From positions 124,001-188,000 of the forward strand of contig JADLBL010000015.1 in NCBI GenBank assembly GCA_020847735.1: a stretch of 64,000 nucleotides of DNA, written 5' to 3'. Below the pieces are notes generated by a model. That model made no database searches. It saw nothing but the letters and a program-made list of their open reading frames with translations, and had not been told where the DNA came from. This DNA is from Candidatus Eisenbacteria bacterium (lineage in GTDB: Bacteria; Eisenbacteria; RBG-16-71-46). The stretch's first letter is position 1. Each line of letters opens with the position of its first letter. Both the position numbers and the translations under genes were made by a program. This document shows, in pieces, positions 1 to 64,000 of this stretch.

Positions 1-865
1 CCGACATCAGGCGATTGTCGGTGTTGAGGGTGACCCGAAGCCCCATGCGGAAGTACTGCCCGAACGGGTGGACCTTGAGCGAGCGCGCGACGCGCGTCTG
101 CACGTTCGAGGACAGGCACATCTCGAGCGGCACGCGGTGATCGCGCACGTAGCGCAGCAGGTCGGGATCCTCGGCCAGGCGCGTGCCGTGGCCGATGCGG
201 TGCGCGCCGCAGTAGTGGAGCGCCTGCGCGATGCTTTCCGGCCCGAAGGCCTCGCCGCCGTGCACCGTCGAGTTGATGTTGTGCTTGGCGATGAGCTGGA
301 ACGCCTCCCGGTGGGCCTTGGCCGGGTAGTCCTTCTCCTGCCCCGCCAGGTCGAACGCCAGCACGCCGCGGCCCTTGTAGGCCACCGCCAGCTCGGCGAG
401 CGACAGCGAGACCTCGGGCGACATCGAGCGGATCCCGCAGATGATGACGCCCGTGGAAATGTTCAGCCGGGCGCCCGCGTCGCGAAGCCCGGCGATCACC
501 GGGTCCACGATGTCCTCGAACGCCAGGCGCCGCTTGCGGTGCAGGATCGGCGAGTAGCGCACCTCGAGGTGGCGGACACCCTCGGCCGCGCAGTCCTCGA
601 CCAGCTCGTGGGCGATGCGGTAGAGGGCGTCCTTCTCCTGCATCACCGACAGCGTGATGTCGAAGATCTTGAGGTAGTCCGCCAGGTTCCGCGTGCGCTT
701 GCCGGCCTGCAGCAGGCGCGTCAGGCGGGCCAGGCTCGTCGTCGGCAGACGCACCTTCTGCTCGGCGGCCAGTTCGAGGACGGTGCGGGGCCGCACGCTG
801 CCGTCGAGATGGCAGTGCAGCTCGGCCTTCGGGATGCGGCGAATGACGTCGAGTGTGAGCTTCAT
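1..865 (-). CDS. add: adenosine deaminase, C-terminus cut by window edge
   Basis: Hydrolyses adenosine and deoxyadenosine to the inosine forms in cytosolic purine salvage. Translating the complement from the ATG at 863-865 gives 288 codons with no stop before the edge. The metal-binding HCHLDGS is at residues 17-23, VHGGE (the family's catalytic-Glu segment) at 201-205, HRIGHGTRL at 222-230 and NTDN, with the metal-ligand Asp, at 281-284. Family members run to about 330-350 residues, so roughly 50 C-terminal residues lie outside. It follows the rpiB-like gene by 34 nt on the same strand, so the two are probably cotranscribed; together they would feed a purine nucleoside and pentose-phosphate route. 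Family assignment is secure; adenosine rather than adenine specificity rests on the overall motif set. Confidence 0.93.
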   Translation of the reverse strand, partial: MKLTLDVIRRIPKAELHCHLDGSVRPRTVLELAAEQKVRLPTTSLARLTRLLQAGKRTRNLADYLKIFDITLSVMQEKDALYRIAHELVEDCAAEGVRHLEVRYSPILHRKRRLAFEDIVDPVIAGLRDAGARLNISTGVIICGIRSMSPEVSLSLAELAVAYKGRGVLAFDLAGQEKDYPAKAHREAFQLIAKHNINSTVHGGEAFGPESIAQALHYCGAHRIGHGTRLAEDPDLLRYVRDHRVPLEMCLSSNVQTRVARSLKVHPFGQYFRMGLRVTLNTDNRLMS

Positions 866-899
866 CGGTCGTGCGTTCCCTCGCGCGCCGCGGGCCGCC

Positions 900-1466
900 T
901 CAGCGGCCGCCCTCGAGCGCCATGATCTTCCGGACGCGCCGCTCGTGGCGGCCGCCCGCGAAATCGGTGGTCAGGAAGAGCCGGACGAGACGGACGGCCG
1001 CGCCGCGGTGGACGACGTTCGCTCCCAAAGCCAGCATGTTCGCGTCGTTGTGTTCGCGGCTGTTGAGCACCGTCCGGTCGTCGTGACAGAGCGCGCAGCG
1101 CACGCCGGCGATCTTGTTGGCGGCCATCGTCGAGCCGATGCCGGCGGCGTCCACCACGATTCCGCGCGCCGCGCGACCGGAAGCGACCTCGCGCGCGACG
1201 GCGGCGGCGAAGTCGGGATAGTCCACCGCGTCGGTCGAGTGCGTGCCGCAGTCGAAGGGCTCCCAGCCCAGCTCCTCGGCGATCGCCCGCTTGAGCACTT
1301 CCTTGAGAGCGTAGCCGCCGTGATCCGAGCCGATCGCGACACGTCGCGGCGAGACGACCTTCGGGGCCGCCGCGGGCGCCGGCGCCGCTCCGGGCTCCGG
1401 CCCGAGCGCGCGCTCGATCGCTTCCTTCACGAGCCGGCGGACGGTGGATTCGTCGGGGGTGCTCAT
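900..1466 (-). CDS. rpiB: RpiB/LacAB-family sugar-phosphate isomerase with candidate encapsulation peptide
   Basis: RpiB enzymes interconvert ribose 5-phosphate and ribulose 5-phosphate. The 188-residue product is about 40 longer than E. coli RpiB. The core begins at about residue 41 with the GSDHGGY phosphate/substrate motif (46-52) and keeps the AANK and EHNDAN segments. Residues 7-21 form an amphipathic helix (V9, L12, V13, A16, I17, A20, L21 on one face), followed by a Pro/Ala linker at 22-35. Where E. coli RpiB has its catalytic Cys (ICGTG) this protein has Asp106 (VVDAAG), so chemistry may differ from canonical RpiB. The ATG at 1464-1466 was chosen because the core plus helix starts there and a TATTCT box lies 9 nt upstream; a longer frame exists but adds low-complexity sequence. 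Fold assignment is confident, substrate is not. Confidence 0.88.
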   Translation of the reverse strand: MSTPDESTVRRLVKEAIERALGPEPGAAPAPAAAPKVVSPRRVAIGSDHGGYALKEVLKRAIAEELGWEPFDCGTHSTDAVDYPDFAAAVAREVASGRAARGIVVDAAGIGSTMAANKIAGVRCALCHDDRTVLNSREHNDANMLALGANVVHRGAAVRLVRLFLTTDFAGGRHERRVRKIMALEGGR

Positions 1467-1475
1467 GGGCCGTGC

Positions 1476-1481
1476 AGAATA
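1476..1481 (-). promoter_or_regulatory. -10-like box for leaderless rpiB transcript
   Basis: TATTCT on the minus strand ends 9 nt before the rpiB ATG, with no Shine-Dalgarno sequence between. The same spacing recurs before udk, tdk and other genes in this window, which supports a leaderless or nearly leaderless mRNA. No convincing -35 was seen. Confidence 0.45.
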
Positions 1482-1631
1482 GTCGCGCGGGGCCGGCGGC
1501 GCCACCGTCGCGAGCGGGTGCTTTCACAACGGCTGTACGCCGGCGGGCCACAGGGTCGTGCTAAGCTTGCCCGCCGAGTTCGCGCCCGTGCCGCGTACGC
1601 GGCACCCCGGTCCACCCGCAGCGGAGCCCAC

Positions 1632-2981
1632 GTGATTCGCCGCCTCCTGATTTGCGCCTGCCTGCTCGCAGGCTTCACCGTCGCCGCGGCCCGGCCCGCG
1701 ACGGCGGTCCTGCTCGCCGACAGCACGTTCGTGGAGGGATGGCGCCTCGCCAACGGGCTCGAGGTGCGTGTCCGACACGTTCCCGGCGCGAGCGGAATGA
1801 TCGTCGTGGCCGGCTACCGCTCCGGTCTGCTCGACGATCCGAAGGATCGCGAGGGCCTTGCCGAGCTGCTCGCCAACCTGGAGTTCTTCGCCGCCGCCGG
1901 CGACATCCCCGCGCGCACGCGCGAGGAGATGGCGAGCCTGCGTCCGCTGGGCTGGAAGGCGGGCACGTCGTCGCGCGTCACCTCGTTCACCGAGGTCGCG
2001 ACGCCGCAGCAGTTCCCGGGAGTGCTGAGGCAGGTCGCGACCCGCATGCGCGGCGTGACGGTGACGCCGGAGGCCCTCGCCTCGTCCATCGCCGAGGTCC
2101 GCCGCGACCTCGCCTCGCGCGCCTTCGGCCAGCCGGAACAGGGGCTTTACTGGCGCGTACGGGCCCTCGCCGGCGGCACCTCGGACGAGGCGCTGCTCGC
2201 GCAGGCGGGCGCGCGCGGCCTTTCGCGGCTCGGGGCCGACGAGGTTTCCGCGCTGCTCCGGGCGCGTTTCACGCCGGCCAACGGCTGCCTCGCGCTCGTC
2301 GGCGACTTCACGAACCTCGACCTGCGCTCGCTGGTCGAACGCGAGTTCGGCTCGATCCCCGGCGGCGAAGCGCGGCCCGACGCGCCGGAGGTCCGGCTCG
2401 CCGGCGGCTCACGAACGTCGCTCTGGCCCGGCCTCGCGCGTCCGCTGGGGGCGCTCGGGATCATCGCCCCGGCGCTCGACGACTCGCTTCACCCTTCCTT
2501 CTACCTCTCGGGCCTGATCCTCGGCCTGCAGCTGCGGCGCACGGCCGGCGCCGCGCCCGCGCCGCTGACCGCGCGCTTCCAGATCTCGACGTACGAGGAG
2601 CCCGAACTGCTCCGGCTCTATCCCGACCTGCCCGCCGGGAGCACCGATCCGGCGGCGCTCGGCACGGCTTTCGGAGCGCTCGCCGAACAGGTCGGGCGGG
2701 AGATCGTCTCGCGGGACGCGATGGACGGCGTCAAACGCGGCTGGGACTGGCTGCTCGGCGGCCCGCTGCCGCAGGCGCTGCGTTTCCAGTCGGAAAAGGC
2801 GCCGGGGATGCTCGTGCCGCTGGCGACCGGCATGGTGACGCGCGCGCTGTGGCGCGGCGACGATTTCTGGGACCGCTACCGCCACCGCTTCGAGACGACC
2901 CCCCTGGGGCCTTCGGTCTTCCTCGAGTGGATGGAGGATCCCGCGCACCAGGTGCGCCTGGTGCTCGCGCCCAAACGCTGA
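1632..2981 (+). CDS. secreted M16-like peptidase homologue, catalytic motif lost
   Basis: The 449-residue product starts at GTG 1632 after a GGAG ribosome site and has a signal peptide (RRLLICACLLAGFTVAAA, cleavage near residue 25). The body resembles the M16 (pitrilysin) fold: an N-terminal half with the region equivalent to GLAHLLEHM, then a second domain with the L-V-G-D-F segment near residue 225. The zinc motif HXXEH is replaced by E78-L-L-A-N82, so the protein cannot bind zinc in the usual way. Inactive M16 subunits often partner an active one, but no active M16 gene lies in the window. A long in-frame opening continues upstream of the GTG; it was ignored because it runs antisense through rpiB and lacks a signal peptide. 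Role: probably periplasmic, otherwise unknown. Confidence 0.75.
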   Translation: MIRRLLICACLLAGFTVAAARPATAVLLADSTFVEGWRLANGLEVRVRHVPGASGMIVVAGYRSGLLDDPKDREGLAELLANLEFFAAAGDIPARTREEMASLRPLGWKAGTSSRVTSFTEVATPQQFPGVLRQVATRMRGVTVTPEALASSIAEVRRDLASRAFGQPEQGLYWRVRALAGGTSDEALLAQAGARGLSRLGADEVSALLRARFTPANGCLALVGDFTNLDLRSLVEREFGSIPGGEARPDAPEVRLAGGSRTSLWPGLARPLGALGIIAPALDDSLHPSFYLSGLILGLQLRRTAGAAPAPLTARFQISTYEEPELLRLYPDLPAGSTDPAALGTAFGALAEQVGREIVSRDAMDGVKRGWDWLLGGPLPQALRFQSEKAPGMLVPLATGMVTRALWRGDDFWDRYRHRFETTPLGPSVFLEWMEDPAHQVRLVLAPKR

Positions 2982-3037
2982 GCGACCGACCCTCGAGCCC
3001 GGCGCTCCGGGCGTTGCCGCGGCCCGGCGGGCGCTGC

Positions 3038-3043
3038 TAACTT
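3038..3043 (+). promoter_or_regulatory. -10-like box for udk
   Basis: TAACTT ends 9 nt before the udk ATG, and there is no ribosome-binding sequence in the gap. The placement suggests a transcript starting at or just before the start codon. Confidence 0.45.
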
Positions 3044-3052
3044 CCGGGCGGC

Positions 3053-3706
3053 ATGTCGCGACGCATCCTCATCGGCATCGCCGGAGGCTCGGGCTCCGGC
3101 AAGACCCTGGTCGCCCGCACGATCGTGCGCGAGCTGGGCTCGGGCAAGGTCGTGATCATCGACCAGGACTCGTACTACAAGAACCTCGACGAGATCCCCT
3201 TCCGCGACCGCGAGGCGCGGAACTTCGATCACCCGGACGCGTTCGACAACGGCCTGCTCGTCGCCCACCTGCGCGAACTTCTCGACGGCAAGCCCATTGA
3301 CCAGCCCGTCTACGACTACAGCAACCATTGCCGCGCGAACGAGACGCGGCGGATCAGCGACCACCTGGTCGTCGTTCTCGAGGGCATCCTGATCTTCCAC
3401 GAGCCGGAGCTGCGCGCGCTCATGGACATCAAGCTCTACGTGGACGCGGACGCCGACGTTCGCCTGACGCGCCGGCTGCGGCGGGACCTGATCGAGCGCG
3501 GCCGCGCCGTGGACTCGATCCTCCGCCAGTACGAAGAGAGCGTGCGGCCGATGCACCTGCAGTTTGTCGAGCCGAGCAAGCGTTTCGCCGACGTGATCAT
3601 TCCCGGCGGCGGCCACAACAAGGTGGCCATCGACCTGGTGAAGACCAAGATCCGCGAGCTGCTGCGCGAACGCGGCGTGGACGTCGGCGCGGCGGTCGGA
3701 GCCTGA
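3053..3706 (+). CDS. udk: uridine/cytidine kinase
   Basis: Phosphorylates uridine and cytidine to UMP and CMP in cytosolic pyrimidine salvage. The 217-residue protein has the usual family length. The P-loop GGSGSGKT is at residues 11-18, followed by DQDSYYKN, FDHPDAFD (the substrate-side Asp region) and the Arg-rich lid (TRRLRRDLIERGR). It stands alone between the M16-like gene and the convergent BNR-repeat gene and appears to have its own promoter. It fits with the thymidine kinase, purine phosphorylase and nucleoside importer elsewhere in the window. Confidence 0.95.
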   Translation: MSRRILIGIAGGSGSGKTLVARTIVRELGSGKVVIIDQDSYYKNLDEIPFRDREARNFDHPDAFDNGLLVAHLRELLDGKPIDQPVYDYSNHCRANETRRISDHLVVVLEGILIFHEPELRALMDIKLYVDADADVRLTRRLRRDLIERGRAVDSILRQYEESVRPMHLQFVEPSKRFADVIIPGGGHNKVAIDLVKTKIRELLRERGVDVGAAVGA

Positions 3707-3761
3707 CGGACGTTCGCCGAATCGGCCTCCGCGGCGGCGGCGGCCGGATCGCGCCGGCGCG

Positions 3762-6257
3762 CTACGGCAGCACGAGCACCCGGCGCGAGGCGCCGAACGC
3801 GCCGGCCTGCATGCGGACGAAGTAAACGCCCGCGCGCAGCCCGCGCGCCTCGAGCGCGAGCGAGTGACGGCCGGGCTCGAACGTGCGGTCGGCCAGCAGC
3901 CGGACGCGGTGCCCCTGCACGTCGAACAACTCGAGCCGCACGCGCCCGGAGCGCGGCACGTCGAACGCGACGCGCGCGCGGGCGCCGGCGGCGAGCGGGG
4001 TCGGGGCGACCGGCGACAGCGCGAACGCGGCGGGGCCGCCGCCTTCGACCGCCAGCACGGCGCTGATCGTGAACGGACCGTTCGCCGCGTCGAGCGGGCT
4101 CGAGTCGAAGGCGTCGAGCACACGCAGCTCCGCGGTCGTGGTCGGCACGGGCGGAACCACCCACGCGTACGAACCGAGGTGACCGTCCACCTCGGCCACC
4201 AGCTGCCACGCCGCGGAAGACGCGGGGCGCCACTCGATGCGCGCCGTCGCGACGTTGACCGCGTTCCACGTCACGTCGTGGACGGTTCCGGCGTTCCACA
4301 CCTCACCGCCGCCGGGCGAGGTCACGACCAGCGTCTGCGCGGCGGCCCACGGAACGTACGTGTAGCTCGTGCGCAGCTTGTAGATGCCGCCGCTCTGCAG
4401 CGCGAAGACGCTCGCGCGGTCGCGCGCGAGGAAGCCGTAGTTCGCGCCGGTCAGCGGAATCGGGGTGAACGTCGTCCCGCCGTCCAGCGAGAGGTACGAC
4501 GTGCCGCCCGAGAACGCGCCCGCGACGACGAAGTTGGGATCGTCCCGGGCGACGTCGGTCCCCCAGGTCGCGGCCACGTCCTGCCCGGGGCGGTTCAGGT
4601 CGGCGATCTCGGCCCACGTCTCGCCGCCGTCCTGGGACACGCTCGCCCCGGTCGCGGACCACGACATCGCGAACACGGTCTTGTTGCGCTGACGCGACAG
4701 GCCAAGCGCGGGCACTTCCGAGCCGTCCACGCTGTCGCGCAGGACGAACGAGGCGCCGGTGTCCACCGACTGCCAGAGGCTGCCCACCCCGACACCGGTC
4801 ACGCCGTCGGCGATGACGACGCGGTCGGCGTCGCCGGGGGCCGAGGCGATGTCGCACGGGCTGCGGAACTCCTTCGTGCCCCACGGGGACCACGACTGCC
4901 CGCCGTCCGTCGAGCGCTGGAGAAGGTCATCCTCGCCACCGAAGAGCAGCGTGTCGGGCCGGTCCGGGTTCGGCTCGATCGGCACGCCGTACTCGCCGAA
5001 CACGTGGTTGAGCCGGGTGGACCAGCTGACGCCGGCGTTGACGCTGCGCATCACGAGGCGCTGGCCGCTGGTCGTGACCGAGGCCATCACGAACACGTTC
5101 GTGTCCTTGGGCGAGATGACGAACGCGTTGGCCCTGCTCTGGCCGGCGACGCTGGCGGGCGAGCTCCACGTCTCGCCGTCGTCGCGCGAGCGGTGGAGCG
5201 CCGATCCGAGGACGCACCACACGGTCGAGCGGGCGCGCGGGTTCACCGCCATCGTGTTGCCGCGGACGGGCGAGCCGCCCGACGTGAGCTGCCGGGTCCA
5301 GCTTCGGGTCGTCGCGGCGCCGCCCGGCAGCGACAGCGAATCGCCTCCCGCCCAGCGCGCCGCCACGAGCGCCGACCGCAGCGCGACGACGCCTCTTCCG
5401 CCCGCGAACGCGATTCCGCCGACCGCGCCCTGCAGGCCGTGAACGGGCCAGCTCCAGCTGGCGCCGCCGTCGGTGCTGCGCATGACGAAGCCTCCGCCGC
5501 CCGCGATCCACACCTCGTCGGCGCCGGGCAGATCGATCGCCGCGACGTCGGGCAGCAGCTCGAGCCCGAGGTCCGCGAACGTGAACGGCGCCCCCCCGGT
5601 CGCGCTGCGCCAGCAGCCTCCGCCGGCGCCGCCCACCCAGACGCTGGCGCCGCGCGCCGCGACGGTGAGAAGCTCGACCGGCGTGCCGAGCGAAACCGGC
5701 GTCCAGGCCGCGCCACCGTTGGCGGTGTAGAGCAGGGTTCCGGCCGCGCCGGCCGCCCAGCCATGGTCGTCGTCCGTGAACACGAGCGCGTTCAGCCGCT
5801 GCGCCGTGCCGCTCGGCAGCGCCGACCAGTTCGCCCCGCCGTCGTCGCTGCGCATGAGCAGGCCGGCGTCGCCCGCGAGGTACGCGCGGCCGGGCGAGGG
5901 CAGCGCGAGCGCGCGCACCGCGGTCAGCCCTGGCGTGGTGGCCAGCGTCCACGAGCCGCCGTTGTCGGCGCTGCGCCAGACCTGCCCCGAATCGCCGGCC
6001 GCGAGCACCGTGAAGCCGTCCGCCGCGAGCGCGCGCAGCGGCTTGCCGCCCAGCGCGCCCGCCGTCCACGTCGCGCCGCCGTCGAGCGAGCGCCACAGCG
6101 CCCCGCCGTCGCCGGCGAGCCAGGCGTCCACGCCATCCTTGGTGGCGGCGGCGCGAAAACCCTGCGCGCGCGCCGGCGGCGCGGCGGCGGATGCCGCGAG
6201 AACGCTCGCGAGGATCAGCAGGCGTGCGATGCGGAAGATGCGCAAGGTGGCGGTCAC
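3762..6257 (-). CDS. secreted BNR/YCF48-like repeat protein with C-terminal FlgD-like domain
   Basis: The 831-residue exported protein opens with a signal peptide (IARLLILASVLAASAAAPPARA). About ten propeller blades follow, each carrying a short motif such as DGGATW, DGGANW or DGGQSW, typical of BNR/YCF48 (photosystem II stability factor-like) repeats. After the propeller comes an Ig-like region (about 650-745). The last 85 residues match the FlgD-like/type IX C-terminal fold (F-A-L-S-P-V-A-P-T-P...LELFDVQG...GVYFVRM), used for surface sorting in Bacteroidota relatives. It starts with GTG and overlaps the stop of the preceding PD40 gene (GTGA), so the two form an operon. Substrate or partner is unknown; a surface sensor or adhesin is possible. 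Confidence 0.85.
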   Translation of the reverse strand: MTATLRIFRIARLLILASVLAASAAAPPARAQGFRAAATKDGVDAWLAGDGGALWRSLDGGATWTAGALGGKPLRALAADGFTVLAAGDSGQVWRSADNGGSWTLATTPGLTAVRALALPSPGRAYLAGDAGLLMRSDDGGANWSALPSGTAQRLNALVFTDDDHGWAAGAAGTLLYTANGGAAWTPVSLGTPVELLTVAARGASVWVGGAGGGCWRSATGGAPFTFADLGLELLPDVAAIDLPGADEVWIAGGGGFVMRSTDGGASWSWPVHGLQGAVGGIAFAGGRGVVALRSALVAARWAGGDSLSLPGGAATTRSWTRQLTSGGSPVRGNTMAVNPRARSTVWCVLGSALHRSRDDGETWSSPASVAGQSRANAFVISPKDTNVFVMASVTTSGQRLVMRSVNAGVSWSTRLNHVFGEYGVPIEPNPDRPDTLLFGGEDDLLQRSTDGGQSWSPWGTKEFRSPCDIASAPGDADRVVIADGVTGVGVGSLWQSVDTGASFVLRDSVDGSEVPALGLSRQRNKTVFAMSWSATGASVSQDGGETWAEIADLNRPGQDVAATWGTDVARDDPNFVVAGAFSGGTSYLSLDGGTTFTPIPLTGANYGFLARDRASVFALQSGGIYKLRTSYTYVPWAAAQTLVVTSPGGGEVWNAGTVHDVTWNAVNVATARIEWRPASSAAWQLVAEVDGHLGSYAWVVPPVPTTTAELRVLDAFDSSPLDAANGPFTISAVLAVEGGGPAAFALSPVAPTPLAAGARARVAFDVPRSGRVRLELFDVQGHRVRLLADRTFEPGRHSLALEARGLRAGVYFVRMQAGAFGASRRVLVLP

Positions 6258-8356
6258 TCCCCGGCGATGCGGGCGATGGTCTCGATCTCGGCCAGCGCGG
6301 CCAGTGCGCGCCCCCGGAACTTACCCCCGATCGCGAGCGGGCGGAACAGCAGGGCGTCCATGCGCGCGCCGCCCAGCGGCACGCGGGTGCCGTCGGGCGA
6401 GAGCTCGCGCGGGACCGGCACGCGGCCGGTCTCGCGACCGCCGGAGTACAGCACGAGCTCGGCGCGCTTCACGACCAGCGGCCCTCCCTCCTTCGTGCGC
6501 CCGCGCATGCCGTACAGCACCACCTCGCGCGCTTCGATCGGCACCGGGAATTCGAGCCGCAGCCATTCGCCCTCGTCGCCGTCGGCGATCCAGCACACCT
6601 GGTCGGGGACCCCCCGCGTGCGCCGGTCCACCGCGGCCGCCGCCCCCGGAGTGCCGCGCTGCTCGCTGGACGCCGTCGCGCGCGCGCCGGGCGCGACGTT
6701 GGTCCACTCGGCCGCGCCCGCGGTCATGGGCACGGCGATCGCCGAGTGCCCGGCGTGGCAGCCCACGCACTTGGTGCCGGCGCCCGGGCGGGTGAAGTTG
6801 TAGCCCGGCACATGCGCGGGCCCGTGCGCCGAACGCAGCACGCGGCCATCCGCTCCGACGAGCTGCTCGAACATCGGCTGGTCGGCGGGCACCGCGTCCA
6901 CGTGCACCGCGCCCTGGGGCGTGAGCTCCGCCTCCTGCACCAGCACGAGGCTGTCGTTGCCTTCGGCGAGCGGCCGCGGCAGGGCCGTGAAGAAGCGGAT
7001 GCGCACCCCGCGCGCGATCGGCACGGCGCCCGGGAAGGGCGCGTCCACCGGAGCGTTCGCGAACACGTTGAGGCAGTCGAAGCGCGCCGTGCGCTCGTCG
7101 GCGCGGATCGCCGCGAGCGTCGTGCGCGGCAGCGGGTCGGGCGCGCCGGTCCAGCCCTCGCCGTAGACCGGCGGCGGCGGAAGCGGCCGCGGCGCCAGCA
7201 CGGCGGCGTCCACCTCGAGCGACTGCAGGTCGCCCGTGACCTGCATCAGCCCGCGACCGTCGGCGCCGCACACGTAGAGGTCGAAGTTGCCGGTGCCGGC
7301 ATCGTCGAGCGAGAAGAGGACCCGGCCGTCGGGCAGCGCGGCCGGGGCGCACGCCGACCAGCCGGTCGGCGAACCGAAGCCGGCCAAAGGCCGCGCGGGG
7401 CCGAAGCGCTTCGGGTACGCCCACACGCCGAGCCGCGACGGACGCACGAGGTCGCCGCGCTCGGCGACGACGCCGACGAACGTGGTGTCGGCGAGCACGA
7501 GCGGCTGGTAGCCCATCTCGCCCATGCGCGTGCGCGGGTCGCCGCCCGCGAGGCGCAGGTGATCGCCGTCGAACTCGATCGAGCCCGGCTGCCACAGGTT
7601 CACGGTGTCCGCGGGCAGCGAGCCGGCGAAGCCGGCGACCAGGCCCGCGGCGTTGTCGGCGGCGCGGAAGCGGTTGAAGAACCAGCGCGCGTACAGGAGC
7701 CGCCCGCTCACCGGGTCCACCGACGGCGCCTCGCCGCCGTCGCGCTCGGCGGTGATGCGGCGGGCGTTCGTGCCGTCGGCGTTCACCACCCACAGGTTGG
7801 TCGCCGGCGGGCCGGCCTGGGACAGCAGCGGGTAGCGCGTGCTCGCGAACACCAGCCGGCCATCGGGCAGCCAGCAGGGCGCGAGGTCGTCGAAGCGCGC
7901 GAAGCGCCGGGCCGGCTCCGGACCGTAGATCTCCGCGGGCTCGCCCGCGCGGGCGTCCAGCGTCACGGGCGCGAGCTCGCGCCCGCTCGCGGTGCATTTC
8001 CAGATCCGCCAGGCGCTGTCGCGAGCCGTCACCGCCGCGAACGCGATCCAGCGTCCGTCGTACGAGACGCTCGGATGCTGCACGTCGAAGAAGCGGCCCT
8101 CGGGCAGCAGCGGCACGAAGCGCCCGTCGCGCTCGCGCACGACCAGCCGCCCGCCGGCGACGACCGCGCGGCCGGCCGGGCCCACGCCGAGCGCGACGGC
8201 GGCTCCCGGCAGGCGCAGCCGCTGCGCGAACACGATCGGCGGCAGCACGAGCTTCTCGCGGGCGCCGAGCGAACCGAGCGCGGCCGCGACGCACGCGGCG
8301 GCGATGAGCGCCGCGGCGAGGCGATGCGCGCGGCGGCGCAGGGGGACGAGCGTCAT
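6254..8356 (-). CDS. periplasmic PD40-propeller protein with CXXCH haem motif
   Basis: The 700-residue product has an N-terminal signal/anchor (RLAAALIAAACVAAALGSLGA). Residues about 40-400 hold WD40-like PD40/TolB blades (for example VSYDGRWIAF, WLPDGRLVFASTRYP, LPDGRVLFSLDDAG). A single covalent haem motif C530-V-G-C533-H534 follows, and the C-terminus (about 560-690) looks like a discoidin/NPCBM-type beta-sandwich. Related propeller-plus-CXXCH proteins occur in multihaem and anammox-type bacteria (hydrazine-synthase alpha-like), but this resemblance is only architectural. The ATG at 8354-8356 was chosen because a GATAGT box lies 9 nt upstream and it precedes the signal sequence; an upstream in-frame start adds 20 unlikely residues. 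A role in periplasmic electron transfer or sensing is inference. Confidence 0.8.
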   Translation of the reverse strand: MTLVPLRRRAHRLAAALIAAACVAAALGSLGAREKLVLPPIVFAQRLRLPGAAVALGVGPAGRAVVAGGRLVVRERDGRFVPLLPEGRFFDVQHPSVSYDGRWIAFAAVTARDSAWRIWKCTASGRELAPVTLDARAGEPAEIYGPEPARRFARFDDLAPCWLPDGRLVFASTRYPLLSQAGPPATNLWVVNADGTNARRITAERDGGEAPSVDPVSGRLLYARWFFNRFRAADNAAGLVAGFAGSLPADTVNLWQPGSIEFDGDHLRLAGGDPRTRMGEMGYQPLVLADTTFVGVVAERGDLVRPSRLGVWAYPKRFGPARPLAGFGSPTGWSACAPAALPDGRVLFSLDDAGTGNFDLYVCGADGRGLMQVTGDLQSLEVDAAVLAPRPLPPPPVYGEGWTGAPDPLPRTTLAAIRADERTARFDCLNVFANAPVDAPFPGAVPIARGVRIRFFTALPRPLAEGNDSLVLVQEAELTPQGAVHVDAVPADQPMFEQLVGADGRVLRSAHGPAHVPGYNFTRPGAGTKCVGCHAGHSAIAVPMTAGAAEWTNVAPGARATASSEQRGTPGAAAAVDRRTRGVPDQVCWIADGDEGEWLRLEFPVPIEAREVVLYGMRGRTKEGGPLVVKRAELVLYSGGRETGRVPVPRELSPDGTRVPLGGARMDALLFRPLAIGGKFRGRALAALAEIETIARIAGE

Positions 8357-8365
8357 AGGACGGGC

Positions 8366-8371
8366 ACTATC
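8366..8371 (-). promoter_or_regulatory. -10-like box for the PD40/haem gene
   Basis: GATAGT on the minus strand ends 9 nt before the ATG, the same spacing as before rpiB, udk and tdk. It deviates at the first bases of the box, so support is weaker than for those genes. Confidence 0.35.
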
Positions 8372-8430
8372 GGCGAAACGCGGCCGCGAGGAAAGCCCCG
8401 CGGCCGCACGTCTCACCCCGCGAACGCCCG

Positions 8431-11136
<2,706 letters not shown>

Positions 11137-11140
11137 GCGC

Positions 11141-13816
11141 TCATCTCCTGTTCAGTTCCGCGGGCCAGTTCACGATCATCTGAATCGAGCCGTCCTCGCC
11201 CGAGCCCCGCTGCTGCAGGATCAGGAAGCGCTGCAGATCCGGGCCGGCCACCAGCTCGTACCCGCCGCGCGGAATCCGGAACAGCGTGCGCGGACCGCCG
11301 AAGTGCGGGGATCCGGCGTACTCGACGGGCACCGAGACGACGCTGAGGCCGTCCCCGCCGACGAACACGATCTCGCGACCGTCCCGCCGCCAGAACGGCC
11401 GGCCGAACACGCTTCGGGTCTGCGTTCCCGCGCCCTCGCGGGAGACGCGAAAGCGCGCCCCGGGCACCGGATAGGACTGCACGTACAGCTCGGGACGCCC
11501 CGACTCGTTGGAGCGATAGGCCAGCCAGCGGCCATCGGGCGAAAGACTCGCGTCCTCCTCGTGGAAGCGCGTCCGCAACACGGGCCGAAGGCCCGAATCG
11601 GGACCCGGGCTCCACACCCACACGTCCTCGCCCGTCGCTCCGTCGAGTTCGCGAACGAGCAGTCCGGCTCCGTCCGGTGTCCAGCCGAGCGGATCGGCGA
11701 AGGTCGTCCGGCCGTGCAGCAGGGACTCCGGCGCTCCGGCGCCGTCCGAGCGCTTGCGGAACAGCGTACGCACGGGACCGGACAGCGCCGAATAGATGAT
11801 CCAGCGACCGTCGGGTGACCACACGGGTTTCTCGGGGTGCCTCTGGTCCGCGGTCAGCCGTGCGGAGAGCCCCGAGCCGAGCTGGATGGTCCACACGTCG
11901 GCCTGGTCGCCGGCTTCATCCCGGATGAGCGCGGCACGAGTGCCGTCGGGCGAAAGGCTCAGGTCGTGGAAGGAGCCGGGCTCCGTCGAAACCCGGTCGG
12001 CGACGTGGCCGGAGCGGTCCAGCCACACGAGCTCGGACAAGCCCTGCGAGCGGCGACGCTGCACGAGCACTCCGTTGCCGGAAACCGAGGCCCCCGGCGC
12101 ACCGCCGTAGCGGCTGGCGAAGGGGGCGGCGCCGAGCACCCGCGCCTCGCCGCGGGCCCGGCCGCTGGCCGGGTCGAAGCGCTGCGCCAGCAGCGCGCCG
12201 TCACGCGGAAACACCAGCCAGTCGCCCGGCGCCCACACGGGAGCGCCGCCGAGCGGCAGATCGAGCACGCGGCTGGAGCCGTCCTTCGATCCCAGTCGCG
12301 CCCCGAAGCTGTCTCCGAGGACGACGTAGACGAATCGCTCCCCGTCGGCGAGCAGGAACGGAAAGCGGTGCGCCCGCTCGCCGCGGGTCGTGTCGAGCCG
12401 GGTGGCCGCCGTGGCCGCGCCGCCGGCCTCGCTCACGCGCATCAGCGGCCCGACCGAAGCCGGGGCGAAGACGATGAAACCCTTCCGGCTCCACGCGCCG
12501 CCGCGGCCGTCGGGGGCGTCGCACAGGACCTGCACCGCGCGGCCGGCGGCGTCGGTCTTCTTCAGCTTTCCCGCCGCGAAGAAGCCGATGAAGCGGCTGT
12601 CGGGCGACCAGAACGGCAGGATCGCATCCTGCGTTTCCGGAAGCGGCCGCGCCGCCGGGACGGACAGCTCGCGCACCCAGAGCTGCGAGACGCCGGAGGA
12701 GTCCGTGGCGACGAACGCGATGCGCGTCCCGTCGGGGGAGATCGTCGTGTGCGCCTGATCGTCGTCCACGACCGCGTTCTCGGGCGGCAACACCGACACG
12801 CGCATGACCGGCGCCGGCCCGCCGCGCGGCGCCAGCAGCAGCGCCGAGGCCGCTCCCAGCGCCAGCAGCGCGGCCGCGCCCGCAGCCAGCGCCCACGCCG
12901 GCGGCCCGCGACGCGCGCCGGGCGTCGCGCCCCCCGCCTCGCCGCTCCCGCCGGCGGCGATCGCTTCGAGCTCCAGCCGCACGTCGCCGATGTCGCGCTG
13001 GCGCTGCTTCGCGTCCTTCGTCAGGCAGCGCCGCAGCAGCGCCACCAGCCGCGGCGGAGTCGGGGCCGGCAGCGCCGACCAGTCCGGTTCGCGCTCGAGG
13101 ATCCTCGCGACCATGTCGCTGACCGTCTCGCCGTCGTAGGCCCGCCGCCCGCTCAGGCACTCGTAGAGCACGCAGCCGAACGACCAGATGTCCGTGCGCC
13201 GGTCCACCGCCTTGCCGCGCGCCTGCTCGGGGCTCATGTAGGCCGCCGTCCCGAGGATCACGCCCGCGCTCGTCGCGGCGTGCGCCAGCGTCGGCGACGC
13301 CGACAGGTTCGGGTCCGAGGAGGACGAGGCGCCCGCGCCGCCGCCCTTGGCGAGCCCGAAGTCGAGCACCTTGACCCCGCCGCTCGCGGTCAGCATCACG
13401 TTCCCGGGCTTGAGGTCCCGGTGCACGACGCCCGCCTCGTGCGCGGCCTCGACTCCGGCGGCCACCTGCCGGGCCACGTCGAGCGCCTCGTCGAGCGGCA
13501 GCGCCCCGCGCTTCAGGCGCGCCTCGAGCGTCTCGCCGTCCACGAACTCGAGCACCAGGTAGCGCGCGCCCGCGACTTCCTCGACGCCGTGGATGCCGGC
13601 GACGTTCGGGTGGTTCAGCGACGCCAGCAGCCGCGCCTCGCGCTCGAAGCGTGCCAGCCGTTCGGCATCCTGCGCGAACGCCGCGGGCAGCGCCTTGATC
13701 GCCACGTCGCGCCCGAGCCGCGTGTCGCGGGCGCGGAAGACCTCGCCCATGCCGCCGGCGCCCAGAGGAGCGAGGATTTCGTACGGGCCGAGCCGCGCGC
13801 CGGCGGTGAGGTTCAT
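11141..13816 (-). CDS. receptor-type Ser/Thr protein kinase with TolB-like propeller (kinase 2)
   Basis: The 891-residue protein shares the layout of its two neighbours: kinase domain 10-285 (Lys41, HRDLKPGN at 132-139, DFG 152-154, SPEQ in the activation segment), one membrane helix at about 306-329 and a C-terminal PD40 propeller. It diverges more than kinases 1 and 3 do from each other: it has SPEQ with ARGKAVDRRTDIWSFG instead of APEQLEG...ARSD, and an A/S-rich linker after the DFG. It is the first gene of the kinase 2-kinase 1 operon. Its upstream region shares a GCTGCTAACGTCC block with kinase 3, so both probably use the same kind of promoter. Confidence 0.93.
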   Translation of the reverse strand: MNLTAGARLGPYEILAPLGAGGMGEVFRARDTRLGRDVAIKALPAAFAQDAERLARFEREARLLASLNHPNVAGIHGVEEVAGARYLVLEFVDGETLEARLKRGALPLDEALDVARQVAAGVEAAHEAGVVHRDLKPGNVMLTASGGVKVLDFGLAKGGGAGASSSSDPNLSASPTLAHAATSAGVILGTAAYMSPEQARGKAVDRRTDIWSFGCVLYECLSGRRAYDGETVSDMVARILEREPDWSALPAPTPPRLVALLRRCLTKDAKQRQRDIGDVRLELEAIAAGGSGEAGGATPGARRGPPAWALAAGAAALLALGAASALLLAPRGGPAPVMRVSVLPPENAVVDDDQAHTTISPDGTRIAFVATDSSGVSQLWVRELSVPAARPLPETQDAILPFWSPDSRFIGFFAAGKLKKTDAAGRAVQVLCDAPDGRGGAWSRKGFIVFAPASVGPLMRVSEAGGAATAATRLDTTRGERAHRFPFLLADGERFVYVVLGDSFGARLGSKDGSSRVLDLPLGGAPVWAPGDWLVFPRDGALLAQRFDPASGRARGEARVLGAAPFASRYGGAPGASVSGNGVLVQRRRSQGLSELVWLDRSGHVADRVSTEPGSFHDLSLSPDGTRAALIRDEAGDQADVWTIQLGSGLSARLTADQRHPEKPVWSPDGRWIIYSALSGPVRTLFRKRSDGAGAPESLLHGRTTFADPLGWTPDGAGLLVRELDGATGEDVWVWSPGPDSGLRPVLRTRFHEEDASLSPDGRWLAYRSNESGRPELYVQSYPVPGARFRVSREGAGTQTRSVFGRPFWRRDGREIVFVGGDGLSVVSVPVEYAGSPHFGGPRTLFRIPRGGYELVAGPDLQRFLILQQRGSGEDGSIQMIVNWPAELNRR

Positions 13817-13859
13817 GCGAAGGAAGGTCTCGGAGGGTGGGAAGGACCAGGACCGCCGG

Positions 13860-13865
13860 ACGTTA
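13860..13865 (-). promoter_or_regulatory. -10-like box of kinase 2, shared with kinase 3
   Basis: TAACGT on the minus strand lies within the block GCTGCTAACGTCC, which recurs upstream of kinase 3. Both are followed by about 40 nt of leader. An A-rich tract sits upstream in each. No clear -35 hexamer was seen. Confidence 0.4.
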
Positions 13866-13913
13866 GCAGCGGAGTCGCGCGCGGCGCAGGAAAAAAACCC
13901 GGGCGGGCGAGCC

Positions 13914-13982
13914 CCGCGGCCCGCCCGCCCGATCCGCTTCCGCCATCCCGGACTTCATTCCTGCTTCACGGCCGCGGAACGA
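13914..13982. repeat. 69-bp direct repeat, copy 1
   Basis: This sequence is identical over 69 bp to 17216-17284. Copy 2 contains the last codons and stop of the glycogen-debranching gene; copy 1 is a displaced duplicate of that gene end, joined directly to a kinase remnant. It marks the boundary of a duplication about 3.3 kb long that produced or reshuffled the kinase genes. Confidence 0.9.
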
Positions 13983-14321
13983 GTAGAGCACGCAGCCCAT
14001 CGCCCAGATGTCGCTGCGCGCGTCGGCCTCGTGGCCCTCGAGCTGCTCGGGCGCCATGCACTGGTAGGTGCCGACGATCGTGCCCGCGGTCGTCAGCGCC
14101 TGCGCCATGGGCGACTGCGTGAGCGCGGAGCCCGACGTGCCGCTGCCCGGCCGCTTCGCGGCGTCGGCGGCGCGCGCGGACGTCCTCGTTCGCGCTCAGG
14201 TGCCCGGGCAGCGCCTTGACCGCGACCTCGCGGCCGAGCCGGGTGTCCTTCGCGCGGACACCTCGCCCATCCCGCCGGCGCCGGGCGGCGCGAGGATTTC
14301 GTACGGACCCAGCCGGGTCAT
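13983..14321 (-). pseudogene. rearranged Ser/Thr kinase remnant
   Basis: On the minus strand an ATG at 14319-14321 begins a kinase N-terminus (TRLGPYEILAP, GAGGMGEV), which then frameshifts by loss of bases after GEV. The sequence next jumps from the segment equivalent to ANEDVRAR directly to [10 protein letters not shown], deleting the part that encodes the glycine-loop end, catalytic loop and DFG. It continues through [17 protein letters not shown] and [11 protein letters not shown] and breaks off at copy 1 of the 69-bp repeat. It best matches kinase 1. No functional kinase can be made; it is the scar of duplication and deletion between kinase genes. Confidence 0.88.
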
Positions 14322-14347
14322 GGTTCGAGCCTTCGGCCTTGCCTTTC

Positions 14348-17083
14348 CTACTTCCGGTTCACGAGGGATTGGAATCGGGTCACCACCTCGATGCCTCGCG
14401 AGTTCCCGTGCGCGCGCGCACGGGTGACGAGCAGGAAGCGTTCGCCGCTCGCGTCGCACCCCCAGCTTGCCACGGCTTTGTCGAACGAGCGCAGCGGCAG
14501 TGGAAACAGCGCCTTCGGCGTGCCGGCATGAAACCCCGAGGTGGTGTCGATCTCCACCGCCATCAGCCGGCCATCCAAGCCTTCGTAGATGATCTCCCGG
14601 CCGCCTTTCGTCCACACGGGCCGGCGTCCGGTTGCGTTCGAGATCTGCCAGCGGCCGGGAGGGCCGGCCAGACTCCACACCTCGGCGTAGAAGTTCGGAG
14701 AGACGCCGTACGTGGCGGCGAGCCAGCGGCCGTCGGGTGAGATGCGCGGGTTCAGCACGGCCGACGTACGCTCCCCGAGCGGCCGGAACGCTCGATCCCC
14801 ACCTTCGAGGGACGCGCACAGGGCGCGAAAAGGCGGTGCGCTGAAGGCCACGAGGCGCTTCCCGTCGGGTGACCACTGCGACAGGAATGCGCCAGTGGCC
14901 GGAAGGTCGAGCGAGTCCTGCTCGCCGAGCCCGTCGGCCGAGCCGATCACGACCTTGCCCGGGACCTCGCGCGGGATGCGGGTGTAGGCGAAGCGCCGCC
15001 CGTCCGGCGACCACGCCGACCCGACCGCGCTGCCGCCGGTGAAGGTCAGCCGCGTGTCGGTGCCGCGTACGAGGTCGAGGACCTCCACGTCGCCCCAGGC
15101 CACGTCCGCCCCGCCCCTGCGCTCGAAGAGCACTCGCCGGCCATCCGGCGAGAACGCCGGGTTGCCCACCGTCCCCCGCGCGAGCACCCGCGCATCCTGC
15201 GAACCCGCGCGATCGGCGACGTGCAGCTCACCGACGGCGTCCATCGCAGAGCGCGCGAACGCAAGCACCCCGTTCGCCGACACGGAGAAGTTTCCCAGTG
15301 CCGGCCCGACGCGCAGGTCGTCCACGAGCGTGATGGGCTCGCCTCTGAGCCTCGCCGCACCCACGTCCAGCTTCTGCGCGAGCAGCGAGAAGCCGCGCAC
15401 GAACAGCACCCAGCCTCCCGGCGCGTACTCGACGCGGCCCTCCGTGCGGCCGAGCAGCTTCGAGTCGAGCGAGCCCAGGCGTCCCAGCCGGATGGTGCTT
15501 CCGGTTCCGTCGGAGCGCGTGCCCGCGAACAGGAAATGTTCGCCATCGGGCAGAAAGCATGGCCACGCGCTGCCGACTTCGCGATCCGCGCGATCGATTC
15601 GGGTCGCCGGGCGCAACTCGCCGCCTCCGGCCGGAACGACGCTCAGGGAATCCGTCGTCTCGCCGTCGAGCAGAATCATGCCCTTCGAGCCCCAGCTCAG
15701 GTCGGAACCGCCGGGCGCGGGGCAGACGATCACCGCCGAGCCGCCCGCGACCGGCAGCCTCTGGAGCTTGTCCTGGGCCACGAACGCGATCTCGCGGCTG
15801 TCCGGCGACCAGTAGGCGCGCTGCAGGCCCTCCGCGCCCGCGATGAGCCGCGGCTTCGTGTCGTCGAGGGGCAGCACCCACGCCCGCTCGAGGCCGGTCG
15901 AGTCGGACGACTGGAAAAGGAGCGAGCGGCCGTCGGGCGAGACGCGCGGCCAATTGGCATCGGTGACGCCGGGCGCATCGGTGGCGGGGTTGAAGCGGAA
16001 GTCGGGCCCGACCGGTTGTATTCGCGGCCAGACCCAGCCGAAGAGCGCCGCGCCGCCGAGCGCGAGGGCCGCGACCGACCACGCGACCCCCGCGCTCCGC
16101 CCGCCACCCGCGGGCGTCGCCGCGGCCGTGGCCGGCGCGGGCGCGGTCGAACCGCCGCCCGGCCCTCCCGCGTTCTCGGCGATGCCCTGCAACTGCAGCC
16201 TCACATCGTGCGCCGCCTGGCTGCGCTCCTCCGGATCCTTGGCGAGGCAGTTGCGGATCACCCGCTCGAGCCCCTGCGGCGGGGCGCTGGTTCCGGACGG
16301 CACACCCGGGGGAGCCTCCGCGATCGGCGCCGGCTCGCGCTCGAGGATCGCGGCGATCAGGCTCGCCTGGCTGCGGCCTTCGAACGCGCGCCTGCCCGTC
16401 GCCATCTCGTAGAGCACGCAGCCGAGCGCCCAGAGGTCGCTGCGCGCGTCGGCCTCGCGGCCTTCGAGCTGCTCGGGCGCCATGTACTGGAAGGTGCCGA
16501 CGATCGTCCCCTCGGCCGTCAGCGACCGCCCGACCGTCGGCGACTGCGTGAGCGCCGAGCCCGAGGTCCCGCCGCCGCTCGCAGCCGTGGCGGCCGCGCG
16601 CGCGAGGCCGAAGTCCATGAGCTTCGCACCCGAGCGCGTCAGCATGATGTTGCCGGGTTTGAGGTCCCGGTGGATCACTCCCGCGCGGTGCGCGCGGTCG
16701 AGCGCGTCGGCCATCTGGATGCCGATCCGCACCAGCTCGCCGCCCGGCAGCGCGCCGCGGCGCAGCCGCTCCGCGAGCGTTTCGCCCTCGACCAGCTCGA
16801 GCACGAGGTAGTCGATCGCCCCCGAGCCGGCCTCCGCCGTGGCGTGTCCGACATCGAACAGCGTGCAGATGTTCGGGTGGTTCAGGCTCGAGACGGTCCT
16901 CGCCTCGCGCTCGAAGCGCGTGCGCACCTCCGTGTCGGCGGACAGGTGCTCCGCCAGCACCTTGATCGCGACCTCGCGGCCGAGACGCATGTCCCTCGCG
17001 CGATAGACTTCGCCCATGCCGCCGGCGCCGAGCGGAGCGAGGATTTCGTAGGGACCGAGCCGGGTGCCGACGGCGAGCGCCAT
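14348..17083 (-). CDS. receptor-type Ser/Thr protein kinase with TolB-like propeller (kinase 3)
   Basis: The 911-residue protein is a close paralogue of kinase 1. Kinase domain 10-300 with Lys41, HRDLKPGN at 138-145, DFG 157-159 and [16 protein letters not shown] in the activation segment; membrane helix about 331-352; C-terminal PD40 propeller with repeated SPDGR blades. It carries a six-residue insertion (ATAEAGSG region, about 81-88) before the hinge compared with kinase 1. It lies between the debranching enzyme and the kinase remnant in a duplicated tract. The start was set at the ATG before LGPYEILAPLG, as in the paralogues. Confidence 0.93.
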   Translation of the reverse strand: MALAVGTRLGPYEILAPLGAGGMGEVYRARDMRLGREVAIKVLAEHLSADTEVRTRFEREARTVSSLNHPNICTLFDVGHATAEAGSGAIDYLVLELVEGETLAERLRRGALPGGELVRIGIQMADALDRAHRAGVIHRDLKPGNIMLTRSGAKLMDFGLARAAATAASGGGTSGSALTQSPTVGRSLTAEGTIVGTFQYMAPEQLEGREADARSDLWALGCVLYEMATGRRAFEGRSQASLIAAILEREPAPIAEAPPGVPSGTSAPPQGLERVIRNCLAKDPEERSQAAHDVRLQLQGIAENAGGPGGGSTAPAPATAAATPAGGGRSAGVAWSVAALALGGAALFGWVWPRIQPVGPDFRFNPATDAPGVTDANWPRVSPDGRSLLFQSSDSTGLERAWVLPLDDTKPRLIAGAEGLQRAYWSPDSREIAFVAQDKLQRLPVAGGSAVIVCPAPGGSDLSWGSKGMILLDGETTDSLSVVPAGGGELRPATRIDRADREVGSAWPCFLPDGEHFLFAGTRSDGTGSTIRLGRLGSLDSKLLGRTEGRVEYAPGGWVLFVRGFSLLAQKLDVGAARLRGEPITLVDDLRVGPALGNFSVSANGVLAFARSAMDAVGELHVADRAGSQDARVLARGTVGNPAFSPDGRRVLFERRGGADVAWGDVEVLDLVRGTDTRLTFTGGSAVGSAWSPDGRRFAYTRIPREVPGKVVIGSADGLGEQDSLDLPATGAFLSQWSPDGKRLVAFSAPPFRALCASLEGGDRAFRPLGERTSAVLNPRISPDGRWLAATYGVSPNFYAEVWSLAGPPGRWQISNATGRRPVWTKGGREIIYEGLDGRLMAVEIDTTSGFHAGTPKALFPLPLRSFDKAVASWGCDASGERFLLVTRARAHGNSRGIEVVTRFQSLVNRK

Positions 17084-17128
17084 GGCGGAGGGAAGCCTCG
17101 GGGAGGACGTCGGGGAATGGACCGCGGG

Positions 17129-17134
17129 ACGTTA
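17129..17134 (-). promoter_or_regulatory. -10-like box of kinase 3
   Basis: TAACGT on the minus strand, within the GCTGCTAACGTCC block common to kinases 2 and 3, about 45 nt before the start codon. It lies between this gene and the end of the debranching gene, so kinase 3 is probably transcribed separately. Confidence 0.4.
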
Positions 17135-17215
17135 GCAGCGCGGCCGCGGGCGGCGCACGCAAAAACAATCGCGCTCGGCGCCGCGTCGCGGCCCCGCGAA
17201 GCGGTCGGTCGTGCG

Positions 17216-17284
17216 CCGCGGCCCGCCCGCCCGATCCGCTTCCGCCATCCCGGACTTCATTCCTGCTTCACGGCCGCGGAACGA
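17216..17284. repeat. 69-bp direct repeat, copy 2
   Basis: Identical to 13914-13982. It includes the last nine codons and the stop codon of the glycogen-debranching gene and about 40 bp downstream, so this is the likely original copy. Confidence 0.9.
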
Positions 17285-19338
17285 AAGGGGCGGCGCGCGG
17301 CCGCGCCCGAATCCCGTCGCGGCGCCGCGGCCAGCTCGTGCCAGGCGCGCAGCGTCTCGGCCACGGTCCACGCCTGCGCGAAGCAGCCGCGCGGGGTGTG
17401 CGGCGCGTCGCCGTCGGCGACCTCGGGCAGCGTGCCCAGCGCGCCCGCGTATTCCAGATCCTGCAGCGGATCCAGCAGACGCAGCGCCGCGTCACGGTCG
17501 CCGAACGCGTGGAAGTGCGCGAGCGCGTAGTGCGGCAGCAGCCAGGTCCAGACCGTGCCCTGGTGATAGGCGCCGTCGCGCGTCCTGCGGTCGCCGGTCA
17601 TGTGCCCGCGGTACTCGGGGTGTCCGGGCGCCAGGCTGCGCAGTCCGTACGAGGTCAGCAGCGAGCGCCCGACGGCTTCGACCACCGCCCGGCGGCGGGC
17701 CGGCTCGAGCGGCGAGTCGGGAAGCGAGACCGCGAAGATCTGGTTGGGGCGCGGCGACGCGTCGGGACCGTTGGGCCCGTCAATCACGTCGTACAGGCAG
17801 CCCGCCTCCGCGTTCCAGAAACGCTCGAACGACAGCGTCACGCGCCGCGCGAGGTCGTTGTAGCCCTGGTCCGACGCGCCGAGCTTCCTCGCGAAGCGCG
17901 CGAGCGTGCACAGGGCCGAGTACCAGAGGGCGTTCACCTCGACCGGCTTGCCCTTGCGCTGCGTCACCACCCAGTCGTCCACGCGCGCGTCCATCCAGGT
18001 GAGCGCCACGCCGGCGGCGCCCTGCGTGACGAGCCCGTCGTGCGGATCCACGCGGATGCCGAAGCGCGTGCCGCGCTCGTACCAGGCGCCGACGTCCTCG
18101 AGCGCCGGGTAGAGGTCCGCGAGCAGCCCGACGTCGCCGGTGGACTCGACGTAGGCCTCGACCGCGCGGAAGAACCACAGCGCCGCGTCCACCGTGTTGT
18201 AGATGGGCGCCGAGCCGTCGTCCGGAAAGCAGTTCGGCAGCATGCCCTGGTCCAGGTGCCGCGCGAACGTCGCGAGCACGGCGCGCGCGAGGTCGGCGCG
18301 GCCGGTCGTGAGCAGCAGGCCGGGCAACGCGATCATCGTGTCGCGCCCCCAGTCGGTGAACCACGGGTAGCCGGCCAGCACCGTCCGCGGCGACCCCAGC
18401 GCGCCGCGCGGCGTCGCGTCGGTCAGCGATCCGCGCCCGACCACGAACGCGTCGGCCGCCAGCACGAGCCGACGGATCCAGTCCGGCGCCCCGCCGGCGA
18501 GCCGGCCCTGCCGGGCGGTCCACGCCTCGAGCAGCGACTTGTCGTGCGCGCGCCGGCGCAGCAGCGAGCCGGTCAGCGACAGCGCCCCGCGCGCCGCGTC
18601 GTGGCGGGTGCTGGCGACGACCGTGAACGCCTCGCCCGGCTCGAGCGTGCGAATGAACTCGGCGGCCAGCAGGTGGTCCTCGCGGTCGTCGAGCCCGCGT
18701 TCGGTTTCGACCTGCAGCGTGAACGCCCGGTACCAGACGTGGGCGAGCTTCGCTTCGGCGCCCTCGGCGATCAGGAACAGCGGCAGGCCGTCCGTCGCCA
18801 TTTCCACCCGCACGCCGCCGGTCACCGGCTCGACGTTCGCCTGCGCGTCGCCGCGGCCCATCGTCGCGTGATGGTCGCGGTGGTTGACGAGCGCGCGCAG
18901 CGACAGCGCGACGGCCGCGGGCGACGCGGCGAGCCGGTACTGCACGTAGGTCGTGTTCTCGCCCTGCTCCATCCACACGCGCTTCTCGAGCCGCACGTCG
19001 CCGATCGCCCACGTCCAGCACGGCACGCTGCCCTCGAGGACGAACGATTCGAGATGCAGGTGCCCGAGCGGGCTCGAGGTGCCGCCGGCCCAGTGGTTCA
19101 GGTCGAGGTCGATCCACTCCCCGTCCACCTGCACACGCTCGGCGAGCTTGGCGAGCAGCAGCGTGCGCTCGACGGGCGGTTTCTTCGCCGCCACCAGCAG
19201 CCCGTGGTAGCGCCGCGTCAGCGCTCCGCCGACGGTGCCGCTGGCGTAGCCGCCGATGCCGTTGGTGACGAGCCACTCGAGGCGGGAGGCTTCCGTCAGC
19301 TGGCCGAGCAGTTCGCGTCCGACGCGTATTTCACTCAT
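17257..19338 (-). CDS. amylo-alpha-1,6-glucosidase / glycogen-debranching enzyme
   Basis: Hydrolyses alpha-1,6 branches of glycogen-type glucans in the cytosol. The 693-residue protein shows the two-domain bacterial GDE layout: N-terminal beta-sandwich with WLVTNGIGGYASGTVGG (about 23-39) and RRYHGLLVA, then an (alpha/alpha)6 domain (about 300-670) with GYPWFTDWGRDTMIALPGLL and VNALWYSAL. No signal peptide. The ATG has a purine-rich AGGGGG site upstream. The last 9 codons fall in the 69-bp repeat found near the kinase remnant. No glycogen synthase or phosphorylase is nearby, so the pathway context must lie elsewhere. Confidence 0.93.
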   Translation of the reverse strand: MSEIRVGRELLGQLTEASRLEWLVTNGIGGYASGTVGGALTRRYHGLLVAAKKPPVERTLLLAKLAERVQVDGEWIDLDLNHWAGGTSSPLGHLHLESFVLEGSVPCWTWAIGDVRLEKRVWMEQGENTTYVQYRLAASPAAVALSLRALVNHRDHHATMGRGDAQANVEPVTGGVRVEMATDGLPLFLIAEGAEAKLAHVWYRAFTLQVETERGLDDREDHLLAAEFIRTLEPGEAFTVVASTRHDAARGALSLTGSLLRRRAHDKSLLEAWTARQGRLAGGAPDWIRRLVLAADAFVVGRGSLTDATPRGALGSPRTVLAGYPWFTDWGRDTMIALPGLLLTTGRADLARAVLATFARHLDQGMLPNCFPDDGSAPIYNTVDAALWFFRAVEAYVESTGDVGLLADLYPALEDVGAWYERGTRFGIRVDPHDGLVTQGAAGVALTWMDARVDDWVVTQRKGKPVEVNALWYSALCTLARFARKLGASDQGYNDLARRVTLSFERFWNAEAGCLYDVIDGPNGPDASPRPNQIFAVSLPDSPLEPARRRAVVEAVGRSLLTSYGLRSLAPGHPEYRGHMTGDRRTRDGAYHQGTVWTWLLPHYALAHFHAFGDRDAALRLLDPLQDLEYAGALGTLPEVADGDAPHTPRGCFAQAWTVAETLRAWHELAAAPRRDSGAAARRPFRSAAVKQE

Positions 19339-19458
19339 GCGATCCCCCTACTCCACGCAGGCGGCGGCCGGGCCGCAGCATACGCCCGCCGTGTGCCGCG
19401 CGCGCGCCCGCCCGGCGGCGGCGCGTCACCGGCCCGCGGCTGCGGGCCGGCCGGCCGC

Positions 19459-19974
19459 CTACAGCCAGCGTGCCGCGGCCATGCAGATCACCGCGACGAT
19501 CAGCATCCACGCGCCACGCGCCGCGCCGCGCGCGAGCTTCGTCTGCAGCGCCTGCGCCTGCTGCGCCTGCTCGGCCGTCGGCGCGGCCCCCGAAGCGGCG
19601 ATCGCGCGACCGAGCCGGCCGAGCTTCGACGCCGAAGGCGTGTTGACCATCAGACCCTCGAAATAGGCTCCCAGCGCGAGCAGCGCGCCGAGCGACAGCG
19701 CGATGCCTCGCGGCGAGCGCATCACGCCCGCGTCGAGGTTGCCCAGCGCGGGCGAGAACATCGCCAGCCCGCAGACCACGGTGATGGTGGCGACGACCGG
19801 CAGGAACACCAGCAGCCGGCGTGGACCGGTCAGCTCCTGCATGAACCGGCCGCTCTCGGGCCGGGTCGCGAGCACCGACGGCACGATGAACAGGCCCATC
19901 AGGATCGCGCCGCCGGCCCACAGGACGCCGGCGGCGATGTGCAGCGTGTGCAGAAGGAGATTGAGTACGCCCAT
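19459..19974 (-). CDS. small four-helix membrane protein (CopD/DUF2269-like)
   Basis: The 171-residue protein begins MGVLNLLLHTLHIAAGVLWAGG and has four predicted membrane helices (about 5-28, 50-72, 82-102 and 145-168), with conserved-type His in the first helix and Trp-Ala-Gly-Gly following. This resembles small CopD/DUF2269-type inner-membrane proteins, some of which bind haem or copper; the metal link is not shown here. The ATG at 19972-19974 was preferred because GAGGAG sits 8 nt upstream; a longer frame adds 21 polar residues. It stands alone between the debranching gene and the divergent tdk. Confidence 0.7.
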   Translation of the reverse strand: MGVLNLLLHTLHIAAGVLWAGGAILMGLFIVPSVLATRPESGRFMQELTGPRRLLVFLPVVATITVVCGLAMFSPALGNLDAGVMRSPRGIALSLGALLALGAYFEGLMVNTPSASKLGRLGRAIAASGAAPTAEQAQQAQALQTKLARGAARGAWMLIVAVICMAAARWL

Positions 19975-20153
19975 GGTTCGCGACTCCTCGGGGTTGCGGG
20001 AAGGTGGTCTTTCGTCGCCCGCGGGGGGCGCGGGCACGGCCGGCGCGGCGCGCGCGCTCCCCGTCCGGCGAGCGCGGCACGCCGCATTCTGCCGCAGCCT
20101 CCACCCGGGCGCATCCCCGCGGCCCCGGCTTGCGGCGGCGGAACGGCGCGGGC

Positions 20154-20159
20154 TAGCCT
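20154..20159 (+). promoter_or_regulatory. -10-like box for tdk
   Basis: TAGCCT ends 9 nt before the tdk ATG, with no Shine-Dalgarno sequence. Spacing is identical to udk and rpiB. Confidence 0.45.
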
Positions 20160-20168
20160 GCGCGCCCT

Positions 20169-20852
20169 ATGGACGAGCACATTCCGCCCCGCGCGGGCAG
20201 CGGCTGGATCGAGGTCATCGTCGGCAGCATGTATTCCGGCAAGACCGAGGAGCTGATCCGCCGCCTGCGCCGGGCGCAGATCGCCCGCCAGCGGGTCGAG
20301 ATCTTCAAGCCGCTGATCGACGACCGCTACGCGAAGGACCACATCGTTTCGCACAGCGAGCTCAAGATCCCCTCGCGCGCCGTCAAGTCGGCGAAGGACG
20401 TGCTGCGCTGGGCGCACGAGGCGCAGGTCATCGGCATTGACGAGGGCCAGTTCCTGGGCCCGGGGCTGATCGAGGTCTGCGAGCGGCTCGCGCGGCAGGG
20501 CAAGCGGGTCATCGTCGCGGGGCTCGACCAGGACTACATGGGCCAGCCGTTCGAACCCATGCCGCAATTGCTGGCGATCGCCGAATACATCACCAAGACG
20601 CTCGCCATCTGCATGGTGTGCGGCGCGCCGGCCAACCGCACCTACCGCAAGGTCGCCCGCGGGGGCCGCGTGGTCGTGGGCGGCGCCGATCTCTACGAGG
20701 CGCGCTGCCGGCGCTGCTTCGATCTCGGCCGCAGGGCGCAGGCCGCGGCCCCCATCCACGAGTTTCCCGAGGGCACCCATGAACGTCCGTCGTCCCGTCG
20801 CCGCCGCGCTCGCGCTGCTCGCCCTCGTTCCGTTCGCCGCCGGGTGCGGTAA
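20169..20852 (+). CDS. tdk: thymidine kinase
   Basis: Phosphorylates thymidine and deoxyuridine in cytosolic pyrimidine salvage. Of 227 residues, 1-200 form the family domain: P-loop GSMYSGKT (19-26), the DEGQF catalytic segment (about 94-98), a lasso region with [14 protein letters not shown], and a zinc site made by CMVC and CRRC. The last ~25 residues are a basic tail ([15 protein letters not shown]) absent from typical enzymes. That tail is encoded in the 74-bp overlap with the next gene, so it may be an incidental read-on rather than a functional extension. Overlap and same orientation suggest translational coupling to the nucleoside-binding lipoprotein. Confidence 0.94.
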
Positions 20853-21819
20853 GTCGTCGTCGTCCGGCGCGGGCGCGCCCGGGGGAGCGGCCGGTCCGAT
20901 GCAGGTCGGCCTCGTCTTCGACATCGGCGGCCGCGGCGACAAGTCCTTCAACGACGCCGCCTACGCCGGGCTCGAGGCCGCGCAGAAGGAATTGGGCATC
21001 CGCTACACGACGCTCGAGACCAGCGAGGGCGCGGACCGCGAGGCGCAGATGCGTCAGCTCGCCAACGGGCCCGCGAAACTGATCTTCGGCGTCGGCTTCC
21101 TGTTCAGCGACGACATCCGCGCGCTGGCGAAGGAATTTCCCGACAAGGAGTTCGCGTGCGTGGACTACACCCTGAATCCGGACGACACGCTGCCGCCCAA
21201 CCTCGTCGCGCTCGAGTTCCGTGAGGAGGAGGGCTCCTACCTGGTCGGAGCGCTCGCGGCGCTGACCTCGAAGACCCACAAGGTGGGATTCGTCGGCGGC
21301 ATGTCCATCCCGCTCATCAAGAAGTTCGAGGCGGGCTACGTCGCCGGCGTCAAGGCCGCCGACCCGAAGTGCGAGGTGCTCGTGAAATACGCGGGCAACA
21401 CCGGCAACGCCTTCAAGGACCCGACCAAGGGCAAGGAGTTGGCGCTCGCCGAGTACCATGCCGGAGCCGACGTGATCTATCACGCCTCGGGCTCGACCGG
21501 GCTCGGCGTGTTCGAGGCGGCGCGGGCCCTGCACAAGCTCGCCATCGGAGTGGATTCGGACCAGTACGACGAGGCGCCCGGCGCCATCCTGACGAGCATG
21601 GTCAAGCGGGTGGACACCGCGGTCCTCGAGACGATCCGGGCAGCGAAGGAGAACCGCTTCGAGGGCGGCGTGCGGACGTTCGGGCTGGCCGACCACGGCG
21701 TGACGTGGGTGTACGACGACCGCAACAAGGCGCTCATTCCCGACGCGGTCAAGGCGCGGGTGGACTCGCTGCAGGCGCGCATCGTCCGCGGCGAGATCGT
21801 CGTGCCGACGACGCCCTGA
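20779..21819 (+). CDS. BMP-family nucleoside-binding lipoprotein of ABC importer
   Basis: Periplasmic substrate-binding protein of the BmpA/PnrA family, which delivers purine nucleosides to ABC importers. The signal peptide ends in a lipobox (FAAG-C23), so the mature protein would be lipid-anchored. The body has the family's [17 protein letters not shown] near residue 52, [29 protein letters not shown] and the hinge [15 protein letters not shown]. The cognate ATPase and permeases are probably the genes at 26862-30399, separated by four unrelated genes. Start ATG lies inside tdk, so translation is likely coupled. Confidence 0.93.
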
Positions 21820-21820
21820 C

Positions 21821-22717
21821 GTGGAAATCAGCGCCCTGCCGGATCCCTGGACCGACCTGGGCGACGGCGTGTTCGTGCGCAGGAGCCGCGCCTACGAGAT
21901 GAACTCGCTGGTGCTGGCGCGCGACGGGCACGCGGTCGTGTTCGATCCCGGGGTGCTGCCGTCCGAGATGGCCGACCTCGCCGCGTTCGTCGCCTCGCGC
22001 GCGCCGCGCTTCGAGCAGGTGGCGCTCGCGTTCACGCATCCGCACTGGGACCACGTGCTCGGGCGGCCCTACTTTCCCGCCGCCACCACCGTCGCCCACG
22101 TCGGCTTCGCCGACGAGCTCGAGCGCGACGCCGCCGTCATCGAGGCGGACGCGAAGCGCTGGATCGAGGGCGCGGGCGAGGCCTGGCCGGGGCCGTTCGC
22201 GCCGTTCCTGCCCGACCTCGCGGTGCGCGGGACCGCCGCGCTGCGGCTCGGCCCGTTCGACCTGATCGCCTACGACGCGCCCGGGCATTGCGCCAGCCAG
22301 GTCGCGTTCTTCATTCCCGCCGGCGGCGTGTTCGTCGCCGCCGACATGCTGAGCGACATCGAGGTCCCGTGGCTCGACGCACCGCCCTGGGTCTACCGCC
22401 AGACGCTGAAGGCGCTGCACTGGGTGTTCGAGCAGGAGGACGTTCGCACGCTCGTGCCGGGACACGGGCCGGTTGCGACCGGCCGGGCGAGCGCGTACCG
22501 CCGGCTGCTGCGGGACCTCGACTACCTGCTCGTGCTCGAGCAGCGGGTCGAGTCCTCGCGCGCACGCGGCCGTTCGCTGGTCGAGACGCAGGCCGACCTG
22601 CAGGCGATGGACTACGTCGGCAAGGACGCCGCCTACCCGATGAACGACGTGCACCGCGAGAACGTGCGCTTCACCTACGAAGGCCTCGCCGGGCGTTCCG
22701 GGGAGTCCGGCGGCTGA
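21821..22717 (+). CDS. metallo-beta-lactamase-fold hydrolase
   Basis: A 298-residue cytosolic hydrolase of the MBL fold. Metal ligands are visible: THPHWDH (H73, H75, D77, H78), a GHC segment (second His site), ADMLSD (bridging Asp) and PGHGP near residue 210. The C-terminal helix region (about 225-298) resembles the glyoxalase-II-like class. GTG start directly follows the BMP stop (2 nt), so it is in the same transcript. Substrate unknown; the C-terminus suggests a thioester or lactone hydrolase but nothing decides this. Confidence 0.85.
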   Translation: MEISALPDPWTDLGDGVFVRRSRAYEMNSLVLARDGHAVVFDPGVLPSEMADLAAFVASRAPRFEQVALAFTHPHWDHVLGRPYFPAATTVAHVGFADELERDAAVIEADAKRWIEGAGEAWPGPFAPFLPDLAVRGTAALRLGPFDLIAYDAPGHCASQVAFFIPAGGVFVAADMLSDIEVPWLDAPPWVYRQTLKALHWVFEQEDVRTLVPGHGPVATGRASAYRRLLRDLDYLLVLEQRVESSRARGRSLVETQADLQAMDYVGKDAAYPMNDVHRENVRFTYEGLAGRSGESGG

Positions 22718-22830
22718 CGCGCGGATGCGGCACGCTCGCGGCCGCGCCTTTCGCCGACTTCCCTCTCGGAGCCGCGCCGCGTAACGTGCGCCGGCCGTCC
22801 CCGCCCCCTCCCACGCGCAGGTCGCACGCC

Positions 22831-24006
22831 ATGATCCAGTCCAAGAGTTTCTACCGCAGCCTCGAGAAGATCTTCGCCTCGGCTTCACGCCTCAAGGCGC
22901 CGGAGAAGTTCGCCGCGCGCATCGCGCCGGCGCTGCTCGATGCGCTCAAGGATTCGCTCGCGGTCGCTTCCATCCAGGTCTACGAGCGGCGCAAGGACGG
23001 CTTCGCCGCGCCGAAGACGTTCGGCGCCGAACGCCCCGACATCGGCCCGGACCTGGCCCGCCGCTTCTCGAGCGCCGGCGACGACGCGATCCGCGAACTG
23101 CCCTGGGTGGGCGACATGGGGCCGGGGCGCGTCGGACTGCTGGGGGTCGGCAGCGCCGACGGACCGCTGCTCGTGCTGCTCGGTCCCGCCCGCGGCTCGC
23201 TCGAGCGCTCACCCGGCAAGTCGGACCTGATGGCCGCGCTGAACTCGCTGCTCTACGCCATGCGCCAGCATCTCGAAAAGAGCGCGCTCACCGACCTGAT
23301 CGAGCAGGCGCGCGCGATCCAGATGAGCCTGCTGCCGCCGGGCCATTGCGCCTTCGAGGGCTACGACATCTTCGCACTGAGCTCGCCCGCGACGACGGTG
23401 GGCGGCGACCTGTACGACTTCCTTCCCGTCGGCCCGGGCACGCTCGGCCTCGCGGTCGCCGACGCCTCCGGGCACGGACTGCCGGCCGCGCTGCAGGCGC
23501 GCGACGTCGCGGTCGGCCTGCGCATGGGCGTCGAGCACGACCTGAAGATCGTCGCCGCGGTCGAGAAGCTCAACCGCGTCATCCACCGCAGCGGCCTCGC
23601 CTCGCGCTTCATCTCGCTGGTCTTCGGCGAACTGGACACGAACGGCGACTTCTCGTACGTGAACGCCGGCCATCCCCCGGCCCTGCTGCTGGACGCGCAC
23701 GGCATCCGCGAGTTGTCGGTGGGCGGCCTTGTGCTCGGACCGGACCCCAGCTCGCGCTACCGGCTCGGGCACGCGCACGTGGAGCGCGGCTCGACGCTCG
23801 TGCTCTACAGCGACGGCGTGTTCGAGCGCGGCACCACCTGGGGCGAGCCGTTCGGCATGAAGCGCCTGCACAAGTGGCTCAAGGAAACGCGCCGGTTGCC
23901 CGCGGAGGAGGCCGTGCGCGCGCTCATGAAGCGCCTCGGCGAGCACTGCCCGGGCAAACCCTACGAGGACGACGTCACGGTGATGGTGGTGCGGCGCGCG
24001 CCGTAA
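22831..24006 (+). CDS. SpoIIE/RsbU-type PP2C phosphatase with N-terminal GAF-like region
   Basis: A 391-residue soluble phosphatase. Residues 1-145 look like a weak GAF-type sensor. A linker with the signal-output motif IEQARAIQMSLLPP (157-170) precedes the PPM phosphatase domain, which has metal-binding D193 (VGGDLYDF), D211 (ADASGHG), YSDGVFE and EDDVTVMVV. Such enzymes dephosphorylate anti-anti-sigma proteins and release a partner-switching module. An RsbW-like kinase lies at 53010-53477, but no anti-anti-sigma gene is visible. The TAACGT box 44 nt upstream may be its promoter. A longer in-frame stretch upstream was dismissed because it runs over the MBL gene. Confidence 0.88.
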   Translation: MIQSKSFYRSLEKIFASASRLKAPEKFAARIAPALLDALKDSLAVASIQVYERRKDGFAAPKTFGAERPDIGPDLARRFSSAGDDAIRELPWVGDMGPGRVGLLGVGSADGPLLVLLGPARGSLERSPGKSDLMAALNSLLYAMRQHLEKSALTDLIEQARAIQMSLLPPGHCAFEGYDIFALSSPATTVGGDLYDFLPVGPGTLGLAVADASGHGLPAALQARDVAVGLRMGVEHDLKIVAAVEKLNRVIHRSGLASRFISLVFGELDTNGDFSYVNAGHPPALLLDAHGIRELSVGGLVLGPDPSSRYRLGHAHVERGSTLVLYSDGVFERGTTWGEPFGMKRLHKWLKETRRLPAEEAVRALMKRLGEHCPGKPYEDDVTVMVVRRAP

Positions 24007-24023
24007 CGGGGCCGACGCGCGGA

Positions 24024-24866
24024 CTATTCGTAGACCGCCTCGGTGACGGTGGCGCGCCAGTAGGGCCGCGGCCCCGAGGCCAGTCCCCATTCGACCTCGC
24101 TGCGCGTCGGCACGCGCATGCCGCCGCGCCACTGCCAGGCCCACAGGCGCGCGCGCCACGGCGTCGGCACCCCGACGCCGCCCACGTCACGCATGCGCGC
24201 CGGGGTTTCGGCGAATCGCGGCAGCGAATCGGGGCCGAAGTGAAAGACCAGCGAGACGGTCGCCGCGCCGGCGGTCGCCGTGGCGGCCGCGGTCGAGTCG
24301 TCCACGGCCGACCAGCGCAGGAACCGCGACGGCAGCAGCGCGGTCGGGAACCAGACCGCCTCGCCGAGCCAGCGGTGCAGCGCGCCCGCGGCCAGCGCGG
24401 GCGTTCCAGCGACATCCGCGACCGTCGCCACCGCCGCCACCCGGGCGCGCATCGCCGCGACACCCGCGATCAGTTCGTCGCGCACCCAGGCGTCGGCGAA
24501 GGGCGCCATGCGAATGCGCGCGTCCCAGACGAATCCGGGCGAGAGCGCCGTGAAATGCTCGCTCGAGCGCAGCGGCACCCACGCGCCGCCCGTGGTGTCG
24601 GCGCGGAACTCGCCGGCGTGACGGATCGTCGCGTGGCGCACGAGTGGCGTGCCGTCGCGCAGCGCGGCGCGCAGATAGCGCGCGACCGGCGCAGGCAGGC
24701 TGTCGAGCGCCGCGGGATCGAAGCGCCCGGGCGACTCCCGCGGCGCGGCCGCTTCGAGCCGTGCCACTTCCGCGGCCGTGCCCGCGCGCCAGCGTGCCTG
24801 TGCGACGGCCGACAGCACGACGACGACGAAGACGAGGGCGGCGAACGACAGGAACACGGTCTTCAT
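24024..24866 (-). CDS. DUF6544-like membrane-anchored protein
   Basis: The 280-residue protein has one N-terminal membrane helix (FLSFAALVFVVVVLSAVAQA). The remainder contains LPAPVARYLRAAL, RHAGEFR, and PGFVWDARIRMAP, the motif series of the DUF6544 (formerly DUF6920) family, whose function is unknown. It is convergent with the phosphatase gene, 17 nt apart, and has a GAGGAAG ribosome site. A periplasmic or surface location follows from the helix; no catalytic residues can be named. Confidence 0.72.
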   Translation of the reverse strand: MKTVFLSFAALVFVVVVLSAVAQARWRAGTAAEVARLEAAAPRESPGRFDPAALDSLPAPVARYLRAALRDGTPLVRHATIRHAGEFRADTTGGAWVPLRSSEHFTALSPGFVWDARIRMAPFADAWVRDELIAGVAAMRARVAAVATVADVAGTPALAAGALHRWLGEAVWFPTALLPSRFLRWSAVDDSTAAATATAGAATVSLVFHFGPDSLPRFAETPARMRDVGGVGVPTPWRARLWAWQWRGGMRVPTRSEVEWGLASGPRPYWRATVTEAVYE

Positions 24867-25073
24867 GGGGCGGCTTCCTCGCGGGTTCCCGGCAGATTGC
24901 CCCGGCCGGGCGCGGCCGGCAACGCGTGCGCCCCGGCGGGATCCGCCGCGCGCACGAGCCCGAACCGCGGCGCAGCGGCGATCGTGGCGGCGGTGCCGCC
25001 GGCGGCTCGTCCGCGCGCGCGCATGGGGCGCCTGCGGCTGGCGGCGCGTGCGTCGCCCGGGCTAGATTGCGCC

Positions 25074-26801
25074 GTGCCGAGCCCCCGAAAAGCGCGTGCG
25101 AGGCGCTCCGCGTCCGCGCATCCCGCAGCTCGCGCGCGGGCGCCGCTGCCCCGCGCGCGGGAGCGGCTGGCCGTCGCGCTGCTCGTCGCGTTCCACGTCG
25201 CGCTGGCCGTCTGGGGCGCGGCGCGCCAGAGCGTGACCTTCGACGAGAACTTCCACCTCCCCGCGGGAGTGCTCGAGGCGGCGACCGGCGAACTGCGGGT
25301 CTCCGCGGTGAACCCGCCCCTCGTCAAGGCGCTCGCGGGAGCGGCCGCGCTGGCCGCCGGCGCCCGCGTGCCGCGCCGGGAGGACCTCGGAGACGGCGAA
25401 CAGGGGCGGGTCGGCGCGGCGTTCATGCGCCTGAACGCCGACCGCTACCACCGGGTGTTCTTCGCCGGCCGGCTGGTCGTCATCGCGCTCTCGGCGTTGC
25501 TCGCGCTGGTGGCCTGGCGCTGGGCGCGGCGGCTGTGGGGCTCGCGCGGCGGACTCCTCGCGCTGGGCTTCTATGCGTTCGCTCCCGAAGCGCTCGCCCA
25601 CGCCGGCGTCGTGACCATGGACCTGCCGACCGCGCTCGGATTCACGTTCACGCTGTTCTGCTGGCAGGCCTTCGTGCGCGCGGGTCGCTGGCAGGCGTGG
25701 GGCGCGAGCGCCGCCGGAGTCGCGTTCACGTTCCTGGTCCGCTTCACCGCCGTCTTCCTGCCGCCGTTGATGCTCGTGCTGGCCCTGGTCGAGCTGGCCG
25801 CGCGCCGCGTCCGCCATCCGGTGCGCGTCGCGCTCGGCTTCGTCCTGCTCGTGCCGGGCACGCTCCTCGCGCTGCAGGCGGGCTATCTCGGCCGCACGTC
25901 GTTCGAACCGCTGAGCGCGATGCCGTTCGAATCCGCGAGCTTCCGCGCGCTGCAGGCCCGCTGGCCGCACGCCCGCCTGCCGCTGCCGGACACCTGGGTC
26001 CTGGGCTTCGACCGGCAGGCCGTCGAGTCGCAGGCCGGCAGGACGCCGAGTTACCTGCTCGGCAAGGTCCACCCGGAAATGCCGCTCGCCTACTTCCCCG
26101 TGGCCCTGGCCGCGAAATGGCCGCTCGGATTCCTCGGCGCGCTCGGGCTGCTCGTCGCCTACGCGTTCGCCCGCCGCCCGCGGCCGCGACGATGGCTCTG
26201 GCCGCTCGCGCTGGCGGCGCTCTTCCTCGGCGTCGCGACGTTCGTCGGCCGGCTCGGAATCGGCATCCGCTACGTGCTGCCCGTCGTCCCGGCGCTCGCG
26301 GTGTCGCTCGGCGCCCTCGCGTCGGCGCGGGCCGGCGACGGCGCCTTCTGGCGGCGTGCCGCCGCGGCCCTCGCGTGCGTCCAGGCGATCGAGGCCGGCG
26401 CGCACGCGCCCTGGCACCTCTCCTTCTACAACGCGGTCGCCGGCGGGCCCGCACGCGGCCAATGGATCGTCAACGACTCCAACGTGGACTGGGGCCAGGG
26501 CCTGATCGCGCTGCGCGACGAGATGCGCGCGCGCGGCATCGGACGGGTCCACCTCCTCTACCACGGCACGACCGATCCGGCGGTGTACGGCCTGGACTAC
26601 GTTCCCTACCTCGGCGGCACGCCCGGTCCCGAGAGCGACTGGCTCGCGATCAGCAGCTACTTCTTCGTCGGGCTGAGCCAGCGCGCGCGCACCCGCGGAG
26701 GGCGAACGGACGTGCCGGTGCGCGTGGATTGCAGCGCCCTGTGGCCGCGCGTGCCCGACGCGATGCCCGCCGGCTGCATCCTGCTCTTCCGGATTCGCTG
26801 A
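25074..26801 (+). CDS. GT-C family membrane glycosyltransferase
   Basis: A 575-residue integral membrane protein with 9-11 predicted helices. The first large loop has TFDENFHLPAG with the acidic pair typical of GT-C (ArnT/PMT-like) enzymes that take lipid-phosphate sugars, and the periplasmic C-terminal part contains VNDSNVDWGQGLIAL and GLDYVPYLGG. Target and donor are unknown. Two starts are possible: GTG at 25074, 5 nt after a TAGATT box, or ATG at 25023. The GTG gives a short basic N-terminus before the first helix and is preferred. Upstream in-frame sequence to 23346 was ignored because it runs antisense to other genes. Confidence 0.85.
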   Translation: MPSPRKARARRSASAHPAARARAPLPRARERLAVALLVAFHVALAVWGAARQSVTFDENFHLPAGVLEAATGELRVSAVNPPLVKALAGAAALAAGARVPRREDLGDGEQGRVGAAFMRLNADRYHRVFFAGRLVVIALSALLALVAWRWARRLWGSRGGLLALGFYAFAPEALAHAGVVTMDLPTALGFTFTLFCWQAFVRAGRWQAWGASAAGVAFTFLVRFTAVFLPPLMLVLALVELAARRVRHPVRVALGFVLLVPGTLLALQAGYLGRTSFEPLSAMPFESASFRALQARWPHARLPLPDTWVLGFDRQAVESQAGRTPSYLLGKVHPEMPLAYFPVALAAKWPLGFLGALGLLVAYAFARRPRPRRWLWPLALAALFLGVATFVGRLGIGIRYVLPVVPALAVSLGALASARAGDGAFWRRAAAALACVQAIEAGAHAPWHLSFYNAVAGGPARGQWIVNDSNVDWGQGLIALRDEMRARGIGRVHLLYHGTTDPAVYGLDYVPYLGGTPGPESDWLAISSYFFVGLSQRARTRGGRTDVPVRVDCSALWPRVPDAMPAGCILLFRIR

Positions 26802-26847
26802 AGCGCCCGCGCCCGGGCCGTTCTGGACCGCGCGCGGCGCGCGCGCG

Positions 26848-26853
26848 TACCTT
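26848..26853 (+). promoter_or_regulatory. -10-like box for the nucleoside ABC operon
   Basis: TACCTT ends 8 nt before the ATG of the ATPase gene with no ribosome site between, again pointing to a leaderless message for the first gene of an operon. Confidence 0.4.
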
Positions 26854-26861
26854 TCGCGTTC

Positions 26862-28451
26862 ATGTCCGCTCCCGCCGTGCGCCTGCTCGGCATCCGCCGC
26901 AGCTTCGGCACCTGCGTCGCCAACGACGACGTCTCGCTCGATCTCGCCCCCGGCGAGGTGCACGCGATCGTCGGCGAAAACGGCGCGGGCAAGAGCACGC
27001 TCATGGCGTGCCTGTACGGCCTCCTGCAGCCGGACGCCGGGCGCATCGAGGTGGCCGGGCGCGCGGTGCGCTTTCGCGGGCCCGAGGACGCCATGCATGC
27101 GGGGCTCGGCATGGTCCACCAGCACTTCATGCTGGTCGAGACCCTGACGGTCGCCGAGAACGTCACGCTCGGTCGCGAGCCGCACGCCTCGCTCGGAGCA
27201 TTTCGCCCGCGCGAGGCCGAGCGCATCGTCGCCGGGCTGTCGGCGCGTCACCACCTGCCGGTGGATCCCGGGGCGCGCATCTCGCAGCTTTCGGTCGGCG
27301 CGCAGCAGCGCGTCGAGATCCTCAAGGCGCTGCACCGTGGCGCGCGCGTGCTGATCCTGGACGAGCCGACCGCGGTGCTCACCCCGCAGGAGGTGGACGA
27401 GCTGTTCGGCGTGCTGCGGGCGCTGCGCGAAGGCGGCACGACGATCGTGCTCATCACCCACAAGCTCGCCGAGGTGCGGGCGCTCGCCGACCGCGTCACG
27501 GTGATGCGCGGCGGCCGCGTGGTCGGCGGAGGGCCGATCGCCGAAATGCCACCCGCGCGCATGGCGGAGCTGATGGTCGGCCACGTTCCGGCGCCGCTCG
27601 CCGGGCGCTCCGCCCGCGCGCCGGGGAGCGTCGTGCTCGCGGCCGAAGGTCTCGAGGTGCGCGACGCGCGCGGGCTGCCGGCGGTGCGCGGCGTCTCGCT
27701 CGCCGTGCGGGCGGGCGAGATCGTCGGCATCGCGGGCGTCGAGGGCAACGGCCAGCACGAACTGGTCGAGTGCCTGGCGGGACTGCGCCCGGCCGCGCGC
27801 GGCTCGATCGCCATCGGCGGGCGCGCCGTCGCGGGCGGCGCGCGCGCCCACCGCGACGCGGGGCTCGCGCACATTCCCGGCGACCGGTTGCGCCGCGGCA
27901 TCGTGTCCGAGATGACGCTGGCCGAGAACCTCGTGCTCGGCCGCCAGCGCGACCGCGGCCTCGTCGCCGGGCCGTGGTTCGATCCGCGCGCGCTCGAGCG
28001 GCTCGCCGTTCCGAAGCTCGAAGCCTTCGACGTGCGACCGCGCGAACCGCGCCAGCGCGCGGGGCGGCTCTCCGGCGGCAACCAGCAGAAGCTGGTCGCG
28101 GCCCGCGAGCTGTCGCCGCGCAGCCCCGGCGCGCCCGCCACGGTCGCCATCCTCGCCGCGCACCCGACGCGCGGCGTGGACCTCGGCGCCATTGACCTCA
28201 TTCATCGCCGGCTGCTCGCCGAGCGCGAAGCCGGCCGCGCGGTGCTGCTCGTCTCGAGCGAGCTGTCCGAGATCCTGGCGCTCGCCGACCGCGTCCTCGT
28301 GCTGTACGAAGGGCGCGTCGTGCACGAGACGACCCCGGCGGCGACCGACGAGCGGACGCTGGGGATGCACATGACCGGCCGCGCCGGCATCACCGATTCC
28401 CCGCTGCCGCCTTCTCCCGGCGCCCTCCCGGAGAGCGGAGGCCGCGGGTGA
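26862..28451 (+). CDS. nucleoside/simple-sugar ABC importer, double ATPase
   Basis: Powers import of nucleosides (BMP/YufO/NupA-type ABC family). The 529-residue protein has two nucleotide-binding domains. NBD1: Walker A GENGAGKST (38-46), signature LSVGAQQR, Walker B VLILDEPTAVL. NBD2: degenerate Walker A GVEGNGQHE and signature LSGGNQQK, as is normal for this family, with AAHPTRGVDLGA replacing the usual Walker B. It overlaps the first permease by 4 nt (GTGA). With two permeases and the BMP lipoprotein this gives a complete importer. Confidence 0.95.
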   Translation: MSAPAVRLLGIRRSFGTCVANDDVSLDLAPGEVHAIVGENGAGKSTLMACLYGLLQPDAGRIEVAGRAVRFRGPEDAMHAGLGMVHQHFMLVETLTVAENVTLGREPHASLGAFRPREAERIVAGLSARHHLPVDPGARISQLSVGAQQRVEILKALHRGARVLILDEPTAVLTPQEVDELFGVLRALREGGTTIVLITHKLAEVRALADRVTVMRGGRVVGGGPIAEMPPARMAELMVGHVPAPLAGRSARAPGSVVLAAEGLEVRDARGLPAVRGVSLAVRAGEIVGIAGVEGNGQHELVECLAGLRPAARGSIAIGGRAVAGGARAHRDAGLAHIPGDRLRRGIVSEMTLAENLVLGRQRDRGLVAGPWFDPRALERLAVPKLEAFDVRPREPRQRAGRLSGGNQQKLVAARELSPRSPGAPATVAILAAHPTRGVDLGAIDLIHRRLLAEREAGRAVLLVSSELSEILALADRVLVLYEGRVVHETTPAATDERTLGMHMTGRAGITDSPLPPSPGALPESGGRG

Positions 28452-29494
28452 GCGCGCCGCGCCCGCGCCTCGCGGCGCTGCTCGTCGCGCTCTCGCCGCT
28501 CGTCGCCGTGGCGGCGGCGCTGCTCGCCGGCGCCGTGTTCATCGCCGCGATCGGCGAGAGGCCGCTCGAGGTTTACGGACTGCTCGCCTCGCAGGCGTTC
28601 GGCACGGGCTACGGGCTCGGACAGACGCTCTTCCGCGCGACGCCGCTCGTCTTCACCGGGCTCGCGGTCGCGCTCGGCTTCCGCGCCGGCCTGTTCAACA
28701 TCGGCGTCGAAGGCCAGATGTATCTGGGCGGATTCGCGGCCGCGCTCGCGGGCGCCTACCTGCGCGTGCCCGCGCCCCTGGCGCTGCCCGCGGCGCTGCT
28801 GGCCGCGGCGCTCGCGGGCGGCGCGTGGGGCGCTGTGCCCGGGGTGCTCAAGGCGCGCTTCGGCTCGCACGAGGTGATCAACACCATCATGCTCAACTTC
28901 ATCGCCTTCGCGCTCGTCTCCTGGGCGGGACGGTCGCTGTTCGAGACGGCCACCGTGCGGACGCGGACGATCGCGGCGGCGGCCGAACTGCCGCGCCTCG
29001 ATTTCCTGTCCTCCGCGCTGCGCGGTTCGCCCGTCAACGCCTCGCTGCTGATCGGCCTGCTGCTCGCCGCGGCGGTCGGCGCGCTGCTGTTCCGCAGCCG
29101 GCTCGGCTACGAGCTGCGCGCGGTGGGCTGGAACGCGCCCGCGGCCGAGTACGGTGGCGTGCGCACCGGCGTCGCGCAGGCGCTGGCGATGACGCTGTCG
29201 GGGGCCGTGGCGGGCCTGGGCGGCACCAACTTCGTGCTCGGCTACAAGCACTGGTTCGAGCTCGACTTCCCGGGCGGGGCCGGCTTCATCGGCATCGCCG
29301 TCGCGCTGCTCGGCCGCAACCATCCCGTCGGCGTGATCGTCGCGGCGCTGTTCTTCGGCGCGCTCTCGTACGGCGGACTGGTCGTGAACCAGCGCGTGCC
29401 GCGCGAGCTGGTCGAGGTGCTCACGGCGCTCGTGCTGCTGTTCGCGATCACGGCCCGGCCGGTGCTCGAGCGCGTCGCCCGGAGGCTCGTCTGA
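28448..29494 (+). CDS. nucleoside ABC importer permease 1
   Basis: A 348-residue permease with about nine membrane helices, homologous to YufP/NupB-type subunits. Segments such as ATPLVFTGLAVALGFRAGLFNIGVEGQM and FGSHEVINTIMLNF are characteristic of this branch. GTG start inside the ATPase stop (GTGA) and a 3-nt overlap (TGATG) with the following permease indicate translational coupling across the operon. Confidence 0.93.
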   Translation: MSAPRPRLAALLVALSPLVAVAAALLAGAVFIAAIGERPLEVYGLLASQAFGTGYGLGQTLFRATPLVFTGLAVALGFRAGLFNIGVEGQMYLGGFAAALAGAYLRVPAPLALPAALLAAALAGGAWGAVPGVLKARFGSHEVINTIMLNFIAFALVSWAGRSLFETATVRTRTIAAAAELPRLDFLSSALRGSPVNASLLIGLLLAAAVGALLFRSRLGYELRAVGWNAPAAEYGGVRTGVAQALAMTLSGAVAGLGGTNFVLGYKHWFELDFPGGAGFIGIAVALLGRNHPVGVIVAALFFGALSYGGLVVNQRVPRELVEVLTALVLLFAITARPVLERVARRLV

Positions 29495-30399
29495 TGGAGG
29501 TGCTGCTCTTCCTCGCCGCCGCCGTGCGCATCAGCGTGCCCTACGCGCTGGCGGCGATGGGCTCGGCGCTCAGCGAACGCGGCGGCGTCATCTGCATCGG
29601 GCTCGAGGGCATCATGCTGGCCGGAGCGCTGGGCTACACGGTCGGCGCGTACTGGAGCGGAAACCCGTGGGCGGGCGTCGGCGCGGCGCTGCTGGTCGGG
29701 GCGGCGATGGCCTGGCTGCACGCCGAGGCCACGGTTCGCTTCCGCGCCGACCAGATCACCAGCGGGCTGGGCCTGAACCTGCTGGCCGCCGGGCTCACGC
29801 GCCTGGTGCTCGTGCAGGTCTTCCATTCCTCGTCCAACTCGGCGCGCGTGGTCGGGCTGCCGCAATGGCACCTGCCGCTGGTGGACGGCCTGCCGGGCGT
29901 CGGCGCCCTGCTGGGCTCGCCGCTCGTGCTGGCGACCTTCGCGCTGGTGTTTCTCGTCCAGCGCCTGCTGTTCCGCACGGTCTTCGGGCTGCGCCTGCGC
30001 GCGACCGGCGAGCGTCCCGAGGCCCCGGCGACGCTGGGACTCTCCGTGACCCGCATTCGCTTCTCGGGAGTCCTGCTGTGCGGCCTGCTCGCCGGGCTCG
30101 CGGGCGCGTACCTGGCGAGCGAGCAGCACTCGTTCACCGACGGCATGACGGGCGGCAGGGGCTACATCGCGCTCGCGGCCATGATCGTCGGCAAGTGGAG
30201 CCCGGTCGGCGCGGCCGCTGCCTGTCTGATGTTCGGCGCCGCCGAGGCCCTGCAGATCCGCCTGCAGGGCTCGGCGTTCCCGGCCGAGCTGCTCCAGACG
30301 CTGCCCTACGTGGTCACCATGCTGGTACTCGCCGGCTTCATCGGCCGGGCCGTGGCGCCGCGGGCGGTTGGCGTGCCCTACGACCCGGAAGAGCGCTAG
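29494..30399 (+). CDS. nucleoside ABC importer permease 2
   Basis: A 301-residue second permease (YufQ/NupC-type of the BMP system). It begins MEVLLFLAAAVRISVPYALAAMG and contains ERGGVICIGLEGIMLAGAL and GRGYIALAAMIVGKWSPVGA, both family hallmarks. Last gene of the ABC operon. The start was set at the ATG overlapping the previous stop; upstream in-frame sequence belongs to the other permease's antiframe. Confidence 0.93.
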   Translation: MEVLLFLAAAVRISVPYALAAMGSALSERGGVICIGLEGIMLAGALGYTVGAYWSGNPWAGVGAALLVGAAMAWLHAEATVRFRADQITSGLGLNLLAAGLTRLVLVQVFHSSSNSARVVGLPQWHLPLVDGLPGVGALLGSPLVLATFALVFLVQRLLFRTVFGLRLRATGERPEAPATLGLSVTRIRFSGVLLCGLLAGLAGAYLASEQHSFTDGMTGGRGYIALAAMIVGKWSPVGAAAACLMFGAAEALQIRLQGSAFPAELLQTLPYVVTMLVLAGFIGRAVAPRAVGVPYDPEER

Positions 30400-30619
30400 C
30401 CCGACCCGCGGCGCCGCCGCCGGCGCCAGGGAGCGGATCGCCGCGACAGCGCGTTCGGGAATGCGGGCGGCGGCGGCCCGGTCCCGCGCGCCCTCACCCT
30501 CGCGCCTCCGGGCATCACCCGGCGCGGCGCCCACCGGTCCGGGGCGGACGCACCTTCGGGAACTTGCGAGGGCCTTACACCCGTCAGGGAAAAGCCGACG
30601 GCCACCCCACCGGCGGGTG

Positions 30620-30625
30620 TATATT
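30620..30625 (+). promoter_or_regulatory. possible -10 box upstream of the secreted hypothetical gene
   Basis: TATATT lies in an otherwise GC-rich 279-bp intergenic stretch, about 53 nt before the ATG at 30679. No -35 match was found. The rest of the stretch (30400-30619) shows no gene or clear structure. Confidence 0.3.
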
Positions 30626-30678
30626 GCCGCCCACGCGTGGCCGTCATGGGGACGCCGCGCCTCCGTGGCGGAACCGTC

Positions 30679-31170
30679 ATGTCGCGTGCCTCCCGTATGC
30701 TCCGTCCCATGCTCGCTCTCGCCGCGTTCGTTTTCGCGGTGACGATCGCGGCCCCGTCCATCGCCGGCGACCGCGGCGGTGGCGGCACTTGCGACGAGGC
30801 CCAGCCGAAACCGAAGTCCGCCCCGGGCGTCGAAGCCAGTTCGGCGTCCGCGCCCCAGCAAGCGCGTCGCGAGGCCAGCCTGCCCGCGCCCTCCGACGAC
30901 GGTTACCTGCCGCTGGCGCGCGGCGCCCAACCTTCGGGATCGCCCGGCGCCAGGCCAGCCGATCCGGCGGCGCCGGTCCCGCCGGCCGGTGCGGCCCGGA
31001 CCGAGGAGCCCAGGCCCGCCACGCGCAAGGCCGTCGCCCCGGCGACGAACCACCACGCGCGCAAGCGCACCGGCCCGCACGCGAAGATCAGCATCCCGAA
31101 CCTGCCCGCACAGCCCGGCATGGGAACGCTCCTGCGCGTCGGCATCACCGCGGGACGCGAGATTTCGTAA
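30679..31170 (+). CDS. secreted low-complexity hypothetical protein
   Basis: A 163-residue product with a signal peptide (MLRPMLALAAFVFAVTIAAPSIAG). The mature part is a disordered Pro/Ala/Ser-rich chain (about 30-140) followed by a short basic segment (HHARKRTGPHAKISIPNLPAQ) at the end. No family is recognised. An upstream in-frame ATG adds 14 residues but weakens the signal peptide. It is convergent with the GT-C-like gene at 31228. Coding status is supported mainly by the signal peptide. Confidence 0.55.
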   Translation: MSRASRMLRPMLALAAFVFAVTIAAPSIAGDRGGGGTCDEAQPKPKSAPGVEASSASAPQQARREASLPAPSDDGYLPLARGAQPSGSPGARPADPAAPVPPAGAARTEEPRPATRKAVAPATNHHARKRTGPHAKISIPNLPAQPGMGTLLRVGITAGREIS

Positions 31171-31227
31171 CCCGGCGCGCGCGGCTTCCGACCGCGTGCC
31201 GGGGACGCCCGGGCCGCATCCACCCTC

Positions 31228-33075
31228 TCAGGGATTCGTGCCTGCCCGCCGGGCCGCGAGCGAATCGCCCGCCTGCTTCTCGCGCGCGTCCAGTCCCGGC
31301 AGGTTGGGCTGGATCGCGCGCGCGGCGCGGAGCTCGGCGATCGCCGCCGCCCAGTCGCCGTCGAGCATCTCGAGGTTGGCGAGCAGGCTGTGGGCGTGCC
31401 CGGACCATGGCGAGTCGCGAATCGAGCGTCGCAGTTCCGCGCGCAGCCCCGCGCGCATCGCGGGATTCGCGACGACGGTGTCGCCCAGCGCCTGCATGCC
31501 CCGGAAGCTCGCGGGCAGCCGGCGATAGCCGAGGCTGTCGGCCAGCTCCGCCATGCTGCCGTCGCGGCGCAGCCACACGACCCAGTCGTCGTCGAGGAAG
31601 GCGGGAACGAACGCGCTGTCGGCGTCCACGTATTCGACCGTGTGGGAGTCCTCTCCCTGCTTGCGCGCGAGCAGCACCCAGTCGAAACGGTGTTCGCGGT
31701 CCAGCTCCGTCCACGCCGACGGCACGCCGAACAGGTAGGCGACGCGGTCGCGGTCGGCACGCGAGCCGGTCTGGTGGATGTCCATGAACGGCAGCCGGTC
31801 GCGCTGCGGCCAGAAGCGCCACAGCAGGTAACCGCCGCGCTCGAACCGGTTGAAGGCCCGGCCGCGCACGCCCCGGCGTTCGATCCAGTCGCAGGCCGAG
31901 CCCGGGTAGGCGTGCGGCAGGAACCCGAGGCCGATCCGCGTCGTCGGACGCAGCAACTCGGGCACGCTGACCAGCGCAAGCGCCGCGATCGCGAGGCCCG
32001 CGCGCACGGCGACCGGCCGCGCCCAGCCGGGCGGCCGAGGCGACCCGCAGGCGCTCCACAGGTCGCGGGCGAAGAACGGGGCCGCCACCATCAGCAGAGG
32101 CCCGAGGAAGCGCACCGCTGCGAGCGCCTGCGGGAGGAACAGCGCGTAGAGCACCAGCTGGGCGGCGTCGAAGCGTCTTCGCCAGCGCACCAGCGCCAGC
32201 ACGGGGATCGCCGCCAGCAGCAGCGGCAGTCCGTTGCGCACGTGCTCGCGCCACGGAATGGCGTGCAGCTCGCCGATGCTGAGATAGATCGGCTCCCTGC
32301 TCTGGTGAAGCACGTAATCGAACGGCTGCCACACCGCCCGCCAGCCGAACGGGTTCGCGAAGCAGGCCGCGAAGGCGAGCAGCAGCACGAGGGCGAGCTG
32401 GCGCGGGTTCGCGCCGGCTTCCCGGCGGCGCCACACGGCGTCGGCGAAATAGGCGAAGCCGACCTCGAAGAAGAGCGTGTAGGAGATGTGCGCGTTGATC
32501 CACAGGGCCGCCAGCGGCACGAGAGCCCACGTCTCCCATCGCCCGCCCGCGCGGCGGCGTTCCAGCAACCAGAGTTCGAGAACGAGCAGCAGCCCCGCGA
32601 ACATCTCCGGGCGAACCATCGAGCGCTGGCGCGCCGCGAGGGCGCACCAGGCGATGGCGACGATCGGCGCCAGCCCGCGCGCCCCGAGCCGGCGCGCGAC
32701 GACCCAGGCGAGGCCGAACGTGCCGAGCGTGAACAGCCAGCGCCAGGCCATCAGTCCCCACTCGTGCCCGAACCGCCAGAATGGCCACAGCACCGCACGG
32801 AAGAGCCACGAAGGCAGCAGGTACGGCTCGCCGTAGGTCGGCCACGTCCACAGGTTTTCGTGCGGCACGCGGTGGAGCTGCCAGATCGCCTTGCCGACCG
32901 CGAGGTGCTGCCAGATGTCCGGGTCGTCCATCCGGAAGCTGACGCCCAGACCCACGAGCGTGGCGGCGAGGAGCGCCACGAACGCGACGAGTCCGCGGGG
33001 CGGCGCGGCGGCCGGTGGCGGTGGCGCCGCGGAAGCGCGGGCCGCGCGGGCGGCCGGCGGCTTCTCGCGTTTCAT
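31228..33075 (-). CDS. multi-span membrane protein, GT-C/PMT-like
   Basis: A 615-residue integral membrane protein with 8-10 helices. The first loop carries RMDDPDIWQHLAVGKAIW, whose acidic residues resemble the first-loop motif of GT-C glycosyltransferases; similar proteins are often left unnamed. The soluble C-terminus (about 430-615) ends in a TPR-like helical pair (SLLANLEMLDGDWAAAIAELRAARAIQPNL). The ATG overlaps the stop of the HEAT-cyclophilin gene (ATGA), so it belongs to a three-gene operon starting with the C25 peptidase. Acts in the inner membrane; acceptor unknown. Confidence 0.78.
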   Translation of the reverse strand: MKREKPPAARAARASAAPPPPAAAPPRGLVAFVALLAATLVGLGVSFRMDDPDIWQHLAVGKAIWQLHRVPHENLWTWPTYGEPYLLPSWLFRAVLWPFWRFGHEWGLMAWRWLFTLGTFGLAWVVARRLGARGLAPIVAIAWCALAARQRSMVRPEMFAGLLLVLELWLLERRRAGGRWETWALVPLAALWINAHISYTLFFEVGFAYFADAVWRRREAGANPRQLALVLLLAFAACFANPFGWRAVWQPFDYVLHQSREPIYLSIGELHAIPWREHVRNGLPLLLAAIPVLALVRWRRRFDAAQLVLYALFLPQALAAVRFLGPLLMVAAPFFARDLWSACGSPRPPGWARPVAVRAGLAIAALALVSVPELLRPTTRIGLGFLPHAYPGSACDWIERRGVRGRAFNRFERGGYLLWRFWPQRDRLPFMDIHQTGSRADRDRVAYLFGVPSAWTELDREHRFDWVLLARKQGEDSHTVEYVDADSAFVPAFLDDDWVVWLRRDGSMAELADSLGYRRLPASFRGMQALGDTVVANPAMRAGLRAELRRSIRDSPWSGHAHSLLANLEMLDGDWAAAIAELRAARAIQPNLPGLDAREKQAGDSLAARRAGTNP

Positions 33076-35033
33076 TCCAGGATCTCGACCCGCGTGATCT
33101 TCGCGCCCTGCGTGACGCGCTGCACGACCTCGAGGCCGCGGACGACCCGGGCGAAGATCGTGTAGCGCCCGTCGAGGTGCGGCTGCGGCGAGAGCGTGAT
33201 GAACCACTGGCTGCCGCCGGTGTCCTTGCCCGCCAGCGCCATGCCGACCCTGCCCGTCTCGTAACGCAGCGGGTTGTACTCGCAGCGAATCGTCCAGCCG
33301 GGGCCGCCCGCGCCGGTGCCGGTCGGGTCGCCGTCCTGGATGACGAAGTCGGGCACGACGCGGTGGAAGGCCGTGCCGTCGAAGTAGCCGCGGCGGGCGA
33401 GCGTCACGAAGTTGCGCACCGTCTGCGGCGCGAGCTCGGCGTCGAACGCCCACTCGATGTCGCCGGCGTCCGTGTGGATCACCGCGCCGCGTTCGCGCGG
33501 CGCGAGCTCGAAGCCCGCCGCGTACTCGCGGGCCGGCTCGGCGGCGCGGCCCGCGGCCTCGACGCTGTCGGCGAACGCACGGCCGGCCAGCTGGCGCAGG
33601 GCGTCGCGGATCGCGATGCGCGCGTCGGCGTCGGCGTCGCGGCCCCGCCCGGCGTAGGCGCGGGCGAGCAGGCCGACCGAGGCGCTGTCGCCCCAGTCGC
33701 CGAGCGCGCCGGCGCAGGCCGCGGCGAACAGCATCTGCGGGTCGTCCACCCCCGCGCGCAGCACGTCCAGCAGCGGATCCAGCGCGCCCGCGTGCGTGCG
33801 CCCGCCGAGCTGGCCGGCGATCTCGGCCGCCGTCATGCGCTCGAGCAGCGGGCGGCCGAGCGCGATCGAGCCGGCGAGCACGGGCGCCGCCAGCGCCGCG
33901 TCGCCGGTCAGCCGCAGGCCTTCGAGCACCGGCGTGCGCGCGTACACGACCGGATCGGCGAGCAGCGGGAGCGCCGCCTGCAGGCCGGCGCTTCCGGTGC
34001 GCGCGATCAGCGCACGGGCGCTGGCGCCGCGCGTGGCCGGATCGGGGTCGGCGAGGCCGCGGCGCAGCGCCAGTCGGGCCGCTCCGGCCGCCTCCCGGCG
34101 GGCGGCGCCCCACGCGAAGCTGTCGGCCAGCACGGTGGCCGCGGTCACGCGCACGTGCGGATCGGCGTCCGAGAGCCGGCCGGCGATGGCCGGAAGCTGC
34201 GCCGCGTCCGCCGAGTCGGCGATCTGCTGCAGCGCACGCAGGGCATTCACGCGCACCGCCGGGACACTGTCGGCCAGCGCCGCGAGCAGCGGTCCTTCCG
34301 CGCGCCGTGCCTTGAGCCGGCCGAGCGTTCGCGCGGCGTGCGCGCGAACGAGCGCGTCGCGGTCCCCGAGCAGGGGCTCGACCGAGGGTGCGATCAGGAC
34401 CGGCAGCGGCAGCTTCTCGAGCGCGTAGACGACCCGCCAGCGCATCGCCGCGTCCCGGTCGCGCAGGTGCCGCAGCAGCGGCCGCGCCGCCGACGTGTCG
34501 GCGAGCCGCCAGAGCGCCACCGCGGCGTGCGCCCGGCGCGCGCCGTCGGAGGCGTCCAGAGCGCGCACCACAGCGGGCGTCGCGGCCATGTCGCCGAGCT
34601 TGCCGAGCGCTTCGACCGCGAGCGCGCCGACCCCGGCGTCGGCGTCGCCGAGCGAGCGTTCGAGCGGCACGCGGGCGCCCTTCCAGCCGATCTGCCCGAG
34701 CGCGAAGACAGCCTCGCGCCGGACGGGCGCCGACGGGTCGGCGAGCAGCGGCAGCAGCGCCGGCGCGGCGGCCGAATCCTGCAGGCGACCGACCGCGAGC
34801 GCCGCGCGAGCGCGCACCACGGCCGAGGAGTCCGCGAGCAGCCGCCGCAGGTCGCCGCCGCTCCAGTCGCGGCGGTCCTCGGCGATCGCGATCGCCCGCA
34901 TCGGCGAGGGGTCCGCGTGCGCGGACTCCGGCGCGTCGGCGCGCGCGGCGCCGGGCGAAGGAGGTGCGGCGTGGGCGGGACCGGCGAGCGACGCAACGCA
35001 GGCGGCGAGAACGAGGATGCGGGCGGCGGTCAC
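33072..35033 (-). CDS. secreted HEAT-repeat protein fused to cyclophilin PPIase
   Basis: A 653-residue exported protein: signal peptide (RILVLAACVASLAGPAHA), then about twelve HEAT repeats (roughly 45-490; typical units DSSAVVRARAALAVGRL and DPSAPVRREAVFALGQIG), then a cyclophilin-type peptidyl-prolyl isomerase (about 517-653). The active-site stretch FHRVVPDFVIQDGDPTGTG and SQWFITLSPQPHLDGRYTIF are intact, so isomerase activity is likely. HEAT arrays usually bind protein clients, so this may be a periplasmic folding factor. GTG start with GGAGGATTC upstream; it follows the C25 peptidase gene by 55 nt. Confidence 0.9.
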   Translation of the reverse strand: MTAARILVLAACVASLAGPAHAAPPSPGAARADAPESAHADPSPMRAIAIAEDRRDWSGGDLRRLLADSSAVVRARAALAVGRLQDSAAAPALLPLLADPSAPVRREAVFALGQIGWKGARVPLERSLGDADAGVGALAVEALGKLGDMAATPAVVRALDASDGARRAHAAVALWRLADTSAARPLLRHLRDRDAAMRWRVVYALEKLPLPVLIAPSVEPLLGDRDALVRAHAARTLGRLKARRAEGPLLAALADSVPAVRVNALRALQQIADSADAAQLPAIAGRLSDADPHVRVTAATVLADSFAWGAARREAAGAARLALRRGLADPDPATRGASARALIARTGSAGLQAALPLLADPVVYARTPVLEGLRLTGDAALAAPVLAGSIALGRPLLERMTAAEIAGQLGGRTHAGALDPLLDVLRAGVDDPQMLFAAACAGALGDWGDSASVGLLARAYAGRGRDADADARIAIRDALRQLAGRAFADSVEAAGRAAEPAREYAAGFELAPRERGAVIHTDAGDIEWAFDAELAPQTVRNFVTLARRGYFDGTAFHRVVPDFVIQDGDPTGTGAGGPGWTIRCEYNPLRYETGRVGMALAGKDTGGSQWFITLSPQPHLDGRYTIFARVVRGLEVVQRVTQGAKITRVEILE

Positions 35034-35088
35034 GAATCCTCCGGGGTCGCCGGCGCGTGCGGCGTTCCGCGCCGCGCGCCGGCCGGAA

Positions 35089-38000
35089 TCAGGGCGTCGA
35101 AACGTCCTCGACGCGTCTCGGTTTGCGCAGCTTGACCAGCCGGCCGAGCTGTTCGACGTGCGTTCCGTCTCCGGTTCGGGCGTCGAGCCGGAACAGGTAG
35201 ACGCCGTTGGCGAGCGGCGTGCCCTCGGCGTCGCGGCCGTCCCACGGCAGCTGGTGGTAGCCCGGCGCGAGGCCGCGCTCGACCAGCGAGTTCAGCTTGC
35301 GGCCCGACAGCGTGAAGATGTCGATCTTGACGTCCGCGTCCGCCGAACCGAGCAGGCCGAACGAGAACCTCGTGCCATCGTTGTCGAACGGGTTGGGGAA
35401 CGCGAACAGGTCCTGCACTCGCAGCTCTTCGGCCGAGGTCCGGACGTTGAAGTTGTGGGCGAGCGCCGCGCCGCCGGCGACGTCGAGCACGACCGGGTAG
35501 TTTCCGACCAGGTAGTCGTCGTGCGTCCATGCGAGGATCCACTCCCGGCCCGAAGTGTCGCCCGGCGCGGGCGTCGCCACGAACGGCTGCACCTGGCCCG
35601 CGATCGTGAGCACGAGGTCCGATCCGGGAACGAGCGGCCTCGGGCAGACGAGCGACAGCGACAGGTTCGCGCGCGGCGAGACCGCGTCGCCGTCGGCGAT
35701 CGGCGTGCCGTCCACGCGCAGCGTCGAGGCGAGGTCGAGCGTCGCAGTGAAGTCGGATTGCAGTCCGTTGCGGTCGAGCACGCGGAAGACGTAGCGCGAG
35801 TCGCGCGCCGGCGGCTGCGCCACGTACACGACCCGGAATCGCCGGCCGCCATAGAGGCCGCCGCCCACCGTGTCGGGGAACGCCGGGCTCACCGTGTACG
35901 AGGCAGCCCCCACCGCGACGAGGCCGGCGCCGGTGTCCTCGTAGACGCCGAGGCTGTCGAGCCGCTCCGCCGAGACCAGGTCGGCCACGAAGCGGACCGT
36001 GTCGCCCGCGGTGTGCACGCGCACCGGCACGCCCTCGGTGACGGGCAGGTCGTTCGCGGTGACCAGCGTCTGCGGACGGCCCACGGACATGCGCGTCGCC
36101 GGATCGCCGAGCAGCGTGTAGGTGAGCGCGATGCCGCGCTCGCCCGAGTACTGCCCGCCGGTCGGCACGTAGCGCAGCATCGCCGCCTGGATGGCCTCGC
36201 CGAGCACCACGCGGGCGCCGTTGTCGCCGGGAGCGAACTCGTCCCTGGGCGGGTCGGCGAACAGCGAGCGCGCCAGCTCGACGTTGATGTGCGTCGAGTC
36301 GTCGCGCGGCACGACCTCGTAGCTGACCGACGCCCACGAGCCGATCGCGCCGGCGTCCGGCAGCGTCAGCATGTCCTCGCCGAGGCAGCCGCCCAGCGGC
36401 GTGCCGGGGCCGGCGCCGTTGCGGCCGAACATGTTCGCGTGGCAGGAGAACGCGGTGAAGAACGTCGGCCGGCCGGAGTTGGTGAACTGGAACTTGTCGT
36501 CTCCGGTCGGCAGGTCCCCCGAGTTGATGTACAGGTTTTCGTGCGTCAGGACGTACTCGTTCGCGTGTCCCTGGTAGTTCCACCACAGCACGCCCGAGTT
36601 GAGCCGGGAGAACAGCTGCGGGGTCACGCCGCCGTGGGTGCGCGCCTGGGTCGCTGCGCGGTCGGGCCGGCAGGTGTCCGCGGGCGGCACGTACGACCAC
36701 GGCTCGCCGGCGAGGTAGTAGCGCAGGTTGAAGAGCTCCGCGTTGGTCTGCGCGAGCCCGGCGTCGCGGTTCACGATCGAGGCGCATTTCTCGTTCAGGT
36801 GGACGAAGTGCTCCTCGTCGATCCTGTGGCAGTAGCCCGTTCCGCCGCTGCCGCCCCCGCCGAAGAACGTGTCGCCCGAGAACGCGTCGTCCGAGGACAG
36901 CAGCAGGTGCCGTCGCCAGGATTGGTCGCCCGACAGGTTCTCGTAGGCGACCAGCTTGGCGACCACCGCGTTCGCGTCGGCCAGCGAGTTGACCGGCAGG
37001 CGCCCGATCATCATCTCGGTCAGGACCGGGCCGAATCCCTGGGTGTTGCAGTTGCCGGTCAGACAGCCGTAGAGCGCGTCGCCGGGAACGATCTCGAAGC
37101 CCTCGCTGACCGCGACCGGCGCCGGCAACGGCAGCGACGGCACCCAGTCCACACCGCTGCGGCTGTCGAGGCGCTGGGGATCGATCGTGCCGTCGCCGAA
37201 GAGCAGCACGAATCGCGAGCTCCAGTTCTGGTAGGCGTAGCGGACGAAGCGCTGGATCGCGGCCGCCGAGTGGCGGCCACCGTTGAACTCGTCGTACACG
37301 GCCTCGACCGGCGCGACGAGCACGCGCAGCCCCTGTGAAGTGCGCAGGTCCACGAGCGGCTGCACCGCGGGCAGGAACGCCTCGGGCACGATCAGCAGGT
37401 AGTCGGGTGAGAGCGCGCTCGTGAGCGTCCGGCGGGTCACGGGGGTGAAGCTCGACGCGTTCATCGGGCGCGGGCCGTAGGACGGATCGTTCACGTCCAC
37501 GGCCGCCGCGACGTACGAACGCCGCACGCCGGTCGCCGTCGAGTCCTGGAAGTCGAACGAGACCTGCGCACCCCGCTGCATGTGAGTTTCGTCGATGAGG
37601 ATCCGCACCGGCTGGTCCGGGTCGGACACGTCGTAGAGCCGCAGCGAATCGGCGAGAAACCGCTCCGCGTGCACCTCGAACTCGCCGGCGCCGTCGCCGC
37701 TGTTGAACGGCAGCACGCCGTGGACGGCGCGGAAGCGCCGCCAGTAGGTGACCTCGAACCAGTTGAAGCCCGCCGGGTCGAGTTCGCCGGGCTGGCCGTT
37801 CGGCGCGCCGGCGTGCGCCTTGCCCCAGAGCCGCAGCGCGTTGGTGCGCCCGGGACTCAGCGCCGAACCGGACGTGCTGGCGTTCGTCGTGAACGCCCGC
37901 TTGCCGTTCCACCACACCGAATCGGCGAGCGTGGTCAGCTGGCCCGAGGCGTTCTTCACCGCCGCCCACTCGTAGTGCGTGGCGAAGCTGCGCCCGACCC

Positions 38001-39324
38001 AGTTGAGCGTGAACGAGGCCGCGCGGCTCGTGTCCGGGTCGTTCGTGTCGAACAGGATCGTGTCGGGCCGGGTGTAGTAGACGGTGTAGGGCGTCCAGTG
38101 GAACAGGTCCACGGTCGTGTCGGCCGGCACCCAGACGAACGGCATGATGAAGGCGTTGTTGCGCTCGTAGTGCGTGCGCAGCGGAAACGACGGCAGCGGC
38201 GTCAGGCCGGTCGCCCCGCGCCAGCCGTCGCGCCGGGACATGCGCGCGCCGCCCGCGAGGGAGCGCGTGACGAAGAAGGCGTCGGCGTCGCCCCACCAGC
38301 GCTGGTACTGGCTCGCGCCGGAGCGCTCCGCCCAGGTGCGCGCGTACATCCAGACGAAGTCGCCGGCGTTGAACAGCCCGTCGCCGTTCGAGTCCTCGAC
38401 CTCGACCGGAACGTCCACGGTGCCGTAGGGCGGCGTCTGCCCCTCGAGGAACTCGTGGCGGTGCACGGCGACCTGAGCCACCGGCACGTCGGCGGGGTAG
38501 CCCTTCGGGGCCAGCAGGTCGTAGGGAACCCGGTAAAGCCCGGTCGAGTCGATCGCGACCCGCACCTCGGGCTGGTCCTCGTCGAACGCGGAGGCGGTCG
38601 CCGGCTTCGCGAACAGCGGCGCTTCCGGGCCGGGGCGCTCCGAGAGCCGCCAGGGCCTCGCCTGCTCGAAGTTGAGGACGCTGGTCGCGAGCGCCGCATC
38701 CATGCCCGGGTCGGGCTCCCCACCCGCGGGCGAAAGCGCCGTCGCGCCCGCCGGCCGATTCCAGTCCACGCGCAGGGTGTAGCCGGAGACGGCGAGCACC
38801 CGTGAGCCATTCTCGTCGTAGCGGAACGGCCGGACTTCGAGGCTCACGAGCCGCCGGCCGCGGAAGCGGGTCGGGGCTCCGAGCATCGCTTCCTGCGCGG
38901 GCCAGGGGCCATCGGCAATGGGGTCCACCTTCTCGGTGATCGGGGTTTCGGGACCGCCGGAGGGGTCGGGCTGGAATCCCGGGCGACCGGCGATCGCGAG
39001 CCTGACGCCGCCACGCACCGACTCGTCGCCGCGCTCGAGCACGCGCAGGCTCGGGCGTGCATCGGGCGGAATCGCGAGCAGCGCCGTGTAGGTCGGCAGC
39101 AGCGCCCGCCCGGGGCTCGACAGCGAGTGCGCCATCGGCACACCGACGATGGTGGCGCGGCCCGTCACGGCGTCCGGTGCGCTCAGGGACCAGCGTTCCG
39201 TGTCCACCCGCAGCGTCACTCCGCGCTCGTCGGCCGACAGCACCCGCACCCCGGCGGCCGAAGCGGCCGACGGAGCCCAGAAAGCGGCCGCGAACAGTGC
39301 GGTCAGGAGGATGGACGGGCGCAT
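35089..39324 (-). CDS. secreted C25 (gingipain/PorU-type) peptidase with FlgD-like C-terminal domain
   Basis: A 1411-residue exported protein. Signal peptide (PSILLTALFAAAFWAPSAASA), an N-terminal propeptide-like region, a beta-rich middle, then a caspase-like C25 catalytic unit (about 660-1000): LLIVPEAFLPAV, FVLLFGDGTIDPQR, catalytic His920 in YQGHANE and Cys961 in FSCHANMF. The last 100 residues (FAFPNPFDNDG...IFTLSGRKL...GVYLFRLDA) are a FlgD-like/type IX sorting domain. Length and layout fit either a surface protease or a PorU-like sortase that cleaves and anchors type IX cargo; which one is open. The ATG at 39322-39324 lies 10 nt after a TAGACT box; an upstream extension was rejected because it precedes the signal peptide. 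Confidence 0.88.
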   Translation of the reverse strand: MRPSILLTALFAAAFWAPSAASAAGVRVLSADERGVTLRVDTERWSLSAPDAVTGRATIVGVPMAHSLSSPGRALLPTYTALLAIPPDARPSLRVLERGDESVRGGVRLAIAGRPGFQPDPSGGPETPITEKVDPIADGPWPAQEAMLGAPTRFRGRRLVSLEVRPFRYDENGSRVLAVSGYTLRVDWNRPAGATALSPAGGEPDPGMDAALATSVLNFEQARPWRLSERPGPEAPLFAKPATASAFDEDQPEVRVAIDSTGLYRVPYDLLAPKGYPADVPVAQVAVHRHEFLEGQTPPYGTVDVPVEVEDSNGDGLFNAGDFVWMYARTWAERSGASQYQRWWGDADAFFVTRSLAGGARMSRRDGWRGATGLTPLPSFPLRTHYERNNAFIMPFVWVPADTTVDLFHWTPYTVYYTRPDTILFDTNDPDTSRAASFTLNWVGRSFATHYEWAAVKNASGQLTTLADSVWWNGKRAFTTNASTSGSALSPGRTNALRLWGKAHAGAPNGQPGELDPAGFNWFEVTYWRRFRAVHGVLPFNSGDGAGEFEVHAERFLADSLRLYDVSDPDQPVRILIDETHMQRGAQVSFDFQDSTATGVRRSYVAAAVDVNDPSYGPRPMNASSFTPVTRRTLTSALSPDYLLIVPEAFLPAVQPLVDLRTSQGLRVLVAPVEAVYDEFNGGRHSAAAIQRFVRYAYQNWSSRFVLLFGDGTIDPQRLDSRSGVDWVPSLPLPAPVAVSEGFEIVPGDALYGCLTGNCNTQGFGPVLTEMMIGRLPVNSLADANAVVAKLVAYENLSGDQSWRRHLLLSSDDAFSGDTFFGGGGSGGTGYCHRIDEEHFVHLNEKCASIVNRDAGLAQTNAELFNLRYYLAGEPWSYVPPADTCRPDRAATQARTHGGVTPQLFSRLNSGVLWWNYQGHANEYVLTHENLYINSGDLPTGDDKFQFTNSGRPTFFTAFSCHANMFGRNGAGPGTPLGGCLGEDMLTLPDAGAIGSWASVSYEVVPRDDSTHINVELARSLFADPPRDEFAPGDNGARVVLGEAIQAAMLRYVPTGGQYSGERGIALTYTLLGDPATRMSVGRPQTLVTANDLPVTEGVPVRVHTAGDTVRFVADLVSAERLDSLGVYEDTGAGLVAVGAASYTVSPAFPDTVGGGLYGGRRFRVVYVAQPPARDSRYVFRVLDRNGLQSDFTATLDLASTLRVDGTPIADGDAVSPRANLSLSLVCPRPLVPGSDLVLTIAGQVQPFVATPAPGDTSGREWILAWTHDDYLVGNYPVVLDVAGGAALAHNFNVRTSAEELRVQDLFAFPNPFDNDGTRFSFGLLGSADADVKIDIFTLSGRKLNSLVERGLAPGYHQLPWDGRDAEGTPLANGVYLFRLDARTGDGTHVEQLGRLVKLRKPRRVEDVSTP

Positions 39325-39334
39325 GTGGGCGGCG

Positions 39335-39340
39335 AGTCTA
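39335..39340 (-). promoter_or_regulatory. -10-like box of the C25 peptidase operon
   Basis: TAGACT on the minus strand, ending 10 nt before the start codon. It would drive the C25 peptidase, HEAT-cyclophilin and GT-C-like genes as a single transcript. Confidence 0.45.
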
Positions 39341-39497
39341 ATGGGTTTGCGGGGAATCTGCATCGCCCGGAATCCGGCCGGCGCCGCCCGGCGAAGCAGA
39401 CCCCGTGGGCACATGCCTTCGGGGGGCAAAGGCCCTAGACTGTTCGCTCGCTCACCCGAGTCGGGCCGCAGGTGTACAGGCAAGGAGTCCCCCCGAA

Positions 39498-40934
39498 ATG
39501 AAGTCCTTCGCGTTTGGCCGCGAACCAGGATCCGCCGCGCTGCTGCTGGCGGCGCTGCTGGTCACACTCGCCGACATCGCCCCGGCGACCGCCGCGAAAT
39601 CTGCCGTGAGGCCCGCTGGTGGCGTCCGCCAGGCCGCCGCCCTGCCCGATTCCACGCTCGCCCGCGTCACCATCGGACCCGGCGCGGGTGAGCACCGGGA
39701 TCTGACCCGGCAGCAGATGATCGTTGCCGCCACCCGCGCGGGGCGAAGGCTCGACTCCCTTACCCCGAAGGACCGGCGCGAGTTTCTCGATATCCTGGTG
39801 GACCAGGCCGTGCTCGTGGCCCGGGTCGAACGCGAGCCCAGGCACTGGGAGCGCCGCGACAGCAGCGACTACCAGCAACTGCGCGACCGGCTCGTCCTGC
39901 GGGCGGCGCTCGACTCGGCGATGACCGTGGCCAGCGCCGAGCGGGCCGCGCGCGGCGACACGGCGCTCGCTCCGCAGGCGCTCGGCGTCCTGCTGCGCGA
40001 CCAGGAGGTCGTGAAGCTCGCGCCGCGGTGGAACGAGGCGGGCCTGAAGGAGGCGCTCGCGATCTTCGACACGCTGCCCCGCCCGGACTCCCGCATGTCC
40101 ATCCTCGAGCAGATGCGCGTCGCCGGCGTCAATCCGACGGTTCCGGACGCCGACGCCGGGGTGGAGCTCGTGCGCACGCCGCTCGGCAGCTACACGCTCG
40201 GCGAGCTGATGCGCGACTTCGCGCGCCTGAATCCGATGTATCGCCCGCGCGTGGGCACGGTCGAGAACGTGAAGGAGTTGATCGGCAACGCGCTGTTCGA
40301 GCACGCGCTGCGCAAGGCCGCCGAGGACCAGGGCCTCGAACACCTGCCGCGGATCGCGGCCGCGCTGGCCGAGCGCGCGGAGTACCTCGACGTCTCGCGC
40401 TTCGTGGCGCGCGAGGTGTACGCGAGGATCGCCATGGACTCGCTGAGCCTGCGGCGCTACTTCGAAGCGCACCGGTCCGCGTTCGACACCGACGAGCGCG
40501 CACGCGTCGTGAGCGTGACCTCGCCGGACCGCGACGCGGCCGCGGCGATGGCGAGACGGCTCGCGATCCCGTTCGAGGCCGAGTCGCTGGCGGCGCAGAG
40601 CGAGCGCGCGGGTACGCCCTACGCGACGGTGCTTTCACGAAACAGCGACAGCACCCTGTTCGCACGGCTCGTGCGCGGCGGCGTCGGGTTCGTCGCCGGA
40701 CCCGATTCGACGACGCAGGGCTGGCGGACGATGCGGGTGATGGCGCTCGAGCCCCGGCAGCCCCGGACGTTCGAGCAGGCCGAGCCGATGGTGAAGCAGC
40801 AGCGCTACGACTCGGAAGGCGAACGGCTCATGCGCGAACTGCTCGACAGCCTGCGCCGGCAGGCGCGCGTCGTCGTGAACGAACCCGCGCTGGCGAAGCC
40901 GCTGACCGCCGTGGACGAGGGAGGTGGACGATGA
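39498..40934 (+). CDS. SurA/PpiC-like periplasmic folding factor
   Basis: A 478-residue exported protein (signal peptide near residues 12-33: ALLLAALLVTLADIAPATA). The alpha-helical N-terminal part (about 70-300) resembles the SurA chaperone core; the region about 330-450 aligns only weakly with a parvulin domain and lacks its usual conserved core, so isomerase activity is doubtful. It would escort outer-membrane or surface proteins through the periplasm. Strong AAGGAG ribosome site and 4-nt overlap (ATGA) with the next gene. A TAGACT box at 39436-39441 may be its promoter. Confidence 0.75.
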   Translation: MKSFAFGREPGSAALLLAALLVTLADIAPATAAKSAVRPAGGVRQAAALPDSTLARVTIGPGAGEHRDLTRQQMIVAATRAGRRLDSLTPKDRREFLDILVDQAVLVARVEREPRHWERRDSSDYQQLRDRLVLRAALDSAMTVASAERAARGDTALAPQALGVLLRDQEVVKLAPRWNEAGLKEALAIFDTLPRPDSRMSILEQMRVAGVNPTVPDADAGVELVRTPLGSYTLGELMRDFARLNPMYRPRVGTVENVKELIGNALFEHALRKAAEDQGLEHLPRIAAALAERAEYLDVSRFVAREVYARIAMDSLSLRRYFEAHRSAFDTDERARVVSVTSPDRDAAAAMARRLAIPFEAESLAAQSERAGTPYATVLSRNSDSTLFARLVRGGVGFVAGPDSTTQGWRTMRVMALEPRQPRTFEQAEPMVKQQRYDSEGERLMRELLDSLRRQARVVVNEPALAKPLTAVDEGGGR

Positions 40935-42067
40935 GCGCGCGCCCGCTCCTGCGACTGCTGGCCGCCGCGGGGGCGCTGGCCTGCCTTGCGGCCGGTCCGC
41001 GGCACGCCGCCGCCCTGGATTTCCCGGGGCTCACCCTCGAGTGCCGGCCGGCCTCCATCGCCGCGAACGAGGAAGGTTACTGGCGCTTCGCGCTGGTGCT
41101 GCGCAATGGCACCGGCCTTGGCGTCTATGGCGACAGCATGGAGGTCGTGATCCAACCCCAGGACTCGACCGCGGAGCCGCTTCATCGGCGGCTGCTCGTG
41201 CCCAGCGGCGCCGACGCCCTGAGCGACGGCGACTCGCTCGAGACCGAAGTGCTGCTGAACGCGACCACGTCACGGGCACGGCTCGAGGTCGTGTTCCACT
41301 TCCATGCGGGCACCGGCGAGACCGGCGTCGCGCGCGGCTCGCTGCTGGCGGTGGGCAGCGAACTCGAGGACCTGCACCCGTCGCAGGTGGTGCGCGTCGC
41401 CGGGTTGGACGTGGAGCTGCGCCGGTTCCCGGCCGACGAGGCGCAGGCCGGTGGCGGCGCCGTCCTGCTGCTGCCGGGCGAGGCACGTCGTCCCGAGAGC
41501 CTGCTCGCGCCGGCCGCGAGGCTCGCCGGACAGGGCGTCGCGGTGCTGATCGCGGGCCTGCCGCGCGGCGGCGGCGACTTCGCCGGGCCCGCTTCGCGCG
41601 CGGCGGCCTTCGCCGCATTGGACACGCTGCTGAACATGCCCGGCGTCGCGGCGAACCGGGTCGGCGTGTGGGGCATTTCGCAGGGCGCGACGCTCGCGCT
41701 CGAGCTGGCGCTCGCGCGGCCCGGTGCCTTCCGCGCCGTGGCGTCACAGTCCGGCAGCTACGACCTGTGGGCGACCTGGCGCGCGGCGCTGCCCGACGCG
41801 AAGGACGCCATCGTGGCGGCCGCGGGTCGGGACAGCGCCGGGTGGCGCGATCGCTCCCCACTGAAGCAGGCCGCGGCGTTCAAGCCGGCGCTGATCGTCG
41901 TGCACGGCGAGCTGGATCCGGTGTACCCCGTCGGTCCCGCGCAGGCGTTCGCCGATGCCGTCCGGGCGGCCGGCGGAGACGTCACCGAAAAGATCCTGCC
42001 CCGGAGGGGGCACACGGTGCCGTACATCGAGGCTGCGCGCTTCCTGCTGCAGCGACTGGGGCCGTAG
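40931..42067 (+). CDS. secreted alpha/beta-hydrolase
   Basis: A 378-residue exported protein. Signal peptide (LLRLLAAAGALACLAAGPRHAAA), an Ig-like N-terminal domain (about 30-155), then an alpha/beta-hydrolase (about 165-375) with nucleophile GISQGA, the acid in HGELDPVYP and His in RRGHTVPY: all three triad residues are present. The fold and HGE...HT spacing resemble bile-acid/acyl-CoA thioesterase or peptidase-like dienelactone hydrolases. Substrate unknown. Translationally coupled to the preceding SurA-like gene. Confidence 0.83.
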   Translation: MSARPLLRLLAAAGALACLAAGPRHAAALDFPGLTLECRPASIAANEEGYWRFALVLRNGTGLGVYGDSMEVVIQPQDSTAEPLHRRLLVPSGADALSDGDSLETEVLLNATTSRARLEVVFHFHAGTGETGVARGSLLAVGSELEDLHPSQVVRVAGLDVELRRFPADEAQAGGGAVLLLPGEARRPESLLAPAARLAGQGVAVLIAGLPRGGGDFAGPASRAAAFAALDTLLNMPGVAANRVGVWGISQGATLALELALARPGAFRAVASQSGSYDLWATWRAALPDAKDAIVAAAGRDSAGWRDRSPLKQAAAFKPALIVVHGELDPVYPVGPAQAFADAVRAAGGDVTEKILPRRGHTVPYIEAARFLLQRLGP

Positions 42068-42179
42068 CCCGGGCTGGCGCTGCGGCGAACCTCGCCTTCA
42101 CGGGGCTCCGAAACGACACGCGCGGAGCGGCCGCGCCGCCGAGTTGACGCGGCCCAAACGTCGGCGCGCCCTGGCAGTC

Positions 42180-42209
42180 TTGACCCTGTCGGCGGTGCCT
42201 CACTAGAAT
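42180..42209 (+). promoter_or_regulatory. sigma-70-type promoter of the SurA-like lipoprotein gene
   Basis: TTGACC (42180-42185), an 18-bp spacer and TAGAAT (42204-42209) give a clear housekeeping promoter. Start of transcription is expected near 42216, leaving a leader of about 58 nt before the ATG at 42274. Confidence 0.65.
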
Positions 42210-42273
42210 TGCGCCCGCCTTTCACGCCACACCGCCCGTCGCTCCCCCCTTCCTCCTTTCCCTCCGAGGACCG

Positions 42274-44061
42274 ATGCGCCCGACCGTACTTTCACGGGGC
42301 CTCTCGTCACTGCTGGCCCTGACGCTCGCCGCCTGCTTCGCACCCTCCGCCCGGGCGGCCGCCGAGCCAAAGACGATCGAGTACATCGACGGCGTGCCCG
42401 ACACGGGCCAGTTCCTGCCCAACTCCGCGATTCTCGCCCGTGTGGCCAACCGCAAGATCAGCGTGTTCTCGTTCCGGGACTTCTATTTTCTGTCGAACCC
42501 CGAGATCCGGCCCGCCGGCGACAGCCTCGGGCGCGCCGAGTTCCTGACGAACATGATCCGCAAGGAAGTGCTCGGGCTCACCGCGCTTTCGTCGGGCATT
42601 CCGCTCAACTTCGAGGATCGTTCGCAGTTGCGCGAGGAGCGCACGACGCTGCTCTCGAACCGGCTCTTCGAACTGAACGTGCTCAACCTGCCGCCGGTGC
42701 CCGAGGACTCGCTGCGAAGGATCTACGCGTACGAGGGGTACGAGCAGCGCCTGCGGGTCATCCATTTCACCGACCGCGCGCTCGCGGAGGCCAGCCGCAA
42801 GGCGTTGATGCGCGACACGTCGGCGTGGGTCGCGACGTCCCTGCGCTACAACCCCCCGTCCCTGCAGCAGGGCTTCGGCGAGATCGGCTGGGTGAAGTTC
42901 GAGAACGTGCCGATCGCGATCGCACTCCAGCTCTGGAGGGTCGCGCCCGGCGGGTTTTCGCCGGTTCTCCCCGCGCCCGCCGGCTACCAGGTCTTTCAGG
43001 TTCTGGAACGCCGTACGCGCCCGCAGGCCGAGTTCCGGATCATGCGTCCGGCGATCGAGGGGCTGGTGCGCGAATATGCCATGGAACTGCGCCGCACCGC
43101 CCTGATGGACGAGGCCAAGAAGGGCATGCATGTCCGTTACGACACGACCAACGCCGCGTGGGCCTCGAAGCTCTTCTCGCAGGCGGTCACGATTGGACGC
43201 GAGGCGGCGGGCCAGACCGTGCATATCGACGAAAACGTGCCGGAGTTCTCGCCTGCGGACACGGCCCGGACGATCAGCGAGTGGGATGGCGGGCGGATCT
43301 CGCTCGGGGAGCTCACCCACGCCTACTCCGACATTCCCGTGGTTCTGCGCCCGGTCATCAATACGCCCGAGCTGCTGATGGGCTACGCCGACGCGATCAT
43401 GCTGGCGCCACGCATGCTGGAGCTCGCGATCGCCCGGGGACTCGAAAAGGACTCGGTCTTCCTCGCGAAGGTCGAGCGCAAGCGCGAGCAGATCCTGGTC
43501 GGCAAGATGGTCGAGGACTCGGTCTTCTCCCGCATCTACGTGACCCGGCAGGAACGGCTCGACTACTACCAGAAGAACCGGAACGGGTTCCTGACGTTCC
43601 CGTCGGTGGATTACGCGGTCATCGTGCGCAGCTCGAAGGCGGGCGCCGACTCGGTGGCCGCCCGGCTCGTGGCGGGTGAGACGGTCGCGGCGATCCTGCA
43701 TGCCGACAGCCTGGAGAAGAACTTCCGTACCGGCACTCGGCACGCGACGACCGCGGAGCACGTGCCGTACAGCAAGGTGCTGTTCGAGGAGATGCGCCCC
43801 GGCGATCATCGCGTGCTCGGGCCGGACCGCCAGGGGGACTGGGCCTGCGTCGTGCTGTTGAACTTCGACCCCGGCCGGCAGATGCCGTACAAGGAGGTCG
43901 AGACCCTCGTGGACGAATCGGTGCGGAACATCAAGGGCGAGCAGGCGCTGAATGCGTTCGTGGACCGCCTCAAGCATCGCTACCCGATCGAGGCGCACTA
44001 CGACCTGCTGATGAAGGTGAAGCTCGTCACCCCGCGCGACGGCGAGTCCGAGGCCAACTAG
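42274..44061 (+). CDS. SurA/PpiC-like lipoprotein
   Basis: A 595-residue protein with a lipoprotein signal (SLLALTLAA-C21). The body is rich in helices and shows two weak PpiC-like stretches (about 155-260 and 440-540, the latter with the GDHRVLGPDRQGDWACVVLL core), an arrangement like SurA/PrsA-type lipoprotein foldases. It is not coupled to the upstream hydrolase (206-nt gap with its own promoter), but the three genes form a functional neighbourhood of export factors. Isomerase activity is uncertain because canonical residues are not obvious. Confidence 0.75.
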   Translation: MRPTVLSRGLSSLLALTLAACFAPSARAAAEPKTIEYIDGVPDTGQFLPNSAILARVANRKISVFSFRDFYFLSNPEIRPAGDSLGRAEFLTNMIRKEVLGLTALSSGIPLNFEDRSQLREERTTLLSNRLFELNVLNLPPVPEDSLRRIYAYEGYEQRLRVIHFTDRALAEASRKALMRDTSAWVATSLRYNPPSLQQGFGEIGWVKFENVPIAIALQLWRVAPGGFSPVLPAPAGYQVFQVLERRTRPQAEFRIMRPAIEGLVREYAMELRRTALMDEAKKGMHVRYDTTNAAWASKLFSQAVTIGREAAGQTVHIDENVPEFSPADTARTISEWDGGRISLGELTHAYSDIPVVLRPVINTPELLMGYADAIMLAPRMLELAIARGLEKDSVFLAKVERKREQILVGKMVEDSVFSRIYVTRQERLDYYQKNRNGFLTFPSVDYAVIVRSSKAGADSVAARLVAGETVAAILHADSLEKNFRTGTRHATTAEHVPYSKVLFEEMRPGDHRVLGPDRQGDWACVVLLNFDPGRQMPYKEVETLVDESVRNIKGEQALNAFVDRLKHRYPIEAHYDLLMKVKLVTPRDGESEAN

Positions 44062-44113
44062 CCGCCGCGGGCTCCCGCGGCAATCTCTTTCGGCAGGCGG
44101 CGCGCCTCCGGCG

Positions 44114-44845
44114 TCAGCGCGGACGCCAGGCGGGAATCCGGCCGCCGCAGCGATCGGCGACGGCGCCGCGGGTGAACCAGCGTTCACCCGACCGCACGAC
44201 GATCTTCTCCCCGGATCGGTACTGCACGGTCGCGCTGTGCCACTCGATGCAGACCGGCCGTTCGCAACCCGGCAGTCGGGGACGCCGCGCGCCGAGCAGA
44301 ATCCGGCCGAGGACATAACGCGTGCCCGCCCGGACCGGCCCCGCGTGTCCCATGGGCATGGCATAGATGCAGCGGAACCGGCCGCTCTCCGCCGAATGGT
44401 CGTACAGCGCCGTGCCGATGCCGCGCGTGGGCCAGGGTTGGGGTCCGGGCAGAGTCTCGTCGGGACCGAACTGAACCACCATTCCGCCGGTGTTGGCGCC
44501 GCCATGTTCCATCGCCCAGAAGTCGCCCAGGGTGTCGCCCGGCTGCGCATACACGTAGAACTCGGCCGCGACACCGTAGAAGGTGGACTCGTCGGTGGCG
44601 GGCTCGAAACACAGGTAGAGCGTGTCGCGATGCGCCGAATCGCCACAGGCCGGCCGGAGCGTCGTCACCGCCCCGGGCTCTCCCCAGGGCGCGCGTGCGG
44701 ACAGGAAGATCCGGTTCTGCCGCACCGCGGCGGGCCGCGTCGGCGGGCGCTGCGCGGCTCCCGCGGCCGGGGCCAGCTGCGCGACCAGCACCACGAACAG
44801 GCAGCGGGCGACGGCTGGACCGAATCGGCGCGGACGGTCGCTCAT
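44114..44845 (-). CDS. secreted Cys-rich protein, divergent member of the 44-49 kb paralogue family
   Basis: A 243-residue exported protein (signal RCLFVVLVAQLAPAAGA). The middle carries a beta-rich domain ending LPGCERPVCIEWHSATVQY, which aligns with the Cys-rich segment of the four paralogues upstream (Cys-x4-Cys followed by a hydrophobic strand). The C-terminus differs: RGAVADRC plus a basic tail instead of the W-G-x-K-x-LYR ending. It begins 7 nt after the preceding paralogue and would be last in that transcript. No known function; family membership is moderate. Confidence 0.7.
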   Translation of the reverse strand: MSDRPRRFGPAVARCLFVVLVAQLAPAAGAAQRPPTRPAAVRQNRIFLSARAPWGEPGAVTTLRPACGDSAHRDTLYLCFEPATDESTFYGVAAEFYVYAQPGDTLGDFWAMEHGGANTGGMVVQFGPDETLPGPQPWPTRGIGTALYDHSAESGRFRCIYAMPMGHAGPVRAGTRYVLGRILLGARRPRLPGCERPVCIEWHSATVQYRSGEKIVVRSGERWFTRGAVADRCGGRIPAWRPR

Positions 44846-44852
44846 CGGGTTC

Positions 44853-45560
44853 CTATCGGTAGAGGGACTTGATCTGGCCCCACGTGCGTGCGCGCGCAGG
44901 AACGATGCCGCATGCCGTGCCGGCTCCCCAGGTGGCCTGGTTGCCGAAGGCCGGCGAGGGCGTGACGAAGGCCGGAGGCGATCCGCCGGCCGCGCCCGGC
45001 AGACGCGTCACCTGGGCGGAGTTGAACACGAAGCACACCGGCGAGGTGCAGCCGGAGCACGTGGACGTGCCGACGAAGCGGATCGTCAGGATGCCGGCCA
45101 GGTAGGTCTCTCCTGCCGTCAGCGTGAAGGCATCCGCGCCTGCAACCCCCACTCCGAGGATCACGCGGAAATGGCGATCGTCCCCGCTCGGGCCCGGATA
45201 GATGAGGCTCTGAACCGTGGCCGAACCGCTCTGGGACCAGGCGTCCACGCAGTTCTCGCTGCCGGCGGGCAGCCCCGCGACGAACTGGGCCGGCTCCGTG
45301 TAGCGACAGCCTCCGGGCTGCACCTGCCACCAGGGCGGAAGGGGGGTCGCGTCCGAGGCGAAATCGAGCACCACCGTCCAGCCCACGACATCGGTGATGT
45401 CGGCGCCGGGAACGAACGACAGCATGAGCCGACGCTCGCCTGCCGCCGTCGCGCACAAGGCCGAGGGGTCCAGTGCGGCCGATCCGAAGGGCGCGCAGTC
45501 TCCCCAGCGGGCGGCGAGCTCGCCCTGCGCACGCACGGCGCCAGGCGTCGTGGTCGCCAC
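44853..45560 (-). CDS. secreted Cys-rich paralogue ending in WGQIKSLYR (5' end uncertain)
   Basis: The 235-residue reading from GTG at 45560 lacks a signal peptide, but in-frame codons upstream spell a hydrophobic core (LWLACLLACVATTTPGAVRAQG) just like an exported protein. No ATG, GTG or TTG exists in that stretch before an in-frame stop; a CTG at 45627-45629 in a GGGGGGACAGGA context is the only candidate, or a frameshift has occurred. The mature part has TCSGCTSPVC, as in the paralogues, and the C-terminal motif R-T-W-G-Q-I-K-S-L-Y-R. Follows the B hairpin. Function unknown. Confidence 0.78.
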   Translation of the reverse strand: MATTTPGAVRAQGELAARWGDCAPFGSAALDPSALCATAAGERRLMLSFVPGADITDVVGWTVVLDFASDATPLPPWWQVQPGGCRYTEPAQFVAGLPAGSENCVDAWSQSGSATVQSLIYPGPSGDDRHFRVILGVGVAGADAFTLTAGETYLAGILTIRFVGTSTCSGCTSPVCFVFNSAQVTRLPGAAGGSPPAFVTPSPAFGNQATWGAGTACGIVPARARTWGQIKSLYR

Positions 45561-45702
45561 GCAGGCGAGCAGGCAGGCGAGCCACAGGGTGGGGCCGGCA
45601 GGGAGGCCGAATTCGTAGGTGCGGTTCAGTCCTGTCCCCCCGATTCCTGCGATGCGCTCGACTCACCGGTGAGGATAGGAAACGACCTCGTGGTCCGCAA
45701 CG

Positions 45703-45735
45703 CGAACGGCCGCCCGGGAGACGGGCGGCCGTTCG
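45703..45735 (-). terminator. hairpin after paralogue B
   Basis: A perfect 14-bp stem (CGAACGGCCGCCCG) with a 5-nt loop lies 21 nt after the stop of the 45757 gene. No U-tract follows. Two related hairpins, differing by compensating base changes, lie after paralogues C and D. Confidence 0.75.
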
Positions 45736-45756
45736 TGGAGACAGATCTGAATCGGG

Positions 45757-46515
45757 TCAGCGGTAGAGGTTCTTGACCGCTCCCCACGTGCGATTCTGGG
45801 TCGGCGTGCCATCCGGGCAGTTGGTCGGCGAGCCATTCCAGGTGACCCAGCGCGACCTGCCGGGAGCCTCGTTCACGACCCGATAGTCGCCCATGCCCGC
45901 GGGCTGCTGGAGGAAGCACTCGTTGAGCACGAGGCAGGCGGCCAGGTCGCAGCCGGCGCACGAGCCAACGCCCGTGGACTTGGTGCGCGAGATGTTGACC
46001 TTGGAGACGAAGAGCTCGGATCCGTCCGCCGGTACGTTGATTTCACTGCCGGCCGGAATCGCCGCACCGCCGTTCAGCCGGACCGTGTTCGCCGCGTGGC
46101 CCTGAACGTTCGTGCCCTGCTGCGCCGCGAACACCGACAGGAGGATGCTGCCCTGCCAGATGTCCGGGCACGAGCCGGCCAGCACGACCGGGTCGAAGGA
46201 CATCGTGATGGCGTTCGGGCGGCACTGACCGGCATTGGTCTGCCACCAGTCGGGCAGCGTACCGCTCTCGATGGTGACGTCCACGATCGCCGAGGTGGCC
46301 GTGAACTTGGACATGGCGGTCGGCACGATGACCGACGTGAAGAGCGCGAAGCCGGCGCCCGTGTTCGCGTTGCAGGCCCACGTCATGCTCGAGGCGCCCG
46401 AACCGCCGGAAGCCGGAGAGCAGTCGTTCCAGTACAGCCCGAGTCCGCTCTGTGCCATCGCCGTGGACGCACTCAGGGCGAGCACCGCCACCACAAGAGT
46501 AATCAGTTTCTTCAT
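45757..46515 (-). CDS. secreted Cys-rich paralogue B ending in WGAVKNLYR
   Basis: A 252-residue exported protein starting at the ATG 46513-46515, preceded by ACCGGAGGA. Signal MKKLITLVVAVLALSASTAMA. The mature protein has an LYWNDC opening, a DWW motif mid-way, the C-x2-C-x4-C-x5-C segment (SCAGCDLAACLVLNEC) and the tail NRTWGAVKNLYR. Paralogues C and D share all of these. No known domain recognised; a beta-rich, disulphide-stabilised surface or secreted protein is inferred. The upstream in-frame extension to 46989 was dismissed since the signal peptide and ribosome site fix the start. Confidence 0.85.
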   Translation of the reverse strand: MKKLITLVVAVLALSASTAMAQSGLGLYWNDCSPASGGSGASSMTWACNANTGAGFALFTSVIVPTAMSKFTATSAIVDVTIESGTLPDWWQTNAGQCRPNAITMSFDPVVLAGSCPDIWQGSILLSVFAAQQGTNVQGHAANTVRLNGGAAIPAGSEINVPADGSELFVSKVNISRTKSTGVGSCAGCDLAACLVLNECFLQQPAGMGDYRVVNEAPGRSRWVTWNGSPTNCPDGTPTQNRTWGAVKNLYR

Positions 46516-46843
46516 CGGTTCCTCCGGTTTGAATCGGGCAGAAGCGTGTCGAACTTTCGAAGTCAGGCGGCGCGAAAACCAGTCCGGCCCCGGGGAGGTC
46601 GGATCGAGTATCGGGGTGGCACTCGCGCGGTGTGGACCGTTCACGCCCGACAGGCGTGCGCGGAAAAGCAGGAACGTACCGATGGCGAGTGACGGTCGGC
46701 GAACAGCGCTGGAAAACCGCGTTGGCCGTTCGGCGTGAGACCTCCAGTCCCTCCAAGGAGTGGAACACCGGTCATCAGCATCGAGTCGAAGGCGACACCT
46801 CTGGGGCGTGGCCGCCTCCGCTTCCCTGACAGCAAGCGGCGGC
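46516..46843 (-). other. long leader of paralogue B, no gene found
   Basis: About 330 nt between a good promoter (46844-46872) and the start of paralogue B. Several short open frames exist but none shows a ribosome site with a plausible protein. It ends with the CAAACCGGAGGA block preceding the ATG. A structured leader or attenuator is possible but not shown. Confidence 0.35.
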
Positions 46844-46872
46844 AGTATAGGAAAGCCCACGCCGCCGAGCAA
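46844..46872 (-). promoter_or_regulatory. sigma-70-type promoter of paralogue B
   Basis: On the minus strand TTGCTC, a 17-bp spacer and TATACT (plus-strand 46844-46849) match the consensus well. Transcription would start near 46837 and give a leader of about 320 nt. Confidence 0.5.
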
Positions 46873-46899
46873 CAGCCGTTGCACCGCCGCCCCCCCGCT

Positions 46900-46963
46900 C
46901 ACCCCTGCTGGCGTCGGCAGGCAGGGGTGGAACCTTGACCCGCATTCCACGGGTGGAAGCGGG
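46900..46963. other. two adjacent hairpins downstream of paralogue C hairpin
   Basis: A 9-bp stem CACCCCTGC/GCAGGGGTG (46900-46929) and an 11-bp stem CCCGC-TTCCAC/GTGGAA-GCGGG with one bulged A (46939-46963) lie between paralogue C's terminator hairpin and B's promoter. They may reinforce termination of C or belong to another small RNA. Confidence 0.45.
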
Positions 46964-46978
46964 CCGGTCCCCCAATGG

Positions 46979-47016
46979 CGAACGGCCACCCTCTCTGCCG
47001 GGAGGGTGGCCGTTCG
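46979..47016 (-). terminator. hairpin after paralogue C
   Basis: A 15-bp perfect stem (CGAACGGCCACCCTC) with an 8-nt loop, 18 nt after the stop of paralogue C. It matches the B hairpin with G-C to A-T compensation in the stem. No U-tract. Confidence 0.75.
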
Positions 47017-47034
47017 TGTTCTGAAGTGCAGTGA

Positions 47035-47763
47035 CTAGCGGTAGAGACCCTTGACCGCGCCCCACGTGCGGTTCCTGGTGGGCGTGGCCCCCTGGCACTG
47101 GACGGGGCTGCTGTTCAGCGCGACCACCGCGTTGACCGGCGTCGTCACCCGATAGACCGGGAAGCCCGCGGGCTGCTGGAGGTAGCACTCCTGAAGCGTG
47201 AGGCAGACTCCGACGTTGCATCCCGCGCACGAGCCGGCGCCGGTGCTCTTGGTGTGGCTGATGTTCAGCCGGGAAACGTTCAGCTCGGTGGTGCCGTCAG
47301 CCACCAGCGAGATTTCCGAGCCGGCCGGAATCGCGGCACCGCCGTTGAAGCGGACCGTGTTCGGCCCGTGCAGGAACTGCTGGGCCTGGAACACCGAAAG
47401 GTTGATCGAACCCTGCCAGATGTCCCCGCAGGCCGTGGCGAGGAGCGACGGGTCGAAGGACATGGTGACGGCGTTGGCTCGGCACTGACCCGGCGCGGTC
47501 AGCCACCAGTCCGGAAGCGCCGCGGCATCCACGGTCGCGTCCACGATCGCCGACGTCGCGGTGAACATCGGCATGTTCTCGGGGATCACCACCGACGCGA
47601 ATAGCACCTCCGAGCCGGTGTTCACGTCGCACGCGAAGGTGGCGGAAGACGTCCCGCCGTCCAGCGTGCAGCCATTGAAGTGCAGGTAGAGCCCGCCTGC
47701 CGCTGACGCGAGCGACGCTCCGAGCGCGAGCATGGCGAGGGTGAGGATCGCGGTCTTCTTCAT
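47035..47763 (-). CDS. secreted Cys-rich paralogue C ending in WGAVKGLYR
   Basis: A 242-residue exported protein. Signal MKKTAILTLAMLALGASLASA after ACCGGAGGA. Mature part: LYLHFNGC opening, PDWW segment, SFDPSLLATACGDIW, SCAGCNVGVCLTLQEC and the tail NRTWGAVKGLYR. Compared with B and D the central loop (QQFLHGPNTVRF) is slightly shorter. Each paralogue has its own spacing and its own hairpin, so they may be separate transcription units. No function is recognised. Confidence 0.87.
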   Translation of the reverse strand: MKKTAILTLAMLALGASLASAAGGLYLHFNGCTLDGGTSSATFACDVNTGSEVLFASVVIPENMPMFTATSAIVDATVDAAALPDWWLTAPGQCRANAVTMSFDPSLLATACGDIWQGSINLSVFQAQQFLHGPNTVRFNGGAAIPAGSEISLVADGTTELNVSRLNISHTKSTGAGSCAGCNVGVCLTLQECYLQQPAGFPVYRVTTPVNAVVALNSSPVQCQGATPTRNRTWGAVKGLYR

Positions 47764-47951
47764 TGCTTCCTCCGGTAGTCCCGACTGGGGGGTGAGGTGG
47801 CATGGCTGTGCAATTCAAGGTGCGGGATCGGATTGCCAACCTGACTTCGGACCCGGAGAGGTCTTGCGGAAGCAGCTTCCGACGGCCTGGACTCCTCTCG
47901 GGATGCAGGCCGGGTGCTGCCCGTGCGGACTCGGGGGCGTCCGGCCAGATG

Positions 47952-47983
47952 GGAACGGCCACCTCTTGCGAGGTGGCCGTCCC
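47952..47983 (-). terminator. hairpin after paralogue D
   Basis: An 11-bp stem ACGGCCACCTC/GAGGTGGCCGT with a TTGC loop, extended beyond one mismatch by GG/CC. It lies 17 nt after the stop of paralogue D and is homologous to the B and C hairpins. Confidence 0.72.
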
Positions 47984-47999
47984 TGAGCTGCGGTGAAGC

Positions 48000-48743
48000 T
48001 TAGCGGTACAGGTTCTTGACCGCGCCCCACGTGCGGTTCTGCGCGGGGGTCGGCAGCGGGCACTGCGCGACGCCGCCCTGCCACGTCACGAAGTTGCTGC
48101 CCGGGGTCGCCGCGTTGGTGACGCGGTAGTCACCCATGCCCGCGGGCTGCTGCAGGAAGCACTCGTTCAGCACGAGGCACGCGCCCAGGTTGCAGCCGGC
48201 ACAGCTGCCCGTGCCGGTGGACTTGGTGCGCGAGATGTTGACCTTGGAAACGAGCAGCTCGGTGCCGTCGGCATTGACGGTGATTTCGCTGCCGGCCGGA
48301 ATCGCGGCGCCGCCGTTCAGACGGACCTTGTTCGGACCGTTCGTGCCCTGCTGGGCGGCGAACACCGACAGGAGGATGCCGTCCGCCCAGATGTTCGGGC
48401 ACGAAAGCGCCAGCACCACCGGGTCGAACGACATCGTGACGGCGTTCGGTCGGCACTGGCCGGCATTCGTCAGCCACCAGTCGGGCAGCGTCGGGGCGTC
48501 AACAGCGACATCCACGATCGCCGACGTCGCGGTGAACTTCGGCATGGTCGTCGGAACGGCAACCGAGGTGTAGAGCGCGAAGCCGGCGCCCGTGTTCAAG
48601 TTGCAGGCGAACGTCTTCTGCTGGACGCCGGCACCGCCCGACGCCGCCGAGCAGTCATCCCAGTTGAGGTACAGGCCGCTCGCCATGGAGGCCGAGGCGC
48701 CGATGACCATCAGGGTGGCCGCGAGGGTAAGAATCTTCTTCAT
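48000..48743 (-). CDS. secreted Cys-rich paralogue D ending in WGAVKNLYR
   Basis: A 247-residue exported protein; signal MKKILTLAATLMVIGASASMA preceded by ACCGGAGGA. The mature part is closest to paralogue B: YLNWDDCSAASGG, KFTATSAIVDV, NAVTMSFDPVVL, SCAGCNLGACLVLNEC, LQQPAGMGDYRV and NRTWGAVKNLYR. Nine cysteines suggest disulphides in an exported protein. First in the run of five paralogues. Confidence 0.88.
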   Translation of the reverse strand: MKKILTLAATLMVIGASASMASGLYLNWDDCSAASGGAGVQQKTFACNLNTGAGFALYTSVAVPTTMPKFTATSAIVDVAVDAPTLPDWWLTNAGQCRPNAVTMSFDPVVLALSCPNIWADGILLSVFAAQQGTNGPNKVRLNGGAAIPAGSEITVNADGTELLVSKVNISRTKSTGTGSCAGCNLGACLVLNECFLQQPAGMGDYRVTNAATPGSNFVTWQGGVAQCPLPTPAQNRTWGAVKNLYR

Positions 48744-48771
48744 GAGCTCCTCCGGTTGGAACAGATGGGGG

Positions 48772-48849
48772 TTAGAGGGGGACGATGTCTACCTTGAAGC
48801 AGTACCGATTCTGACCACCACACAGCTCCCGGAGGGGCAGCTCTTCCAT
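48772..48849 (-). CDS. possible 25-residue leader ORF before paralogue D
   Basis: ATG at 48847-48849 opens a frame ending LCGGQNRYCFKVDIVPL, 28 nt before the start of paralogue D. No ribosome site is visible; the frame could be a chance opening or an upstream leader peptide. The rest of the 150-bp gap to the dockerin-like gene shows nothing else. Confidence 0.2.
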   Translation of the reverse strand: MEELPLRELCGGQNRYCFKVDIVPL

Positions 48850-48895
48850 ATCACACAGAGTAGCTAGCCCCGGGGGGATGTCTGGCGAGTTGCGA

Positions 48896-49555
48896 CTACG
48901 GGCAATACGTGGTCGAGCTGGTGTTCGAGCCGCCCGCGAAGTACGTGGCGCCCCACGTGGACAGGTCCACCAGATCCACGCCACCGGCGTTGTTGTAGTC
49001 GGCGCGATCCGGATTGCCAGCGCCGAAGTAGTCCGCCGCCCAGAGCGCCAGGTCGGCGAGCGTCACACCGTCGACGCCGTTCAGGTCGTAGCTACCGACG
49101 TTGAGCGTTCCGAGCAGCACGCCGTCGGCGTAAATCTTGGCAGCACCCGCCGCATGCGCAGCACCCGTCGGGCTCTTGCCGCCGCCCATCACGACGAACG
49201 TCGCGACGCCGAGGGCGTCCGTCAGCGAGCTGACACCGTGCGTGCCGCAGTTGGCGACGACACCGGCATACAGCTGGCTGGTCGCATCACCGATACGGGT
49301 GTCGCTGACATTGCCGGTGAAATCCAGCACGACCGACGAGTTCGCGATCGGATTCGCCGCGAGGTCACGCACGGTGATCGTCACGAGCGAGGACTGCGCG
49401 CCCGCATCCGCCACGCCGGCATTCGCGCCGACCAGGTTGATGCGCGCCGGAATCGTCGAATTCGCGGGGCTCGGCACGCCGGCGAACGCGACCGCGGCGC
49501 CGAAGACCACGCCGCACGCCGCGAGCACCGCGGCCTTGCGAACCAAACCAGTCAT
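48896..49555 (-). CDS. secreted Ig-like protein with dockerin-type C-terminus
   Basis: A 219-residue exported protein starting at ATG 49553-49555 after GGGAGGTG. Signal AAVLAACGVVFGAAVAFAG, then a Big_1-like Ig domain (about 30-140: VTITVRDLAANPIANSSVVLDFTG), then two calcium-loop repeats DLNGVDGVTLADL and DYNNAGGVDLVDL (about 160-205), the dockerin-I pattern. Dockerins bind cohesins, but no cohesin is seen here; in non-cellulosomal bacteria the repeats often act as a C-terminal surface tether. It has a strong promoter and a long leader. Confidence 0.83.
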   Translation of the reverse strand: MTGLVRKAAVLAACGVVFGAAVAFAGVPSPANSTIPARINLVGANAGVADAGAQSSLVTITVRDLAANPIANSSVVLDFTGNVSDTRIGDATSQLYAGVVANCGTHGVSSLTDALGVATFVVMGGGKSPTGAAHAAGAAKIYADGVLLGTLNVGSYDLNGVDGVTLADLALWAADYFGAGNPDRADYNNAGGVDLVDLSTWGATYFAGGSNTSSTTYCP

Positions 49556-49739
49556 TGTTGCACCTCCCATAGATGGTGAATCGCTGATGCAGAGTTCCAG
49601 GCAAGGCTCAGTTGCGCGCAATCAGGTCTGGCTGCGAGCCACCTCCTTTCGAACTCTTGATCAATGAACAAGATGTCGAGTTCGAAGCATCTCGGGCGAG
49701 CTTATCTGCCGCGCTCACAAGAGTTTCCAAGACGGGAAA
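49556..49739 (-). other. long 5' leader of the dockerin-like gene
   Basis: About 175 nt between the promoter and the start codon, lower in GC than its surroundings. It contains a 9-bp inverted repeat TTCGAACTC/GAGTTCGAA (49648-49656 and 49678-49686) with a 21-nt loop. No gene. A structured regulatory leader is possible. Confidence 0.5.
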
Positions 49740-49769
49740 AGTCTAGGTTTCCTGTTCCCGCGGTGTCAA
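49740..49769 (-). promoter_or_regulatory. strong sigma-70-type promoter of the dockerin-like gene
   Basis: On the minus strand TTGACA (plus 49764-49769), an 18-bp spacer and TAGACT (49740-49745). The best-matched promoter in the window. Confidence 0.75.
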
Positions 49770-49903
49770 GAAAGTTTTTCGTGACCACCCGCCCGAATCG
49801 GGGCCCTTTGCCAGAGTGCTGGCGCCGGTCACCACCGGCGCGGCCCAACGAACCCCCCCTGCGCTTACAAACGACTGTCGATACGCAACTTCGCTCCGTC
49901 TGC

Positions 49904-49979
49904 TGGTGGGCGAAACAGGGCTCGAACCTGTGACCCCTTGCTTGTAAGGCAAGTGCTCTACCCGCTGAGCTATTCGCCC
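49904..49979 (-). tRNA. tRNA-Val (anticodon UAC)
   Basis: The minus strand folds as a complete cloverleaf: acceptor GGGCGAA pairs with TTCGCCC, D-loop AGCTCAGCGGGTAGAGC, anticodon stem CTTGC/GCAAG around loop CTTACAA, T-arm ending GGTTCGAACCC, and encoded CCA (49904-49906). Its first 10 nt overlap the end of the upstream small membrane-protein gene. Confidence 0.96.
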
Positions 49980-50224
49980 GAGGCCGATCCCCTTCCGCGC
50001 ACCAGCAGGGAAGCTGGGATGAACACGCAGTACCCGGTCACCAGGAGCACCGGGGCCATGGTGATGGACCCCCGGGAAAGGCTCAGGTAACCCGCCACGA
50101 GCAGCGCCACCCCGACCGCCAGCAGCACCGTGTTCATGGGGCCCCACTGGAACCCCAGGTCCACCTCCGGCTGCGGCTTGCTTCGGAGCGACCTCGGCTT
50201 CGTGACGTTGGCCTTGGTGTTCAC
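49970..50224 (-). CDS. small two-helix membrane protein, DUF3098-like
   Basis: An 84-residue protein starting GTG 50222-50224 after AGGGAGA. A basic N-terminus is followed by two helices (TVLLAVGVALLVAGYLSL and ITMAPVLLVTGYCVFIPASLL), the DUF3098 pattern known from Bacteroidota, where these genes usually sit beside cell-division or export genes. Its TAG stop lies within the first 10 nt of tRNA-Val, which is transcribed in the same direction. Confidence 0.7.
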   Translation of the reverse strand: MNTKANVTKPRSLRSKPQPEVDLGFQWGPMNTVLLAVGVALLVAGYLSLSRGSITMAPVLLVTGYCVFIPASLLVRGRGSASGE

Positions 50225-50428
50225 TTGCGTTCTCCCTGCGCCCTGGAGGCGAAAAAAAGCAACGCCGACGACTTCGAACGATGCGAACTCGTCCGAGATC
50301 GTCGGCTGGTCTCCGAACCTGATCGAGGCCCGGGGCACTGGACGATCTCAGCGAAGATCGCGGGGTGTGCCGCCGCCTCCTGAGGGGCGCACCGTGTACT
50401 ACCGGGCGCCCGCGGCGATGGTTCCCGG
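50225..50428. other. intergenic region without a recognised feature
   Basis: 204 bp between larE and the small membrane protein gene. A run of seven T (minus strand) precedes the latter gene's ribosome site. No gene or clear promoter was found. Confidence 0.4.
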
Positions 50429-51310
50429 TTATTTGGCTGGTGGTCGAGGCTCGAGCGCACGGTTGAGGCTTCCCGAGCGCAGTCCCTCAAGGTCGAGCGA
50501 AACAAAGCGATATCCGGCGGCCCGAAGGCCCGCCACCAGTTCCGCCCGCACGTCCGGATCGAGCGCACGGGAGAGTTCCGGGAGTGGCAGCTCGAGCCGG
50601 GCGACGTCCCCGTGATGGCGCACGCGCAGCGCGGCGAAGCCCAGCGCCCGCACGACGTCCTCAGCCCGCTCGACGCGGGCCAGGATCTCGGGCGTGATGG
50701 TGGTGCCGTACGGGATGCGCGAGGCGAGGCAGGGCGAAGCCGGCTTGTCGTGGCTCGCAAGGCCGAAATGTTCCGCCACCGCCCGCACGTCCGCCTTGCG
50801 AAAGCCGAGCTCGGCGAGCGGCGAGAGCACCCGTCGTTCCTCCGCCGCGCGGCGACCCGGCCGGTGGTCGGACGCGTCGTCGGCGATGGTCCCGTCGAGC
50901 ACCGCGGCCGCGCCGAAGCGGCCCGCGACCTGCTCGAGCCGGCGGTACAGCTCGCTCTTGCAGTGATAGCAGCGGTCCGCGGGGTTGCTCGCGAAGTCCG
51001 GGTTCGAAAGTTCGCCCGTCGTCACGACCTCGACGGCGGCCCCGAATCCCGCCGCCTGAGCGAGCGCCAGCTCCAGCTCGCGCAGCGCGTAGGAATCGGA
51101 GCGCCCGACGACCGCCAGAACGCCGGCCCCGAGCTGTTCGTGCGCGACGCGCAGCACGACGCTCGAGTCCACCCCGCCGGAGTAGGCGACCACGACCCGC
51201 CCGAGCGAATGAATGCGCCGGCGGAGACGATCGAGTCTCTCGCGCCAGCCGAGGCCGGCGAGCGGATCGAGGCGCGGATCGCGAATCGAGAGGAGGACGG
51301 GCCCGTTCAT
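50429..51310 (-). CDS. larE: LarE-type ATP-dependent sulfurtransferase
   Basis: LarE sulphurates pyridinium dicarboxylate mononucleotide in making the nickel-pincer cofactor of lactate racemase. The 293-residue protein has the PP-loop SGGVDSS near residue 46, a CYHCKSELY motif and Cys194 in SPCLASRIPYG, the sacrificial-cysteine position in the L. plantarum enzyme. LarB, LarC and LarA are absent here, so another sulphur-transfer role cannot be excluded. Start chosen at ATG 51308-51310 because a TAGCAT box lies 10 nt upstream; ATG at 51322 is the alternative and adds four residues. Not part of the mltG operon. Confidence 0.88.
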   Translation of the reverse strand: MNGPVLLSIRDPRLDPLAGLGWRERLDRLRRRIHSLGRVVVAYSGGVDSSVVLRVAHEQLGAGVLAVVGRSDSYALRELELALAQAAGFGAAVEVVTTGELSNPDFASNPADRCYHCKSELYRRLEQVAGRFGAAAVLDGTIADDASDHRPGRRAAEERRVLSPLAELGFRKADVRAVAEHFGLASHDKPASPCLASRIPYGTTITPEILARVERAEDVVRALGFAALRVRHHGDVARLELPLPELSRALDPDVRAELVAGLRAAGYRFVSLDLEGLRSGSLNRALEPRPPAK

Positions 51311-51320
51311 CAGGGCGTGC

Positions 51321-51326
51321 ATGCTA
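51321..51326 (-). promoter_or_regulatory. -10-like box for larE
   Basis: TAGCAT on the minus strand ends 10 nt before the ATG at 51310. No Shine-Dalgarno sequence is present in the gap. Confidence 0.4.
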
Positions 51327-51469
51327 GTGGATTCCCGGGGATTCGGCATCCGGGGACGTGCAGGAGGTCCGCTCGGCGAGCCACCGACCATCCGATCGAG
51401 GGGCGTCTCCACCGTCGTCACGGCCCGCCCGCACCGCGCGGAGCGGGCAGCAAGCTGTCCCGGACGCGT

Positions 51470-52564
51470 TCAGCGCGCCGAGTCGGCGGCGACCGCGGCC
51501 GCGCTGTCGGCCAGCGCGCGGCGCGACGCCATCAGCGCCTGCAGGGCGCGTGCCGCGGAGATGTTCGCGAGGTGCTGGGCGTACGTCTGGGCGAACATGT
51601 GCCGTCCGTCGCCGCGGGCGACGAAATAAAGGTCGCGCGACCCCGGCGTCGCGTACACCACGGCCTCGATGCTGCGGTAGCCGGGGTTGCAGACCGGTCC
51701 CGGCGGAAGTCCGTCATGCAGATAGGTGTTGTAGTCCGAGTCCACCTTGAGGTCACGCAGCAGCAGCCGCGAACGCGGACCGCGGCCGAGGGCGTAGCCC
51801 ACGGTCGGGTCCGCCTGCAGGCGCATGTCCTTCACGAGCCGGTTCAGGTAGACGCGGGCGATGTGCGGACGCTCGTCGTCCACCTGCGCCTCGGCCTCGA
51901 CGATCGAAGCGAGGGTGAGCAACTCGGGCGGATCGAAGTCGAGCGGCAGCGAGTCGCAGCCGGCGGTGGCACGGCGCAGTCGTTCGCGGGTGCGCGCCAC
52001 CATCGTGCGCAGCACCGATTCGACGGGCGTCCCCGGCAGCCATTCGTACGAGTCGGGGGCCAGCCAGCCCTCGAGCGAGGGACTCGTGACGCCCAGCGAG
52101 TCGAGCAGCGCCGGGTCGCGCGCGAGCGAGTCCAGCCGCGCCGGCGGCACTCCCAGCCGGGGGGCGAGCAGGGCGAAGGTCTGCGCCATGGTGAGGCCTT
52201 CCGGCAGGCGCACGAGGTCGAGGCCGTACATGCCCCGGTCGAGCGCACGCAGCAGCGCCGGCACCGTGGTTCCCAGCCGGAACGCGTATTGCCCGGCCTT
52301 GATGCTGCGATCGAGGCGCATGAGCCGGGCGAGCACCAGGAAGCCGAACGGGCTGCGGATGACCCCGACGCGCTGCAGCTCGGCGGCGATCGTGCGCAGC
52401 GACTTGCCGCGCTCGATGATGACGATGCGCCGCTCGTTCGGCGGCCGGATTCCCGCCGGCAGGAACAGCTCGTACGCCGGCGCCAGCAGCGCCGCGAGTA
52501 GCAGGAGCCACGTCCAGCGACGCGGACGGAAGGCCTGCGCCGGTCGCGGCCGCGGCGCGTTCAT
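51470..52564 (-). CDS. mltG: endolytic murein transglycosylase MltG
   Basis: Cuts nascent glycan strands in the periplasm, anchored in the inner membrane. The 364-residue protein has an N-terminal helix (WTWLLLLAALLAPAYELFL, about 17-36), the LysM-like region with RIVIIERGKSLRTIAAEL, and the YceG domain (about 80-345) with the catalytic Glu223 in ASIVEAEAQ and the NPGYRSIEAVVYATPG hallmark. ATG overlaps the ruvX stop (ATGA). Last gene of the ten-gene operon beginning at yggS. Confidence 0.95.
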   Translation of the reverse strand: MNAPRPRPAQAFRPRRWTWLLLLAALLAPAYELFLPAGIRPPNERRIVIIERGKSLRTIAAELQRVGVIRSPFGFLVLARLMRLDRSIKAGQYAFRLGTTVPALLRALDRGMYGLDLVRLPEGLTMAQTFALLAPRLGVPPARLDSLARDPALLDSLGVTSPSLEGWLAPDSYEWLPGTPVESVLRTMVARTRERLRRATAGCDSLPLDFDPPELLTLASIVEAEAQVDDERPHIARVYLNRLVKDMRLQADPTVGYALGRGPRSRLLLRDLKVDSDYNTYLHDGLPPGPVCNPGYRSIEAVVYATPGSRDLYFVARGDGRHMFAQTYAQHLANISAARALQALMASRRALADSAAAVAADSAR

Positions 52565-53001
52565 GGCCGCCCTCCGCCGCGCTGCCGATCCGCCGCGAGC
52601 TTCTGAAGCCACGATTCGAGCAACGCGATCGCGGCGTCCTGGTCCACCCGGCACTTGTTTCGCCGGCGTTCGCCGCGCTCGTGCATGCGGCGGCTGGCGA
52701 GCGCCGAGGTCAGCCGTTCGTCGTACGTCGCCACCGGCAGACCGGTCGCCTTCGCGAGCCCGTCGGCGAACTTCTCGGCGGCGATCGCGGCGGCGCCTCG
52801 TTCACCGGAGAGCAGCAGCGGCAGGCCCACCACGATCGAGTCGGCTTCGACCTCCCGCGCCGCGCCCGCGGCCTGGGCGATGGCGTCGGAGGCGCCGCCG
52901 ACGACCAGAGTCCTCAGGCCGCTCGCCACGGTGCCGGTCGGATCGCACACGGCCAGCCCGATGCGGCGCTCTCCCCAGTCCACGGCGAGAATGCGGGGCA
53001 A
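52561..53001 (-). CDS. ruvX: Holliday-junction resolvase-like RuvX/YqgF
   Basis: RNase-H-fold protein thought to process 16S pre-rRNA ends or resolve junctions. The 146-residue product has LAVDWGERRIGLAV (catalytic Asp), VVGLPLLLSGERG and YDERLTSALA with the acidic residue, and DQDAAIALLESWL. TTG at 52999-53001 is chosen as start: the next ATG would cut the first beta-strand, and a GAGGGCAGGA sequence lies just upstream. Overlaps mltG by 4 nt. Confidence 0.9.
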   Translation of the reverse strand: MPRILAVDWGERRIGLAVCDPTGTVASGLRTLVVGGASDAIAQAAGAAREVEADSIVVGLPLLLSGERGAAAIAAEKFADGLAKATGLPVATYDERLTSALASRRMHERGERRRNKCRVDQDAAIALLESWLQKLAADRQRGGGRP

Positions 53002-53009
53002 TCCTGCCC

Positions 53010-53477
53010 TCAGGCGTCGGCGGCGCGAGACTGCGGCTGCGGGCGATGCTTGACCAGCAGGCAGGTCGTGCCTCCGGGTCCGAAACGGAAGTCCACGGCG
53101 TCGCAGCACGAGCGCATGATGAAGATGCCGCGGCCCCGCATGTCGAACAGGTGTTCGGGCGCCGTGACGTCCGCGTTCAGGCTCGCCGGGTCGAAGCCGC
53201 CGCCCTGGTCGTGGACGCACACTTCGAGACGATCCGGATGGAGCGTGAACTCGACCTCGAAGGACTTCGTCGCGTCCTGCTGGTTGCCGTGCTGGATGGC
53301 GTTCGTGCCCGCCTCGATGACCGACATGCTGAACTGCGAGGTCGTGTCCTCGTCGAACTCCATGCGCTCGCACAGGGCGAGCGTCACCCGATCGAGGACC
53401 GCGAGCAACTCCAACCGGCTCGGCATCCGCAGACTGATGACGTCGGGGGTCGAGGGATCGGCCATGGGAGGGATCAC
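53010..53477 (-). CDS. RsbW-like anti-sigma ATP-binding kinase
   Basis: A 155-residue GHKL-fold protein of the HATPase_c_2 group: N-box ESVIEAGTNAIQHGN region, G1 VHDQGGGFDP and G2 RGRGIFIMRSCCD. Such proteins inhibit sigma factors or phosphorylate anti-anti-sigma partners. A SpoIIE-type phosphatase is 29 kb away but no STAS partner is here. The stop of rluD overlaps its start (ATGA), so it is translated with the housekeeping operon, an uncommon place for a partner-switch kinase. Confidence 0.9.
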   Translation of the reverse strand: MIPPMADPSTPDVISLRMPSRLELLAVLDRVTLALCERMEFDEDTTSQFSMSVIEAGTNAIQHGNQQDATKSFEVEFTLHPDRLEVCVHDQGGGFDPASLNADVTAPEHLFDMRGRGIFIMRSCCDAVDFRFGPGGTTCLLVKHRPQPQSRAADA

Positions 53478-54457
53478 GGGGTACGATTCTCGATGAACGC
53501 TCGCAGTCGCTCGAGCGCCCGGGCAAAGTCTTCCGGGAGAGGCGAATCGAAACGAAGCGGCCGGCCCGAGACAGGGTGCGTGAGCTCGAGCGTGGCCGCA
53601 TGCAGAGCCTGCCGCCGGAGAACGCGCAGCAAGGCGTCCGCGAGGCTACGCTCCGACGGACGAAGGCTCAACGACTTTTTGACACGACCGCCGTACACGG
53701 GATCCCCGAGCACCGGGTGCCGGACCGCCGCCAGGTGGACCCGGATCTGGTGCGTCCGGCCGGTCTCGAGCCTCACCTCGAGCAGCGTGGCGAGCCCGAA
53801 CCGCTCGAGCACCCGCCAGTGGGTGCGCGCGGGCCGCCCGCCCTGGCGGACCACCGCCATGCGCTTGCGGTCCCCGGGATCCCGGCCGATCGGCAGGTCG
53901 ATTTCGCCATGGCTCGGGCCGGGGTCGCCCCAGACGATCGCGCGGTAGACGCGCGAGACCCTGCGTTCACGCAGGGCCTCGATCAGGGCCTGGTAGGCCT
54001 CCTCGGTCTTGGCGACGACGAGCAGGCCCGACGTGTCCTTGTCGAGCCGGTGCACGATTCCCGGACGGCCCTCGCCACCGACGCTCGCGATGGCCGGCGC
54101 GTGGTGGAGCAGCGCGTGCACGAGTGTGCCGCTCTGGACCCCGGCCCCGGGGTGGACGACGAGCCCCGCCGGCTTGTCGAGCACGAGCAGCGCCTCGTCC
54201 TCGTGGACGATGGCGAGCGGAAGCGCCTCGGGCTCGAGCCGCGTGGCGCGGCGCGGCGGCACTTCGACCACGACGCGGTCGCCCGCCTTCAGCTTCAGCG
54301 ACGGGCGCGCCGCGCGGTCGTTGACGTTCACCCGCCCGGCTTCGATCAGCGTCTGGACGCGATTACGGCTGAGTCCGATCCGCGCCTTCGCGAGCCAGCG
54401 GTCCACTCTCTCGCCCGCCGTCTCCGGAGGCACGGTCAGGTCGATCGTGCGATTCAT
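53474..54457 (-). CDS. rluD: RluD-type 23S rRNA pseudouridine synthase
   Basis: Converts uridines in 23S rRNA to pseudouridine. The 327-residue protein has an S4 domain (about 15-75), then the catalytic domain with the HRLDKDTSGLLVVAK motif (catalytic Asp), RVYRAIVWG and GRTHQIRVHLA. The N-terminal 95 bp of the gene overlap lspA in another reading frame, an unusually deep overlap. It is preceded by no independent ribosome site beyond lspA coding sequence. Confidence 0.95.
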   Translation of the reverse strand: MNRTIDLTVPPETAGERVDRWLAKARIGLSRNRVQTLIEAGRVNVNDRAARPSLKLKAGDRVVVEVPPRRATRLEPEALPLAIVHEDEALLVLDKPAGLVVHPGAGVQSGTLVHALLHHAPAIASVGGEGRPGIVHRLDKDTSGLLVVAKTEEAYQALIEALRERRVSRVYRAIVWGDPGPSHGEIDLPIGRDPGDRKRMAVVRQGGRPARTHWRVLERFGLATLLEVRLETGRTHQIRVHLAAVRHPVLGDPVYGGRVKKSLSLRPSERSLADALLRVLRRQALHAATLELTHPVSGRPLRFDSPLPEDFARALERLRAFIENRTP

Positions 54458-54977
54458 GCCAGTCCGTCTCCGCGCCGCCCGCCGGCCTGTCTTCGGGGTG
54501 CTCCACCGCCGGATCGTGATCGTGATCGCGCGACCAGACGAGCGCGAACAACGCGACCCCGGTCGTGACCGCGACGTCCGCCAGGTTGAAGACCGGGAAC
54601 TCGTGGCCCCGCCAGGCGAGCAGGATGAAGTCCACGACTTCGCCGCTCGTCACACGATCGATGAGGTTGCCGACCGCGCCGCCCAGGATGAGCGCGAGCG
54701 AGACGTGCCGGGCCGCCGACAGTCTCGCGTGCCGAAGGAACAGGACGATCACCGCCACGGCGGCGATGATCGAAAACACGTAAAGCGGAAAGTTGCGCCC
54801 GGCCAGCAGGCCGAACGCGATGCCCGAGTTTCGGGTGTAGGTCAGCTGCACCAGTTCGCCCACGAGGCGCACCGGCGGCGCGGACGCCAGGTGCTCGGTC
54901 GCGAGCCGCTTCGTCCACTGGTCGAGGACGACCGCGAACGTCGCGATGCCGAGCAGCAGCGCGGGCGAGCGCTTCAC
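54363..54977 (-). CDS. lspA: lipoprotein signal peptidase (signal peptidase II)
   Basis: Cleaves lipoprotein signals in the inner membrane; the window encodes at least two substrates. Residues 1-155 form the four-helix enzyme with the two catalytic Asp motifs GNLIDRV and FNLADVAV, plus TRNSGIAFGLL. The remaining ~50 residues are a polar, disordered tail (HDHDPAVEHPEDRPAGG...) that is encoded by the rluD overlap. GTG start overlaps the dksA-like stop (GTGA). Confidence 0.94.
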   Translation of the reverse strand: MKRSPALLLGIATFAVVLDQWTKRLATEHLASAPPVRLVGELVQLTYTRNSGIAFGLLAGRNFPLYVFSIIAAVAVIVLFLRHARLSAARHVSLALILGGAVGNLIDRVTSGEVVDFILLAWRGHEFPVFNLADVAVTTGVALFALVWSRDHDHDPAVEHPEDRPAGGAETDWHESHDRPDRASGDGGRESGPLAREGADRTQP

Positions 54978-55945
54978 TCGGCGCTCGGCGCGAGCCGGCC
55001 GGCGCGCTGCTCCTTCTCGAGCTTCTCCTGCTCCTCGAGCGAGCGTCGCGCCCAGGGCAGGGCCTCGAGCCGCGCCTTCGAGATGGGCAGACCGCTCGCC
55101 TCGCAGATGCCGTAGGTGCCGTTGTACACGCGGCGCAGGGCGTCGTCGATCTCGAGGAGCAGCCGTCCCTCCTTCGACGCGAGGTCGAAGGACTTTTCAC
55201 GCTCCATCGAGTCCGTGCCCGCATCCGCCATGTGGGACGCGTAGCCCGAGAGTTCCCCCGACGAATCGCGCGGGTTGACCTTGAGGACGGTGCTCTCGAG
55301 ATGCCCCAGCTCGCGCATGATTCGGGCACGCATCGCCAGCAGTTTTGCCTCGAAGTACCTGAGATCCTCCTCGCCGAGCCGCTCGTCTCCCTTCCTCGGA
55401 GAAGCGGCCTTAGGTCCCCGTGCCGCCGCCGGGCGCGGCGCCGCGACGACGGGCCGCGAAGGCACGTGGCGCGGGCGGGCCTGCGATTCCGGCGGCAGCA
55501 CGCCGAGCGGGCGCACTTCGGCCGGCGTCCGGGTGGTCACCCTGGACTTGCCGGAAGCGGGTTTCGCGGCACGGGCCCGGGCCTCCGCGGTGGCGGGCAC
55601 GAGTCGGGGGGGGCCCATGCGTACCGGCGCGGCCGGCGGCGCCGGCTTCACGGCCGGCTTCGCCGCGAGCTTCGCCGAAGCCCTGGCGAGAGGCTTCGCG
55701 GCAGGCTTTGCCGAAGGCTTCGCGGAGGCACTCGGAGCCGCTTTCGCGAGCGGCTTTCCGGCGCGCGCGGACTTGCCCTTCACCGGGCGGCTCGGCTTCG
55801 CCGCGCTCGTGCGTCCGGGCGAGGCCTTCGCTTTCGCGGCCGGCTTCTTCGCAGCCGGCTTCGACTTCGCGTGGCCTTTCGACTTCGCGGCAGGCTTCGA
55901 CGTCTTCGCCGCCTTGCCGGCGATCCTCCTGCGCACGCTCGCCAT
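54974..55945 (-). CDS. DksA-like protein with histone-H1-like tail, zinc-finger cysteines lost
   Basis: A 323-residue protein. Residues 1-185 are a Lys/Ala/Pro-rich chain (repeats such as KPAAK, AKPSAK, KPAAKPLA) like eukaryotic H1 or bacterial histone-like tails. The C-terminal ~137 residues match the coiled-coil and finger region of DksA/TraR (MREKSFDLASKEGRLLLEIDDALRRV and YGICEASGLPISKARLEALPWARRS). Three of four finger Cys are absent (only the first, in YGIC, remains), so it cannot bind zinc in the usual way. DksA proteins modulate RNA polymerase with ppGpp. ATG at 55943-55945 was chosen for its GGAGG spacing; two upstream starts are too close to it. Confidence 0.82.
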   Translation of the reverse strand: MASVRRRIAGKAAKTSKPAAKSKGHAKSKPAAKKPAAKAKASPGRTSAAKPSRPVKGKSARAGKPLAKAAPSASAKPSAKPAAKPLARASAKLAAKPAVKPAPPAAPVRMGPPRLVPATAEARARAAKPASGKSRVTTRTPAEVRPLGVLPPESQARPRHVPSRPVVAAPRPAAARGPKAASPRKGDERLGEEDLRYFEAKLLAMRARIMRELGHLESTVLKVNPRDSSGELSGYASHMADAGTDSMEREKSFDLASKEGRLLLEIDDALRRVYNGTYGICEASGLPISKARLEALPWARRSLEEQEKLEKEQRAGRLAPSAE

Positions 55946-55991
55946 CGTCATCACCTCCGGGTTGTGCAGCGCGGCCCCCCGCGCCGTGCCC

Positions 55992-56837
55992 TCAACAGTT
56001 CCCTGCCGCTTCGTCCAGCCGCCGCACGACCTCGGTCACGAGCCGGGTCAGGGTCGGCGCCGTGCGCCTCGCGACCGCCAGCACCGCGGCGATGTCCACC
56101 GGGTGCAGCGCGTCGGGCAGGCACGCGTCGGTGACCACGTTGAACGCCAGCACGCGCTGGCCCCCATGCACGGCCACCAGGTTCTCGGGCACGAGCGACA
56201 TGCCCACCATGTCGGCCCCGATTCCGCGCAGGAACCGGTACTCGGCCGGGGTTTCGAGGTTGGGTCCCGCCACCGCCGCGAACACGCCACGTTGCAGCGG
56301 AAGCCTCTGTTCGAGCGCGACCTTCTCGGCCAGCGCGACCAGCGGCCGCGAGTAGGCCTCGCTCATGTCCGGGAAGCGCGGCCCCAGCTCGTCGTCGTTC
56401 GGGCCGATGAGCGGGTTCGCTCCCATCAGGTTGAGGTGATCGGTCGTCACCACGATGGTGCCCGCCGGCATGTCCGGGTTCATGCCTCCGCACGCGTTGG
56501 TCACGATCAGCGTGCGGCATCCGAGGGCGTTCAGCACCCGCACGGGGAACGTGACTTGCTGCATCGAGTAGCCCTCGTAGTAGTGCACGCGGCCCTTCAT
56601 CACCGCCACGGGCCGTCCGGCGAGGCGTCCCAGGTGCAATTCGCCCGCATGGCTTTCGACGGTCGAACGCGGGAAGTGCGGGATGTCGCCGTACGGAATC
56701 GCGACCTCCAGGTCGAGCGCGCCCGCGAAATCCCCCAGGCCCGTTCCGAGGATGACGCCCACCTCGGGCTTCACCTTCGTCCGGCCCCGGATCCATTCCG
56801 CCGACTCGCGGATGCGGTTCAGCAGCTCACTCGCCAT
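55992..56837 (-). CDS. punA: purine nucleoside phosphorylase, class I
   Basis: Splits purine nucleosides with phosphate to base and ribose 1-phosphate. The 281-residue protein has the trimeric PNP motifs: GTGLGDF (phosphate loop), ESHAGELHLG, GRVHYYEGY, VTNACGGMNPD, AGPNLETPAEY (Glu195) and VGMSLVPE. The base-recognising residue that is Asn in mammalian enzymes is Asp237 (VVTDACLP), as in adenosine-type members of this family, so specificity may include 6-aminopurines. It overlaps yggU by 11 nt. It completes a route with the deaminase and importer. Confidence 0.94.
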   Translation of the reverse strand: MASELLNRIRESAEWIRGRTKVKPEVGVILGTGLGDFAGALDLEVAIPYGDIPHFPRSTVESHAGELHLGRLAGRPVAVMKGRVHYYEGYSMQQVTFPVRVLNALGCRTLIVTNACGGMNPDMPAGTIVVTTDHLNLMGANPLIGPNDDELGPRFPDMSEAYSRPLVALAEKVALEQRLPLQRGVFAAVAGPNLETPAEYRFLRGIGADMVGMSLVPENLVAVHGGQRVLAFNVVTDACLPDALHPVDIAAVLAVARRTAPTLTRLVTEVVRRLDEAAGNC

Positions 56838-57141
56838 CGTGCTTCCCGATCTCTCCCCTCGCGCCCGGGAGCGCGGCGGCGAGCCGTTGTCCGGCTTCGC
56901 CCGTCTCCAGGCCCGTCACTTCGACCGTCTTCGCCCGCGAGGACAAGCCCCGCGTCACCTTCACCTGCCCGCGCTTCACGCCGAGCAGTCCGGCCAGCAG
57001 CTCCACCACCGCTTCGTTCGCGCGTCCACCTTCGGGCGGCGCGCTGACCGCGACCTTCCATTCCCCGCTCGCCAGCCTCCCGAGCAGCCCGTGCCGGCGC
57101 GCCCCGGGATGAACCCTCACGGCGATCCGAGCCGTGCTCAT
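56827..57141 (-). CDS. yggU: DUF167/YggU family protein
   Basis: A 104-residue small protein of the DUF167 fold: VRVHPGARRHGLLG, APPEGGRANEAVVELLA and VKVTRGLSSRAKTVEV are the family's core. Function unknown; it is normally found next to yggT/yggS, as here. ATG at 57139-57141 overlaps the yggT stop (ATGA). Confidence 0.88.
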   Translation of the reverse strand: MSTARIAVRVHPGARRHGLLGRLASGEWKVAVSAPPEGGRANEAVVELLAGLLGVKRGQVKVTRGLSSRAKTVEVTGLETGEAGQRLAAALPGARGEIGKHDGE

Positions 57142-57437
57142 CCCATGCGCGCCGCGATTCCGTACAACGTCGGCACGATCCACGCCCGCAGGAACATCAG
57201 CGCGATCATGGCGATCAGCGGCGCCAGGTCGATGCCGCTCACCACGGTCGGGAACAACCGGCGGATGGGATTGCAGACGAAATCCGAGACTCGATCCAGC
57301 AGCAGGAGGATCGGGTTCGAAGGGTCGAGTCGAAACCACGACAGCACCGCGTTGAGCAGAATCACCAGCATCAGCGCGTCGAACACGAGTCCCGCCAGCC
57401 AGGCGACGGCACCCATCAGGTTTCCGAACACGAACAC
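57138..57437 (-). CDS. yggT: YggT family membrane protein
   Basis: A 99-residue protein with two helices and the family motif SWFRLDPSNPILLLLDRVSD, then NPIRRLFP. YggT proteins are inner-membrane components linked to cell division or osmotic shock; the role here is inferred only from context. GTG at 57435-57437 is placed one nt after the yggS stop and 7 nt after a GGAG. Confidence 0.87.
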   Translation of the reverse strand: MFVFGNLMGAVAWLAGLVFDALMLVILLNAVLSWFRLDPSNPILLLLDRVSDFVCNPIRRLFPTVVSGIDLAPLIAMIALMFLRAWIVPTLYGIAARMG

Positions 57438-57438
57438 G

Positions 57439-58152
57439 TCACTTCTCCGATCGCGGCGCACGCCCGCCGAAGAGCGCGGTGCCGACACGCACGAACGTCG
57501 CGCCTTCCTCGATCGCGACCTCGTAATCGCCGCTCATACCCATGGACAGCTCCGGCAGCTTCCGCCCGAGGAGCCGCTCGCCCTGTTCGCGCAGCGCCCG
57601 CAGCTCCGCGAAAGCGGGCCGCGCGTCCCCGGGCCGCGCCACCGGCGCGCCCACCGTCATCAGTCCCCGCAGCTCGATTCCCTCCAGCGGGGCGATCCGC
57701 TCCAGCAGTTCCGGCAGCCCCGCGGGCGCCACGCCGAACTTGGAGCCTTCCCCGCTCACGTTCACTTCGACCAGCACCGGCATCACGCGACCCGCGGCGC
57801 GGGCGCGACGGGCCAGGGTTCCGGCCAGGCCCGCATCGTCCACCCCGTGGATCAGGTCGAAGCACTCGAGGGCCTTGCCGGCCTTGTTCCCCTGCAGATG
57901 GCCGATCATGTGCCACCTCGCCTGCGTGCGGCCCACGGCGCGCTGGTGCGACTCGGCCTCCTGGACCCGGTTCTCCCCCAGATCCAGGAGGCCCGACCGC
58001 ACCGCCGCCGCCACGACCTCGGGAGACTGCGTCTTGACCACCCCGATCAGCGTCACGGCGCCGGGGGCGCGCCCGGAGCGTTGTTCAGCGTCCGCGATGC
58101 GCCCTCGAACGAGCGCGAAGCGCTCCGTCAGAGTGACCATGGATGCGTTCAC
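57439..58152 (-). CDS. yggS: YggS/PLPBP pyridoxal-phosphate homeostasis protein
   Basis: A 237-residue PLP-binding homeostasis protein of the alanine-racemase fold: VVKTQSPEVVAAAV (PLP Lys in the first beta-strand), GENRVQEAESH, WHMIGHLQGNKAGKAL, VEVNVSGEGSKFG and MGMSGDYEVAIEEG. It heads the large housekeeping operon. Start: GTG at 58150-58152, 10 nt after a TAGTCT box; the first ATG is 12 nt further in. Both keep the whole fold. Confidence 0.93.
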   Translation of the reverse strand: MNASMVTLTERFALVRGRIADAEQRSGRAPGAVTLIGVVKTQSPEVVAAAVRSGLLDLGENRVQEAESHQRAVGRTQARWHMIGHLQGNKAGKALECFDLIHGVDDAGLAGTLARRARAAGRVMPVLVEVNVSGEGSKFGVAPAGLPELLERIAPLEGIELRGLMTVGAPVARPGDARPAFAELRALREQGERLLGRKLPELSMGMSGDYEVAIEEGATFVRVGTALFGGRAPRSEK

Positions 58153-58162
58153 GGGACGCGGG

Positions 58163-58168
58163 AGACTA
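58163..58168 (-). promoter_or_regulatory. -10-like box of the yggS operon
   Basis: TAGTCT on the minus strand ends 10 nt before the GTG start of yggS, no ribosome site between. It would drive the ten overlapping genes through mltG. Confidence 0.45.
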
Positions 58169-58290
58169 GTGCGGAGCCTTGCGGGCGGCAAGCGGAAACA
58201 TCGCCGTTCGGCACCCGGCTCGAGGAGGCGCGAGGGGCGCGCGAAACGCCGCGAGCCGCCCGATCGGGCGGCTCGTGGATACGGCGAGAG

Positions 58291-58643
58291 TGGTGGAGGC
58301 GGCGGGAATCGAACCCGCGTCCGAAAGTTCGTCTGCAGCGAGCACTACAAGCTTGTTCGGCGATTTGAGTCTCGCCCGCCTTGCTCCCACCGACGGGATC
58401 GCGGCGAGCCAGCCCGCTTGGTTCTCGTCCTCCGCGGCCGGGCGACCCCTTTGGACCAGCCTGCGTTTGTCTGGCGCCCGCTCCGGCCCCCACAGGCGGG
58501 GTCCGGGAAGGCGTCACTGCCTAATTAGGCAGCGAGAGCCATCTGCTCGTTGGCAGATGAATGTTCCCGTTCTTTTTGACGAGGTCACGGGTCCCCGGCT
58601 TGCGCTCGAAGCTTCAAAACTCCCGTCGAAGCCAATCGCCCCC
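58291..58643 (-). ncRNA. ssrA: transfer-messenger RNA
   Basis: One-piece tmRNA, which releases stalled ribosomes. The 5' GGGGGCG pairs with CGCCTCC before the terminal ACCA (58291-58294), the tRNA-like domain carries GGTTCGATTCCCGC, and the tag reading frame spells ANEQMALAA followed by TAA, ending in the usual ALAA. Pseudoknot-forming GC-rich arms lie between. Transcribed from the minus strand downstream of ssb. Confidence 0.95.
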
Positions 58644-58685
58644 ACTCGAACCGCTCACCGGGCGCGGGGCGCGCGCCCGCGCTGA

Positions 58686-59147
58686 TCAGAACGGAATGTC
58701 GTCGTCGTTCCCGCCGCCGCCGAAGTCGGCCATTTCGTCACCGCCCGGCACCGGCTGGCCCACGTCCTCGTGACGCTCGAAGCCACCGCCCGCCGCCGGC
58801 GCGCCGCCACCCGCACCCCCGCGCCCGCCGACGAAGCGGATGTCCCGCGCGACGATCTCGGTCGAGTAGCGCTTCTGGCCCTGCTGGTCCTGCCACTGGC
58901 GCGTGCGGAGCGATCCTTCGACGAAGATCTCGCGGCCCTTCGTGAGGTACTTCTTCACGTTGTCGGCCTGCTTGCCGAACACGACCACGCTGTGCCACTC
59001 CGTCTCGTCCTTCCAGCCGCCCTGCCCGTCCGGGCGGCGCTCGTTGGTCGCGAGCCGGAGGTTGGCGACGGTCGTCCCGCCCTGCGTGTGGCGAACCTCG
59101 GGGTCGCGCCCGAGATGCCCGAGCAGGAACACTTTGTTGACGCTCAT
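58686..59147 (-). CDS. ssb: single-stranded DNA-binding protein
   Basis: A 153-residue OB-fold protein starting MSVNKVFLLGHLGRDPEVR with WHSVVVFGKQADN and the acidic C-terminal tip DDDIPF that recruits replication and repair partners. A glycine-rich linker (GGRGGAGGGAPAAGGG) joins them. AAGGAG lies 8 nt before the ATG. It is followed by tmRNA 42 nt downstream. Confidence 0.96.
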   Translation of the reverse strand: MSVNKVFLLGHLGRDPEVRHTQGGTTVANLRLATNERRPDGQGGWKDETEWHSVVVFGKQADNVKKYLTKGREIFVEGSLRTRQWQDQQGQKRYSTEIVARDIRFVGGRGGAGGGAPAAGGGFERHEDVGQPVPGGDEMADFGGGGNDDDIPF

Positions 59148-59214
59148 GTGGAACTCCTTGGAGGAATACTGGGGGCGCCGCGGGGGCGCACCGGGGCGGG
59201 AATGAAGTGGGTGA

Positions 59215-59243
59215 AGAATAGGGCCTGCGGCGGCCGAACCCAA
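59215..59243 (-). promoter_or_regulatory. promoter of ssb
   Basis: On the minus strand TTGGGT (plus 59238-59243), a 17-bp spacer and TATTCT (59215-59220). It leaves about 60 nt of leader before the ssb start. Confidence 0.5.
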
Positions 59244-59302
59244 GGCCTCAGGCGCGGGCCCCCACGGCCCCCGAGGGCGAAGCCCGCCACGCCCGCCGCC
59301 GA

Positions 59303-59331
59303 TTGACGCCCCATCCCACCGTCAGTATCCT
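59303..59331 (+). promoter_or_regulatory. promoter of tRNA-Pro
   Basis: TTGACG (59303-59308), 17-bp spacer, TATCCT (59326-59331). The predicted start near 59338 is 23 nt before the mature 5' end of tRNA-Pro. Confidence 0.65.
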
Positions 59332-59360
59332 GCCCGCCCGATTCGAATCAGCGGTTCGTT

Positions 59361-59437
<77 letters not shown>

Positions 59438-59498
59438 GCTTTCAACGGGGGCCGCCGGGACGGCCCCGACGTTGCCGGCCGAAGCAAGGCTTCGCAAG

Positions 59499-59601
59499 AA
59501 CGCGGCAGGACGCGGATTTTCGTCGAGTACAAGCCGGCGACCGAGCGGCGCGCGCAGTCGTATCGGGAGATACGTCGAGCACGCCGCGACCGAGCCGGCG
59601 C
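59499..59601. repeat. 103-bp tandem repeat, copy 1
   Basis: Identical to 59614-59716, with a 12-bp spacer (115-bp period). Each copy holds the small stem GTATC-GGGA-GATAC (GNRA-type loop). The sequence GGCAGGACGCGG at its start occurs again as its inverted form at 59735-59747, so a larger foldback is possible. It lies between tRNA-Pro and tRNA-Arg and codes for nothing recognisable. Confidence 0.93.
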
Positions 59602-59613
59602 AGTGGTCGCAGA

Positions 59614-59716
59614 AACGCGGCAGGACGCGGATTTTCGTCGAGTACAAGCCGGCGACCGAGCGGCGCGCGCAGTCGTATCGGGAGATACGTCGAGCACGCC
59701 GCGACCGAGCCGGCGC
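59614..59716. repeat. 103-bp tandem repeat, copy 2
   Basis: Second identical unit. The inverted complement of its first 12 bases follows 18 nt downstream (near 59735), just before tRNA-Arg. It may be an intergenic element, a processing signal or a trace of unequal exchange. Confidence 0.93.
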
Positions 59717-59745
59717 GGTAATCGGCGAAAAGCCGCGTCCTGCCA

Positions 59746-59822
<77 letters not shown>

Positions 59823-59859
59823 ATGTCGCGCCCGGCGCGGTGACCGGGTCAAAGTTGAT

Positions 59860-59936
59860 GGTGGATGTAGCTCAGCTGGCAGAGCATCGGGTTGTGGTCC
59901 CGAGGGTCGTGGGTTCGAACCCCATCATCCACCCCA
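59860..59936 (+). tRNA. tRNA-His (anticodon GUG)
   Basis: Acceptor GTGGATG pairs with CATCCAC. The extra G at -1 (59860) faces the discriminator C, the histidine-specific identity element. Anticodon loop TTGTGGT; CCA encoded. Confidence 0.96.
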
Positions 59937-60000
59937 TCTTTCTCCCGGGTCCGCGCGGCCCCGCGGTCGCGCGGCCGGCGCGGGACGTACGAGGGCCCGC

Positions 60001-61416
60001 ATGACGAGACGCGCGAAGATCGTCTGCACGCTGGGCCCCGCGACCTCGCGCTACGAATCGGTTCTCGCGCTGGTGCGCGCGGGCATGGACGTGGCGCGCT
60101 TGAACTTCTCCCACGGCACGCACGAGGAGCACGCGCGGCTCTACGCGCACGTGCGCCGCGCCTCGGACGAAACCGGCCACGCCGTCGGCGTGCTCGCCGA
60201 TCTGCAGGGCCCCAAGATCCGGCTCGGAGCCTTCGCGGGCGGTTCGGCCGAGCTCGTGAACGGCGCCTCCTTCACGCTCACGACCGAAGACGTCACCGGC
60301 GACGCGACGCGCGCCTCCACGACCTACGCCGCCCTGCCCGCCGACGTGAAGTCGGGCGACACGCTGCTGATCGACGACGGCAGGGTGAAGCTGCGGGTCG
60401 AATCGAGCGACGGCACGCGCGTGCGCTGCCGGGTGATCGAGGGCGGGACGATTTCGGACCACAAGGGCCTCAACCTGCCCGGCGTGCAGGTGAGCGCCCC
60501 GAGCGTGAGCGAGCGGGACCGCGAGGACCTGCGTTTCGCCATGGGCCTGCGCGTGGACCTGGTGGCGCTGTCGTTCGTGCGCCGGCCGGAGGACATCCGG
60601 GACGTGCACGCGGTCATGGACGAGTTCGGCGACCGGCTTCCGGTGATCGCCAAGATCGAGAAGCCCGAGGCGGTGGCGGGCCTGAGCGCGATCGTGCGCG
60701 CGTTCGACGGCCTGATGGTGGCGCGCGGCGATCTGGGCGTCGAGATCCCGCTCGAACAGGTGCCGTTCGTGCAGAAGCGTGCGGTGCAACTGGCGCGCGA
60801 GTTTTCCCGGCCGGTCATCGTCGCGACACAGATGCTCGATTCCATGATCGCGCACCCGAGGCCGACACGGGCCGAGGCCTCTGACGTCGCGAACGCGGTG
60901 CTCGACGGCGCCGACGCGTTGATGCTGTCGGGCGAGACGAGCATCGGCCAGTGGCCGGTCGAATCGGTTTCGACGATGGCCCGGATCATCGAGGAGGCCG
61001 AGCGCCCCGACGACTTCCGGCTGCCGCCGCTGGCCGGGCTCGACGATTCCGTGCCGCACGCGATCGCCGCGGCGGCGGTGCGGATCGCCGAGAGCACCGG
61101 AGCGACGGCGCTCGCCGCCTTCACGACCTCGGGCGCGTCGGCTCGACTGCTCGCGGCGCACCGCTGCTCCATACCGCTCCTCGCGTTCACGTCCGACACG
61201 GCGGTGCGAAGCCGCCTGGCACTGCAGTGGGGCATCGAGACCTTCGTGGCCCCGCACATGCACGACACGGACGAAATGGTGCGCGGCGTCGAACGCTCGC
61301 TGCTCGAGCTGCAGCGCGTGGCGGCGGGCGACGCGATCGTCATCGTCGCCGGGACTCCGCCGGGGGCCGTGGGCTCGACCAACACGATTCGCGTCCACCG
61401 CGTCGGCGGGGCCTAG
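60001..61416 (+). CDS. pyk: pyruvate kinase
   Basis: Last glycolytic step: phosphoenolpyruvate + ADP to pyruvate + ATP. The 471-residue protein has CTLGPAT at the N-terminus, LNFSHGTHEEH, LADLQGPKIR, KIEKPEAV (catalytic Lys), MVARGDLGVE (metal Glu/Asp), ATQMLDSM and MLSGETSIGQWP. The C-terminal domain (about 340-471) is complete. It stands alone after the tRNAs, in the usual length for the family. Confidence 0.97.
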   Translation: MTRRAKIVCTLGPATSRYESVLALVRAGMDVARLNFSHGTHEEHARLYAHVRRASDETGHAVGVLADLQGPKIRLGAFAGGSAELVNGASFTLTTEDVTGDATRASTTYAALPADVKSGDTLLIDDGRVKLRVESSDGTRVRCRVIEGGTISDHKGLNLPGVQVSAPSVSERDREDLRFAMGLRVDLVALSFVRRPEDIRDVHAVMDEFGDRLPVIAKIEKPEAVAGLSAIVRAFDGLMVARGDLGVEIPLEQVPFVQKRAVQLAREFSRPVIVATQMLDSMIAHPRPTRAEASDVANAVLDGADALMLSGETSIGQWPVESVSTMARIIEEAERPDDFRLPPLAGLDDSVPHAIAAAAVRIAESTGATALAAFTTSGASARLLAAHRCSIPLLAFTSDTAVRSRLALQWGIETFVAPHMHDTDEMVRGVERSLLELQRVAAGDAIVIVAGTPPGAVGSTNTIRVHRVGGA

Positions 61417-61506
61417 GTTCTGGCTGAGGACGCCCCGAGGCGTTCTCAGACAGAGCCCAGGCACGCGCGTCGTGGGCGATGGTCGCGCCAGGCGGGGCGG
61501 AAGGCC

Positions 61507-62082
61507 TTACAACCGCGCGGCGAGGGCGCGGATGGCGCGGGCCCGATGCGAGTCGACGTTCTTCTCGGCGGCGCCGAGCTGCGCGAGCGTGCGACCGTCG
61601 GGCAGGACGAACACCGGGTCGTAGCCGAAGCCGTTCGTGCCGGCCGGTTCGCGGCCGATGCGGCCTTCGAGCACTCCGGTCGCCACGATCTCGCGGCCGC
61701 CCGGAAAGCACGCGACGCAGGTGGTGCGAAAACGCGCCGCACGGCCCGCCTCGGGCACCGCGCCGAGCTCATGCAACAGCTTCGCGACGTTGTCCGTGGA
61801 GCGGGCCTGCGGGCCGGCGTAGCGCGCCGCGCGCGCGCCGGGGGCGCCTCCGAGCGCGTCCACCTCGAGCCCGGTGTCGTCCGCGATCGCCGGAAGCCCG
61901 GTCAGGGCCATCGCCGCACGCGCCTTGAGACGGGCGTTCTCGAGCAGCGTCTCGCCCGTTTCCTCGGGCGATGCCGCTCCCGGCCAGTCGGCGAGCGGGA
62001 CGATCTCGATTTCCGGACGCGCGAGCAACGCGGTCATCTCGCGGGCCTTGTCCGGGTTGAACGTCGCGAGCACGAACCTCAC
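61507..62082 (-). CDS. rdgB: non-canonical purine NTP pyrophosphatase (RdgB/HAM1)
   Basis: Removes ITP, dITP and XTP from the nucleotide pool. The 191-residue protein has [11 protein letters not shown] at the start, the metal and substrate motifs [14 protein letters not shown] and [16 protein letters not shown], and [18 protein letters not shown] at 62080-62082 overlaps the rph stop (GTGA). Last gene of the gerMN-murI-rph-rdgB operon. Confidence 0.95.
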
Positions 62083-62876
62083 TTCGGCCCCTCCGGCAGC
62101 AGTCCCGATCCTCCGAGCAGCCGGCGCTGGTGGGCCGCGATGCGGCGGACGCCGCCGCGGGCGAGCCGCAGCAGCGCCCGAAGATCGTCGTCGCCGAACG
62201 TCGTGCCTTCGCCCGTGCCCTGCAGCTCGATGAAGCGGCCGGCGCCGGTCATCACGACGTTCATGTCCACTTCGGCGGCGGAGTCCTCGACGTAATCGAG
62301 GTCCAGGCACGGCACGCCCTTCACCAGACCGACCGAGATCGCGCACACGGTGTCGCGCAGCGGCGCGCGCGCCAGCGCGCCCTGGTTCGACAGCTTCACG
62401 AACGCGTCGTGCAGCGCGACGAGGGCGCCGTTGATCGCCGCCGTGCGCGTCCCGCCGTCGGCCTCGAGCACGTCGCAGTCGAGCGTGATCGTGCGCTCGC
62501 CGAACGCCGTGAGATCGGTGACCGCCCGCAGCGAGCGGCCGATGAGCCGCTGGATCTCCTGCGCGCGGCCGCCGGTCTGGCTGGTGCGCGGCGTCCGCGT
62601 CCCGGTCGCGCGCGGCAGCATGCCGTACTCGGCCGTGACCCAGCCCTTGCCGGAGTTGCGCAGCCAGCCGGGCACGCGGTCCTCGACGCTGGCGCTGCAC
62701 ATCACGCGCGTTCGTCCCATGTGCACCACCGCCGAGCCTTCGGCGTGCGACATGACACCGCGCTCGATGCGGAACGGCCGGGCGGCACGCGGCGCGCGAC
62801 CGTCGTGGCGGGCGAACGGCGCTTCGGCGGACGGCGCGGCCTCGCGCTCGCGGATCGCTTTCGGCTTGTGGGTCAC
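62079..62876 (-). CDS. rph: ribonuclease PH
   Basis: Trims tRNA 3' ends with phosphate. The 265-residue protein has VRPFRIERG-type start ([19 protein letters not shown]), [33 protein letters not shown] and [16 protein letters not shown] short disordered N-terminus precedes the fold. GTG at 62874-62876 overlaps murI stop. The upstream in-frame extension to 63545 is an antisense shadow of murI. Confidence 0.95.
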
Positions 62877-63757
62877 GACTCGGAACCTCCGGTGGGCGGC
62901 GGCGCGTCGTGCACCCGCTCGAACCAGGGCAGATCGGTCTGGTCCACGACCGTGACGTTCGGGAGCGGACGGCCGAGGAACGACTGCGCGACCTTGGCGA
63001 AGCTGCGGCGCCGCGGTTCGTCGCTGAGGAAGAAGTGGTGCTGCGCCCCGCGCGCGCCCGCGTCGGGCGCGAGCTGGCCGCGCTCGGCGAGCAGATGCGC
63101 GGTCGCGCGCGCCGCCTCGGCGCCCGAGTCCACGAGCGTGACCGCGGGGCCCATCAGTTCGTGCAGCAGCGTCGCGAGCAGCGGGTAGTGCGTGCAGCCG
63201 AGGATCAGGCTCTCGAGGTTCGCCGCCCTCAGCTCCGCGAGGTACTCCTCGGCCACCGCGCGCGTGACCTTGTGCTGGAGCCAGCCCTCCTCGACGAGCG
63301 GTACGAACAGCGGGCAGGCGCGCGAGAGGACGTTCGCCGCGGGCGCGATCCGGTGAATCGCCTCGGGGTACGCGTGACTGCCGACCGTGGCGAGCGTGCC
63401 GACCACGCCGATGAGCCCGTGCGGGCTCGCCGCGACCGCGGCCTTCGCGGCCGGATCGATCACGCCGACGATCGGCAGGTCGAAGCGGGAGCGCAGCGCT
63501 TCGAGCGCGTGGCTCGACGCCGTGTTGCAGGCCACCACCAGGCATTTCACGTTCTGCCGGACGAGGAACGACGCGATCTCGAGGCTGAAGCGGGTGACGG
63601 TCTCCTTCGACTTGTTGCCGTACGGCAGGCGCGCGGTATCACCGAAGTAGACGACCGCTTCGTGCGGGAGCTGGCGGAACAGCTCGCGTACCGCGGTCAG
63701 GCCGCCGATGCCGGAATCGAACACCCCGATCGGGCGTGGGTCGTGCGTTGCGGGCAT
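62873..63757 (-). CDS. murI: glutamate racemase
   Basis: Supplies D-glutamate for peptidoglycan. The 294-residue protein carries [44 protein letters not shown] (first catalytic Cys) and [14 protein letters not shown] (second catalytic Cys), all as in the active family. AAAGGA precedes the ATG by 8 nt. It follows the GerMN gene by 15 nt. Confidence 0.96.
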
Positions 63758-63772
63758 CTCGGTCCTTTCGGT

Positions 63773-64000
63773 TCAGTCGCCGTCGGCATCCACGCCGATC
63801 GGCCGGTCGAGCGGGATGTGACCGCCGAGCGTGACGAGCGGCGCTCCTCCGCACGTGAACAGGATCCGCCGGACCTCGGGCACGTTGTCGCCGATCGTCC
63901 GCACGATCGCGCCCACCGCCAGATCCTCGGCGGTCGAGCCGCCGCGGAAACCCTGCTGGAACGCGCGCGAAAGGTCCAGCGTGAGCTGGCCGCGCTCGTC
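63773..64000 (-). CDS. GerMN-domain protein, N-terminus outside the window
   Basis: The visible 75 C-terminal codons match the end of a GerMN (sporulation/germination-type) domain: LTLDLSRAFQQGFRGGST, VGAIVRTIGDNVPEVRRILFTCGGAPLVTLGGHIPLDRPI. Such domains occur in cell-wall-associated lipoproteins in non-spore-formers too, consistent with the adjacent murI. No stop or start lies before the edge; its real length is unknown. Confidence 0.85.
   Translation of the reverse strand, partial: DERGQLTLDLSRAFQQGFRGGSTAEDLAVGAIVRTIGDNVPEVRRILFTCGGAPLVTLGGHIPLDRPIGVDADGD

Follow-up and report, generated by a model that had tools for sequence, protein, structure and literature searches.

The window, by which we mean the entire 64,000-nt stretch of Candidatus Eisenbacteria DNA analyzed here, contains a tandem array of five neighbouring genes on the minus strand, P1 to P5, all of which encode proteins with a Sec signal-peptide-like N-terminus (5/5). 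The genes of the window are open reading frame (ORF) calls, and the genome-wide results rest on pattern and profile searches. P1 (48000..48743) encodes an exported Cys-rich protein of 247 aa with a beta-sandwich core and the C-terminus TWGAVKNLYR; its paralogues P2 (47035..47763, 242 aa) and P3 (45757..46515, 252 aa from an ATG) end in TWGAVKGLYR and TWGAVKNLYR, respectively, and each of the three displays the segment C-x2-C-x4-C-x5-C and a DWW motif, exactly as had been described. P4 (44853..45629), a more distant paralogue with 25% identity to P1, ends as described in TWGQIKSLYR. No ATG, GTG or TTG start of P4 preserves the signal peptide, and its 235-aa GTG ORF begins within that peptide; a CTG at 45629 would retain it and yield a protein of 258 aa, so that the start, probably this CTG, is uncertain. 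The original prediction of five neighbouring exported minus-strand gene products stands, the lengths being 247, 242, 252, 258 (from CTG) and 243 residues. P5 (44114..44845, 243 aa) is the divergent member: it is exported, lacks the common end (C-terminus IPAWRPR) and is a distant homologue of the P1-P4 core (profile E 3e-7; hhalign E 5e-6). P1-P4 are one family, and P5 is a distant tail-less paralogue. The Ig-like product of a further minus-strand gene, P0 (48896..49555), is also exported and has two dockerin-like loops; it is likewise tail-less and ends in ..YCP. A terminator scan gave no more matches than expected by chance.

The end T-W-G-x-[IV]-K-x-L-Y-R is common to P1-P4 and absent from P5. 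In P1 the tail comprises the 17 codons before the stop (48003..48053), with the motif core at 48003-48029; the corresponding minus-strand tails lie at 47038..47088 in P2 (core 47038-47064), 45760..45810 in P3 (core 45760-45786) and 44856..44906 in P4 (core 44856-44882). In agreement with the earlier failure to recognize a known domain, the profile libraries assign neither the tail nor the family to a known domain.

Anatomy, distribution and cargo of the tail

In 170 non-redundant tails conservation starts at about position -17 and takes the form [TV]-P-[VTA]-E-x-[ST]-[TS]-W-G-R-[IV]-K-[AS]-L-[YF]-R. Because these sequences were selected by pattern, their W, G and K columns and the range of their final residues are predetermined; the columns from -17 to -10 lay outside that selection and are conserved as well. 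The tails contain no membrane helix, a 15-residue window with a mean hydropathy of at least 1.8 being present in the last 45 residues of 1.2% of the 170. They are hydrophobic-basic in character, and their amphipathicity exceeds that of shuffled sequences whether they are treated as a strand or as a helix. In its AF2 model P1 is a beta-sandwich (pLDDT 67.6), with the tail disordered, of low confidence and outside the folded core. No Pfam or NCBIfam model covers the tail; tail peptides searched alone gave no NCBIfam match and only weak, unrelated Pfam models. Likewise, the literature that we searched contained no paper with any of six common sequence forms of the tail, so that among these libraries and publications no profile model or paper describes it.

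To assess its abundance we used a strict DNA pattern for W-G-x-[IV]-K-x-L-[YF]-R followed by a stop, with the reversed pattern as the control. The window's own genome gave 15 matches versus none for the reversed pattern, each falling exactly at the end of an ORF and most of them on bodies unrelated to the window family. Across the phylum, represented by 47 Eisenbacteria genomes, the strict pattern recovered 360 matches in 39 genomes versus 0 reversed, and a relaxed pattern 809 matches in 45 genomes versus 7 reversed. A genome of the phylum can have up to 59 tagged proteins. The tail is thus phylum-wide, and the search of related genomes for proteins with such an end, which the original prediction had called for, returned far more than a background frequency. 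Phylogenetic profiling against supposedly tail-less genomes was dropped, because the strict pattern proved too narrow: most of those genomes match the relaxed pattern and still have the tail, intact or degenerate, on an orthologous protein that is described below.

The motif is anchored to the C-terminus. When the stop was no longer demanded the strict motif gave 416 matches, with a stop immediately following in 360 (87%), and in 207 of the 212 that belong to the window's own taxonomic family. Of the remaining matches that were fetched, nearly all end 1-6 residues further on, for instance with REGTD, and one continues; we accordingly rejected the notion of internal motif copies, as these are nearly all tails with short extensions. 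The motif thus does not strictly need a free C-terminus. This bears on another reading, in which a tail-specific protease or a quality-control factor of the periplasm would recognize the tail; the shortness, C-terminal position and hydrophobic-basic character of the tail would suit such a role. The tolerated extensions fit poorly with a strict reading of a free carboxyl end, and a degradation tag would hardly be so strongly conserved on dozens of secreted proteins of abundant types; we regard this explanation as very improbable.

The proteins that carry the tail are typically exported and otherwise dissimilar. Using a simple signal-peptide heuristic applied alike to both sets, we detected a signal peptide in 124 of 131 tail ORFs versus 34% of 349 background ORFs. 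A possible lipobox was found in just 3 of 125 tail proteins, and on this ground their being lipoproteins was rejected. A set of 117 tail proteins matches 34 Pfam families, none of which occurs in more than 8 proteins, and their bodies are unrelated, including beta-helix, lamin-tail, NHL, CHRD, plastocyanin and 'choice-of-anchor' types. Among the NCBIfam matches are choice-of-anchor C, E and J, of a group of families named for occurring with differing C-terminal anchors. The tail is therefore not specific to the window family, most of its bearers being unrelated to P1-P4, and it behaves as a modular element. The whole protein is indeed homologous within the window family, as would be the case if the tail formed the final strand of a domain shared by a single large family, its conservation being due to ordinary descent. 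However, no upstream domain is common to the 117 tail proteins, conservation ends at about -17, and in the P1 model the tail lies at low confidence outside the core; with the bodies unrelated, we rejected a place for the tail in one common domain, and find that explanation scarcely credible. The association with signal peptides and the excess over the reversed pattern support, at the level of sequence, the original proposal that the conserved C-terminus may be a sorting or assembly signal. The outcomes that had been named as refuting it (tails on proteins without signal peptides, a background frequency, or a profile match to a known domain) were not what we observed. With dozens of different cargos bearing the tail, nothing points to one surface structure, as the accompanying idea had it.

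Among tail genes the most conserved is that of a small lamin-tail (LTD) protein, orthologous across many genomes, in which the tail is recognizable, if sometimes degenerate, and is retained even where the strict pattern has no match. The own-genome copy lies about 2.7 kb past the right end of the window. Read by eye, neighbours of the LTD gene resemble housekeeping genes (SmpB, glutamate racemase, RNase PH and an aminotransferase), and Pfam scans of several other neighbours revealed no secretion gene. Among the matches listed, most of the named records with the tail come from Candidatus Eisenbacteria MAGs, one of which gives the same match coordinates as a genome of the window's own taxonomic family; these matches also include one nuclease-like tailed family in MAGs labelled Cloacimonadota and 12 tail matches in one MAG labelled Latescibacterota, and no listed match from outside the group belongs to Bacteroidota. 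C-terminal sorting signals reveal which proteins an uncultured bacterium secretes or places on its surface, and the phylum Eisenbacteria is known almost only from metagenomes.

Relationship of the tail to type IX secretion

Short conserved C-terminal tags that occur many times per genome are known from PEP-CTERM (PMC1569441) and MYXO-CTERM (PMC11980579) proteins. The PEP-CTERM/exosortase, LPXTG/sortase, GlyGly-CTERM/rhombosortase and MYXO-CTERM/myxosortase systems all resemble the present case in that a short tag is shared by many unrelated exported proteins of a genome, but theirs are tripartite, with a motif, a membrane helix and a basic cluster. Since a membrane helix is missing from the tail, an exosortase-like tag was rejected. 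Another parallel is offered by the type A sorting domain of the type IX secretion system (T9SS; TIGR04183, PF18962), which is likewise C-terminal and found on diverse Sec-exported bodies, dozens per genome. It differs in being an Ig-like domain of ~70-100 residues with motifs A-E, as against ~17 residues in the tail; moreover, the tail is matched by no T9SS profile, and nothing in T9SS ends corresponds to its W-G. As it has neither a membrane helix nor an Ig-like domain, we do not file the tail under PEP-CTERM, MYXO-CTERM or the T9SS domains. The T9SS also accepts alternative C-terminal signals through the same machine, namely type B (TIGR04131/PF13585) and type C (cl41395) (PMC10202324), but these are regions of ~100 residues with their own motifs. 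TIGR04131/PF13585 was not found on the 117 tail proteins among the best 25 of 34 and the best 25 of 31 families.

All 47 Eisenbacteria genomes encode T9SS type A sorting domains, with 91 in the window's own genome, and the SprA model TIGR04189 matches 46 of the 47, 38 of them over the cut-off, versus 0 of 14 controls; the own-genome SprA match scores 499.5 bits and has neighbours. T9SS cargo domains were also present in 24 of 26 further pattern-bearing genomes, and the two without them, an archaeal and a Methylococcaceae MAG, have one tail match each, as expected by chance. The literature searched contained no paper that joins Eisenbacteria with type IX secretion. As the tail and the T9SS share a phylogeny, their co-occurrence may reflect inheritance.

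A home-made profile of the T9SS C-terminal domain detected a T9SS-like domain on 0 of 229 tail ORFs; tail and domain are thus mutually exclusive. A homologue search with the bodies of tail proteins, confined to the fetched loci, yielded 210 tailed proteins and 6 in which a T9SS-like domain takes the place of the tail; a further 24 have neither signal, among them several P5-like proteins, ORFs read out of frame and degenerate tails. In the clearest of these swaps, both partners of which belong to one genome (G008), L182 is tailed and its paralogue L181 has a T9SS domain (36.1 bits, cut-off 23), the two aligning as far as LIGAWP[IV]GC before the alignment breaks. The homologous bodies of L063 and L071 likewise differ in having a tail versus a T9SS domain. 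The cut-off was missed in 2 of the 6 T9SS-like swaps: in L192, the counterpart of L092, and in L214, a member of the window family in which a P0-like part, a P1-like core and a FlgD/T9SS-like domain are joined in one protein, with TIGR04183 below and FlgD_ig above the cut-off. TIGR04183 was not found on the tailed counterparts of the swapped homologues. What is new here is a tail that is modular, phylum-wide and replaces T9SS C-terminal domains on homologous bodies; when C-terminal signals are exchanged on one body, this is usually taken to argue that they serve the same step.

These observations lead us to propose that the tail acts as a modular sorting signal at the C-terminus, and most likely as a short alternative signal for the T9SS, a reading to which we assign a probability of about 0.58, with the routing and the machine inferred from sequence comparisons. 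Tailed proteins would cross the inner membrane by Sec, after which the exposed, non-membrane tail may be recognized in the periplasm and route the cargo across, or onto, the outer membrane. The machine would most likely be the organism's T9SS with its SprA-type translocon, the tail standing in for the ~80-residue Ig-like C-terminal domain, and P1-P4 would represent one cargo family using it. A short signal of this kind is plausible, given that the last 13 residues of the Ig-like type A domains are required for export and that the last 22 residues of one T9SS substrate suffice for the export of GFP (PMC10202324). If correct, this would be an unusually short T9SS signal, and one that would show the minimal needs of the machine. 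As homologous bodies with either signal are available in one genome, the T9SS reading is directly testable; should it prove wrong, the sorting machine is still to be found.

The swaps also weigh against the suggestion that the tail serves for docking, as an amphipathic peptide (strand or helix) that attaches exported proteins to a component of the envelope or matrix after their arrival. Such a role would sit well with a basic tail that is amphipathic beyond shuffles, lacks a membrane helix and is disordered outside the fold in the model. Yet it would demand a separate export signal, whereas tail proteins are without a T9SS domain, and it does not account for bodies that exchange the tail for that domain; we deem it improbable.

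A weightier competitor, though we hold it only tentatively, is that the tail has a machine of its own (a receptor, a chaperone or a transporter in the outer membrane), which would work in parallel with the T9SS and share its destination compartment. The evidence of modularity for a sorting signal applies to it equally, tail and T9SS domain never occur on one protein, and the tail is unlike the Ig-like domain. To our knowledge the T9SS is universal in Bacteroidota, and the lack of a tail from that group among the matches listed indicates that the tail does not serve as a signal for T9SSs in general. On the other hand, no candidate machine was found beside the LTD gene, and a second machine is not needed, because the T9SS is present wherever convincing tails were found. 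That the tail represents a new class of soluble signal of ~17 residues throughout Eisenbacteria, read by a previously unknown machine and not by the T9SS, we consider rather unlikely. The short alternative T9SS signal remains our preferred reading.

The core of the window family and its neighbour P0

The P1-P4 core has a narrower distribution than the tail, with matches in 19 of the 47 genomes, all of which belong to the window's own taxonomic family; the genes often form tandem arrays, which in other genomes too are closed by tail-less P5-like paralogues. The family has several invariant cysteines. When the P1 model (pLDDT 67.6) is compared with PDB folds, cohesins lead the list (2vo8, E 4e-4, probability 0.99), but the TM-scores are low, at 0.30 by query and 0.47 by target. 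The P1-P4 core further differs from cohesins in its invariant cysteines and in having no cohesin sequence match in Pfam, NCBIfam or PDB. P0, in turn, has a weak Big_1 match (E 0.025), and two loops of the type D-x-[DN]-x-x-G are visible in its homologues, as in dockerins, but it has no Pfam dockerin match; its AF2 model is poor (pLDDT 42), with too few sequences available. In nine loci the family array is directly preceded, on its upstream side, by a P0-like gene. The weakly cohesin-like fold of P1, together with the dockerin-like loops of its upstream neighbour, suggests a cohesin-dockerin-like pair formed by the P1-P4 core and P0, which we offer as a lead and not as a result. Cohesin-like and dockerin-like modules are also found fused in one protein of another genome (G035).

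Type IX secretion in Eisenbacteria

A search of 47 genomes of the phylum revealed that cargo domains of the type IX secretion system (T9SS), together with its translocon SprA, are near-universal in Eisenbacteria, in contrast to a review that describes T9SS-CTD proteins as confined to Bacteroidota (PMC10202324). In genome G035 a single protein (L214:552-2198) combines a module resembling P0, the core of the window's Cys-rich family and a FlgD/T9SS-like C-terminal domain.

Genes flanking the array

P0 itself, a conserved Ig-like/dockerin-like gene (minus strand, 48896-49555), lies directly upstream of the tail-bearing array, and has homologues at L052, L206, L209, L225, L227, L230, L231 and L241. 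Most P0-like copies end in CP, but homologues in L053 and L067 terminate in a WG tail (SDWGRVKAFYR). The arrays of several genomes are closed by tail-less remote paralogues, represented in the window by P5 (44114-44845); P5-like ORFs occur in L208, L209, L227, L230, L231 and L237, and many of these display a W-[KR]-P motif near the C-terminus rather than the WG tail.

Other carriers and extended tails

The tail carrier most widely conserved in the phylum is apparently a small lamin-tail domain protein (G000:C15:190678-191400 in the window's own genome; L240, L297), whose gene often has SmpB-like and cell-wall genes nearby. In the same genome, the body of another tail protein (contig C26, L023:1000-1527) resembles, as judged by eye, a cohesin module. 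The tail is also borne by a nuclease-like family of the ExeM/NucH N-terminal type (L063, L089, L115, L155), found at about one per genome in MAGs labelled Cloacimonadota, where it might reflect transfer of the tail or its older origin. In one taxonomic family many tails are followed by 1-5 additional residues (L179-L187 in G008, L188-L191 in G007), and the extensions REGTD, E, R and K recur between paralogues at these loci.
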